DNA of 39,846 nucleotides, taken from assembly GCA_020723385.1 (NCBI GenBank), contig DYIZ01000047.1, positions 1 to 39,846 of the forward strand, read 5' to 3'. Source of the DNA: Candidatus Aquidulcis sp. (GTDB lineage: Bacteria > Chloroflexota > Anaerolineae > Anaerolineales > UBA4823). Of the stretch, positions 1 through 39,846 are shown piece after piece (the first letter of the stretch is position 1; every line of letters begins with the position of its first letter). A program made the translations under genes and the position numbers. A model generated the notes under the pieces. That model saw only the letters and a list, made by a program, of their open reading frames with translations, searched no databases and was not told the origin of the DNA.

Positions 1-193
1 AGTGCGCCGGGTTGATTTTCAGAACGCGCTGCAAACAGTCGCGCTGCTGCTGCGGGTCGGTCAGCGCCAGGCTGAGCAGATACCAGCCATTATCGGAAGC
101 CGGGTTCTGTTTCAGATAGGATGCCAGAATACCGCGCGCCTCGTTTGAGCGCCCGGCGCGCAGCAGCTCGGCAGCTTTTTGCAGTTCTTCCAT
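1..193 (-). CDS. TPR-like protein, N-terminal part only (runs off the left edge)
   Basis: The reverse strand has an ATG at 193-191 and an open frame to the window edge, giving 64 residues. They read as a helical repeat: an E-E-L-Q-K-A-A-E-L-L-R-A-G opening helix, then N-E-A-R-G-I-L, an N-P-A-S-D-N-G-W-Y-L-L turn and D-C-L-Q-R-V-L-K-I-N-P. This matches the tetratricopeptide pattern of paired helices with N-P between repeats. One C separates its ATG from the TGA of the upstream aldo-keto reductase, so the two genes are probably co-transcribed and translationally coupled. The function cannot be told from one repeat; TPR proteins are usually scaffolds for protein-protein contacts. The C-terminus lies outside the window. 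Confidence 0.6.
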   Translation of the reverse strand, partial: MEELQKAAELLRAGRSNEARGILASYLKQNPASDNGWYLLSLALTDPQQQRDCLQRVLKINPAH

Positions 194-194
194 G

Positions 195-1220
195 TCAGCT
201 CACTTTCATTTTCATCCAATTGCTGGTGTTGTGGAAATCGGCGACGGCGCTGCCAGGGGGAACCAGTGCATCGAGCGCCGCGGCGGTCTCGGAGTCGAGG
301 GTCATTTCCATCACCGGGAGCAGATCGTCGAGATGGGCAGGGGTGCGCGGACCGATGATCGGGGCAGTGACGCCCGGTTGGTCTTTGACCCACAATAGAG
401 CCAGTTGCGTCGGGGTGAGCTGGCGCTCACGGGCTATCGCCGTGACCTTTTGGGCCACGTCTATTCCCCGCTCGCTGACGCGCCCGCCCACGTAGGATTG
501 TACCCCATACCGGGCGACGCGTGACCCCTCGGGCGGCTTTTCTGTTTCCTGATAACGGCCAGCCAGCACGCCGCCCCCCAGCGGCGACCAGGGCAGCAGC
601 GCCAGGTGGTAACGTATAGCCAGCGGGACCAGCTCGTTTTCGATGCGCCGGTCGAGCAGGTTATACGGCGGCTGCTCGGAGACGAAGCGCGCCAGGCCAT
701 ACCGCTCGGAAATGGCGAGCGCCTCCATCACCATCCATGCCGGGAAGGTGGAACTGCCGATATAGCGGACTTTGCCCTGGTGGACGAGGTCGTCGAGGGC
801 GCGCAGGGTTTCGTCTTGCGGGGTGTCGAAATCGGGGCGGTGGAGTTGATAGAGGTCAATCCAGTCGGTGCCAAGGCGTTGAAGCGACGCCTCGACGGCC
901 CGCAGGATGTGCCGGCGGGAGTTGCCGCGGTCGTTGGGATCGGGGGAGGTTGGGAAGTGGCATTTCGTGGCGAGGATGACGTTCAGGCGTTTCCCCCTGG
1001 TCAGCGCCTGCCCGACGATTCGCTCGCTCTCGCCGTGGGCGTACAGGTCGGAGGTGTCAATCAGATTGATGCCTGCGTCGAGGGCGCGGTGGACGAGTTG
1101 GATGCATTCCTCGGCGGGGGTGGGGTCGGCGAAATTCCAGGTGCCGAGGGCGAGCGGGGCGACCCGCAGGCCGGTACGGCCGAGAAGACGATAACTAAAA
1201 GGGCGCATGTTCGTGGACAT
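195..1220 (-). CDS. Aldo/keto reductase
   Basis: This 341-residue protein has the usual length of a cytosolic NADPH-dependent aldo/keto reductase, a TIM barrel that reduces aldehydes or ketones. The family's catalytic tetrad is visible: Asp55 and Tyr60 in I-D-T-S-D-L-Y, Lys86 in L-A-T-K-C-H, and His127 in Y-Q-L-H-R-P. The G-R-T-G-L-R-V start and the L-A-L-G-T-W-N-F strand are typical of the YajO/Tas-like branch. A second in-frame ATG at 1208-1206 (residue 5) could also be used; no Shine-Dalgarno sequence precedes either. The substrate is unknown. It heads a two-gene leftward unit with the TPR gene. Confidence 0.9.
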   Translation of the reverse strand: MSTNMRPFSYRLLGRTGLRVAPLALGTWNFADPTPAEECIQLVHRALDAGINLIDTSDLYAHGESERIVGQALTRGKRLNVILATKCHFPTSPDPNDRGNSRRHILRAVEASLQRLGTDWIDLYQLHRPDFDTPQDETLRALDDLVHQGKVRYIGSSTFPAWMVMEALAISERYGLARFVSEQPPYNLLDRRIENELVPLAIRYHLALLPWSPLGGGVLAGRYQETEKPPEGSRVARYGVQSYVGGRVSERGIDVAQKVTAIARERQLTPTQLALLWVKDQPGVTAPIIGPRTPAHLDDLLPVMEMTLDSETAAALDALVPPGSAVADFHNTSNWMKMKVS

Positions 1221-1226
1221 GCGCCC
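1201..1226 (-). promoter_or_regulatory. 10-bp inverted repeat enclosing both candidate start codons of the aldo-keto reductase
   Basis: The arms GGGCGCATGT (1201-1210) and ACATGCGCCC (1217-1226) are perfect complements around a 6-nt loop. Both possible ATGs (1220 and 1208) fall inside the arms. In mRNA this would fold into a GC-rich hairpin at the very 5' end; in DNA it could be an operator. The symmetry is seen directly, the role is inferred. Confidence 0.4.
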
Positions 1227-1235
1227 ATTTTACCA
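1227..1235 (-). promoter_or_regulatory. Extended -10 promoter element of the aldo-keto reductase (TGG-TAAAAT)
   Basis: On the minus strand TAAAAT (1232-1227) is preceded by TGG, the TGn extended -10 form. It ends six bases before the ATG at 1220, so transcription would begin at or next to the start codon, giving a leaderless message. No good -35 box is visible 16-18 bp upstream. Confidence 0.4.
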
Positions 1236-1249
1236 ATAAAGGTTAGTTT

Positions 1250-1295
1250 GTAGTGAGCGCTTCAGCGCGGATTATGGCGCTAAAGCGCCGACTAC
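1250..1295. repeat. REP-like imperfect palindrome
   Basis: The arms at 1250-1268 and 1277-1295 (GTAGT...GCGC and its near-complement GCGC...ACTAC) pair over 19 bp with three mismatches around an 8-nt loop. The core reads AGCGCTT...GCGCTAAAGCGC. Such palindromes are usually dispersed extragenic repeats. Only one copy lies in this window, so dispersal is assumed. Confidence 0.45.
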
Positions 1296-1354
1296 AAGCA
1301 TAATTCGGTTTGTATCTATCCGAAAATTCATCCTTTGTCCTTGCAAGCGTTTTT

Positions 1355-1422
1355 TTGCGAAGCAATCTCAACTTTACCGAAGCCGGGATTGCTTCGTCGC
1401 AAACTGCGCTCCTCGCAATGAC
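1355..1422. repeat. Extragenic inverted repeat with GAAGCAATC / GATTGCTTC arms
   Basis: GCGAAGCAATCT (1357-1368) is mirrored by GATTGCTTCGTCGC (1387-1400), followed by a CTCCTCGCAATGAC tail (1409-1422). From memory, this GATTGCTTCG...CGCAATGAC pattern recurs as an intergenic repeat in many bacterial genomes, including Chloroflexota; that cannot be checked here. Together with the palindrome at 1250-1295 it fills the gap between two unrelated leftward genes. No gene is apparent in 1221-1451. Confidence 0.4.
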
Positions 1423-1451
1423 GGTTCAGTTATTGAATTTTCAGATAGGTT

Positions 1452-1796
1452 CTAGTACAATCCCCAATCGGCTCCCGCGCCTTCTTCCATCATCGAGAAA
1501 TCCCACATTTCCATACCCATTTCGAGGGTCACCGGGCCTTTGAGGGCGGTCTCGGCCTTCTGGCGGGTGACATCGAGCATTGCCGGGCCGTAGGGGCAAA
1601 ATGGGGTGGTCAGGATCATCGTGACGTGAGCGTGGTCTGCGAGCATTTGAACGTTTCGGATCAAACCAAGCTGGATGATGTTCAAGCCCAGCTCGGGGTC
1701 AACCACTTCGCTTAACGCCGTCTTCAGCGGCTCGACGAGGGCTGGGTGGCTGGTTTCAATATCCCAAACGACTTCTACGTGGATTTTTTCGGTCAT
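1452..1796 (-). CDS. MIP18/DUF59-family Fe-S cluster assembly factor (PaaD/SufT-like)
   Basis: The protein has 114 residues when started at the ATG at 1796-1794, which overlaps the TGA of the upstream regulator (ATGA) and has a GGAGG Shine-Dalgarno about nine bases before it. The DUF59 core is visible: E-V-V-D-P-E-L-G-L-N-I at residues 30-40 with the conserved Asp33-Pro-Glu35, I-Q-L-G-L-I, and T-T-P-F-C-P-Y with Cys67, the position equivalent to the reactive cysteine of SufT and PaaD proteins. These proteins help load Fe-S clusters onto target proteins in the cytoplasm. Being co-transcribed with a SufR-like regulator and divergent from sufCBD supports that role. The exact subfamily is uncertain. 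Confidence 0.85.
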   Translation of the reverse strand: MTEKIHVEVVWDIETSHPALVEPLKTALSEVVDPELGLNIIQLGLIRNVQMLADHAHVTMILTTPFCPYGPAMLDVTRQKAETALKGPVTLEMGMEMWDFSMMEEGAGADWGLY

Positions 1797-2437
1797 ACTG
1801 ACGCCTCCTGGCTGGTCGGAACCATAGTTGGAACCATATAGGTGCAGAAATGATCCCCATTGAGCACGCATTTGACTTTTTCAGCGGGCACTGCGAGCAG
1901 TGCGGAGATCAGGGTTTGGTCCACCGAGCAAACTTCGGGGTGATTCTGGCTGATGTAAAAGTAGGGGCAGCTCGTTTCTCGGATCTGATACTGTTCGCCC
2001 TGTTTTTCCCACTCGATGTTGAAGCCTTCCTGGTTGAGCAAATTCTTCATCAGGTCGAGGCGTTCTTCCATCGTGAGTGATTCTTTTCCGACGCCAGCGG
2101 CATAATCCTTCGCCAGGTCTTCGGCCATCTGGGCAAACAGCTTGCTGACGACCGCCGGGGGCATGGTCTCTTTCAATTGTTCGAGCAGCCGCACGGTCAA
2201 CCGGATATAGCGGGTTGGGAATTTTTCGACGCCGGCCTCGGTCAGGAAATACATCCGGCGGGGACGGCCCACGCCGTGCCGCTCTTCCTCCGAGCTGACC
2301 AGTCCATCAGCCTGCAACCGGTCAATGTGGTGGCGTACGGAAATTGGATTGATGCCCACCTCATCAGCCAGCTCGTTGATGGTGATGTTAGGACGGGCGA
2401 GCAGGGTTTTGAGGACTTGATCGCGTGTATTGGTCAT
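1793..2437 (-). CDS. sufR: SufR-like Fe-S-sensing transcriptional regulator (DeoR/ArsR-type winged helix)
   Basis: This 214-residue protein begins with a winged helix (residues 5-68): T-I-N-E-L-A-D-E-V-G, then P-I-S-V-R-H-H-I-D-R-L as recognition helix, and a G-V-G-R-P-R-R wing. The C-terminal half carries four cysteines, Cys157, Cys170, Cys190 and Cys198, with CPYFYISQNHPEVC giving the C-x12-C spacing of the SufR family. Cyanobacterial SufR is known to bind a [4Fe-4S] cluster and repress the suf operon while clusters are plentiful. It is divergent from sufC across a symmetric operator-promoter, so it very likely represses sufCBD and itself. The ATG at 2437 is preceded only by an A-rich stretch. 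Cluster binding is inferred from the cysteines. Confidence 0.85.
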   Translation of the reverse strand: MTNTRDQVLKTLLARPNITINELADEVGINPISVRHHIDRLQADGLVSSEEERHGVGRPRRMYFLTEAGVEKFPTRYIRLTVRLLEQLKETMPPAVVSKLFAQMAEDLAKDYAAGVGKESLTMEERLDLMKNLLNQEGFNIEWEKQGEQYQIRETSCPYFYISQNHPEVCSVDQTLISALLAVPAEKVKCVLNGDHFCTYMVPTMVPTSQEASV

Positions 2438-2511
2438 AGCATTTTTTCTGTCGAGTGAATAGCCAATAAATGGGTGGCTTTTCCGTCAAAGGCGGGAGTA
2501 CCTGTGAGATT

Positions 2512-2540
2512 AGTATACCAACATCGTGGCGTTCTGTCAA
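2512..2540 (-). promoter_or_regulatory. sufR promoter (TTGACA-17-TATACT)
   Basis: Read on the minus strand, TTGACA at 2540-2535 is a perfect -35 box and TATACT at 2517-2512 a five-of-six -10 box, separated by 17 bp. The start codon lies about 75 nt downstream. The -35 box lies inside the left arm of the inverted repeat at 2532-2573. Confidence 0.7.
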
Positions 2541-2573
2541 TATTTCTGATAAATATCCTAAATATTGACAGAA
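2532..2573. promoter_or_regulatory. Candidate SufR operator: 14-bp perfect inverted repeat
   Basis: TTCTGTCAATATTT (2532-2545) and AAATATTGACAGAA (2560-2573) are exact complements separated by 14 bp. Each arm contains a TTGACA -35 hexamer, one for sufR and one for sufC, so a bound dimer would block both divergent promoters. Symmetric -35 boxes alone explain only 6 of the 14 matching bases per arm. The binding protein is inferred to be the adjacent SufR-like regulator. Confidence 0.6.
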
Positions 2574-2593
2574 AAGGTCCCTCATGCTATAAT
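2565..2593 (+). promoter_or_regulatory. suf operon promoter (TTGACA-17-TATAAT)
   Basis: TTGACA (2565-2570) and TATAAT (2588-2593) are both exact sigma-70 consensus hexamers with the optimal 17-bp spacer, an unusually strong promoter. The predicted transcription start is near 2600, about 44 nt before sufC. The strength fits a promoter designed to be held down by the overlapping operator. Confidence 0.8.
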
Positions 2594-2643
2594 GCCAATG
2601 ACCAATAATCACGATTACAAATAACGATTAGGAGTTACATTCC

Positions 2644-3414
2644 ATGTCTGAGCTGGTTATCCGTGACTTGCATGTCAACATCGGTGATAAGGAAATTCTG
2701 AAAGGTGTCAACCTGACTGTGAAGCAAGGTGAGGTTCATGCCCTAATGGGGCCGAACGGCACCGGAAAATCTACGCTGGCGTATAGTTTGATGGGCCATC
2801 CGGGTTACACAGTGACCCAGGGTGAAGCCTGGTTCAAAGGGCAAAATATCCTCGCCCTCGAGCCGGATCAGCGTTCTCGGTTGGGTCTATTCTTGGCTTT
2901 TCAGTATCCAGTGGCGATCCCCGGCGTCTCGGTGGCTAATTTCCTGCGCACGGCGATCAACGCGCATCGCAAAGCGGAAAATTCTGCCGAGAAAGGCATT
3001 ACGATCCCCGAGTTTCGCAAGCTGCTCAAAGGCAAGATGGCCATGCTCAAGATGGATTCGTCTTTTGCCGGGCGCTATCTGAACGATGGCTTTTCCGGCG
3101 GCGAGAAGAAGCGCGCCGAAGTGCTGCAAATGGCCGTGCTGACCCCGCAGATTGCAATTCTCGATGAAACGGACTCGGGCCTGGATATTGATGCGCTGCG
3201 TGTCGTTTCAGAGGGTATCAATGCCCTGCGCGGCCCCGACCTCGGCGTGCTGGTGATCACACACTACCAGCGCATCTTGAATTACATCAAACCCGATTTT
3301 GTCCATATTTTTATGGACGGTCAAATTGCGATGTCCGGCGGCGCAGACCTGGCGCTGCGTCTGGAAGAGCAGGGGTACGAATGGTTGAAAGAGAAGAACG
3401 GTGAGCCGGCGTAG
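2644..3414 (+). CDS. sufC: Fe-S cluster assembly ATPase SufC
   Basis: This 256-residue ABC-type ATPase has the normal SufC length. It shows Walker A G-P-N-G-T-G-K-S-T at 36-44, the signature F-S-G-G-E-K-K-R at 150-157, Walker B I-A-I-L-D-E at 170-175, and T-D-S-G-L-D, the SufC form of the D-loop. SufC forms the SufBC2D scaffold with SufB and SufD in the cytoplasm and drives their conformational change by ATP hydrolysis. A GGAG Shine-Dalgarno lies nine bases before the ATG. It is the first gene of the suf operon, as in many SUF loci of Gram-positive and related bacteria. Confidence 0.97.
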   Translation: MSELVIRDLHVNIGDKEILKGVNLTVKQGEVHALMGPNGTGKSTLAYSLMGHPGYTVTQGEAWFKGQNILALEPDQRSRLGLFLAFQYPVAIPGVSVANFLRTAINAHRKAENSAEKGITIPEFRKLLKGKMAMLKMDSSFAGRYLNDGFSGGEKKRAEVLQMAVLTPQIAILDETDSGLDIDALRVVSEGINALRGPDLGVLVITHYQRILNYIKPDFVHIFMDGQIAMSGGADLALRLEEQGYEWLKEKNGEPA

Positions 3415-3465
3415 CAAGAGAGCAAATCAGTCAATAGGCAAATCAGCAAATTAGCAAAAGAGCAA
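3412..3465 (+). repeat. Degenerate short tandem repeat in the sufC-sufB gap
   Basis: The 85-nt gap between sufC and sufB holds units of the form GCAAATCAG, GCAAATCAG, GCAAATTAG and GCAAAAGAG, roughly every 8 nt near its end. Strand slippage is a likely origin. It has no stem or terminator character, so the operon probably reads through it. Confidence 0.5.
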
Positions 3466-3499
3466 GTCTGCACATTTGCTGGTTTCTTTGGAGATCGGT

Positions 3500-4903
3500 A
3501 TGAGCGACGCAAAAATACTCGAGGGAATAGGTGAATATCAATTTGGCTTTAGCGACCCCGACACCTTTGTTTTCAGGTCTCGCAAGGGGTTGGATGCCGA
3601 TGTGGTCAAGCAGATTTCGACCATGAAGGGTGAGCCGCAATGGATGTTGGATTTCCGCCTCAAAGCGCTGGATCACTACCAGAAGCGGCCAATGCCCACC
3701 TGGGGCGGCGACCTGACCAAGCTGCATCTTGACGACATTTATTACTACGTCAAGCCAGCGGATCAAGAAGCCCGCTCGTGGGACGATGTGCCTGATACGA
3801 TCAAAAAAACCTTCGACAAGCTGGGCATTCCCGAGGCTGAGCGCAAATTCCTGGCCGGCGCGGGCGCACAGTACGACTCGGAGATGGTGTACCACCAGAT
3901 TCACGAAAATCTTTCCAAGCAAGGTGTGATCTTTGTCAGCATCGAGGACGGTCTGCGTAACTACCCCGACCTGTTCAAACAATACTTCAGCACTGTCATC
4001 CCTATCGAAGATAACAAATTCGCGGCCTTGAATAGTGCCGTTTGGTCGGGCGGCTCGTTTATCTACGTTCCACCCGGCGTGAAGATCGAGCTGCCATTGC
4101 AGGCTTATTTCCGCCTGAACGTCGCCAACATCGGGCAGTTCGAGCGCACGCTGATCATCGCCGATGAGGGAGCGCAGATTCACTACATTGAGGGCTGCAC
4201 GGCGCCTACTTACACCACCGACTCCTTCCACTCCGGTGTGATCGAGATCATGGTCAAGAAGAACGCCCGTGTGCGTTACACCACCATCCAGAACTGGTCT
4301 ACCAACGTGTACAACCTGGTCACGCAGCGCGCCCTGGTTTACGAGGGCGGCACGATGGAATGGGTGGACTCGAATCTAGGCTCGTGCTTGACTATGAAGT
4401 ACCCCAGCATCTACCTGCTCGGTCCCGGCGCGAACGGCGAGATTCTCTCGATGGCTTTTGCCGGCCCCGGACAGCATCAGGATGCGGGCGGTAAAGTCAT
4501 CCACGTCGCCCCGCACACCAGCAGCAAGATCACTTCAAAATCCATCAGTAAAGGCGGCGGACGCACCTCCTATCGCGGCCTGCTCAAAGTCCACAAAGGC
4601 GCGGTGGGTACCAAATCCAGCACGGTCTGCGATGCGCTGCTGCTCGACCCGCAATCCCGCTCGGACACATACCCGTACATCGAGATTGACGAGGAAGACG
4701 TTACCATCGGGCACGAGGCGACTGTCTCGAAGGTGGGCGAGGAACAGCTCTTCTACCTGATGAGCCGTGGCCTCTCCGAAGAGCAGGCCACTACCATGGT
4801 CGTCTCTGGCTTCATCGAGCCGATGGTCAAGGAACTGCCGATGGAATACGCCATCGAGTTGAATCGCCTTATCCAGTTGCAGATGGAAGGATCAATTGGT
4901 TAG
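3500..4903 (+). CDS. sufB: Fe-S cluster scaffold protein SufB
   Basis: The protein has 467 residues from the ATG at 3500, chosen because GGAG lies six bases upstream and the sequence from M-S-D-A-K starts the usual SufB N-terminus. A frame opening 24 nt earlier lacks support. It carries the long right-handed beta-helix typical of SufB/SufD. The V-C-D-A-L-L segment contains Cys377, likely equivalent to the cysteine needed for cluster assembly in E. coli SufB, and the C-terminal [13 protein letters not shown] motif is diagnostic. SufB receives sulfur and builds the nascent Fe-S cluster within SufBC2D. sufD starts one base after its stop codon. Confidence 0.97.
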
Positions 4904-4904
4904 C

Positions 4905-6254
4905 ATGGCAACCCGCACTGTTGTTACCCGTACCCGAAAGATCGAAACCGCCGCCCCGCGTGATTTTACCTTCACCCGTGAGATGATCCCGGCGTTATCT
5001 GGAACCGCCGAGGGGCCTGATTTCCTGCGAGAATATCGCGCCCGAGCGTGGGACGCCTTCCAGCGCACGCCCTTGCCCGTCACTACCGATGAGGCCTGGC
5101 GGCGAACGGATTTGAAAGACCTGGCGGTTGGCTCCTTTCGCCTGCCGCCCGCCGGGATGACTTTCCCGCCGGTTCCCAAAACGCTGCTCAAGCCCTTGAC
5201 AGGGGCCGCCCATGGCGGGCAGGTGATCCTTTCTCCTGGCAAAGTAAGCAAAGAGATCAACGCCGAGCTGGCCGCCAAAGGGGTCATCTTCACCGATCTC
5301 GCCACCGCGGAGCGGGATCACCCCGGTATCCTGGCGACCCTCATCGGCCAGGTAATCCGCCCCGACGCCGGCAAGTTTGCCGCGCTCGCCGCGGCTTTCG
5401 CCCAGAATGGCGTCCTCGTTTACGTTCCGCGCGGCGTGCAGGTGGAACAGCCGCTGCACAGCGTTCTGTGGGGGCCGGGCAGCGGGTTGGCGCACTTCTC
5501 CCATGTTTTGGTTTGGGTAGATGATGACGCCTCCCTGACCTTCGTTCACGAGGCAGCCTCGCCTACCGAGACGGAAGGGCAAACGCTCCACAGCGGGATC
5601 GTCGAAATCCAGGTGGGAGCGAACGCCCACCTGACGTTCGTTGAGCTGCAATCGTGGGGCGAGCACGTGTGGAATTTCAGCCACGAGCGGGCGCGGGTTG
5701 GCAGAGACGGCACGCTGAATTGGATTTTCGGCGCTATCGGCAGCCGTTTGACGAAGAATTTCTCTGACCTCGATTTACTTGGCGAAGGCTCCACCGGGCG
5801 CATGTCGGGGTTCTACTTTACCGATGGGATGCAGCACCTCGATCACGATACGCAGCAGAACCATCTGGCCCCGCACACCACCAGCGATTTACTGTTCAAG
5901 GGCGCTTTGACAGGCAAGAGCCGCTCAGTCTGGCAGGGGATGATTTATGTTGCGCCGGGAGCCGATAAAACCGACGGCTACCAGGCCAACCGTAATCTGG
6001 TGCTCAGCAACCAGGCCAGGGCCGATTCGATCCCCGGCCTCGAGATTTGCGCCGACGATGTGCGCTGTACACATGGGGCGACTGTGGGTAAAATAGACCC
6101 CGAGCCGCTGTTTTACCTGGCGAGCCGGGGTATTCCGCACGCTGAAGCAGTTAGCTTGATCGTGGAGGGGTTCTTCGACCCGATCATGCAGCGCATCCCG
6201 TTCGAGGGTGTGCGCGCCCGCTTCCAGCAGGCAATCCGCGACAAAATGGCGTAA
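4905..6254 (+). CDS. sufD: Fe-S cluster assembly protein SufD
   Basis: The protein has 449 residues from ATG 4905; an in-frame TTG at 4896 has the better-placed GGAAGGA ribosome site (4885-4891), so the true start could be nine bases earlier. The N-terminal third is helical and includes D-E-A-W-R-R-T-D-L-K, typical of SufD. The C-terminal half is the beta-helix with L-A-P-H-T-T-S-D-L-L-F-K-G and the C-T-H-G-A-T-V-G histidine motif. SufD pairs with SufB in the SufBC2D scaffold and is needed for iron acquisition. The order sufC-sufB-sufD is preserved. Confidence 0.95.
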   Translation: MATRTVVTRTRKIETAAPRDFTFTREMIPALSGTAEGPDFLREYRARAWDAFQRTPLPVTTDEAWRRTDLKDLAVGSFRLPPAGMTFPPVPKTLLKPLTGAAHGGQVILSPGKVSKEINAELAAKGVIFTDLATAERDHPGILATLIGQVIRPDAGKFAALAAAFAQNGVLVYVPRGVQVEQPLHSVLWGPGSGLAHFSHVLVWVDDDASLTFVHEAASPTETEGQTLHSGIVEIQVGANAHLTFVELQSWGEHVWNFSHERARVGRDGTLNWIFGAIGSRLTKNFSDLDLLGEGSTGRMSGFYFTDGMQHLDHDTQQNHLAPHTTSDLLFKGALTGKSRSVWQGMIYVAPGADKTDGYQANRNLVLSNQARADSIPGLEICADDVRCTHGATVGKIDPEPLFYLASRGIPHAEAVSLIVEGFFDPIMQRIPFEGVRARFQQAIRDKMA

Positions 6255-6272
6255 CACGCCGAATCTCAGTCT

Positions 6273-6286
6273 AGGAGGCCCGATTG
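6273..6286 (+). promoter_or_regulatory. Shine-Dalgarno AGGAGG fixing a TTG start
   Basis: AGGAGG at 6273-6278 lies five bases before TTG at 6284-6286. No ATG or GTG is equally well placed, so it sets the start of the small protein between sufD and sufS. Confidence 0.75.
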
Positions 6287-6607
6287 ACACAAGTACACTT
6301 TACCAGCGCTCCTGATGTCAAGGAGCCATTCGACGTGGGAGACCGCGTCGAAGTTTTATGCGACCACAACCAGCGTGGCGAGCGCGTCCACGACTGGCTG
6401 GAGGGCGTTGTGGTGCAGGTGGACGCGAAAATGCTGGCTGTGCAGTTTCGTGAAAACGTCTATCTGACCGACGGATGGATGGTGCCCGATCACGTTTTGT
6501 GGTGCCCGAAGAATTCGTTGAGTATCCGCCATCCACCGGCCAGGAAACGCCCGCGCCCGGTTGAGGCTGGCAAGCGTAAGGTGGTCAAAAGCAAGCAGGA
6601 AGAATAA
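6284..6607 (+). CDS. Conserved-looking small protein of unknown function in the suf operon
   Basis: This 107-residue soluble protein is not one of the standard Suf components. It has a compact beta-rich core at residues 14-82 (F-D-V-G-D-R-V-E-V-L, then W-L-E-G-V-V-V-Q-V-D, then M-L-A-V-Q-F, then D-G-W-M-V-P-D-H-V-L-W-C-P) resembling a small SH3-like or KOW-like barrel. A strongly basic tail follows (R-K-R-P-R-P, K-R-K-V-V-K-S-K). The tail suggests contact with nucleic acid or an acidic partner. It sits 29 nt after sufD and 11 nt before sufS, so it is part of the operon. Only two cysteines are present, so it is unlikely to be a cluster carrier on its own. Its function is unknown. Confidence 0.75.
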   Translation: MTQVHFTSAPDVKEPFDVGDRVEVLCDHNQRGERVHDWLEGVVVQVDAKMLAVQFRENVYLTDGWMVPDHVLWCPKNSLSIRHPPARKRPRPVEAGKRKVVKSKQEE

Positions 6608-6618
6608 CGAGGTTTTCG

Positions 6619-7872
6619 ATGACCCAATCTTCCGTTGATGTCCGGTCGCTCGATGTGACTCGCATCCGGTCCGATTTTCCCATTCTCAGGCGTGAAGTGC
6701 GCCCTGGGATACCATTGATATACCTGGATTCGACTGCTACCAGCCAGAAACCGGAGGCGGTGATTCGGGCTATGGATGAATTCTACCGTCAGTCGAACGC
6801 CAACATTCATCGCGGCATTCACGTCCTGGCCGAAGAGTCCACTGCGGCCTATGAATTGGCGCGCGAAAAAGTAGCCCAATTCATTGGCGCACCGGCCGCC
6901 CGGCAGATCATTTTCACCCGTAACACCACCGAAGCGATCAATCTGGTGGCCTATGCCTGGGGACGGGCTAATTTAACGGCGGGCGGTGTGGGCATCCTGA
7001 CCGAGATGGAGCATCACTCCAACCTGGTGCCGTGGCACATCCTGGCAGCGGAGAAAAACCTGCGGCTGGAATTCATCCCCGTGGCGCCGGATGGGATGCT
7101 GGACCTCGATGAGTACCGCCGCCTGCTCGATCACCAGCCGAAGCTGGTCTCGTTCACCCACATGTCGAACGTGCTTGGCACGATCACCCCGGCGGCAGAA
7201 ATCATCCGCCTGGCGCACGAGGCCGGGGCGGTGACGCTCCTGGATGGCGCGCAATCGGTGCCGCACTTTCCCGTGAACGTGCAGTCACTCGATGTTGATT
7301 TTCTGGCCTTCTCGGCTCACAAGATGTGCGGCCCGACGGGGATCGGCGTGCTCTATGGGCGCAAAAGCCTGTTGGAGGCCATGCCTCCCTTCCTCGGCGG
7401 CGGCGATATGATCAAACGGGTGCATCTGCGCTCGTTCGCGGCCAACGATCTGCCGCACAAGTTCGAGGCCGGCACCCCGGCGATTGCCGAAGCCATCGGG
7501 TTGGGCGCGGCCATTGATTATCTCACCTCCGTGGGAATGGACGCGATTGCCGCTCATGAGCAGGAAATCATTGCCTATGCTCTCGAACGACTCGAAGAAG
7601 TGCCTGGCGTGAAAGTCTTCGGCCCCTCGGCGGAACACAAAGGCGGAGTGGCTGCATTCACGTTCCCCGGCGTCCATCCGCACGATGTGTCGCAAATCCT
7701 CGATCAGGCGGGCATCGCCGTGCGCGCCGGGCATCACTGCGCCCAACCGCTGCACGAGAAATACGGCATTCCCGCCACCACCCGCGCCAGCTTTTACCTC
7801 TACAATACCTCGGAAGAGGTGGATAAATTGGTAGAGGGGCTGTATAAAGTCAAAGAAGTGTTCGGGATGTGA
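6619..7872 (+). CDS. sufS: Cysteine desulfurase SufS
   Basis: This 417-residue PLP enzyme converts cysteine to alanine and a protein-bound persulfide, supplying sulfur for the SufBCD scaffold. The PLP-binding lysine is Lys235 in F-S-A-H-K-M-C-G-P-T-G, and the catalytic cysteine is Cys374 in the R-A-G-H-H-C-A-Q-P motif characteristic of group II (SufS/CsdA) enzymes. Length and the Y-L-D-S-T-A-T-S-Q-K-P opening agree with SufS. An AACGAGG ribosome site precedes the ATG. The sulfur acceptor is probably the SufU-like protein encoded next, since no sufE is present. Confidence 0.97.
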   Translation: MTQSSVDVRSLDVTRIRSDFPILRREVRPGIPLIYLDSTATSQKPEAVIRAMDEFYRQSNANIHRGIHVLAEESTAAYELAREKVAQFIGAPAARQIIFTRNTTEAINLVAYAWGRANLTAGGVGILTEMEHHSNLVPWHILAAEKNLRLEFIPVAPDGMLDLDEYRRLLDHQPKLVSFTHMSNVLGTITPAAEIIRLAHEAGAVTLLDGAQSVPHFPVNVQSLDVDFLAFSAHKMCGPTGIGVLYGRKSLLEAMPPFLGGGDMIKRVHLRSFAANDLPHKFEAGTPAIAEAIGLGAAIDYLTSVGMDAIAAHEQEIIAYALERLEEVPGVKVFGPSAEHKGGVAAFTFPGVHPHDVSQILDQAGIAVRAGHHCAQPLHEKYGIPATTRASFYLYNTSEEVDKLVEGLYKVKEVFGM

Positions 7873-7879
7873 ATGAGGG

Positions 7880-7943
7880 AAAACGGAAAACGTAAAACGT
7901 AAAACGTAAAACGTGAGGTGCTCTTTACGGATTACGTTTTACG
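7880..7943. repeat. Five tandem 7-bp AAAACGT units with a nearby inverted copy
   Basis: Units at 7880-7886 (AAAACGG), 7887-7893, 7894-7900, 7901-7907 and 7908-7914 are followed by ACGTTTTACG at 7934-7943, the reverse complement of CGTAAAACGT. The 106-nt sufS-sufU gap therefore could form a weak AT-rich hairpin. It may reduce expression of the distal genes, but no U-tract follows. Confidence 0.6.
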
Positions 7944-7978
7944 CGTTATGGTTCACAAGCCAGCAAAATCATCTACTT

Positions 7979-8374
7979 ATGGACGACTTATACCGCGAAA
8001 TCATCATAGATCGCTATAAAAACCCGCTGTATCGTGGCGCTCTCAACCCGAACGACATCTCGTTCGAAGACGACAACCCATTGTGCGGCGACCATATTCG
8101 TATAGACCTGCGCCTCGACGCAGACGGCCGCGTGAGTGAGGCCGCTTTCGACGGGCACGGCTGCGCCATCTCGCAGGCCTCGGCCGATTTGCTGATGGAA
8201 ACCATCCTCGGCAAAACTTTGGACGAGGTTAAAGCCCTGTCCCGCGAAGATATTCTCGAAATGCTCGGCATCGAATTGGGGCCGGTGCGCTTGAAGTGCG
8301 CCCTGCTCTCGTTGAAAGTGCTCAAAGCCGGGGCATACGGCTTGGGCGAAGCCAGCGACGAGTTAGTCGAATAA
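7979..8374 (+). CDS. sufU: SufU-like Fe-S assembly / sulfur-acceptor protein
   Basis: The protein has 131 residues from ATG 7979, where M-D-D-L-Y-R-E-I-I-I-D-R-Y-K-N-P matches the SufU/IscU N-terminus. The metal or sulfur ligands are Cys36 and Asp38 (P-L-C-G-D), Cys62 (G-H-G-C-A-I-S) and Cys107 (R-L-K-C-A-L-L-S). R-L-K-C-A is the SufU form (IscU has a histidine before the cysteine). The 45-residue distance from Cys62 to Cys107 is IscU-like: the insertion that lengthens B. subtilis SufU is mostly missing. In SUF systems lacking SufE, SufU takes the persulfide from SufS in a zinc-dependent way. No strong ribosome site is visible. Confidence 0.9.
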   Translation: MDDLYREIIIDRYKNPLYRGALNPNDISFEDDNPLCGDHIRIDLRLDADGRVSEAAFDGHGCAISQASADLLMETILGKTLDEVKALSREDILEMLGIELGPVRLKCALLSLKVLKAGAYGLGEASDELVE

Positions 8375-8381
8375 ACAGTAA

Positions 8382-8416
8382 AAAACCTCACAGGTTTTGA
8401 AAATCTGTGAGGTTTT
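8382..8416 (+). terminator. CCTCACAG-type hairpin between sufU and the Rieske gene
   Basis: AAAACCTCACAG (8382-8393) pairs perfectly over 12 bp with CTGTGAGGTTTT (8405-8416) around an 11-nt loop. The right arm ends in four T residues. It may be an attenuator that lowers expression of the Rieske gene, which starts 15 bases later. Closely related hairpins recur at 12375-12407 and 13308-13340. Confidence 0.6.
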
Positions 8417-8431
8417 CGAATCGGTGACAAT

Positions 8432-8782
8432 ATGTACAATTACGCTCAATTGGGGCAGGAACAAATCGAGTACGTGGCAGTTGCTGCCGTCGAGGAGCTG
8501 CCTGCTGGCGAGCGCCTTTTCGTGCAGATTGACCAGCAGCCGCTCATCGTTTTCAACATCGGGGGACAATATTTCGCCATCGGCGACGTGTGCTCACATG
8601 ATGGCAACATCCTCGACGATGCGCCCCTCGAAGGGTGGGAAGTGGTCTGCCCGCGCCACGGCGCTCATTTCGATATCCGCACTGGCAAGGTGATGGCGCT
8701 GCCCGCTGTCGAGGATATTCCCGCCTTCCCGGTGCGGGTAGTGGATGGGCAAATTGAGGTGGGGATGCCGGCGGAAAGTTGA
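8432..8782 (+). CDS. Rieske [2Fe-2S] ferredoxin-like protein
   Basis: This 116-residue soluble protein has a complete Rieske cluster-binding site: Cys54-x-His56 (V-C-S-H-D-G) and Cys73-x2-His76 (C-P-R-H-G-A-H-F). The following F-D-I-R-T-G-K-V motif is standard for bacterial Rieske ferredoxins of dioxygenase type. No oxygenase subunit is nearby and no transmembrane or Tat signal is present, so it is a cytoplasmic electron carrier. Its place as the last gene of the suf operon is common in Chloroflexota, Actinobacteria and Firmicutes and suggests it supplies electrons for, or is a product of, cluster assembly; that role is inferred. Confidence 0.92.
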   Translation: MYNYAQLGQEQIEYVAVAAVEELPAGERLFVQIDQQPLIVFNIGGQYFAIGDVCSHDGNILDDAPLEGWEVVCPRHGAHFDIRTGKVMALPAVEDIPAFPVRVVDGQIEVGMPAES

Positions 8783-8809
8783 AAGTCGAAGGTTGAAGGT
8801 GCGTTAAAT

Positions 8810-8850
8810 AGAAAACCTCCCCGCCGGCAAAATGCGGCGGGAAGTTTTCT
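8810..8850. terminator. Bidirectional terminator between converging suf operon and minus-strand operon
   Basis: AGAAAAC-CTCC-CCGCCG (8810-8826) pairs with CGGCGG-GAA-GTTTTCT (8835-8850) with one bulge and an 8-nt loop. A GC-rich core is flanked by an A-run on one side and a T-run on the other, so it can end transcripts from both directions. The stop codon of the leftward membrane-protein gene overlaps its edge. Confidence 0.8.
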
Positions 8851-9232
8851 ATTGGAGCAGCAAGCCTATTTTGTCAGGGTTGGTCGGCTGGGTGGGATCT
8901 GCCATAACCCGCACCACCGAGCCGGGTTGTACTTGCGACAGGCGAATCAGCGGCACAGTCACCGTTTTCTTGACCTGATACGCCGCATAGCCGGGGATTT
9001 GCACTTCGAGCAGCAGCGCGACACGCGGGTTATTGTTGATGAGCATTCCCGTGTCTTCCATTTGCACGATCAATGCTTCGCCTTGCGTCCCCGTCGCCAT
9101 CAGCGCCTCGGCTTTCTTGCTATTGTTGCGCATGATGATAAAGGGAATGGCAACTGCGGCTACTGTGATAACGGCAGTGCACAGCAGCGAAATCACCACA
9201 ATGGCGATGGTCAAGATAATTGTTGATGTCAT
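8849..9232 (-). CDS. Small membrane-anchored protein of unknown function (DUF3592-like)
   Basis: The protein has 127 residues from the ATG at 9232-9230, which has an AGGAGG ribosome site eight bases upstream. Residues 3-32 form one long hydrophobic segment (T-I-I-L-T-I-A-I-V-V to A-I-P-F-I-I-M). A short beta domain follows, ending in R-V-M-A-D-P-T-Q-P-T-N-P-D-K-I. The V-x-Y/A-D-P-x-N-P ending resembles DUF3592-type domains; that assignment is tentative. It lies 22 nt after miaA and is probably the last gene of the glycosyltransferase-yraN-miaA operon. Confidence 0.7.
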   Translation of the reverse strand: MTSTIILTIAIVVISLLCTAVITVAAVAIPFIIMRNNSKKAEALMATGTQGEALIVQMEDTGMLINNNPRVALLLEVQIPGYAAYQVKKTVTVPLIRLSQVQPGSVVRVMADPTQPTNPDKIGLLLQ

Positions 9233-9254
9233 TTTAGCCTCCTGAAGATTGTGA

Positions 9255-10193
9255 TTAATTCTGATGGGCAGACAGCCACTCGTTAATCGCAGCCGCCATA
9301 GCGTTGGTGGTCTGCGGGCCAACCGTAAACCAATGGATCTCGGGGTTATCGGGCTTGAACCAGTTGGCCTGGCGGCGGACGAATTGACGCGTCAACCGTT
9401 TCATCTGAACAACGGCCTCCTCGAGGGTGATATCACCTCGCAGGTGCGCGGCGACCTGCTGGTAGCCGATGGCTGACAGGGTCGGCAGCTCCGGAGAGAA
9501 TCCCAGGTCTAGCAGGCGGCGCACTTCGCCGACAAAGCCTGCCGCAAACATGGCCTCGATGCGGGCGTCAATCCGGGCGTACAGCTCTGGGCGGGGACGA
9601 TCGAGGCCGAGCATCAACGTCTGGTAAGGTGATAACCCTTTCGCCCGCTGGGTCGAGAACCGCCGCCCGGTGCTCAGAATCACCTCGAGGGCGCGCACGG
9701 TGCGGCGGACGTTCTGCGGTTCGATGATAGCGGCGGCCTGCGGGTCGAGAACGGCCAGCCGGGCGTGGAGCCCCAGCGGGCCAACCCGGTCCCCCCACTT
9801 TTCGAGGGCCTCTCGCAGCCGGGAGTCAGGCTGCGTCGGGGGAATATCCCATGCCTCGATCACCGCCCGCACATATTGCCCCGTCCCGCCGACGAGAAAT
9901 GGCAGCCATCCCCTCGCGTGAATATCGCCTATCAGCCGGTTGGCCTCCTTTTGGAAGCGCGCCAGGCTCCACACATCGTCCGGCTCGGCCACATCAATCA
10001 GGTGGTGGGGGACGCGGGCGCGCTCGGCAGGCGTGGGCTTGGCTGTGCCGATGTCCATCCCTCGGTAGAACAGGCGTGAATCCGCCGAGACGATCTCGCC
10101 GTTCAGCCGCGCGGCCAGTTGGATGGCGATCTCGGTCTTGCCGACCGCCGTGGGGCCAACGATCACGATGAGGGGGATTTCAGGAGACAGCAT
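9255..10193 (-). CDS. miaA: tRNA dimethylallyltransferase MiaA
   Basis: The protein has 312 residues from the ATG at 10193-10191. A frame extending to 10253 overlaps yraN more and adds 20 non-conserved residues. The P-loop G-P-T-A-V-G-K-T lies at residues 13-20, followed by E-I-V-S-A-D-S-R and the family motif G-M-D-I-G-T-A-K-P-T. V-P-H-H-L-I-D and L-V-G-G-T-G-Q-Y also match MiaA. The enzyme transfers a dimethylallyl group to N6 of A37 in tRNAs that read codons starting with U. It overlaps yraN by 14 nt. Confidence 0.95.
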   Translation of the reverse strand: MLSPEIPLIVIVGPTAVGKTEIAIQLAARLNGEIVSADSRLFYRGMDIGTAKPTPAERARVPHHLIDVAEPDDVWSLARFQKEANRLIGDIHARGWLPFLVGGTGQYVRAVIEAWDIPPTQPDSRLREALEKWGDRVGPLGLHARLAVLDPQAAAIIEPQNVRRTVRALEVILSTGRRFSTQRAKGLSPYQTLMLGLDRPRPELYARIDARIEAMFAAGFVGEVRRLLDLGFSPELPTLSAIGYQQVAAHLRGDITLEEAVVQMKRLTRQFVRRQANWFKPDNPEIHWFTVGPQTTNAMAAAINEWLSAHQN

Positions 10194-10557
10194 TTTCGAA
10201 ATGGATGATTTCCGGCGGCTGCCCGGCGCGCCGCTCGATGGCGATGACGTCAATCCGCCAGTCGCCGTCCAACTCGGGGTGGCTTTGCAGGTAGGCCTGG
10301 GCGGCAGCCAGGAGATGCGCCTGTTTGCGGGGTGTGATTGATTCTTCGGGCCGGCCGAAAGTGCGGCTGCTGCGGGCTTTGACTTCGACGAAAATCACAA
10401 CGGATGGCGAAGGCTGCTGGATGACGAGATCCAGCTCGCCGTGAGCGGTGCGGGCGTTGCGGTCGAGCAGGCGGTAGCCGCGCCGGGTGAGATAATCGGC
10501 GGCCAGGCTCTCGCCCCAGCGTCCCAACGACTGACGGTGGTTGGTCACGAGCGCCAC
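10180..10557 (-). CDS. YraN/UPF0102 family protein (predicted endonuclease fold)
   Basis: This 125-residue protein has the UPF0102 hallmarks: G-R-W-G-E-S-L-A-A-D-Y-L near the N-terminus, then the restriction-endonuclease-like core H-G-E-L-D-L-V and V-F-V-E-V-K-A-R-S-S (the E-x-D...E-x-K pattern), then I-T-P-R-K-Q-A-H. The family is widely conserved and related in fold to Holliday-junction resolvases, but its cellular role is unproven. It overlaps the glycosyltransferase by 13 nt and miaA by 14 nt, so the three genes form a tight operon. Confidence 0.9.
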   Translation of the reverse strand: MALVTNHRQSLGRWGESLAADYLTRRGYRLLDRNARTAHGELDLVIQQPSPSVVIFVEVKARSSRTFGRPEESITPRKQAHLLAAAQAYLQSHPELDGDWRIDVIAIERRAGQPPEIIHFENAVS

Positions 10558-11744
10558 TTGTCCACGAGCCGGGTCAGCCGCGCCCGCAGCCGGTATTTAT
10601 GATCTGCCGAGGCCACCAGGATGCGCTCGTAATGGCCGAGCATGATCTGGCTGGTGCGCGAGATATCGTAATCGTGAGAGGCGCGGCGGGCATTTTCTCC
10701 CATTACCCGGCAATTATCTGGTTCTGTTACCAATCGCACCATCCTGGCAGTGAAGGCAGCCAGGTCATTGGATGACAGGTAGCCGGTCAGGCTATCCTGT
10801 ACCGTATCGCTGACTCCGGGAGAAATGATGCCCAATACCGGCAGCCCGGAGGCCATCGCTTCGATGACGGAGAGCGGGTGAACCTCGGTGACGGAGGCGG
10901 TCACGAAGGCGTTGGCCATAGCCAGGTAGCAGGGCAACTGTTCGTAAGGCACCATCCCGGTGAATCGCACCCGGCTGGCGATCCCCAGCCGGTTGACTTG
11001 ATCCTCCAGGTTTTCGCGTTCAGGCCCGCCGCCGATGATCAACAGGCTGACACGGCTGAAGGCTTCGGCCAGTCCGGCGAATGCACGCAGCAGGAAGGGC
11101 AGGTTTTTCTCGGGACCCAGGCGGCCAACGTAGGTCAGGATCACATCCTCCGGCGTAAAGCCGAGATCGTTCCGGCTCACCGGCTGCGCCGGGCAGTAAA
11201 AAGAAGATAAGTCAACGCCGTTGGGGACGACTTCGATGGGCGCATCAATTCCCAACTTCACCAAAACTTCCTTCATCCCTTGCGAGGGCGCTATGACCAG
11301 ATCGCACGCCCGGCAGAAAGGCGGCAGGTAGGCTTGCAGCATCGTCTCGCCAACCAGATCGCCAAGCACCGGAAGGTAGACTTGCGCGTACAGATCGTAT
11401 CGGGTATGGTTGGTGAAAATAATGGGGATGCCGCGCGGCCGGCAGTATGAGAGCGCCAGCCTTCCGCCCTGGAATGGGTGGTGGACGTGAACCAGATCCA
11501 TGCTGTAAAGCAGCTTGCGCGCCGGGCGAGAATAGTTGAAATTCAGATAATAGCCGGTATCCACGAGCGGCAGGCCGGGCGAGCGAATGATATTTGGCTC
11601 ATCGTCTTTGAAGTTGATATCGCCGAACGTGAATACGAACACCTCATGCCCCAGGCTTTCCAGGTGTTTTTTGTTCAATGCGATGTAATTCGTTATCCCG
11701 CTGACATGGGGCTTGTAGGCGTCAGCAATCATTCCGATGCGCAT
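10545..11744 (-). CDS. Family 4 glycosyltransferase (GT-B fold)
   Basis: This 399-residue protein has the usual length of a GT4 retaining glycosyltransferase. The N-terminal domain opens with R-I-G-M-I-A-D-A-Y-K-P-H-V-S-G, the acceptor-side glycine-rich loop of PimB-like enzymes. The C-terminal donor domain contains V-P-N-G-V-D-L, V-G-R-L-G-P-E-K-N-L and the E-x7-E motif with Glu287 and Glu295 (E-V-H-P-L-S-V-I-E-A-M-A-S-G-L-P). It probably builds a glycolipid or polysaccharide at the cytoplasmic membrane face; the sugar is unknown. GGAGG eight bases before the ATG supports the start. It heads a leftward operon. Confidence 0.93.
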   Translation of the reverse strand: MRIGMIADAYKPHVSGITNYIALNKKHLESLGHEVFVFTFGDINFKDDEPNIIRSPGLPLVDTGYYLNFNYSRPARKLLYSMDLVHVHHPFQGGRLALSYCRPRGIPIIFTNHTRYDLYAQVYLPVLGDLVGETMLQAYLPPFCRACDLVIAPSQGMKEVLVKLGIDAPIEVVPNGVDLSSFYCPAQPVSRNDLGFTPEDVILTYVGRLGPEKNLPFLLRAFAGLAEAFSRVSLLIIGGGPERENLEDQVNRLGIASRVRFTGMVPYEQLPCYLAMANAFVTASVTEVHPLSVIEAMASGLPVLGIISPGVSDTVQDSLTGYLSSNDLAAFTARMVRLVTEPDNCRVMGENARRASHDYDISRTSQIMLGHYERILVASADHKYRLRARLTRLVDKWRS

Positions 11745-11817
11745 CGGATGTCCTCCATCAATCAGAATATATCCTAAGTGATGATACGGAAATCGTCAAG
11801 CATTGTTGCGAGGCGAT

Positions 11818-11823
11818 TATAAT
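11818..11823 (+). promoter_or_regulatory. -10 box (TATAAT) six bases before the cobalamin adenosyltransferase start codon
   Basis: TATAAT at 11818-11823 ends six bases before the ATG at 11830, so the predicted transcription start coincides with the ATG. No Shine-Dalgarno lies in range, which fits a leaderless mRNA. No convincing -35 hexamer is seen. Confidence 0.45.
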
Positions 11824-11829
11824 TATGGC

Positions 11830-12375
11830 ATGACTCGATTTTATACACGCAACGGAGACGATGGCTACACCGGTTTGCTCGGTGAGGGCCGTTACCCGAA
11901 ATCGGATGACCGCCTAGAAGCGGTGGGTGCGGTGGACGAAGCGGGCGCTGCCCTGGGGGTGGCGCGCGCTACCAGCCGGTCGCCGCGCACGGCGGAGATT
12001 CTGCTGGCTGCCCAGCGGGATCTGTATCTTATGATGGCGGAAGTCGCGGCGACCCCCGAAAATGCCGCCCGTTTCCGGCAGATTGACCCCGCGCGGGTGA
12101 GCTGGCTCGAAGAGCAGGCGGACGCCATCTCGGAAGTGGTCGCCATCCCGCGTGAATTCATCATCCCCGGCGACACCCCGTCGGGCGCAGTGCTCGATCT
12201 GGCGCGCACGGTTGTCCGCCGCGCCGAACGGCGGGTGACGCGTCTGGCCCTCGACGGCGTGCTCGAGAACCGGGAGATACTGCGCTACCTCAACCGGCTG
12301 TCGTCATTATGCTTTGTTTTGGAGTTGTTCGAGAATACCCTGGCGGGCAAAGATTCCCCCACTTTGGCAAAATAA
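11830..12375 (+). CDS. Cob(I)alamin adenosyltransferase, PduO type
   Basis: The protein has 181 residues from ATG 11830, whose first residues M-T-R-F-Y-T-R-N-G-D-D-G-Y-T match the PduO-type ATP-binding N-terminus. Further motifs are D-R-L-E-A-V-G-A-V-D-E and, near the C-terminus, L-A-R-T-V-V-R-R-A-E-R-R-V, the helix that binds ATP and cobalamin. The enzyme transfers the adenosyl group of ATP to cob(I)alamin to form adenosylcobalamin, in the cytoplasm. It stands alone between a divergent glycosyltransferase and a convergent DsbA gene. A BtuF-like protein is encoded further right (32067), but no other B12 gene lies nearby. Confidence 0.93.
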   Translation: MTRFYTRNGDDGYTGLLGEGRYPKSDDRLEAVGAVDEAGAALGVARATSRSPRTAEILLAAQRDLYLMMAEVAATPENAARFRQIDPARVSWLEEQADAISEVVAIPREFIIPGDTPSGAVLDLARTVVRRAERRVTRLALDGVLENREILRYLNRLSSLCFVLELFENTLAGKDSPTLAK

Positions 12376-12407
12376 GACCTCACGGGCTTGTAAAACCTGT
12401 GAGGTCT
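12375..12407. terminator. CCTCAC hairpin between converging genes
   Basis: AGACCTCACGGG (12375-12386) pairs with CCTGTGAGGTCT (12396-12407) over 12 bp including one G-U pair, around a 9-nt loop. It overlaps the TAA of the adenosyltransferase and lies in the gap between two convergent genes, a typical position for a shared terminator. No long U-tract follows on the plus strand, so its strength is uncertain. Confidence 0.6.
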
Positions 12408-12427
12408 CGTCGTGAATTCTATAATCC

Positions 12428-13198
12428 TTATGGCAGCGCTGCTTCGATCGCTTGCTGCATTTGCTCATAGGAGGGGATGTACCCGGGTGCGACCGCATTA
12501 CCATTGACGAATACACCCGGCGTGCCGGTAACCCCGATCTGCCGTCCTAAATCCAAATCAGCGGTAATCTGGCTTTTGTAGCGATTTTCTGCAAAGCACG
12601 CGTTGAACGCGTCCATGTCCAACCCCAAATTGTCAGCAAAAGCTATCAGCCGCTTATCTGCAAACCCGCCTTCGTTTTCTCCATCCCAATTGGCAAACAG
12701 GATGTCATGATAATCCCAGAATCGGCCTTGCTCGTTGGCGCATAAGCTGGCATTAGCCGCCTGGTCCGATTCTTTAGTTAAGACGCGATCGTCCAGGAAC
12801 GGAAAGTGGTGAAAGACGTAATAGATTTTCCCGGTTTTGATATAGGCTTCGATGAGACGTGTTTCCACGTCCTCGGTGAAACTTTTGCACGCCGGGCATT
12901 GGAAATCTTCGTATACATCAACTCTCACTGGTGCATTCGGATCACCCATGGACATGCCATCGGTTTGAGGTCGCTCAGAGGGGTTTATAGCAATAACCGC
13001 ACCAACGGGTGTCGCAGCGGCAATGATGGAAGGTACCGCGACAAACCCAGCTACAACCACCACAAAGATGCCGATAATTGCAAAGGTAATCAACTGCTGG
13101 CGGCGCTCTTTCTTACGACGACGTTCCTGTAGGATTTGCTTCTTCCCCGCGCCGGATGTCGCGCGGCTTTGCTTATTGATTGAGGTAATTTCGCTCAT
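12428..13198 (-). CDS. Membrane-anchored DsbA-like thiol oxidoreductase (CPAC)
   Basis: This 256-residue protein has a basic, lysine/arginine-rich cytoplasmic N-terminus (residues 1-34), one transmembrane anchor (about 37-60, I-I-G-I-F-V-V-V-V-A), then a thioredoxin-fold domain. The active site is Cys101-Pro-Ala-Cys104 after E-D-F-Q, and the cis-proline loop is V-T-G-T-P-G-V-F-V-N-G. Such DsbA/BdbD-like proteins form or isomerise disulfides in proteins outside the cytoplasmic membrane. It is a tandem paralogue of the next gene and shares its promoter element. GGAG lies about seven bases before the ATG. Confidence 0.9.
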   Translation of the reverse strand: MSEITSINKQSRATSGAGKKQILQERRRKKERRQQLITFAIIGIFVVVVAGFVAVPSIIAAATPVGAVIAINPSERPQTDGMSMGDPNAPVRVDVYEDFQCPACKSFTEDVETRLIEAYIKTGKIYYVFHHFPFLDDRVLTKESDQAANASLCANEQGRFWDYHDILFANWDGENEGGFADKRLIAFADNLGLDMDAFNACFAENRYKSQITADLDLGRQIGVTGTPGVFVNGNAVAPGYIPSYEQMQQAIEAALP

Positions 13199-13232
13199 TC
13201 TGATACTCCATAATTACTATGATATTTATCAT

Positions 13233-13261
13233 ATTTTGCCATGAGGCAGCGGGTTTGTCCA
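13233..13261 (-). promoter_or_regulatory. Promoter of the CPAC DsbA gene, copy B of a conserved element
   Basis: On the minus strand TGGACA (13261-13256) and TGG-CAAAAT (-10 at 13238-13233, extended TGn form) are separated by 17 bp. The same arrangement and nearly the same spacer occur before the paralogous gene at 14169-14197. The spacer holds TGCC-TCAT-GGCA, a short dyad. Confidence 0.6.
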
Positions 13262-13303
13262 GGGGTGTAGGCGAATACTCACGGTTTACTTATCAACCAA
13301 AAT

Positions 13304-13340
13304 AAAAAAACCTCACAGGTTTCTAAAACCTGTGAGGTTT
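13304..13340 (-). terminator. Rho-independent terminator of the CPFC DsbA gene
   Basis: The arms at 13308-13322 and 13326-13340 form a perfect 15-bp stem of the CCTCACAGG family with a 3-nt loop. On the minus strand the stem runs into a T-tract from the A-run at 13304-13310. This fits the end of the leftward gene that stops at 13367. Confidence 0.85.
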
Positions 13341-13366
13341 GATGATGATTGAGATGAGCCTATCTC

Positions 13367-14134
13367 TTACGGAGTTGCGGCTGCAAGTGCGGCTTCGATT
13401 TCCTGCGCGAATTGATCGAAAGGCAATGCCCCGGTTATCACTTTACCATTGATCACAAACGCGGGGGTGGCGCTGATCCCCAAAGCTTTGCCATCAACCT
13501 GGTCCTGCGCGATCCGGTCAAGGAATTTATCCTCTCGAAGACATAGCCGGAATTGTCCCATATCAAGGCTGAGATTTTCGGCGAAGGCGATCAGGCGTTT
13601 CTCGGTAAAGTCGCCAACATTTTCACCGGTGTGGTTGTACATGAGATAATCATGGTATTCCCAGAATTTATTTTGCTCTCCGGCGCAATATGCAGCTTCG
13701 CCAGCCGCGACCGACTCGGAGCCGATCCACTGCCCAAAAGTGCGGTACACGAAATAAACTTTGCCTGTGTTCACGTAGGCCTCGATGATTTGCTCCTCGA
13801 TTCCACTGGTTGTGAATTTAGCACAAAAAGGACATTGGAAGTCGGAATATTCGACAATCTGAACCGGGGCGTTGGGATCACCGGCGGCATTGTCTTGGGT
13901 TTGCGCTCTAGCAACTGGTGAGATGGTTACGATATTACCAACCGGCGTCAAGGCTGAAATAATGGATGGCAGCGCAATGAAAAAGGCTACCACCACTACG
14001 AAGATCCCAATTATTGAAAAGAGCATCAGGCGCTGGCGGCGCTGCCTTTTGCGGCGGCGCTCCTGCAAAAGTAATTTTTTCCCGCCGCCGGATGGCGCCC
14101 GGTCTTGCTTTTTACTTGTGGTCATATCACTCAT
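13367..14134 (-). CDS. Membrane-anchored DsbA-like thiol oxidoreductase (CPFC)
   Basis: This 255-residue protein has the same plan as its neighbour: a basic N-terminus, one transmembrane segment (about 38-60) and a thioredoxin domain with Cys101-Pro-Phe-Cys104 after Y-S-D-F-Q. The cis-proline loop is I-S-A-T-P-A-F-V-I-N-G. The two proteins align almost without gaps over the first 105 residues, so they arose by tandem duplication. CPFC versus CPAC suggests different redox potentials or partners. AGGAG seven bases before the ATG supports the start. It has its own promoter and terminator, so the paralogues are expressed separately. Confidence 0.9.
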   Translation of the reverse strand: MSDMTTSKKQDRAPSGGGKKLLLQERRRKRQRRQRLMLFSIIGIFVVVVAFFIALPSIISALTPVGNIVTISPVARAQTQDNAAGDPNAPVQIVEYSDFQCPFCAKFTTSGIEEQIIEAYVNTGKVYFVYRTFGQWIGSESVAAGEAAYCAGEQNKFWEYHDYLMYNHTGENVGDFTEKRLIAFAENLSLDMGQFRLCLREDKFLDRIAQDQVDGKALGISATPAFVINGKVITGALPFDQFAQEIEAALAAATP

Positions 14135-14168
14135 TTGGAAGCTCCTGGGGTTTGGATAACAGGGTCAC

Positions 14169-14197
14169 ATTTTGCCATGAGGCAGGGGGTTTGTCCA
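14169..14197 (-). promoter_or_regulatory. Promoter of the CPFC DsbA gene, copy A of a conserved element
   Basis: TGGACA (14197-14192) and extended -10 TGG-CAAAAT (14174-14169) are separated by 17 bp on the minus strand. The element matches copy B at 13233-13261 nearly base for base, including the TGCC-TCAT-GGCA dyad in the spacer. The surrounding intergenic DNA has diverged, which points to selection on this block. Confidence 0.6.
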
Positions 14198-14253
14198 GAG
14201 GCGAAAGTTAATGCTCACAGCCTCCTCGTCCAATTTCAGTAAATCACAGATTC

Positions 14254-14331
14254 CTGCTCCATGTGAACGGAAGCCCCCACCGGATCCGCCGGATGTCGGT
14301 TGCGCGCAACCGCATCATCCGGTGGGAGCAG
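14254..14331. repeat. Nested inverted repeats downstream of the response regulator gene
   Basis: CCCACCGGAT (14276-14285) pairs with ATCCGGTGGG (14317-14326), and CTGCTCC (14254-14260) with GGAGCAG (14325-14331). Inside lies a perfect 16-bp palindrome, CGGTTGCGCGCAACCG (14297-14312). It lies between two leftward genes and could end the kinase/regulator transcript or be a dispersed repeat. No U-tract is evident. Confidence 0.5.
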
Positions 14332-14389
14332 ACTGCGATATACTGAATTTATTATCCCCAGCCTCGAATTGGTTTCAAACGATAGGCCT

Positions 14390-15127
14390 TTACGACACTG
14401 GCAGCCGCTCATCCCCAATTGCCTGGCCAATTTCTGGGCTGACCAGCATATAGCCTACACCCGGACAACGCAGGAGAATCTTCGGGTGGGAGGGGTCGGC
14501 CTCGAGTTTTTGGCGCAGATACCGGATATAAGCGCGCAAGTAATCCAGGTCATTGCGATACTCCGATCCCCAAACAGCAGTCAAGAGCTGCTCGTGCAGC
14601 ATCACCTGGTTAGCGTGGGTTGCCAGCTCATGCAGCAAGCTGTATTCGGTGGGCGTGAGGTGGACTTCTCGCCCGTGCAAAGTCACATGGCGGCGCGCAA
14701 GATCAATCTTCATATCCCCACAGACAATTTCAGCTTCGGCGGGCGTGGCCGGCTCGCCCTTAGAGCGTTTGATCACCGCCCGGATACGCGCCAATAGCTC
14801 CTTGGCGCTGAACGGCTTGGTAATATAGTCGTCGGCGCCAACCTCGAAGCCTTGCAGCTTATCCGATTCACGTACTTTGGCGGTGAGCATAATGATGGGT
14901 ACATCCGAGAATTCGCGCACCCGCCGGGCTACACCGTAGCCGTCAATCGCGCCCGAAAGGATGATGTCGAGAACGATCAAATCGGGCTGTTCCACCGCTG
15001 CCATCTCGACCGCGTGGTTGCCGCTGCACGCTACCAGGACCTCGTAGCCGGTCGCCGATAGAATTTCGTGTACCAGGCGAACCAGCTTGGGTTCATCGTC
15101 AACGACCAGGATTCGGCCTTTGCTCAT
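14390..15127 (-). CDS. OmpR/PhoB-family response regulator
   Basis: The protein has 245 residues from the ATG at 15127-15125, which overlaps the kinase stop (ATGA). The receiver domain (residues 4-118) has the acidic pair Asp10-Asp11 in V-V-D-D-E-P, phospho-acceptor Asp54 in I-V-L-D-I, and the conserved Lys in Y-I-T-K-P-F. The C-terminal winged helix (about 135-230) contains L-T-P-T-E-Y-S-L-L, D-L-D-Y-L-R-A-Y-I-R-Y-L-R and the terminal G-V-G-Y-M-L of the KdpE/PhoB type. It binds DNA when phosphorylated by the kinase encoded immediately upstream. Its target genes are not evident. Confidence 0.95.
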   Translation of the reverse strand: MSKGRILVVDDEPKLVRLVHEILSATGYEVLVACSGNHAVEMAAVEQPDLIVLDIILSGAIDGYGVARRVREFSDVPIIMLTAKVRESDKLQGFEVGADDYITKPFSAKELLARIRAVIKRSKGEPATPAEAEIVCGDMKIDLARRHVTLHGREVHLTPTEYSLLHELATHANQVMLHEQLLTAVWGSEYRNDLDYLRAYIRYLRQKLEADPSHPKILLRCPGVGYMLVSPEIGQAIGDERLPVS

Positions 15128-16419
15128 ACATCCTCGAGTGATGTTTTGGATTTTGGCAGGGAGAAATACAGCGTGGTCCCCTCGCCGGTTTTGCTTTCGA
15201 CCCAAATGCGTCCCCCGTGGGCTTCGACAATCGCCCGGGCAACCGGCAGCCCCAACCCGGTTCCAGCGATGTGGTAACCGGTTGCCGAGCGGACGCGGAA
15301 ATACTTCTCGAAAATGGGGATCAAATCCTCGGGAGAGATACCAATCCCCTGGTCTGCAATGCTGATGACCACATCTATGGTGCGAATCTCACCCCGGATG
15401 ACGATCAGCCCCCCTTCGGGCGAGTAGCGGATTGCGTTTTCGATGATATTGCGGAAGACTTGTTTGATCCAGCGGGGATCCACTTCCACGAGGGGAAAAT
15501 CCGGGGGAAAATCTACAATGATTCGGTGGTTGTCTGTGCGCCGCTGGGCGTCCGTGGCGACTTCGTTGGCGAACTGTGGCAGCCGCAGGGGCTGCTTTTC
15601 GAGAGCGAGCTGCTCGACCTCGATTAGAGAAGAATCGAGAATATCCTTCAACATGACTTGCATGTTGTCGCACTCGTCTTCGATGAGAGTGAGGAACTCT
15701 TTCTGCTTTTCGATGGGCCACTCGACTTCATCCAATAGGAGCGCTGAGGAATATCCCTTGATCGCTGAAAGTGGCATGCGCAGCTCGTGTGACAGGGTTG
15801 CCATAATCTCAGCGCGCAAGTGCTCTGTACGGCGGCTTTCTCGTACAGCATCGGCCTGGGTTTCCAGGCGGTCGCGGTCAATTGCCAGCGCAATCAGGTC
15901 AGCCAGCGTTTGAACGAAGGGAAGATTTGCCTGGGTGAAGGGGATCGTGTCGTTCAGCGATTCGAGCACCAGCACCCCATATTTTTGCTCCCCCACAACA
16001 ATAGGTGCGGCCAGGACACTGTTTGGAGACACATCGGCATGTATCGAGCGATTGAAAATATCACGGTTGTAGGGGCGCATGTCTGCCATCGCCGCGGCGA
16101 CTTCGACAGGTGTGGGGAGCAAGGTTGCCCGCCCTTCATCGTAAACTTTCCCGGTGATCGATTCCCCGGCGCGCAGCCCCATGTCTTTCAGCACATCCAT
16201 ATCGAAGCCGAATGTGGCCGCCGGGCGGAAAAGGCCTGCCGGTTGATCCCACAACATCGCGACGCCGACATCGGCTTGTTCAACCACGCCGATGATCTTT
16301 TTCATCACAGCATCAAGTAGCTCTGGCAGCTCGAGCGGCGAGGTAATGGTTTTAGCGACTTCGGTTAGAGCGTGTAGCTCTTTGCCCAGGCGTTCTTGGC
16401 CGTTTTGGGTAGCGAGCAT
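15124..16419 (-). CDS. GAF-domain sensor histidine kinase
   Basis: This 431-residue protein has a GAF sensor domain (about 25-175), a HisKA dimerisation domain with His211 in L-S-H-E-L-R-M-P-L-S-A-I-K-G-Y, and an ATPase domain with N-I-I-E-N-A-I-R-Y, I-A-D-Q-G-I-G-I and G-T-G-L-G-L-P-V-A. No transmembrane segment or signal peptide is present, so the sensor is cytoplasmic. The similarity of its core to KdpD-type kinases suits the KdpE-like partner. It is the first gene of a two-gene leftward operon with the response regulator. The signal sensed is unknown. Confidence 0.93.
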   Translation of the reverse strand: MLATQNGQERLGKELHALTEVAKTITSPLELPELLDAVMKKIIGVVEQADVGVAMLWDQPAGLFRPAATFGFDMDVLKDMGLRAGESITGKVYDEGRATLLPTPVEVAAAMADMRPYNRDIFNRSIHADVSPNSVLAAPIVVGEQKYGVLVLESLNDTIPFTQANLPFVQTLADLIALAIDRDRLETQADAVRESRRTEHLRAEIMATLSHELRMPLSAIKGYSSALLLDEVEWPIEKQKEFLTLIEDECDNMQVMLKDILDSSLIEVEQLALEKQPLRLPQFANEVATDAQRRTDNHRIIVDFPPDFPLVEVDPRWIKQVFRNIIENAIRYSPEGGLIVIRGEIRTIDVVISIADQGIGISPEDLIPIFEKYFRVRSATGYHIAGTGLGLPVARAIVEAHGGRIWVESKTGEGTTLYFSLPKSKTSLEDV

Positions 16420-16502
16420 GTGAGTGTGAGTCTCGAATGATGAGGGTGGATACGATGGATTGCTTGAATAATCATATCACGATTCTACTTGTTGCGCTGC
16501 CT

Positions 16503-17111
16503 TTACCCTTTGAGCAGAAATGCGCACTGGGTCAATCCCTGTGGCGTTCGTTCGAGACGTGCGGTCTGTGTTGCCGATAAACCAGTGAGGCGCTCCAATA
16601 AGAAAGCATCCAACTGGCAAAGTTCGGGATGTTCCGGCAGAATGGCGGCATACGGGCAATGGTTGAAGACAATACGCGGCGCATTGGCGCGCGCTTCCCA
16701 ACGCGCCAGGTAATTCATCGTATTGAGGTGATTGACGCCGTGAGTCAGGCGTTGGGTGAGGTTCCCCTGGACTGACTCATGTTCGCCGGAGATATGAGCG
16801 GCGAGTCGTCTGAGCAAGTCAGTTTGCTTTTCAGGTGGTGTCCCGGTCAGCGCGTCTTGCAGGAGAGCGTTCGACAGCCCGTCGAGATTGTGCTGTAACA
16901 CCTGCCGGGTGACGCCGTAGAGCAAGCTTGGGCGGCCTCGTGTCCGAGCGGGGCGCTGCCCAACAAGCTCCACTGCCCCCTCGGAGATCAGAATCGCCAG
17001 GTGGTGGCGAGCGTTGGCGGCGCTCATCTTCAGCGCCCGGCTGATATCTGCTGGTGTGGCTACCTTTTTGATCTGTATATAATCGAGCAGGCGCTGGCGT
17101 GTGGTTTTCAT
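16503..17111 (-). CDS. SufR-like winged-helix regulator with three cysteines
   Basis: The protein has 202 residues from the ATG at 17111; a start at 17138 is possible, but the promoter lies so close that 17111 is preferred. The winged helix (residues 4-65) includes T-P-A-D-I-S-R-A-L, N-A-R-H-H-L-A-I-L and the wing T-R-G-R-P-S-L-L-Y. The C-terminal part keeps C-P-Y-A-A-I-L-P-E-H-P-E-L-C (Cys152, Cys165, the C-x12-C of SufR) and Cys196, but the third family cysteine is replaced near Arg-Leu-Glu-Arg. It may bind a cluster with a non-cysteine ligand. It is divergent from the nuo genes, with an 11-bp inverted repeat between them, so it probably controls them and itself. Confidence 0.8.
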   Translation of the reverse strand: MKTTRQRLLDYIQIKKVATPADISRALKMSAANARHHLAILISEGAVELVGQRPARTRGRPSLLYGVTRQVLQHNLDGLSNALLQDALTGTPPEKQTDLLRRLAAHISGEHESVQGNLTQRLTHGVNHLNTMNYLARWEARANAPRIVFNHCPYAAILPEHPELCQLDAFLLERLTGLSATQTARLERTPQGLTQCAFLLKG

Positions 17112-17118
17112 CACGCCG

Positions 17119-17147
17119 AGTATACTCCTATATGTCAATTATGCAAA
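17119..17147 (-). promoter_or_regulatory. Promoter of the three-cysteine regulator (TTTGCA-17-TATACT)
   Basis: On the minus strand TTTGCA (17147-17142) and TATACT (17124-17119) are 17 bp apart. The -10 ends seven bases before the ATG at 17111, implying a very short or absent leader. The -35 lies inside the left arm of the inverted repeat at 17137-17164, consistent with autoregulation. Confidence 0.55.
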
Positions 17148-17164
17148 TATTGGTTTGCATAATT
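17137..17164. promoter_or_regulatory. Candidate operator: 11-bp perfect inverted repeat between regulator and nuoB
   Basis: AATTATGCAAA (17137-17147) and TTTGCATAATT (17154-17164) are exact complements with a 6-bp spacer, the size expected for a winged-helix dimer site. It covers the -35 of the regulator promoter and ends four bases before the nuoB -35. The sequence differs completely from the sufR/sufC repeat, so the two regulators should have different specificities. Confidence 0.6.
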
Positions 17165-17168
17165 CAGG

Positions 17169-17196
17169 TTGACAGTCCTTCCAAATTCGGTATAAT
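17169..17196 (+). promoter_or_regulatory. nuoB operon promoter (TTGACA-16-TATAAT)
   Basis: TTGACA (17169-17174) and TATAAT (17191-17196) are exact consensus hexamers with a 16-bp spacer. The predicted start near 17203 leaves a leader of about 75 nt before nuoB. Confidence 0.75.
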
Positions 17197-17277
17197 GGGA
17201 GCTTGGCGGTACCCTGCTGTATGCTTCGTTTGATCGAGCAGGTTTCCACCCAGTCCGGTTTGTGGAGGTACGTGCTT

Positions 17278-17955
17278 ATGAGTGAAGAGATCAATTCTCC
17301 CGGTTACGATATTCCCCCTGAGATGCAGGCCCAGGTCAGGATCACTACACTCGATAAAATCTACAACTGGGGTCGGCGTTCGTCCATCTGGCCGATGATG
17401 TTTGGGCTGGCTTGCTGCGCTATCGAGATGATCTGCACCGCTGCCAGCCGCTTCGATTTTGCCCGCTTTGGCATGGAGATCATGCGCCCCAGCCCCCGTC
17501 AAGTAGATTTGATGATCGTCTCGGGCACGGTTACGAAGAAAATGGCGCCGCAGATTGTCCGGCTCTACAACCAGATGCCTGAGCCAAAGTACGTCATCGC
17601 CATGGGCGCGTGCGCCTCGGGCGGGGGCCCTTTCAAGGAAGGCTACAACGTTGTCGCCGGTATTGACCGGTACATCCCGGTGGATGTGTATATCCCTGGC
17701 TGCCCTCCCACGCCCCAGGCTTTGCTGCACGGTTTCATTCGGCTGATGGAAAAAATAGACAAAGAATCGATCAGCACCTCGCGCTGGTATCGCAAAGAGC
17801 CTATCCCGGCGATCCCGGTTCCTATTCTTGGCCCGGATATTTTTGACCCTCGCCAGGCTTCTGCAATCACCGCATACACGCAGGAAAAGCTGGCCAAACA
17901 AACCCAGGCTGAACAAGCCCCAGCGGAACCAGCCGCCGCGCCAGAACAGGCTTAG
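17278..17955 (+). CDS. nuoB: NADH-quinone oxidoreductase subunit B
   Basis: The protein has 225 residues from ATG 17278, which has GGAGG ten bases upstream; an earlier ATG at 17221 would add a poorly conserved stretch. The ligands of cluster N2 are present: Cys46-Cys47 (G-L-A-C-C-A-I-E), Cys112 (G-A-C-A-S-G-G) and Cys142 (P-G-C-P-P-T-P). NuoB lies at the junction of the peripheral and membrane arms of complex I and passes electrons to quinone. An Ala/Pro/Gln-rich tail of about 30 residues ([11 protein letters not shown]) is longer than usual. It is followed 15 nt later by nuoCD. Confidence 0.96.
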
Positions 17956-17970
17956 AACGGAGCAGCCAGC

Positions 17971-19704
17971 ATGGAACAAACACCTACTTTGACCTCGACC
18001 CTCGAGACTCGTTTCCCCGAAGCTGTCGTCCGCGATGAGCGAAAAGGTTTCTCGGGTTATCTCGTCAAACCCGAGAGTTTGATCGAAGTTGCCACATTCA
18101 TTCGGGACGAGATGGGCTACGATTATCTATCTTCCGTCACCGGCGTGGATTATCTGCCGGAAGGCAAGATGGAAGTGGTTTATCACGCTTATAAAAGCAC
18201 CGGCGGCTCGGCGCTCGTCTTCAAAGCGCAGACGCCGCGCGATAACCCGGTTGTGCCCTCGTTGGTACCCCTCTATCCCGGCGCAGACTTGCAGGAGCGC
18301 GAAGCCTGGGATTTGCTCGGCATCCGCTTCGAGGGCCATCCAGACCTGCGCCGCATCCTGATGTGGGAAGGCTTCGAAGGCCATCCTTTGCGCAAAGATT
18401 GGCGCGAGGCTTTCTTTGAAGAAGAAGGCAAACCCTTCAAGAACCGCTGGCCCGAAGGGCGTGCTTACCGCATCGAAGATAAGAATCTCTTCGGCAACAA
18501 CGTGGATTATCCCGCTGGTTTCAACCCCGAAAACTGGACGCTCGATGGCGAAGCTGCCCTGTATGGCTCAGTCGGGCAGGCAGTTCAACCGGATGGATCG
18601 CTGAAAACCGACGCCATCATCGTCAACCTTGGCCCGCAGCACCCCTCCACACACGGCGTTTTCCGCATGGCTGCCCGGCTGGATGGCGAGACCATCGTGG
18701 ATCTCAAACCAGTCATGGGGTACCTGCACCGCAATCACGAAAAGATTGGTGAACGCAACACCTACCTCGGCAACATGCCATTCACCGACCGGCTGGATTA
18801 CCTCTCCTCGATGAGCAACAACTTCGGTTACGCCCTGGCGGTGGAGAAATTAATGGGCATCCGCCCACCCGAACGCGCCGAATACATCCGGGTCATGATG
18901 GCCGAGCTGACTCGTATCTCCAACCACCTCATGGCGATTGGCGCGCTGATGAACGATCTCGGCGCGTATTTCACCCCGATGTTGTACGCACTCGAAGAAC
19001 GTGAGTTGGTTCTCGACATCTTCGAGGCCGTTTCCGGCTCGCGCATGATGTGCAACTATTTCCGCTTTGGCGGTGTGGCGCGTGACTTGCCCGAGGGCAT
19101 CCTGGAGAAAGTGCGCGTCTTGGTTTACGATCGCCTGCCGCGCAAGATGGAAGATTTGGACGTTTACATCACCCAGAGTGAGATTGTCCGCAATCGCTGC
19201 GAAGGGGTGGGTGTGCTGACTCCGGAGCAGGCGATCGCCCTCTCGATGGCGGGTCCTGTCCTGCGGGCGTCCGGCGTCCCCTACGATGTGCGCCGCGCCG
19301 ATCCCTACAGTATCTACGACCGCTTTGAGTTCGATGTGGCAGTCCGCTATCACGGCGACATCTACGACCGGTACCTGATCCGTATGGATGAGATTCGCGA
19401 ATCGTGCCGCATCCTCCAGCAGGTGGTGGATACCATCCCCGAAGGCCGCATCCAGGAAGGCAAGCCCCAGTACCAGGTGCGCGTCCCCGCTGGCGAAGCT
19501 TACGGCCGCGTCGAGGGGCCGAAGGGCGAGCTTGGGTTTTACGTGGTCTCCAACGGGAAACCGAACCCCTGGCGGTATCACGTCCGCGCCCCATCGTTTA
19601 TCAACTTGACTGGTTTGGGGCCAATGTCCATCGGGAACAAGATCGCTGATGTTGTGGCGGTGCTCGGCTCGATTGACATCGTTCTCGGTGAGACTGATCG
19701 GTAG
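17971..19704 (+). CDS. nuoCD: NADH-quinone oxidoreductase fused subunits C and D
   Basis: This 577-residue protein is a NuoC-NuoD fusion. Residues 1-190 are NuoC-like: D-Y-L-S-S-V-T-G-V-D-Y, the E-R-E-A-W-D-L-L-G-I-R-F-E-G-H-P-D-L-R-R segment, and H-P-L-R-K-D-W. Residues 210-577 are NuoD-like: N-L-G-P-Q-H-P-S-T-H-G, then G-Y-L-H-R-N-H-E-K, and the end G-S-I-D-I-V-L-G-E-T-D-R. The subunit helps form the quinone site with NuoB. Fusion is known in E. coli and other groups. GGAG precedes the ATG. nuoI follows after nine bases. Confidence 0.96.
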   Translation: MEQTPTLTSTLETRFPEAVVRDERKGFSGYLVKPESLIEVATFIRDEMGYDYLSSVTGVDYLPEGKMEVVYHAYKSTGGSALVFKAQTPRDNPVVPSLVPLYPGADLQEREAWDLLGIRFEGHPDLRRILMWEGFEGHPLRKDWREAFFEEEGKPFKNRWPEGRAYRIEDKNLFGNNVDYPAGFNPENWTLDGEAALYGSVGQAVQPDGSLKTDAIIVNLGPQHPSTHGVFRMAARLDGETIVDLKPVMGYLHRNHEKIGERNTYLGNMPFTDRLDYLSSMSNNFGYALAVEKLMGIRPPERAEYIRVMMAELTRISNHLMAIGALMNDLGAYFTPMLYALEERELVLDIFEAVSGSRMMCNYFRFGGVARDLPEGILEKVRVLVYDRLPRKMEDLDVYITQSEIVRNRCEGVGVLTPEQAIALSMAGPVLRASGVPYDVRRADPYSIYDRFEFDVAVRYHGDIYDRYLIRMDEIRESCRILQQVVDTIPEGRIQEGKPQYQVRVPAGEAYGRVEGPKGELGFYVVSNGKPNPWRYHVRAPSFINLTGLGPMSIGNKIADVVAVLGSIDIVLGETDR

Positions 19705-19713
19705 GAGCGTGCT

Positions 19714-20325
19714 ATGTATGGATTTGGCGTAGTCAAAGGTTTGGGTGTTGCCCTCAAGCACCTGGTCGAATCATATCTAGATGATATCAAGCGTTGGGGA
19801 TCGCGCTATCGCACGAAAGAAGGCATTGCATACCGCAGCAGTAGCGAAACGCGTGGCGTCTTTACCATTCAATACCCCGAAGAAAAGCTGCCGGTGCCCG
19901 AAGAATTCCGTTTCATCCCCTTTTTGCTCTACGAAACGGATGAAAACGGGAATCAAGCTGACCGCTGCACATCGTGTGGGATTTGCGCCAAAGTGTGCCC
20001 TCCCCAGTGCATTTGGATCGTGCGCACGTCCGATCCCAAAACCGGCAAGCCCATCCCGGCTCCGGCGGAATTCTATATTGACGTGGACATCTGCATGAAC
20101 TGCGGGCTGTGCGCCGAATACTGCCCCTTCGACGCGATCAAAATGGATCACGATTACGAGATCGCAGTTTACGACCGTCTTCACACCAACCTGTACGACA
20201 AGGCAAAGCTGTCCAAGCCGGTCGAATATTACGCCTCCATCCGGCCGACGAATTACGCCCGTGAAGAGGCCGCCCGCGCCGAAGCTGAAGCTGCCCGCGC
20301 CGCCAAGAAAGCCGCGGCGGGATAG
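19714..20325 (+). CDS. nuoI: NADH-quinone oxidoreductase subunit I (2x[4Fe-4S] ferredoxin)
   Basis: This 203-residue protein has two C-x2-C-x2-C-x3-C-P cluster motifs: Cys85, 88, 91 and 95 (C-T-S-C-G-I-C-A-K-V-C-P) and Cys127, 130, 133 and 137 (C-M-N-C-G-L-C-A-E-Y-C-P). They hold clusters N6a and N6b, which carry electrons toward NuoB. The C-terminal tail (R-A-E-A-E-A-A-R-A-A-K-K-A-A-A-G) is an Ala/Glu/Lys helix not found in E. coli NuoI. No genes for membrane subunits (A, H, J-N) or the NADH module (E, F, G) follow, which is unusual. Confidence 0.95.
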   Translation: MYGFGVVKGLGVALKHLVESYLDDIKRWGSRYRTKEGIAYRSSSETRGVFTIQYPEEKLPVPEEFRFIPFLLYETDENGNQADRCTSCGICAKVCPPQCIWIVRTSDPKTGKPIPAPAEFYIDVDICMNCGLCAEYCPFDAIKMDHDYEIAVYDRLHTNLYDKAKLSKPVEYYASIRPTNYAREEAARAEAEAARAAKKAAAG

Positions 20326-20330
20326 GTTGG

Positions 20331-20684
20331 ATGTATAATCAGGATACCGACCTGTTATTCCCGCCCCGCTTGATCCCGGCCCTGCGCAGTTTACGCGGTG
20401 CCGTGTGGCAGGAGCTTGTGGATAAGGTCGCGGCTCAGGAGCCGGCAGCGCTCGACCGCCTGGCATTTGAGTTGCTCATGGTGCGCCTCGGTAGCTGCGC
20501 TTCGTGCCAGGCGGATTCTTATAAAGCGATGCATGGTTGCACGCAGTGCGCTTTACAGATAGTGCGCCGTTTTCGTGGCAGTGATCACGATCTCGTTGCA
20601 ATGTTTCAACAGGCGCTGCAAGATGTGGCCCGGTATTTGGAAAAAACTCGAAAGGTAGAACAAAGTGAATCAGATTACCAGTGA
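20331..20684 (+). CDS. Small four-cysteine protein of unknown function in the nuo operon
   Basis: This 117-residue, mostly helical protein is not recognised. It carries C-x2-C-x10-C-x2-C (Cys56, Cys59, Cys70, Cys73; G-S-C-A-S-C and H-G-C-T-Q-C), a plausible zinc or Fe-S site. The C-terminal 40 residues look like an amphipathic helix ending in a charged tail (R-K-V-E-Q-S-E-S). It begins five bases after nuoI and overlaps the GTG start of the Mrp gene by 20 nt, so it is translationally tied to both. Context suggests a complex I assembly or electron-transfer accessory; this is inference. Confidence 0.75.
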
Positions 20685-21744
20685 ACAAGCTGTTCTGGCC
20701 GCGCTTGGAAAGGTACAGGAGCCAGAATTACACAAAGATTTGGTCTCGTTGAACATGATTCGGGATTTGAAGATTGACGGCGGTAAAGTTGCATTTACCA
20801 TAGTTTTGACAACGCCTGCCTGCCCGTTGAAGACCCAAATCGAAAGGGAAGCGCGTAACTCGGTGGCGGCAATACCCGGTGTGACCACCGTCGAAGTCAA
20901 GATGGACGCCAATGTGCCCAATGATGGCCGTTCACGCGGTTTGATGCAATTACCCATCCGCAATGCCATTGCCGTTGCTTCAGGCAAGGGCGGCGTGGGC
21001 AAGAGCACGGTTGCCGTGAACCTGGCGGTTGTGCTGGCGCAGAGCGGCGCCCGCGTCGGGCTGCTCGACGCCGACATCTACGGACCAAATGTGCCCACCA
21101 TGATGGGCGTTTCCAGCCTGCCGCCTCAGACCGGCGAGAAGCTGACCCCCGCTATCGCTTATGGTGTCAAGTTGATGTCCATCGGCTTTCTGGTTAAACC
21201 TGGGCAGCCGCTCGTTTGGCGCGGCCCGATGCTGCACTCTGCAATTCGCCAATTCCTGAGTGATGTTGTCTGGGGCGAGCTGGATTATCTCGTCATTGAT
21301 CTCCCGCCTGGCACCGGTGACGCCGCCCTCAGCCTGGCGCAGAGTCTCCCGCTCAGCGGGGCTGTTATTGTCACCCTGCCGCAGCAAGTCTCCCTAGACG
21401 ATGCCCGCCGCGGGCTGGAGATGTTTCGCATGTTGAACATCCCGATCTTTGGGGTAGTCGAGAATATGAGCTACCTCGAATTGCCAGACGGCGCCCGGAT
21501 GGACATCTTCGGCTCTGGCGGCGGCGAAAAACTCGCCCGCGAGGCTGGTGTGCCCTTTATCGGCCCGATCCCGATGGACCCATCGGTGCGGGTTGGCGGT
21601 GATCAGGGTACGCCAGTGGTTGTGTCCAATCCAGAGTCGCCCGTGGCTCGCGCCTTGTGTGCGATTGGAGAAGACATCGCAGCCAAGATCAGTGTGGCTG
21701 CCATCCAACAAGCTGGCCCAATCCCGATCGAGATGGTTGGATAA
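20665..21744 (+). CDS. Mrp/ApbC-family P-loop ATPase
   Basis: This 359-residue protein starts at a GTG (20665) preceded by AAAGG. An N-terminal MIP18/DUF59 domain (about 5-85, with T-T-P-A-C-P) is followed by a ParA-like ATPase with the deviant Walker [10 protein letters not shown] starting at residue 107, L-D-A-D-I-Y-G-P-N and I-D-L-P-P-G-T-G-D. The family carries or inserts Fe-S clusters; the human homologue Ind1 (NUBPL) is specific for complex I. The C-P-x-C cluster ligands usually found after V-V-E-N-M-S are absent here (E-L-P-D-G instead). Placement right after nuo genes supports a role in maturing complex I. Confidence 0.93.
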
Positions 21745-21750
21745 TTGCTC

Positions 21751-22830
21751 ATGCAACCCATACAGCCTACGATCGTTGGCGTCTGTTTTCAAAAAGGTGG
21801 GAAAATTTACCATTTTGCAGCCGGCAATGTGACCGATCTTCACACGGGAGATTATGTCGTTGTCGAAACCAGCCGCGGCATTCAATTGGGGCAGGTGACC
21901 CATTTTGTCGCCGAGCCGACACCACCCCCGGAGGGGGTCTGGAAACTCATCCAGAGGCGCGCCAGCCAGCGCGACCTTGTCGAACGCCAGACCTGGCAGG
22001 ATAAGGAAACCGCCGCGACCATCAGTTGCCGTGAGAAAGTTTCAGAGCTGAAACTGGCGGACATGAAAATTGTCTCCGCAGAATACAGCCTGGATGGGAC
22101 GCGTCTGACTTTCATGTACTGCTCCGAGGCCGGCGATAAGCTCGACTTGCGCGGGCTGCGCAAAGGTCTGAGCCGCCAATACCCTCATACCCAGGTGGAT
22201 TTGCACCAGGTCGGGCCGCGGGATGTGGCGAAATACCTGGGCGGCATGGGCGCTTGCGGCCTGGAGTGTCGCTGCTGCACTGCCTTCCTGACCGATTTCA
22301 GCCCTATTTCTATCAAAATGGCGAAAGACCAGGGCATCTCTCTGACGCCCACTGAAATAACCGGGATGTGCGGGCGTTTACGCTGCTGCCTGGTTTATGA
22401 GTACGAACAATACGCCGAAGCTCGCAAGCACCTTCCCAAAAAAGGCAAGGTCGTCATGACCCCGCTCGGCGAAGCCAAGGTATTAGAAGTCCTGGCGCTC
22501 AAAAATTCGATCCTGGTCGAGCTGCCCACCGGAGCCAGGCACGAATTCACCGCGGATGATCTGCGACCCAAAGAAGAATTGGATGCTTTGGTTCAAAAAG
22601 CAGGCGCGCCCTCGCCCGTCAATCTGGAGCCATCCGAGTCCCAGATATCCTTTGAGCCGTCCGTCGAGACTGAGGCACAAAAGCCTGCGCCCTCTGCGAA
22701 ACCCGCACCCTTTGTAAAGTCTGCGCCGCATACAAAGCCTGGACAACATGGTAAGCCTGGGCCGCAAGGTAAGCCTGCGCCTTCCACCAATAAACCTGAC
22801 CGCCCCGCCCGCAAAGGAAAGAAAAAGTGA
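21751..22830 (+). CDS. PSP1-domain protein (YaaT/RicT-like)
   Basis: The protein has 359 residues from ATG 21751. The PSP1 C-terminal domain spans about residues 60-155 (A-E-Y-S-L-D-G-T-R-L-T-F, L-R-G-L-R-K-G-L-S). A cysteine cluster follows: G-L-E-C-R-C-C and M-C-G-R-L-R-C-C, the RicT pattern. In B. subtilis the RicT-containing complex carries Fe-S clusters and affects RNase Y. The last 50 residues are a low-complexity basic tail of K-P-A-P / K-P-G-P repeats ending in K-G-K-K-K, probably disordered. It overlaps the PIG-L gene by GTGA. Cluster binding fits the Fe-S context but is not shown here. Confidence 0.88.
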   Translation: MQPIQPTIVGVCFQKGGKIYHFAAGNVTDLHTGDYVVVETSRGIQLGQVTHFVAEPTPPPEGVWKLIQRRASQRDLVERQTWQDKETAATISCREKVSELKLADMKIVSAEYSLDGTRLTFMYCSEAGDKLDLRGLRKGLSRQYPHTQVDLHQVGPRDVAKYLGGMGACGLECRCCTAFLTDFSPISIKMAKDQGISLTPTEITGMCGRLRCCLVYEYEQYAEARKHLPKKGKVVMTPLGEAKVLEVLALKNSILVELPTGARHEFTADDLRPKEELDALVQKAGAPSPVNLEPSESQISFEPSVETEAQKPAPSAKPAPFVKSAPHTKPGQHGKPGPQGKPAPSTNKPDRPARKGKKK

Positions 22831-23552
22831 CGGATACGCCCGATGGCTGGTCAACGCCGCAACGAATCCTGGTCGTTCTGGCTCACCCAGACGACCCGGA
22901 ATTTTTCTGCGGCGCGACGACCCTGCGTTGGATCAAGGCTGGGCATGAAGTGCGTTACTGCCTGCTCACCTGCGGCGATAAGGGCACAAAAGACATTTCC
23001 CTGGATACCGGTGAGTTATGCCGGATACGGCAAATCGAACAGCGCACCGCGGCTTCCGTATTGGGAGTCAAAGCAGTGCGATTTCTGGGATACGAAGATG
23101 GCTACCTCGTTCCCGATTTGCAGTTGCGCCGAGACGTGACGCGGGTGATCCGCCAGGAGCGTCCAGATATCCTGGTCACCTGCGACCCCACCACACTTTT
23201 CCCCGATAACAGCCGCCTCAACCATCCCGACCACCGCGCCGCCGGGCAAGCCACGCTCGATGCGGTATTCCCTGCGGCGCGCGACCACCTCAACTTCATC
23301 GAATTGTGGCGTGACGAGCATCTCGAACCGCACATCGTGCGTGAAGTTTGGGTTTGCGGCACACAGCAGCCCAACGTTATCCTGGATGTTACTGAATTCT
23401 GGGAAACGAAAATACTGGCCCTTTACGAACACAAAAGCCAAATCGGTGACCCGCAGCAGCTTGCAGAACGTATGCGAAACCGCCGGACGCCAGACAGCAC
23501 GCCAGAGCAGCCCCGCTACGAGGAGAAGTTTCGTCGTTTGATCCTCGGGTAG
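22827..23552 (+). CDS. PIG-L/LmbE-family deacetylase
   Basis: This 241-residue protein starts at a GTG overlapping the stop of the PSP1 gene. The zinc-binding motif A-H-P-D-D (residues 19-23) is followed by N-H-P-D-H further on, as in MshB and BshB N-acetylglucosaminyl deacetylases. Such enzymes remove acetyl groups from sugar conjugates in low-molecular-weight thiol or glycolipid synthesis. The substrate here is not known; no neighbouring gene belongs to a thiol pathway. It is the last gene before a terminator. Confidence 0.9.
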   Translation: MTDTPDGWSTPQRILVVLAHPDDPEFFCGATTLRWIKAGHEVRYCLLTCGDKGTKDISLDTGELCRIRQIEQRTAASVLGVKAVRFLGYEDGYLVPDLQLRRDVTRVIRQERPDILVTCDPTTLFPDNSRLNHPDHRAAGQATLDAVFPAARDHLNFIELWRDEHLEPHIVREVWVCGTQQPNVILDVTEFWETKILALYEHKSQIGDPQQLAERMRNRRTPDSTPEQPRYEEKFRRLILG

Positions 23553-23585
23553 CGTTTTTGGCATGTGTTTGTGCGTTCATAGTCG

Positions 23586-23630
23586 AGGCCGAAAGCTGTG
23601 AGTTGTGGCTCCCTTTCGGCCTGTGTTTTT
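23586..23630 (+). terminator. Rho-independent terminator after the nuo/Mrp/PIG-L operon
   Basis: AGGCCGAAAG (23586-23595) pairs perfectly with CTTTCGGCCT (23613-23622); the stem is followed by GTGTTTTT. It lies 33 nt after the PIG-L stop and marks the end of the operon that begins at nuoB. Confidence 0.85.
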
Positions 23631-23653
23631 AATTGCAGCTTGCGAGGCCGGCT

Positions 23654-26600
23654 ATGCCTGAAAAACCAATCCACATTGTTGCATACCGCCGCCAGTTGTT
23701 TTGGAGCTTGCTGCTGGTTGGCCTTTTGCCGTTGGCGATCATAGCGGGATTGTCCCTCTTCCGGGGGGATGGCTTCACTGCGGGGATTGTTTTCGGCCTG
23801 ATTGCGCTGACGACCCTGGCCGCATGGGTCGCGGCGTCTCGACTGACTGCGCCAGTAAAAGTGGCCGGCCGCCGGGTGGCCGAATTAACTGCATTGCAGG
23901 AGATCAGCACCCGGCTGGGGAGCGCCCGCGAACCCCAGGATGTGGTGGCAATCGTCGCCGAAGGCGTCAAAACCCTCATCGGCGCCGATGATGTGCGCAT
24001 CTTCAGCTACGACCGCGCTGCCGATTCGCTCACCCCGATCACCATCCAAAGCGTCAACCATTATAAACAGAATTTCGACGTCGCTCCCCGGCGGGATGGG
24101 CTGACGGCTATCGTGGCGCGCACCGGCCGGGCGATGATCGTCAACGACCCGTCTACACACCCGTTGTACCAGAGTTACGTTGCCAATTGGCCGTTGAGCG
24201 CCATTGCCGGGATTCCCTTTGTTTGGAATGGGCGCACCCTGGCCGTGATGAACATCGCCTTCGTTGATTGCTCTCACGAATTTACCGAGTCCGAAATCGG
24301 CACCCTGAATATTCTCGCTGAGCAGGCAGCCCTGGCATTGGAGAACGCCCGTCTTTACCAGGAGCTTGAGCAAAACGTCGAGGCCCGTACGTCTGAGCTG
24401 GCCCAGCGGGTAGACCAGCTCGATTTGATCAATCATGTTGGCCAATACATCACCTTCCTGCGCGAACAGCAAACCCTCCTGCCCACCATCGCTGATCTGA
24501 TCCGCGGGGCGTTCGATTTCTACGCCGTTATCATCATGATGGTTGACCCTGCCTCGGGAAAACTCCGCCTGGCCGGGCTGTCCTCTGTCGAGCCGGATGT
24601 GAGCCTCGACCCGGATCAGTTGTGGTCTTTGGACCTGGGAATCGTTGGCCTTGCCGCAACCACCTCCAAACCGGTGGTAGTCAACGATATTCGCAAGGAA
24701 GCGCGTTATTATCACTATGAGGGGTTACCGCGCGTTTGCTCGGAAATGGCGCTGCCGTTGATCGTCGGCGATCAGTTCCTGGGCGTGCTCGATCTCGAAA
24801 GCGAACGGTACGACGCCTTCCTACCGGGCGATGAAAATGTGTTCCTGACCCTGGCTGACCAAATTGCGGTCGCAATCCATAACGCGGATTTGTTCCGCGC
24901 CGAGGCGGATGCCCGCCGCATCGCTGACAGGCTGCGGGAGGTAGGGCAAATCGTTAATTCGACCCTCGATTTGCAGGAAGTCCTCGACCGTATCCTTCAA
25001 TCTTTGCAGGCCGTGCTGGCGTATGACAGCGCCTCGGTGCTGCTCTTGCGAGACGATGTGCTGCAAGTCGAAGCGGTGCGCGGCTTCGAGCAGCCCGAAG
25101 AAATTATCGGGTTTCGCCTGCCGCTCGCCGATTATCCTCTCGACCGGGAAATCATCGAGACCGGGATTCCCAAAATCCTGTTCAACGTTCACGAGGATCC
25201 TCTGTGGCTGGGCGACAAAGCCCCGGGGACTGCCCACATCCGTGGGTGGATGGGCATCCCATTGGTCGCCTCGGGCGCAGCCATCGGCCTTTTGGCGATT
25301 GACAGCCGGAAGGCAGGCGAATACAACGCCACGCACCTGCCCGTCGCAACAGCTTTTGCCAGCCAGGTGAGTATCGCCGTCCAGAATGCGCGCCTGTTCG
25401 AAGAAATTCGCCAGCGGGCGCATCAGTTGGCCACTATCAATGAATTAGGGCGCATCGTCTTCGGCGAGTTGGACAAAGGCGAGATTCTACGAACATTGGG
25501 TGAGCAACTGTGGACAGTAATGCCGGTGAATTCATTTTACGCCTCCATTTACCACGCTGATAGCGGCACTTTGGATTTTCCAGTGCGTTGTGATGACGGC
25601 ATCTATCAGCCGCCGGACAAAGGTCCGCTCGAAGATTATCCCTGGAACGCCCATATTATCCGATCGAAGGAACCGTTGCGGGTGCTGCGCAGCGAAGCCG
25701 AACTGGCGGCTGAGGTAGAACGCCGCAGCCAGCTTGGAGATACCAACCCGGTCTCGGCATCCATGCTGTTTGCCCCGCTCATGATGGGGGTGGATATTCT
25801 GGGAGTGATTTCGGTTCAATCCAATGCCCTCAATGCCTACACCCAGGCTGACCTCGATCTGCTGGTGGGAACGGCGCGGCAGACAGCGATTGCACTACGC
25901 AACGCCGAGCTGTACGGGCAAGCCCAGGCTGCCCGCGCCGAAGCCGAAGAGGCCAACCGTCTCAAATCGCAGTTTCTTGCCAATATGTCGCACGAGCTGC
26001 GCACCCCGCTCAATTCCATCATCAATTTTGCCTACCTGCTCACCATGGGCACCGAGGGCCAGCTCGGCGCCGGACAGGAGGATCTCATCAATCGCATCGG
26101 CGACGCCGGCCGCCATTTGTTGGGGTTGATCAATGATTTCCTCGACCTGGCGAAGATCGAGGCTGGCCGGATGGAGCTTTACATCGAGGAAGTCCATCTC
26201 CCCGAGCTAATCAACGGCGTGATGTCCACCGCCGCCGGTTTGCTGCACGATAAACCTATCGAGCTGCATCGTGAAGCCCCCAGTGACCTCCCACCGGTGC
26301 GCGCCGATCACACCCGTGTTCGCCAGGTTTTATTGAACCTTCTGTCGAATGCGGCCAAGTTCACTGAGCACGGAAAGATCACGCTGAAAGCCTGGTCGGA
26401 TGAGCGGTGGGTGACGGTAAGCGTCACCGATACCGGTATTGGTATGAATCCCGATGACATCCCCAAGGCCTTTGCCGATTTTGTGCAATTGGATGGCAGC
26501 CTGGCGCGCACCACCGGCGGCACAGGCCTGGGACTGCCGATCAGCAAGCGGTTCATCGAGATGCACGGCGGGCGTATCTGGGCTGAGAGCCAGCCCGGCG

Positions 26601-27418
26601 TCGGTTCGACTTTCTACTTCACTCTGCCGCGTTTTCAGACGAGCGCCCCGATCGAACCGCCGCGCAAACTGGAAGACGCGCGTGTCCTGGTGATTGATGA
26701 TGACCCGGCAAGCTGCGAAATGGTTGCGCTGCAACTGACACAAGGCTATAATGTTCTTGCATTGAGTGACAGCCGCCAGGCAGTCGAAAAGGTTCGCGAA
26801 TCCCGCCCGGATGTGGTGGTGCTGGATGTGATGATGCCTCACCAGGATGGCTGGGAAGTGCTCAAAGCGCTCAAATCAGACCCCGTAACGCAATCTATTC
26901 CAGTCGTAATTTGCAGCATTTTGCGAGAGCAAAAATTGGCGCTTTCCCTGGGCGCCAGCGACTACCTTGTCAAGCCGGTTTCTCCTCAAGATGTGCAGCG
27001 CGTTGTCGAGCAGTTTGTCGCACCCGGCGGCAGAATCCTCGCCGTAGACGATGACGCCGATGCCCTGGAGATTTTCCAGCGTTTACTGGGCAGCGCAGCC
27101 TGCGAGGTGATTACAGCACAAAATGGACGGGCCGGGCTGGAAGCCATCCGGGAACAGCAGCCCAGTGTGGTGATCCTCGACCTGATGATGCCCGGCTTGA
27201 CCGGTTTTGATGTATTGGCTGCCTTACGCAGCGATGAGCAAACAGCTTCTCTGCCGGTGATCGTTGTCACCGCAAAAGATTTGACTCCCCAAGAACGGCA
27301 AGCCCTGCAAACTGGCGCGGCCGCTCTGCTGCAAAAAGGCCAGTTTTCAGCCGATGAGATCAATCAGGCCGTGCGGCGTGCCCTGGCCCGAAGACCACGT
27401 CGAGGTGCAAATGACTGA
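23654..27418 (+). CDS. Large hybrid sensor histidine kinase (2 TM, 4 GAF, HisKA, HATPase, 2 receivers)
   Basis: The protein has 1254 residues from ATG 23654 (GAGG six bases before it). Two transmembrane helices (about 15-60) are separated by only a few residues, so almost nothing is exposed outside. Four GAF domains follow (roughly 75-225, 260-413, 426-582, 593-756). HisKA has His780 in M-S-H-E-L-R-T-P-L-N-S-I-I-N. The ATPase domain shows N-L-L-S-N-A-A-K-F, D-T-G-I-G-M and G-T-G-L-G-L-P-I. Two receivers end the protein, with Asp1058 (V-L-D-V-M-M-P) and Asp1176 (I-L-D-L-M-M-P). It probably integrates several cytoplasmic signals. Its stop overlaps the next gene by eight bases. Confidence 0.94.
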   Translation: MPEKPIHIVAYRRQLFWSLLLVGLLPLAIIAGLSLFRGDGFTAGIVFGLIALTTLAAWVAASRLTAPVKVAGRRVAELTALQEISTRLGSAREPQDVVAIVAEGVKTLIGADDVRIFSYDRAADSLTPITIQSVNHYKQNFDVAPRRDGLTAIVARTGRAMIVNDPSTHPLYQSYVANWPLSAIAGIPFVWNGRTLAVMNIAFVDCSHEFTESEIGTLNILAEQAALALENARLYQELEQNVEARTSELAQRVDQLDLINHVGQYITFLREQQTLLPTIADLIRGAFDFYAVIIMMVDPASGKLRLAGLSSVEPDVSLDPDQLWSLDLGIVGLAATTSKPVVVNDIRKEARYYHYEGLPRVCSEMALPLIVGDQFLGVLDLESERYDAFLPGDENVFLTLADQIAVAIHNADLFRAEADARRIADRLREVGQIVNSTLDLQEVLDRILQSLQAVLAYDSASVLLLRDDVLQVEAVRGFEQPEEIIGFRLPLADYPLDREIIETGIPKILFNVHEDPLWLGDKAPGTAHIRGWMGIPLVASGAAIGLLAIDSRKAGEYNATHLPVATAFASQVSIAVQNARLFEEIRQRAHQLATINELGRIVFGELDKGEILRTLGEQLWTVMPVNSFYASIYHADSGTLDFPVRCDDGIYQPPDKGPLEDYPWNAHIIRSKEPLRVLRSEAELAAEVERRSQLGDTNPVSASMLFAPLMMGVDILGVISVQSNALNAYTQADLDLLVGTARQTAIALRNAELYGQAQAARAEAEEANRLKSQFLANMSHELRTPLNSIINFAYLLTMGTEGQLGAGQEDLINRIGDAGRHLLGLINDFLDLAKIEAGRMELYIEEVHLPELINGVMSTAAGLLHDKPIELHREAPSDLPPVRADHTRVRQVLLNLLSNAAKFTEHGKITLKAWSDERWVTVSVTDTGIGMNPDDIPKAFADFVQLDGSLARTTGGTGLGLPISKRFIEMHGGRIWAESQPGVGSTFYFTLPRFQTSAPIEPPRKLEDARVLVIDDDPASCEMVALQLTQGYNVLALSDSRQAVEKVRESRPDVVVLDVMMPHQDGWEVLKALKSDPVTQSIPVVICSILREQKLALSLGASDYLVKPVSPQDVQRVVEQFVAPGGRILAVDDDADALEIFQRLLGSAACEVITAQNGRAGLEAIREQQPSVVILDLMMPGLTGFDVLAALRSDEQTASLPVIVVTAKDLTPQERQALQTGAAALLQKGQFSADEINQAVRRALARRPRRGAND

Positions 27419-27839
27419 CATTGCTGCTCCATCTCCTCAGCAGGCGCGAGTATTGGTCGTCGAAGACGATCCGAACAACCGGCTGGTGATCACCCGCCTT
27501 TTGAGATTGGCTGGCTTGCTGCCGGAAAATATCTTCGAGGCCGAGGGGGATGCGATCAGTTACTTGCGGTCGAAAGGTTTGACAGGGCTGGATATTATTT
27601 TTCTCGATCTTCAACTCCCCAAAAAAGACGGTTACGCCATTCTCCAGGAGCTGCGCGCCGACCCGGTCTTTGCCAAAACGCGCATCGTCGCCCTGACGGC
27701 TAACGTGATGCGGCAGGATGTCGAGCGCGCCCGTTCGTCCGGGTTCGATGGGTTTATCGGCAAACCGATTGATGGCCGCCGTTTCTCCGATGTTTTGCGC
27801 CGTTTATTGGCTGGCGAGGCAGTGTGGACGATCCTATAA
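27411..27839 (+). CDS. Single-domain response regulator (CheY-like)
   Basis: The protein has 142 residues from ATG 27411, overlapping the kinase stop. The receiver fold has acidic residues in V-V-E-D-D-P-N-N, phospho-acceptor Asp66 in I-F-L-D-L-Q-L-P, T-A-N-V and the conserved Lys in I-G-K-P-I. The V-E-D-D-P-N-N and L-Q-L-P-K-K-D-G-Y forms resemble DivK-type relay receivers. It has no output domain, so it probably relays phosphate or binds a partner, such as the HD-GYP protein whose GTG start overlaps its end by 16 nt. Confidence 0.92.
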   Translation: MTDIAAPSPQQARVLVVEDDPNNRLVITRLLRLAGLLPENIFEAEGDAISYLRSKGLTGLDIIFLDLQLPKKDGYAILQELRADPVFAKTRIVALTANVMRQDVERARSSGFDGFIGKPIDGRRFSDVLRRLLAGEAVWTIL

Positions 27840-30829
27840 TCTCTTCTGACTCGCCTCGCCTGGAGGCTTTGGCAGCCGCCAGCCAGATGCTCGAAGCCTC
27901 GCTCCCGCTCGAAGACATGCTGCGTTCGACGGCTGAACAGGCGCGGACCATGTTCAGCGCCCGGCTGGCTGCTGTCAGCCTGGTTTACGACTTGGGTATC
28001 GAAGCGCCTACGACGGTGGTCGCTCTGGCTGAAAAAGGTTCGAACGAAAGGGCATTGGCGCGCGGCCTCGAAAATTTTGGCATGTCGGTGCAGATTTGCC
28101 ACGCCGAGCGCCCGCTCCACTACTCGACAGCCGAGCTTGAAAATCATCCGGCCTGGCGCGGCCTGACGGAACGCCTCGGGGCAACTCAACCTGTTCATGG
28201 CTGGCTGGCTGCGCCATTGCATCGTGGCGATGGGCAGTGCCTCGGTTATATCCAGGTGGTGGGCAAAGAATCGGCTGATTTCGATGGAGCCGACTCGGTG
28301 ATGCTGGCGCAGCTTGCCCGTGTCGCTTCGCTGGTCATCGAAAACCAGCGGCTCAACCACGCCGAACAGCAGGCGCGGCAGGCTGCCGAAACCTTGCGGG
28401 TCGCCAGCCTGGCCCTTACCCAGGAATTGAATCTCGACGATGTCCTCGATACCCTGCTCGATTATCTGAGCTGGATCGTCCCTTATGATTGTGCCAGCGT
28501 CTTGCTGCTGGAACCCCCCGACTGCCTGACGGTGCGCGCCGTCCGCAGTTACGACTCTCGTTCGGTCGCTGCCCGCCAACCGGGCAATGCCAGTGACTTG
28601 CAGGAGAATCCGGTCGTCCGGGAGTTGATCCAAACCCACAAGGTTGTTCATGTCCCGGATATTCAATCCCAGCCCGAATGGGATCGGCGTTTTGGCGGCG
28701 AAAACCGGAGCTGGCTGGGCCTGCCATTGGTCACGGACGACCGGGTGATGGGTCTGTGCGCGCTCGAAAAGTCCGAGCCGGGTTTCTTTACCGAGGTCCA
28801 CCAACGGTTGGCAGAGGCCCTGGCGGCCCAGGCTGCCATCGCTATCGAGAACGCCAGCCTCTTCGAGCGGTTGAGCGCTTCCGAAGAACGGTATCGCGCC
28901 GCAGCCGAGCTGACCTCCGATTTTGCCTACGCGTTTCGTGTTGACTCCGAAGATCGGTTCACCTGCGAGTGGGTTACGGACGCTTTTACCCGCATTACAG
29001 GTTTTGCCTGCGGCGAGGTGGATACCCAGGCGGGTTGGTCGAGCCTGGCGCATCCGAACGACGCGGCGGTCGCCCGACAGCATCTGCAAACCCTGCTGTC
29101 GGGGAAACCCTGCGCCAGTGAGTACCGCATCGTCACGCGCTCGGCAGAGATACGCTGGCTGCAAGATTACAGCCGCCCCGTTTTGGAAGCTAACCAGCGG
29201 CGGGTGACGCGTATCTTTGGGGCTGCGCAAGATATCACCGAGCGCAAACAGAAACAGCGCGAGTTGGAAGCCGTAGCCGGCCTGGCCTCGGCGCTGCGCA
29301 CGGCGTTGAATCGCAGCGAGATGACGCCGGTCATCCTGGACCAGGCGTTGGCGCTGGTCGCTGCCGATGGCGCTGCGCTTGCCCGGCACGACCCTGCCTC
29401 GCCCGAGACACTCATCGAGCTGGGGCGCGGCGAGTGGGCCGGATGGGCTGGTGTGCGCCAGGGGGCGGGGGATGGCATCACCGGGCGGGTGGTGATGTCT
29501 GGGCAGGCTTATTCGAGCAACCATGCCCTCGGCGACCCGATGCGCTCGCGTGCCGAGGCAATCGGCGATTTGCAGGCAATCGCTTGCGTGCCGCTCATTG
29601 CCCATGAGGAAACCATCGGTGCGCTTTGGCTGGGGCGAAAAACCGAGATTTCCGAGCCGGAAATTGCGCTGACCGCCGCCATCGCCGACATCGCCGCCAA
29701 CGCGCTGCGCCGCGCCGCGCTTCACGAACAGACCGAGCGGCGCTTGCAGCACATCTCCGCCTTGCGCGCCATTGACCGCGCCATTACCGCCAGCCTGGAT
29801 TTGGAGGTGACTCTGAATGTTTTGCTCGATCAGGTCACCAGTCAGCTCGAAGTCCACGCCGCTGAAATATTGCTGTATGATGCCGCCACCCAATCGCTTC
29901 GTTTTCAGGCCGGGCGCGGCTTCCGCTCCACCGACCTGGCGCGTTTCCAAATCCGGTTGGGAGAAAGCTACGGCGGCCGCGCTGCCCTGGAGCGCCGCGT
30001 GGTGCGCGCGCCCTCCCAGAACGAGACCGAATTGGCGTTCCCTATGGCCCCCTGGCTGTCCGGCGAAGGATTTGCGGCATGTGTGTGCGTCCCGCTGGTG
30101 ACGAAAGGCCAGCTCAAAGGTGTTTTGGATGTTTTCCATCGCTCACCGCTCGATCCCGATCATGAGTGGCTGGGTTTCCTCGAAACCCTGGCCGGGCAGG
30201 CGGCGATCGCCATCGAGAACGCTCAATTATTCGACGGTTTGCAGCGCACCAATTTGAAGCTCACCCAGGCTTACGACGCCACCATCGAGGGCTGGTCGCG
30301 GGCGCTGGAGCTGCGCGACAAAGAAACCGAAGGCCACTCGCAGCGTGTGACCGAGATGACCCTCGAGCTGGCGCGCACCATGGGGATGAGCGAAACCGAA
30401 CTGGTTCACGTGCGGCGCGGCGCGCTGCTGCACGACATCGGCAAGATGGGCATCCCCGATGCGATCTTGCTGCGCCCCGGCCCGCTCACCGAGCCGGAAT
30501 GGCAGATCATGCGCCTGCACCCCAAGTACGCCTACGACATGCTCTCCCCGATTGGCTATCTGCGCCCGGCGCTGGATATTCCCTATTGCCACCATGAAAA
30601 ATGGGATGGCTCTGGCTACCCGCGCGGCCTCAAAGGCGAGCAAATCCCGCTGGCGGCCCGCATCTTCGCCATCGCCGATGTGTGGGATGCGCTGCTTTCC
30701 GACCGCCCTTACGGGCAGGCCTGGACACACGTAAAAGCGTTGGCGCACGTTCGGGAGCAATCTGGCAAGTATTTCGACCCCAAGGTGGTCGAGACATTCC
30801 TGCGCGTATTCGAAGCGCGGGATTTGTAA
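27824..30829 (+). CDS. GAF/PAS-sensor HD-GYP protein, probable cyclic-di-GMP phosphodiesterase
   Basis: This 1001-residue soluble protein starts at a GTG inside the receiver gene. Order: GAF (about 10-175), GAF (185-345), PAS (350-475, with the PAC ending G-A-A-Q-D-I-T-E-R-K), GAF (480-640), GAF (645-800) and HD-GYP (815-1000). The catalytic part has His870-Asp871 (H-D-I-G-K-M-G-I-P-D), His923-His924-Glu925 and D-G-S-G-Y-P-R-G-L-K-G, the complete HD-GYP signature. Such domains hydrolyse cyclic di-GMP. With the hybrid kinase and receiver it forms a signalling cassette in which phosphorylation may gate second-messenger turnover. Confidence 0.94.
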   Translation: MDDPIISSDSPRLEALAAASQMLEASLPLEDMLRSTAEQARTMFSARLAAVSLVYDLGIEAPTTVVALAEKGSNERALARGLENFGMSVQICHAERPLHYSTAELENHPAWRGLTERLGATQPVHGWLAAPLHRGDGQCLGYIQVVGKESADFDGADSVMLAQLARVASLVIENQRLNHAEQQARQAAETLRVASLALTQELNLDDVLDTLLDYLSWIVPYDCASVLLLEPPDCLTVRAVRSYDSRSVAARQPGNASDLQENPVVRELIQTHKVVHVPDIQSQPEWDRRFGGENRSWLGLPLVTDDRVMGLCALEKSEPGFFTEVHQRLAEALAAQAAIAIENASLFERLSASEERYRAAAELTSDFAYAFRVDSEDRFTCEWVTDAFTRITGFACGEVDTQAGWSSLAHPNDAAVARQHLQTLLSGKPCASEYRIVTRSAEIRWLQDYSRPVLEANQRRVTRIFGAAQDITERKQKQRELEAVAGLASALRTALNRSEMTPVILDQALALVAADGAALARHDPASPETLIELGRGEWAGWAGVRQGAGDGITGRVVMSGQAYSSNHALGDPMRSRAEAIGDLQAIACVPLIAHEETIGALWLGRKTEISEPEIALTAAIADIAANALRRAALHEQTERRLQHISALRAIDRAITASLDLEVTLNVLLDQVTSQLEVHAAEILLYDAATQSLRFQAGRGFRSTDLARFQIRLGESYGGRAALERRVVRAPSQNETELAFPMAPWLSGEGFAACVCVPLVTKGQLKGVLDVFHRSPLDPDHEWLGFLETLAGQAAIAIENAQLFDGLQRTNLKLTQAYDATIEGWSRALELRDKETEGHSQRVTEMTLELARTMGMSETELVHVRRGALLHDIGKMGIPDAILLRPGPLTEPEWQIMRLHPKYAYDMLSPIGYLRPALDIPYCHHEKWDGSGYPRGLKGEQIPLAARIFAIADVWDALLSDRPYGQAWTHVKALAHVREQSGKYFDPKVVETFLRVFEARDL

Positions 30830-30887
30830 ATGGAAAATACGGTCTCTTTCTCGCTCGAACAGTGATTAGGCAAACGAGGCAAACACC

Positions 30888-32063
30888 ATGATTGATTTTC
30901 TGCAAGAAGCCACCGATCTATTCGAATACACCCAATTCTTGCGGCGTGATTTTCACCGCCATCCCGAGCTGGGGTTCCAGGAAACTCGCACCGCTGGCGT
31001 GGTGGCGCGTGAGCTGAACGCCCTCGGCTTCGAAGTGGCGACCGGTATCGGGAAAACCGGCATTGTAGCCCTGCTCGAAGGGGCGCGGCCTGGCCCGGTG
31101 GTGCTGGTGCGCGCTGACATGGACGCGCTGCCCATCACCGAGGAAACCGGGGCCGAATACGCCTCGCAAAACCCGGGGGTGATGCACGCCTGCGGGCACG
31201 ACGGCCACACCGCCATTGCCCTCACCGTGGCGAAGATACTGACTGCCCACCGCGACGAACTGCCGGGGACCGTCAAATTCGTCTTCCAACCGGCGGAGGA
31301 AGGGCTGGGCGGCGCGCAGAGCATCGTCGCCGATGGGGTGCTGACCAACCCCCGGCCGGACGTATCCCTGGGGCTGCATCTCTGGAACGAGCAACCCCTG
31401 GGCTGGCTGGCAGCCGCTACCGGGCCGACGATGGCCGCCTCGGAAGTGTTCAAAATCCGCGTGACTGGCAAGGGCGGGCATGGCGCGCTGCCTCATCTGG
31501 CGGTTGATCCTGTTCTGGCCTCCGCGCACATCATCACAGCTTTGCAAAGCATCGTCTCGCGCAACGTTGCCCCCCTGCAAGCGGCGGTGGTCACCGTCAC
31601 ACGGCTGATCGGGGGCGAGACCTTCAACGTTATCCCGCCCGAGGTCGAGCTGCACGGCACCATCCGCTCCTTCGAGCCAGCCGTGCGCCAGCGGGTGCTG
31701 GAGCGTTTCGAGCGAATTGTGAAAGGGGTTGCTTCGGCGATGGAATGCCAGGCCGAGATCGAGTTGATGGCGCTGACCCCGGCGGTGATCAACGCGCCGC
31801 AGGTGGCAGAGCGGGTGCAGCGGGCGGCCCGGCGTGTCTTGCCCGACAGCCAGCTCGATGCTGGTTTCTGCACCATGGGATCGGAAGACATGGCGTTTTT
31901 GATGGATGATATTCCCGGCTGCTTTTTCTTCGTCGGGTCGGCCAACCCACAGAAGGGATTGGATGCCGGTCATCATCACCCGCGCTTCGATTTCGACGAG
32001 GCGGCGCTGCCGCGCGCCGCAGCCTGGATGGCGGCTGCCGCCATGGAATGCCTGGGAGCATAA
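30888..32063 (+). CDS. M20-family amidohydrolase (N-acyl amino acid / hippurate hydrolase type)
   Basis: This 391-residue protein belongs to the M20D peptidase/amidohydrolase group. Metal-binding motifs are M-H-A-C-G-H-D-G-H with His100, Cys102 and His104, and the catalytic and ligand pair Glu137-Glu138 in Q-P-A-E-E-G. D-M-D-A-L-P-I and the lid-domain sequence G-K-G-G-H-G-A-L-P-H also fit. The metal is usually Mn or Zn bridged by the cysteine. Substrates of this group are N-acyl or aromatic amino-acid conjugates; the specific one is unknown. A GAGG ribosome site precedes the ATG. It is probably co-transcribed with the next gene, three bases on. Confidence 0.93.
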   Translation: MIDFLQEATDLFEYTQFLRRDFHRHPELGFQETRTAGVVARELNALGFEVATGIGKTGIVALLEGARPGPVVLVRADMDALPITEETGAEYASQNPGVMHACGHDGHTAIALTVAKILTAHRDELPGTVKFVFQPAEEGLGGAQSIVADGVLTNPRPDVSLGLHLWNEQPLGWLAAATGPTMAASEVFKIRVTGKGGHGALPHLAVDPVLASAHIITALQSIVSRNVAPLQAAVVTVTRLIGGETFNVIPPEVELHGTIRSFEPAVRQRVLERFERIVKGVASAMECQAEIELMALTPAVINAPQVAERVQRAARRVLPDSQLDAGFCTMGSEDMAFLMDDIPGCFFFVGSANPQKGLDAGHHHPRFDFDEAALPRAAAWMAAAAMECLGA

Positions 32064-32066
32064 CTT

Positions 32067-32963
32067 GTGGATACCTCCGGGAACGGCCGCAAAAAACACA
32101 CGCTGCAATTCGATCACCCGCCGCAGCGGGTGATTTCACTCGTCCCGTCGCTCACTGAGAGTTTGTTCGACCTGGGGTTTGGGGCCTCGGTGGTGGGGAT
32201 CACCGATTATTGCGTCAACCCGCCGGGGGCAGTCGGCTCGTTGCCGCGCCTCGGCGGGACAAAGAATCCCCGCATCGCCGATATCCTGGCGCTGCATCCC
32301 GATCTGGTGCTTGCCAACCAGGAGGAGAACACGCTGCCGGTCGTCGAGGCGCTCGAAGCTGAGGGCGTGCGGGTGCTGGTGACTTTCCCGCAAAATGTCC
32401 GCCAGGCATTGGATGAATTATGGATGCTGGTCGGCATCTACATGGACAAGATGGCGGCAGTACGGCTGGAGACGCTGGAATTGACGGTCAGTTGGGCGGA
32501 GGATGCGCTGGCAGGCCGCACGCCGGTGCGCTATTTTTGCCCCATCTGGCGGGAGGGGGAGGGCGACGATGGCTGGTGGATGACCTTTAACGGGGAGACA
32601 TACGCCAGCGACGTGCTGCGGCTGATGGGCGGCGAGAACGTCTTCGCCGGCCGCGAGCGGCGCTATCCGCTGGAGGCCGATCTCGGCTGTGCGGCTCCGG
32701 AGCCGCACGGGACGCGTGATACCCGTTATCCGCGCGTGGCCCTGGGAGAGATCGTTTCCGCCCAGCCGGAAATCATCCTGCTGCCCAGTGAGCCGTTCGG
32801 TTTCACCGAGCAGCACCGTGAGCAGATCATTCAGCTCATGCCGGAGACGCCCGCCGTGAAGCACGAGCGGGTTTTCCTGGTGGATGGCAGCCTGGTCACC
32901 TGGCACGGGACGCGGCTGGCGCGGGCGCTGGAGCAGTTGCCGGGGCTGTTTGGCGCGGGGTGA
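32067..32963 (+). CDS. BtuF-like periplasmic-binding-fold protein without signal peptide
   Basis: This 298-residue protein starts at GTG 32067 and has the helical-backbone metal-receptor fold: R-V-I-S-L-V-P-S-L-T-E-S-L-F-D-L-G, V-V-G-I-T-D-Y-C, P-R-L-G-G-T-K-N-P and I-L-A-L-H-P-D-L-V-L-A-N. Relatives bind cobalamin, haem or iron siderophores for ABC importers. Unlike them it has no signal peptide, lipobox or transmembrane segment: the N-terminus is M-D-T-S-G-N-G-R-K-K-H. No permease or ATPase gene is adjacent. It may therefore bind its ligand in the cytoplasm, or the true start may be missed. B12 binding is only a guess. Confidence 0.85.
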   Translation: MDTSGNGRKKHTLQFDHPPQRVISLVPSLTESLFDLGFGASVVGITDYCVNPPGAVGSLPRLGGTKNPRIADILALHPDLVLANQEENTLPVVEALEAEGVRVLVTFPQNVRQALDELWMLVGIYMDKMAAVRLETLELTVSWAEDALAGRTPVRYFCPIWREGEGDDGWWMTFNGETYASDVLRLMGGENVFAGRERRYPLEADLGCAAPEPHGTRDTRYPRVALGEIVSAQPEIILLPSEPFGFTEQHREQIIQLMPETPAVKHERVFLVDGSLVTWHGTRLARALEQLPGLFGAG

Positions 32964-32969
32964 GGGGAT

Positions 32970-33626
32970 ATGACTAAAGACGCCCTCGATCTGCTCCAGC
33001 TTCACTGTCCGCCCGTGCAGGTCTACTACATGCCCGAGGTTTTCGGCGTGCTCGATGACCTGGTCAAGGCGGGGAAGATTCGCTATTACGGGGTGAGCGT
33101 GGAGAAGGTGGAAGAGGCGTTGAAAGCCATCGAATACCCCAACGTGCAAACCGTGCAGATCATCTTCAACATGTTCCGTCACCGCCCCGCCGAGTTGTTG
33201 TTTGAGCAGGTCAAAAAACGCAAGGTCGGTATCCTGGCGCGTGTGCCTCTGGCCTCCGGGATGCTCACTGGCAAGCTGAAACCGGATAGCGCCTTTGCAT
33301 CAGACGATCATCGCCGCTTCAACCGCTTGGGAGAGGCGTTCGACCGGGGTGAAACTTTCTCCGGGATTGATTACGAAGTGGGCTTGCAGGCTGTCGAGGA
33401 GCTGAAGGCCATCTGTCCCCCCGGGATGAGCATGACCCAATTCGCACTGCGCTGGATTTTGATGTTCGACGCAGTGAGCCGCGCCATCCCTGGGGCAAAG
33501 CGCCCCTCCCAGGTCGAGGAGAATTTCACAGTTTCTGACCTGCCACCCCTATCCGATGAAACGATGGCTCAGGTGGTGACTGTCTACAATCGCTATATCC
33601 GCGAGCGAGTTCATCGTTATTGGTGA
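32970..33626 (+). pseudogene. Aldo/keto reductase lacking its N-terminal third
   Basis: The 218-residue frame corresponds to the C-terminal two-thirds of an aldo/keto reductase of about 330 residues. It begins just before the catalytic histidine strand (D-A-L-D-L-L-Q-L-H-C-P-P) and continues through I-R-Y-Y-G-V-S, G-I-L-A-R-V-P-L and A-I-P-G-A-K-R. The first half with catalytic Asp, Tyr and Lys is absent; the sequence directly upstream is the BtuF-like gene. A GAGGGG ribosome site precedes the ATG, so it may still be translated, but it cannot be a normal reductase. A deletion fusing the remnant to this operon is the simplest explanation. Confidence 0.75.
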
Positions 33627-33744
33627 AATCTCCCTGACGGGATCTTGTCTTCCAATGGGATGCAATCACCAGCGCACCCCCCGGATTCACCGGCTCGTAT
33701 ATTTGGTTAATAATGCGATGACTTTCTGATCGCCATTGGGACGC

Positions 33745-33773
33745 AAAAGGGGCTGCCCGCATCCGGCAGTCCC
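33745..33773 (-). terminator. Terminator of the minus-strand XRE/membrane-protein unit
   Basis: GGGGCTGCC (33749-33757) pairs with GGCAGTCCC (33765-33773) with one G-U pair. On the minus strand the stem is followed by TTTT (33748-33745). It lies 53 nt after the stop of the leftward membrane gene. The rest of 33627-33825 shows nothing recognisable. Confidence 0.7.
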
Positions 33774-33825
33774 TCTGTGGCGAGATGATCTCGCTTTCTC
33801 GCTGGCGATTTTACAGGTGGAGGTT

Positions 33826-34254
33826 TTACTCCGAGATGATTTTCTCGATTCTGTGCTTGCCGAGATAGGCCACCAGAGAGTAGAACCCCAGGATTACCGC
33901 GACCCCAACGGCGGGGTAGAGTACTTCGTACCAGCGTTCGGGCAGCGGCCAGCCTCGAATCAGGTAGGTCAGAACGCTGATGACGGCCACCAGCAGGATG
34001 TAGATGCCCAGCATCTTCTTGATCGAGATCATTGGCAGTATGCCGCTCAGGTACAAACGGATGGCCCAATAGAGAGCCATAGAAGAGAAGTTTATCCAAC
34101 TGATTTCGGCATATGCTTCCTGCGGCAATCCTAAGATGTAGCGTTTGTAAACGATCACACCAGCCAGGGCGAATTGGGTGAGCATCAGAACAAGGAATGA
34201 GATTTGCCCATTGGCGCGCTCAGTGCGTTCATCTATCATAATTGATTTTTTCAT
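33826..34254 (-). CDS. Small four-helix membrane protein with N-terminal D-E-R motif
   Basis: This 142-residue protein has four predicted transmembrane segments (about 18-37, 52-70, 82-100 and 110-130). Before the first lies I-D-E-R-T-E-R-A-N-G, a D-E-R motif found in small membrane proteins (DUF6773/DUF2178-like) often encoded beside an XRE regulator. It starts one base after the XRE gene stop (TAA-C-ATG), so the two are coupled. Its job is unknown; it may sense membrane state or counteract the regulator. Family assignment is from memory of the motif and is tentative. Confidence 0.75.
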   Translation of the reverse strand: MKKSIMIDERTERANGQISFLVLMLTQFALAGVIVYKRYILGLPQEAYAEISWINFSSMALYWAIRLYLSGILPMISIKKMLGIYILLVAVISVLTYLIRGWPLPERWYEVLYPAVGVAVILGFYSLVAYLGKHRIEKIISE

Positions 34255-34255
34255 G

Positions 34256-34471
34256 TTACCTTTCTCCTTTGATCCAAAATAACTCGTCGAGGCTTTTGTC
34301 TGTCACTTTTGCCAGCATCAGGCATAGCTTCAGGGTTGGGTTGTATTTGCCGGCCTCGATCAATCCGATAGTCTGGCGGGTGACACCGACCAGGTCAGCC
34401 AACTGTTCTTGCGTGAAACCTTTTTCGACTCGGGCCAGCTTGACCCGATTTTCCATGTCCAGTTCTTCCAT
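34256..34471 (-). CDS. Small XRE-family HTH regulator
   Basis: This 71-residue protein is almost entirely one Cro/C1-type helix-turn-helix: [21 protein letters not shown] (split here as helix 2 F-T-Q-E-Q-L-A and recognition helix T-R-Q-T-I-G), then Y-N-P-T-L-K-L-C-L. GGAGAG four to five bases upstream supports the ATG at 34471. It is the first gene of a two-gene leftward unit with the D-E-R membrane protein. The same arrangement of regulator and membrane partner occurs at 39139-39844. It likely binds near its own promoter. Confidence 0.88.
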   Translation of the reverse strand: MEELDMENRVKLARVEKGFTQEQLADLVGVTRQTIGLIEAGKYNPTLKLCLMLAKVTDKSLDELFWIKGER

Positions 34472-34516
34472 AGATCTCTCCTTGAATGTCGCTTCGGCGG
34501 AAGTTTATCTGGCTGC

Positions 34517-34544
34517 ATTGTAATATATATCCCTCAAATGTCAA
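34517..34544 (-). promoter_or_regulatory. Promoter of the minus-strand XRE unit (TTGACA-16-TACAAT)
   Basis: On the minus strand TTGACA (34544-34539) and TACAAT (34522-34517) are 16 bp apart. The 12-nt context ATACTTGACATT (34548-34537) is identical to that of the second XRE module at 39053-39064. The leader is about 40 nt. Confidence 0.7.
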
Positions 34545-34545
34545 G

Positions 34546-34570
34546 TATATATTGCATATTGCAATATATA
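34546..34570. promoter_or_regulatory. 11-bp inverted repeat just upstream of the XRE promoter
   Basis: TATATATTGCA (34546-34556) and TGCAATATATA (34560-34570) are exact complements with a 3-bp spacer. The site begins two bases upstream of the -35 box on the minus strand, a position for an activator or for autoregulation by the XRE protein. Confidence 0.5.
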
Positions 34571-34807
34571 AATTCCGTTCGGGGAATACGGTACTTTTTG
34601 GTTAGTGAATCTAATCAAAATAGTGCTAACGCCGGCGCTGAAACTGAAGAGGCGGATTATGCCGCGATTGCCCTCAGAAAAGATGGGCTGGCGACGATCG
34701 CATACAGCAAATATGATATTGGGTTGGATTAATCCAGTTTCCCAGGTTGGGTGAAAGGATTATCGTTTCGTTTGGCTTTTCACCCAACAAGGCCGTTGGT
34801 TTGGTAA

Positions 34808-34838
34808 AATTAGCCAGCTAATTGTTAGCTGGCTAATT
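34808..34838. promoter_or_regulatory. Candidate MarR operator: 14-bp perfect inverted repeat
   Basis: AATTAGCCAGCTAA (34808-34821) and TTAGCTGGCTAATT (34825-34838) are exact complements with a 3-bp spacer (TTG), 31 bp in all. It ends 22 bases before the marR start codon. Long AT-edged dyads immediately before a marR gene are typical autoregulatory operators. Confidence 0.75.
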
Positions 34839-34860
34839 ATATTTGGGAAGCGATTTTGAC

Positions 34861-35304
34861 ATGAACACAGCCTCTGAGCCACAAACAATGAACTTTTTAC
34901 TGGCGCAAGTATGCCGTTTGCACCATGCCCGCGTCCATCAATTGTTGGATGCTCTCGGATTGTATCGAGGCCAGCCGCAGGTCTTGTTCCGGCTGTGGGA
35001 ACGGGAGGGCCAGACGCACCGCGACCTGGCAGCCAGCATGCAGGTCACGCCAGCCACGATCACACGCATGATCCAGCGTATGGAAAAGACCGGTTTTGTG
35101 CAGCGCCGCCCCGACCCGGGAGATCAGCGGATCTCGCGAGTCTATCTCACGGATGCCGGCAGGGGAGTGCAGGCCCAAGTGGAGGCAATCTGGGAGCAGA
35201 TGGAGCAGGAAGTTTTTGCCGGTTTCACGCCAGATGAGCAGGCGACTCTGCGCAGCCATTTACAGCGCATTCGGGCAAATTTGACGCAGGCGGTTGGCTC
35301 CTGA
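34861..35304 (+). CDS. MarR-family transcriptional regulator
   Basis: The protein has 147 residues from ATG 34861; the frame extends back to a TTG without added conservation. The winged helix (about 45-105) shows T-H-R-D-L-A-A-S-M-Q-V-T-P-A-T-I-T-R as helices 3-4 and the wing R-R-P-D-P-G-D-Q-R, diagnostic of MarR. The N- and C-terminal helices form the dimer interface. Its TGA overlaps the ATG of the ABC exporter gene (TGATG), so it most likely represses itself and the exporter until a ligand, perhaps an exported compound, binds. Confidence 0.94.
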   Translation: MNTASEPQTMNFLLAQVCRLHHARVHQLLDALGLYRGQPQVLFRLWEREGQTHRDLAASMQVTPATITRMIQRMEKTGFVQRRPDPGDQRISRVYLTDAGRGVQAQVEAIWEQMEQEVFAGFTPDEQATLRSHLQRIRANLTQAVGS

Positions 35305-37049
35305 TGAACGCTATTCGTAAGGTCTCTCGTTTCCTCAAGCCCTATTGGCATTGGGCGATCCTGGCGCCGCTGATGATGCTGCTCGAAGTGGCGATGGACT
35401 TATTCCAGCCGCGCATGGTACAGCGCATCGTGGATGATGGGATTGCCAAGCTGGATCTGAATGTGGTGCTGCAAACCGGCGTGATCATGATCGTGCTGGC
35501 TTTTATTGGCGCGATTGGCGGGGTGGGCTGTACCATTTTCGCCATGCTGGCTTCGCAAGGGTTCGGCGCCGACCTGCGCAGCGCCATGTTCCGAAAAGTG
35601 CAGTCGCTTTCCTTTGGCAACCTCGACGAGCTTGAAACCGGCCAGATCATAACCCGCCTGACGAATGATGTGATGCAAGTGCAGGAAGTGGTGGCCATGT
35701 TGCTGCGAATCATGGTGCGCGCGCCGCTTATTTTGATTGGCAGCCTGATCATGGCATTCCTCACCAGCCCGCGCCTGTCGCTGTTATTCCTGATCCTGCT
35801 GCCGTTCATCGGGGTGCTGGTATGGTGGGTTATCCGCCGGGCTTATCCAATGTTTGGCCTGGTGCAGCGAAAACTCGATGCATTGAATACTGTGTTGCAA
35901 GAGAACCTTGCCGGGGTGCGGGTGGTGAAGGCCTTTGCCCAGGAAGATCATGAAATTATACGCTTTGGCCGGGTCAACGACAACCTGATGGATCAGACGA
36001 TCCGCGCCGCGCGTGTTCTCGCCATCACCCAGCCGGGGATGATAATCGCTGTCAACCTGGGCATCGTTGCGGCCATCTGGTTTGGCGGCGTGCAGATCAC
36101 TCTGGGTGGAATGCATACCGGCCAGTTGATCGCCTTTGTCAACTATTTGATGCGCGCCTTGACCTCGTTGATGATGGTCAGCATGCTGCTCATGCGCCTG
36201 GCGCGCGCCCAGGCTTCGGCAGACCGCATCCAGGAAGTGATGGACAGCATCCCGAAGATCGAGAATCCCACTCAGCCAAAAGAGGGGTTTGTCGCCCGGG
36301 GGCGGGTCACCTTCGAGGGGGTTACTTTCTCCTACGGGGATGGGCACGATCCTGTGCTCAAGAATATCAACCTGGAAGCCGAACCCGGTCAGATCGTGGC
36401 GATTTTGGGCGCCACCGGTTCGGGCAAATCCAGCTTGATCCACCTCATCCCACGTTTTTATGATGTCACTGCCGGGCGGGTTTGCCTGGATGGGGTAGAT
36501 GTACGCCAAATAGACGAAACCACGTTGCGGCGAAGCGTGAGCATCGCTTTGCAGGAGGCGGTTCTCTTTAGCGGGACGATCCGAGACAATATCCGCTATG
36601 GGCGGCCGGAGGCTGGCGAGGAGGAAGTGATTGGGGCTGCAAAGGCAGCCCAGGCGCACGAGTTCATTCAGAACTTCCCAGATGGGTACGATACTCTCGT
36701 CGGGCAGCGCGGCGTAAATCTATCCGGTGGACAGAAACAGCGTATAGCCATCGCCCGGGCGCTGCTCACCCGGCCAACGGTGCTAATTTTTGACGACAGC
36801 ACCAGCTCGGTGGATGTGGAAACCGAAAGCCGCATCGAACAAAGCCTCGCCACGATGCTCAATGGGGCGACGCGTTTTGTCATTGCCCAGCGCATCAGCA
36901 CCGTGCTGAGAGCTGATAAGATCGTGGTTCTGGAGGACGGGATGGTGGCTGCCGAAGGCACGCATAACGAATTATTGACATCCAGCCGCATCTACCGGGA
37001 AATCTATGATTCGCAGCTTGGAGATGGGAAGGCCGCCCATGGAGCGTAG
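35304..37049 (+). CDS. ABC exporter half-transporter with degenerate catalytic site
   Basis: This 581-residue protein has an N-terminal six-helix exporter domain (about 15-300) and a C-terminal ATPase. Walker A G-A-T-G-S-G-K-S-S starts at 369 and the signature L-S-G-G-Q-K-Q-R is intact. The catalytic glutamate after Walker B is Asp498 (F-D-D-S-T-S-S-V-D) and the switch histidine is Gln529 (I-A-Q-R-I-S-T). These are the known replacements in the non-hydrolytic site of heterodimeric exporters such as BmrC/BmrD and TM287/TM288. Its partner is the next gene. The substrate is unknown; multidrug export is typical. Confidence 0.94.
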   Translation: MNAIRKVSRFLKPYWHWAILAPLMMLLEVAMDLFQPRMVQRIVDDGIAKLDLNVVLQTGVIMIVLAFIGAIGGVGCTIFAMLASQGFGADLRSAMFRKVQSLSFGNLDELETGQIITRLTNDVMQVQEVVAMLLRIMVRAPLILIGSLIMAFLTSPRLSLLFLILLPFIGVLVWWVIRRAYPMFGLVQRKLDALNTVLQENLAGVRVVKAFAQEDHEIIRFGRVNDNLMDQTIRAARVLAITQPGMIIAVNLGIVAAIWFGGVQITLGGMHTGQLIAFVNYLMRALTSLMMVSMLLMRLARAQASADRIQEVMDSIPKIENPTQPKEGFVARGRVTFEGVTFSYGDGHDPVLKNINLEAEPGQIVAILGATGSGKSSLIHLIPRFYDVTAGRVCLDGVDVRQIDETTLRRSVSIALQEAVLFSGTIRDNIRYGRPEAGEEEVIGAAKAAQAHEFIQNFPDGYDTLVGQRGVNLSGGQKQRIAIARALLTRPTVLIFDDSTSSVDVETESRIEQSLATMLNGATRFVIAQRISTVLRADKIVVLEDGMVAAEGTHNELLTSSRIYREIYDSQLGDGKAAHGA

Positions 37050-38922
37050 ACCTCAACCCTCGCAGGCTCAACTTCCTCCGCCGCTTCCCGGCCGCGGCCC
37101 CGGCGGCCCTGGCGGATGGATGATGCGCCCCCAGGAGCGAGCCAAGAACCGCCGCGGCGCTTTGCTGCGCCTGTGGGGTTATCTTCGTCGCCAGGGATGG
37201 CCGCTGGCGGGTGTGTTCTTGCTGGTCTTGGTCGCTTCGGGCCTGGAGTTGCTGTCACCTTATATCTTGGGCCTTGCAATTGACGAATTCATTCTCAAGA
37301 ACAACTTGCCAGGGCTGGCGCGTTTGGGGGTTTTGATGATGATCCTTTTCTTGATCGGCGCTTTGATCACCTGGGTGCAAATCTATTTGATGGCGTCTGT
37401 AGCGCAGCATACGGTGCGGGATATTCGCAACGATTTGTTTGCCCATTTCCAGGCGCTCTCGTTGCGTTACATTGACCAGCGTACCCATGGTGAGCTGATG
37501 AGCCGCCTGACCAACGATGTGGAAAATATCAGCGGCGTGCTCAACGAAAGCGTGACGCAGCTCATAGCCAGTGTGCTCGGAATTGTCGGCGTAGCGGCAG
37601 TGATGTTTCTCATCAATGTGCGCCTGGCGATCGTGAGCCTGATCACGCTGCCGTTGATGGCCTTCATCAGCCAATGGGTGGGCAAACGGACCCGGCGTGG
37701 TTTCCGCGACCAGCAGGAGATGCTGGGTAACCTCAACGGAATCATCGAGGAAACGGTCACCGGTGAGCGGGTGGTCAAAGCCTATGGGCGCGAGTCAGCG
37801 GTGATTGCTCAGTTCGAGGAGACCAATAACAAATTGCGCCGCGCCGCCACGCGCGCCCAGATTTTCGCCGGGGTGCTTGGACCGCTGTCGAACTTCGTTA
37901 ACAACCTGGGTTTTGCCATCGTGGCTGGTGCAGGCGGCTGGATGGCGGTGATAGGGCTGGCGACCGTGGGGACGATTGCCAGTTTCGTCAACTACGCCCG
38001 CCAGTTTTCGATGCCGATCAACCAGATTGCCAACCTGTACAACACGATCCAATCAGCCCTGGCTGGGGCGGAGCGCATCTTCGAAGTGATTGATGAACCG
38101 CCCGAATTGGCCGATGCCCCCGACGCTCTACCTTTGGCCCAGCCGCGCGGTGTGGTTATCTTCGAAGAAGTCAATTTCGGTTACAAACCTGACGTGCCGG
38201 TGCTCAAAAACATCAATCTGAACGCCCAGCCGGGACAGACGATTGCATTAGTCGGCCCAACCGGGGCTGGCAAAACCACCATCGTCAACCTGCTCAGCCG
38301 CTTCTACGATGTTGATGCCGGCGGCATCTCCATTGACGGCGTGAATATCATCCAATACCAGAAAAAAGATTTGCGGCGCACCCTGGGGATTGTGCTGCAA
38401 GACACCTTCCTGTTCTCTGGAACGGTGATGGAGAACATCCGGTATGGTCGCCTGGACGCCAGCGATGAGGATATCATTGCCGCCGCAAAGCTCGCCAACG
38501 CCGACCAATTCATCCACCGCCTGCCGCAGGGTTACCAGACCCAGCTCTCCGAGCGGGGCAGCAATCTCAGCCAGGGTCAGCGCCAGTTGCTGTCCATCGC
38601 GCGGGCTATCCTGGCCGACCCGGGCATCCTGATCCTCGACGAAGCCACCAGCAGCGTGGACACGCGCACCGAGCAGCACATCCAGGAAGCCATGCTGCGC
38701 CTGATGCAGGGTCGAACCAGCTTTGTCATTGCCCACCGTTTGAGCACCATCCGGGAGGCCGATCTCATTCTCGTCATTCGAGACGGGGAAATCGTCGAGC
38801 GTGGCAGCCACCGGGAGCTGCTGGCCCATCAAGGCTTTTATTGGAATTTGTACACCAGCCAATTCAAAGGCCAGACAATTGCGCCAGATGGGTTGATCTC
38901 TCTACAAAACGAGCCGGTCTAG
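37039..38922 (+). CDS. ABC exporter half-transporter, canonical partner
   Basis: The protein has 627 residues from ATG 37039, preceded by GGAAGG; another ATG at 37024 is less well placed. It overlaps the previous gene by 11 nt. A proline/glycine-rich N-terminal stretch (P-P-P-L-P-G-R-G-P-G-G-P-G-G) of about 40 residues precedes the six-helix membrane domain (about 55-330). The ATPase has Walker A G-P-T-G-A-G-K-T-T at 406-414, Asp534-Glu535 (L-I-L-D-E-A) and His566 (I-A-H-R-L-S-T), all canonical, while its signature reads L-S-Q-G-Q. It should supply the active residues of the heterodimer. Confidence 0.95.
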   Translation: MERRPQPSQAQLPPPLPGRGPGGPGGWMMRPQERAKNRRGALLRLWGYLRRQGWPLAGVFLLVLVASGLELLSPYILGLAIDEFILKNNLPGLARLGVLMMILFLIGALITWVQIYLMASVAQHTVRDIRNDLFAHFQALSLRYIDQRTHGELMSRLTNDVENISGVLNESVTQLIASVLGIVGVAAVMFLINVRLAIVSLITLPLMAFISQWVGKRTRRGFRDQQEMLGNLNGIIEETVTGERVVKAYGRESAVIAQFEETNNKLRRAATRAQIFAGVLGPLSNFVNNLGFAIVAGAGGWMAVIGLATVGTIASFVNYARQFSMPINQIANLYNTIQSALAGAERIFEVIDEPPELADAPDALPLAQPRGVVIFEEVNFGYKPDVPVLKNINLNAQPGQTIALVGPTGAGKTTIVNLLSRFYDVDAGGISIDGVNIIQYQKKDLRRTLGIVLQDTFLFSGTVMENIRYGRLDASDEDIIAAAKLANADQFIHRLPQGYQTQLSERGSNLSQGQRQLLSIARAILADPGILILDEATSSVDTRTEQHIQEAMLRLMQGRTSFVIAHRLSTIREADLILVIRDGEIVERGSHRELLAHQGFYWNLYTSQFKGQTIAPDGLISLQNEPV

Positions 38923-39052
38923 TTCTGGAAGCGGGCAAAGTCGTAGGGGACATTTCCCGCCAAAGACGGGAGAGCCGCGATATTTAACCATGAGAGCGGG
39001 GAACCTAAGTTCAACAAATGGTAGCAGATTCTCATCGAAAATAATGTAAAAA

Positions 39053-39085
39053 ATACTTGACATTGTGTAAAGTATAAGATACTAT
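39053..39085 (+). promoter_or_regulatory. Promoter of the plus-strand XRE unit (TTGACA-17-TACTAT)
   Basis: TTGACA (39057-39062) is exact; TACTAT (39080-39085) is a four-of-six -10 at 17 bp. CTTGACA (39056-39062) is mirrored by TGTCAAG (39091-39097), and AGTAT-AAG-ATACT lies at 39071-39083, giving candidate operator dyads. ATACTTGACATT (39053-39064) is shared with the other XRE module. Confidence 0.5.
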
Positions 39086-39138
39086 ATGTCTGTCAAGCAT
39101 TACAGTATGTAAACATCAACAGACAAAGTGAGGTAAAT

Positions 39139-39591
39139 ATGTCATACCAGGAAAAAAACATCACCGTTTCTTTGGTAAGCTACCTGATGATTGCGGGGTA
39201 TTATCTGCTCAATTTGTTTAAAATGTTCCAAGAAGGGGGACTGGTTTCGACGAGGCTCTTCAGCCTATGGGCTATTGTCATCATTGCGACCATTCTCGTC
39301 AATATCATCGGCAGCATTCTCGCCAACATTCTGCTCAGTATCGTTCATGCCATCAGAACCAGAACAAACGAGACTGAACGTTTCATCGCTGATGAACGTG
39401 ACAAGTTGATCGAATTGAAAGGCGTTAAAGCATCTTACATTACATTTTCCGTTGGCGTCTTGCTTGCCATGCTCACCTTTGTCTTTGGCCAGCCTCCCCT
39501 GGTGATGTTCAGCGTGATTATTTTCTTCTCCATTGCAGCAGAAATCATGGGTGATATTTCACAGATCTATCTTTATCGAAGGGGGTTCTAA
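39139..39591 (+). CDS. Small membrane protein with D-E-R motif (DUF2178-like)
   Basis: This 150-residue protein has four predicted transmembrane segments (about 13-28, 41-70 as one long or two short, 100-116, 119-137). Between the first and second pairs lies the loop [16 protein letters not shown], with Asp85-Glu86-Arg87. This D-E-R-x-x-x-I-x-x-K pattern resembles DUF2178 proteins. GAGGT five bases before the ATG supports the start. The XRE gene follows one base after its stop. It is low in GC compared with the neighbouring ABC genes, which may reflect transfer. Confidence 0.8.
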
Positions 39592-39592
39592 A

Positions 39593-39844
39593 ATGGGCAA
39601 AAGCCAGGTTCGGAACAACATTCGGAAGTTGCGTTTTCACCATGATGAAATGACGCAGGAGCAACTGGCTGAAAAAGTGGGCGTGACGCGGCAAACCATC
39701 ATCGCCATAGAAAGCGCAAAATACTCCCCTTCTCTGGAATTGGCATTCCGTATCGCCCTCGTCTTCGGCGTGCCGTTGGAAGAAGTATTTTCTTTCAGTA
39801 GCGGCAAAAGTGACATACAAGACAATTTGTATCTGATTATCTAA
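39593..39844 (+). CDS. Small XRE-family HTH regulator
   Basis: This 83-residue protein has an AAGGGGG ribosome site before ATG 39593 and ends two bases before the window edge. The helix-turn-helix includes [17 protein letters not shown] (helix 2 and recognition helix) and Y-S-P-S-L-E-L-A-F. The V-G-V-T-R-Q-T-I core is identical to the XRE protein at 34256-34471. It has a longer, mostly polar C-terminal tail ([11 protein letters not shown]). It forms a coupled pair with the preceding membrane protein and probably regulates that unit. Confidence 0.88.
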
Positions 39845-39846
39845 AT

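Follow-up and report, generated by a model that had tools for sequence, protein, structure and literature searches.

The regulator and its cysteines

We analysed a 39,846-bp stretch of DNA from Candidatus Aquidulcis sp., referred to here as the window, in which a gene for a SufR-like regulator is divergent from an operon that begins with nuoB (Table 1). A TTG start at 17138, taken from a mechanical list of open reading frames, was considered unlikely for the regulator as it would fall within the inverted repeat of the intergenic region. The protein was modelled with a mean pLDDT of 92. In this predicted structure the winged helix-turn-helix matched the ArsR homologue 1uly (Z 12.3, 69 residues), and the best PDB matches of the C-terminal domain were BcsD structures (8poc_A, Z 11.5, rmsd 3.1, 123 aligned residues, 8% identity). 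The sensor domain of ArnR has been described as TRAPPC3-like (PMC12343034). On the same strand, 83 bp downstream of the regulator (14390-16419), lie genes for a sensor histidine kinase and response regulator pair, which is mostly not kept beside it in the relatives. No relatives were found in viral contigs.

Table 1. Features of the regulator-nuoB locus, with positions in the window.
Feature	Position	Strand	Basis or remark
SufR-like regulator, 202 aa	16503..17111	-	ATG start at 17111; open reading frame and translation; Pfam HTH_20 and HTH_5 above cut-off
C-terminal sensor domain, residues 73-202	16503..16895	-	contains all three cysteines; model match to BcsD structures
C196, third putative Fe-S ligand	16524..16526	-	41/43 by column; invariant in alignment A3
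C165, second putative Fe-S ligand (C-x12-C)	16617..16619	-	invariant in 43/43; also in A3
C152, first putative Fe-S ligand	16656..16658	-	invariant in 43/43; also in A3 (44 rows)
N-terminal winged helix-turn-helix, residues 1-74	16890..17111	-	Pfam; predicted model
Regulator promoter, TTTGCA-17-TATACT	17119..17147	-	-35 inside the operator; layout shared by most relatives
Putative operator, AATTATGCAAA-TATTGG-TTTGCATAATT	17137..17164		11-bp inverted repeat, both arms perfect; 28-bp site with N6 spacer
nuo operon promoter, TTGACA-16-TATAAT	17169..17196	+	consensus 12/12; begins just past the operator
nuoB	17278..17955	+	NCBIfam NuoB subfamily models above cut-off
nuoCD, fused	17971..19704	+	Complex1_30kDa and Complex1_49kDa
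nuoI-like ferredoxin subunit	19714..20325	+	TIGR01971 NuoI best, 90 bits, below cut-off 113; Fer4 domains
117-aa protein, C-x2-C...C-x2-C	20331..20684	+	no Pfam or NCBIfam family; same place (nuoI-apbC) in many relatives
ApbC/Mrp-type Fe-S carrier ATPase	20665..21744	+	PRK11670 ApbC and MrpORP, ~296 bits, below equivalog cut-offs
PSP1-domain protein	21745..22830	+	PF04468; synteny, kept in operon
PIG-L family deacetylase	22827..23552	+	PF02585; synteny, often last of the conserved cluster

In a wide sense the regulator has the architecture of SufR, an ArsR-type winged helix-turn-helix followed by a C-terminal C-x12-C-x27..30-C arrangement. The NCBIfam equivalog model of SufR, TIGR02702, gave 22.9 bits (E 5.7e-5), far from its cut-off of 178.8. 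The suf-linked SufR of the window likewise fell below this cut-off with only 98.9 bits, suggesting that the cut-off is tuned to cyanobacteria. The regulator adjoins nuoB, and a separate SufR gene is found at sufC. Since both the model score and the suf linkage fail, the regulator is not a SufR in the strict sense, and we infer a SufR-type mode of action.

The only cysteines of the protein are C152, C165 and C196, spaced C-x12-C-x30-C; in the two rows without a column-aligned C196 a cysteine is present at a slightly shifted position. Where the window's first SufR (1793-2437) has its third cysteine, the regulator has another residue, and no third cysteine of the four-cysteine type is conserved among the rows of its clade. 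The preliminary description was thus right that this third cysteine is absent, but its absence is no deviation, because published SufR and ArnR require only three cysteines there, and we rejected it as a special feature. In M. tuberculosis SufR, C203-x12-C216-x27-C244 are essential, the extra C242 being dispensable (PMC6034842), and the [4Fe-4S] cluster of ArnR is held by C179, C193 and C223 (PMC12343034). Candidates for a fourth cluster ligand, chosen by conservation alone, are the nearly invariant H151 and the invariant D168 and E139.

The intergenic palindrome and its promoters

The repeat between the regulator and nuoB is perfect, covers the -35 of the regulator promoter and ends just short of the nuo -35, an arrangement that agrees with the preliminary description of a repeat overlapping the regulator's own -35 and abutting a consensus nuoB promoter. 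In 8 of 20,000 dinucleotide shuffles of the regulator-nuoB intergenic stretch, 11-bp arms matched perfectly across a spacer of at most 12; per shuffled 40-kb window the chance rate was about 0.1. No further copy with up to three mismatches was found in the 6.4-Mb genome to which the window belongs. The shuffles, the uniqueness in the genome and the conservation described below led us to reject a chance origin.

The consensus of the site in the relatives is TTAYGCAAA-N6-TTTGCRTAA. It scored at least 15/18 in 24 of 40 regulator-nuoB intergenic regions, a score reached in 0 of 50 shuffles of each, and at least 14/18 in 28; the other 12 (13 or below) were degenerate or had no clear match. The spacing was nearly fixed: the centre of the operator lay 41 or 42 bp from the nuo -10 in 30 of 40 loci and 25-27 bp from the regulator -10 in 32 of 40. 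This places the centre upstream of the nuo -35, about 53 bp ahead of the predicted nuo transcription start, and in most loci the nuo promoter matches the sigma-70 consensus or comes close to it. The most likely start of nuoB, judged from the sequence, is the ATG at 17278 behind a GGAGG, about 75 nt past the predicted transcription start. On the other side (17111-17124), the regulator -10 lies 6-7 nt ahead of the start codon in the window and in several relatives; with the -10 so near the ATG (7 nt in the window), the regulator mRNA is probably leaderless.

Genome scans with at most one mismatch yielded sites in 11 of the 61 related genomes, one in each, and 10 of these were at the regulator-nuoB locus. 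Across 201 genomes of the order we recovered 32 sites, 25 of them adjoining the regulator and two at iscX-nuoB promoters, and the reversed pattern used as a control gave none. With essentially one site per genome, conserved before nuoB or iscX, the operator appears as dedicated as the preliminary description had supposed, and the lack of conservation of the repeat that it had named as a refutation was not seen in the relatives. The scattered matches (G049, G258, G308, G206 and the second site of G344) had no common neighbour among the genes tested. One of them (G206, contig C41, 9377; locus L187) has a like palindrome about 184 bp further on, the two being GTAACGCAAAGTTCACTTTGCGTAAAATG and GTACCGCAAAGTTTACTTTGCGTAAAATG, and neither is near the regulator. 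A wider regulon was not found, and a PWM gave no good site at other nuo operons.

The window has a distinct palindrome at 2532-2573, TTCTGTCAATATTT...AAATATTGACAGAA, between the SufR gene at 1793-2437 and sufC at 2644-3414; its core TGTCAATATT...AATATTGACA recurs ahead of sufC in many relatives, and on sequence grounds it is likely to be the operator of the suf-linked SufR. The sufC-linked SufR paralogues carry a palindrome unlike that of the regulator, TGTCAATATTT...AAATATTGACA. We considered whether the regulator might be a second SufR serving suf and rejected this, as in the relatives another gene, of another clade, is found at sufC.

Linkage of the regulator to nuoB

In the 61 related genomes the closest homologue of the regulator was 33-51% identical, set apart from a second protein at 24-30%. 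The gene order that recurs in the relatives is the regulator and, divergent from it, (iscX) nuoB nuoCD nuoI (117-aa) apbC PSP1 PIG-L. Among the loci fetched from related genomes, nuoB was divergent on the same piece in 40 of 43 clade members; of the three exceptions, one ended at a contig end with iscX still present (G036) and two were unlinked (G035 and G048). GTDB contigs provided 48 loci from records of Anaerolineales, Anaerolineae or Chloroflexi, which overlap the 43-member sample in part; all 43 evaluable loci had a divergent nuoB, and the other five ended at a contig edge. The preliminary description had the regulator facing complex I genes and had named a usual position away from nuo genes as the observation that would speak against it; such a position is not usual, and the linkage holds.

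The tree placed the Anaerolineales regulator in a clade of its own (43 rows, support 100/100), distinct from the SufR that these genomes carry at sufC and from the other nuo-flanking regulators of the class. Six members of the order with an other-clade regulator flanking nuoB lack the site. In other orders of the class (L140-L150), SufR-like regulators of other clades are also divergent from nuoB, without the operator described here, and a repeat search gave no clear common palindrome for those that flank nuo genes outside the order. Within family f35, four loci (L146-L149) seemingly have in common a differing repeat, TYAATTCTTCT...AGAAGAATTGA.

The proposed target operon

For Chloroflexi, a complex I that contains NuoM twice, hereafter 2M complex I, has been described, with detached nuoBCDI and a fused nuoCD (PMC7117926, citing Chadwick 2018). 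The window has detached nuoBCDI genes with a fused nuoCD at 17278-20325, and another contig of the same genome (C129) encodes nuoA, H, J, K, L, M, M and N with no nuoB, C, D or I. The classical complex I of this genome is on contigs C58 and C141. We considered whether nuoBCDI might be a dead duplicate; this was not supported, as the genes are conserved and the nuoAHJKLMMN operon is without B, C, D and I. Judged from gene content, the target would be narrower than complex I genes in general: the detached nuoBCDI module of the 2M complex I, whose operon also encodes Fe-S loading factors.

One of these factors is the ApbC/Mrp-type ATPase, whose family includes Ind1, a helper of complex I cluster assembly in mitochondria (PMC7980591). 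The 117-aa CxxC...CxxC protein is a candidate for a role in assembly of, or electron transfer in, the 2M complex I. The other loading factor, iscX (PF04384; the two that were tested scored 52-57 bits, the cut-off being 25), was present in 42 of the 61 genomes, in single copy, and always at the nuo locus directly before nuoB, and in relatives it is the first gene behind the operator (for example in L053, L060 and L037). IscX of E. coli is an assistant of ISC. The gene is absent from the window's own genome, which has lost it. In one subgroup an aldehyde dehydrogenase gene separates the operator from iscX; in L126 it is at 4392-5861, on the operon strand between the regulator and iscX, and a gap of similar length in other loci, such as L127, L125 and L113, may hold the same gene.

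Proposed mechanism and alternatives

The observed site, its conservation, fixed geometry and near-uniqueness in genomes, together with the linkage, the clade, the invariant cysteines and the content of the operon, make it probable that the regulator is a SufR-family one-component regulator dedicated to a single operon, that of the 2M nuoBCDI module of Anaerolineales and its Fe-S loading factors. To these observations the proposal adds DNA binding by the regulator, Fe-S binding, the signal and the sign of control. A dimer of the regulator would bind the consensus palindrome and very likely repress its own promoter, since the site covers the regulator's own -35. While carrying a cluster, for which C152, C165, C196 and one further, non-cysteine ligand would be the ligands, the regulator would most likely repress the strong nuo promoter too. 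Loss of the cluster, its nitrosylation or its reduction would then derepress the operon, as in SufR and ArnR, and so raise expression of nuoBCDI, the connecting, quinone-reducing part, and of the loading factors, iscX (in most relatives) and ApbC/Mrp. The low TIGR02702 score, the degenerate palindrome in 12 of 40 loci and the absence of iscX from the window's own genome speak against the proposal.

Repression is the sign of nuo control that we favour, with some reserve: derepressing an Fe-S-rich module under a shortage of clusters is not obviously sensible, and the sign may be the opposite. The holo-regulator, placed upstream of the nuo -35, might recruit polymerase when the Fe-S supply is good while repressing itself. 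The near-constant spacing upstream of the -35 is what activators need, and pairing an Fe-S-demanding complex with an ample Fe-S supply makes sense; however, a promoter at or near consensus in most loci hardly needs an activator, and both SufR and ArnR are repressors, which leaves activation a possible but less probable reading. It is a good deal more doubtful that the palindrome is purely autoregulatory, with nuo a bystander sharing the intergenic region. The overlap with the regulator's own -35 is consistent with this idea, and so is one genome (G035) in which the regulator and operator are together and nuoB, 120 kb away, has no site, an arrangement that would fit pure autoregulation or a misassembly. 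Against it, the spacing to the nuo promoter is fixed and the pairing of the regulator with nuoB is conserved across many families. In addition, in three genomes of one family (G048, G268 and G301, family f13) the regulator gene is on another contig with no site beside it, but sites persist at the iscX-nuoB promoter (two in G301), suggesting that nuo is a real target in trans.

Binding of the palindrome by an unrelated factor, with the regulator binding elsewhere, is very improbable: the site accompanies the regulator's clade, is missing where an other-clade regulator flanks nuoB and hardly occurs elsewhere in the genomes, and CAAA-N6-TTTG is close to the SufR site in both its core and its spacing. 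As for the sensor, the cysteines might bind zinc or act as thiols, in which case the protein would sense redox state or metal with no Fe-S cluster, and the account of the ArnR sensor domain mentions a Zn-bound form of the structurally similar TRAPPC3 (PMC12343034). We regard this as unlikely, as the positions and the C-x12-C spacing are those of the three cysteines that M. tuberculosis SufR requires (PMC6034842), with a similar set in ArnR (PMC12343034), and the operon contains iscX and apbC.

The proposed control by the SufR-family regulator suggests that this group of Chloroflexota tunes its complex I supply to the Fe-S or redox state. Fe-S sensors control Fe-S assembly and some respiratory enzymes. 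It is an evenly balanced possibility that a dedicated Fe-S sensor governs how much of the Fe-S-rich connecting module of a high-pumping complex I is supplied, and with it the cluster-loading factors IscX and the Ind1-related ApbC/Mrp, that one operon thereby couples cofactor status to the making or repair of this part, and that the link is older than the operator. The nuo link would predate the operator because other orders show the same layout with regulators of other clades and no copy of the operator. The literature searched gave no case of a regulator that adjusts complex I formation to Fe-S status. The conserved grouping of the regulator, the palindrome, iscX, nuoBCDI and apbC at a single locus means that whether complex I supply is matched to cluster supply could be examined with a single protein and a 28-bp DNA site. 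IscX, moreover, gains a consistent partner, every copy found in these Chloroflexota being directly before nuoB.

Comparison with known systems

The regulator resembles SufR (Synechocystis sll0088; M. tuberculosis Rv1460) in its winged helix-turn-helix and its C-terminal domain with three cysteines, which are essential in SufR; the spacing is C-x12-C-x27-C in M. tuberculosis and C-x12-C-x30-C here. SufR is divergent from its target in Synechocystis and regulates itself, as predicted for the Chloroflexota regulator. Both have a palindrome with a 6-bp spacer, which at the sequence level overlaps the regulator's own promoter in our locus as well; the published operator CAAC-N6-GTTG is not matched, the putative site being GCAAA-N6-TTTGC. 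Unlike SufR, the Chloroflexota regulator is not suf-linked, scores far below the TIGR02702 cut-off, forms its own clade and has a complex I module as its proposed target.

ArnR of Corynebacterium glutamicum shares the MarR/ArsR-type winged helix-turn-helix and a C-terminal sensor with three cysteines, for which a [4Fe-4S] cluster is known, and it governs the respiratory operon narKGHJI, and hmp (PMC12343034). The preliminary description had regarded a link to a respiratory module as not established for the family; such a link is already known from ArnR, which is SufR-like, carries a [4Fe-4S] cluster and regulates a respiratory operon. The two differ in cysteine spacing, x13/x29 according to the published description of ArnR and x12/x30 here, and in neighbourhood, the narKGHJI/hmp linkage not being encountered and nuoB being the neighbour in all evaluable loci. 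The 2M complex I of Chloroflexi (PMC7117926) has the same detached nuoBCDI, fused nuoCD and membrane-arm operon with two nuoM, and the parts of that account consulted mention no regulator, operator or link to iscX.

As with IscR and other Fe-S sensors, the Fe-S status would be read by a regulator of Fe-S assembly genes, through a cluster that is putative here. IscR belongs to a protein family unrelated to the SufR-like regulator. Unlike in IscR systems, we propose that in these Chloroflexota a respiratory module and its own loading factors are under joint control.
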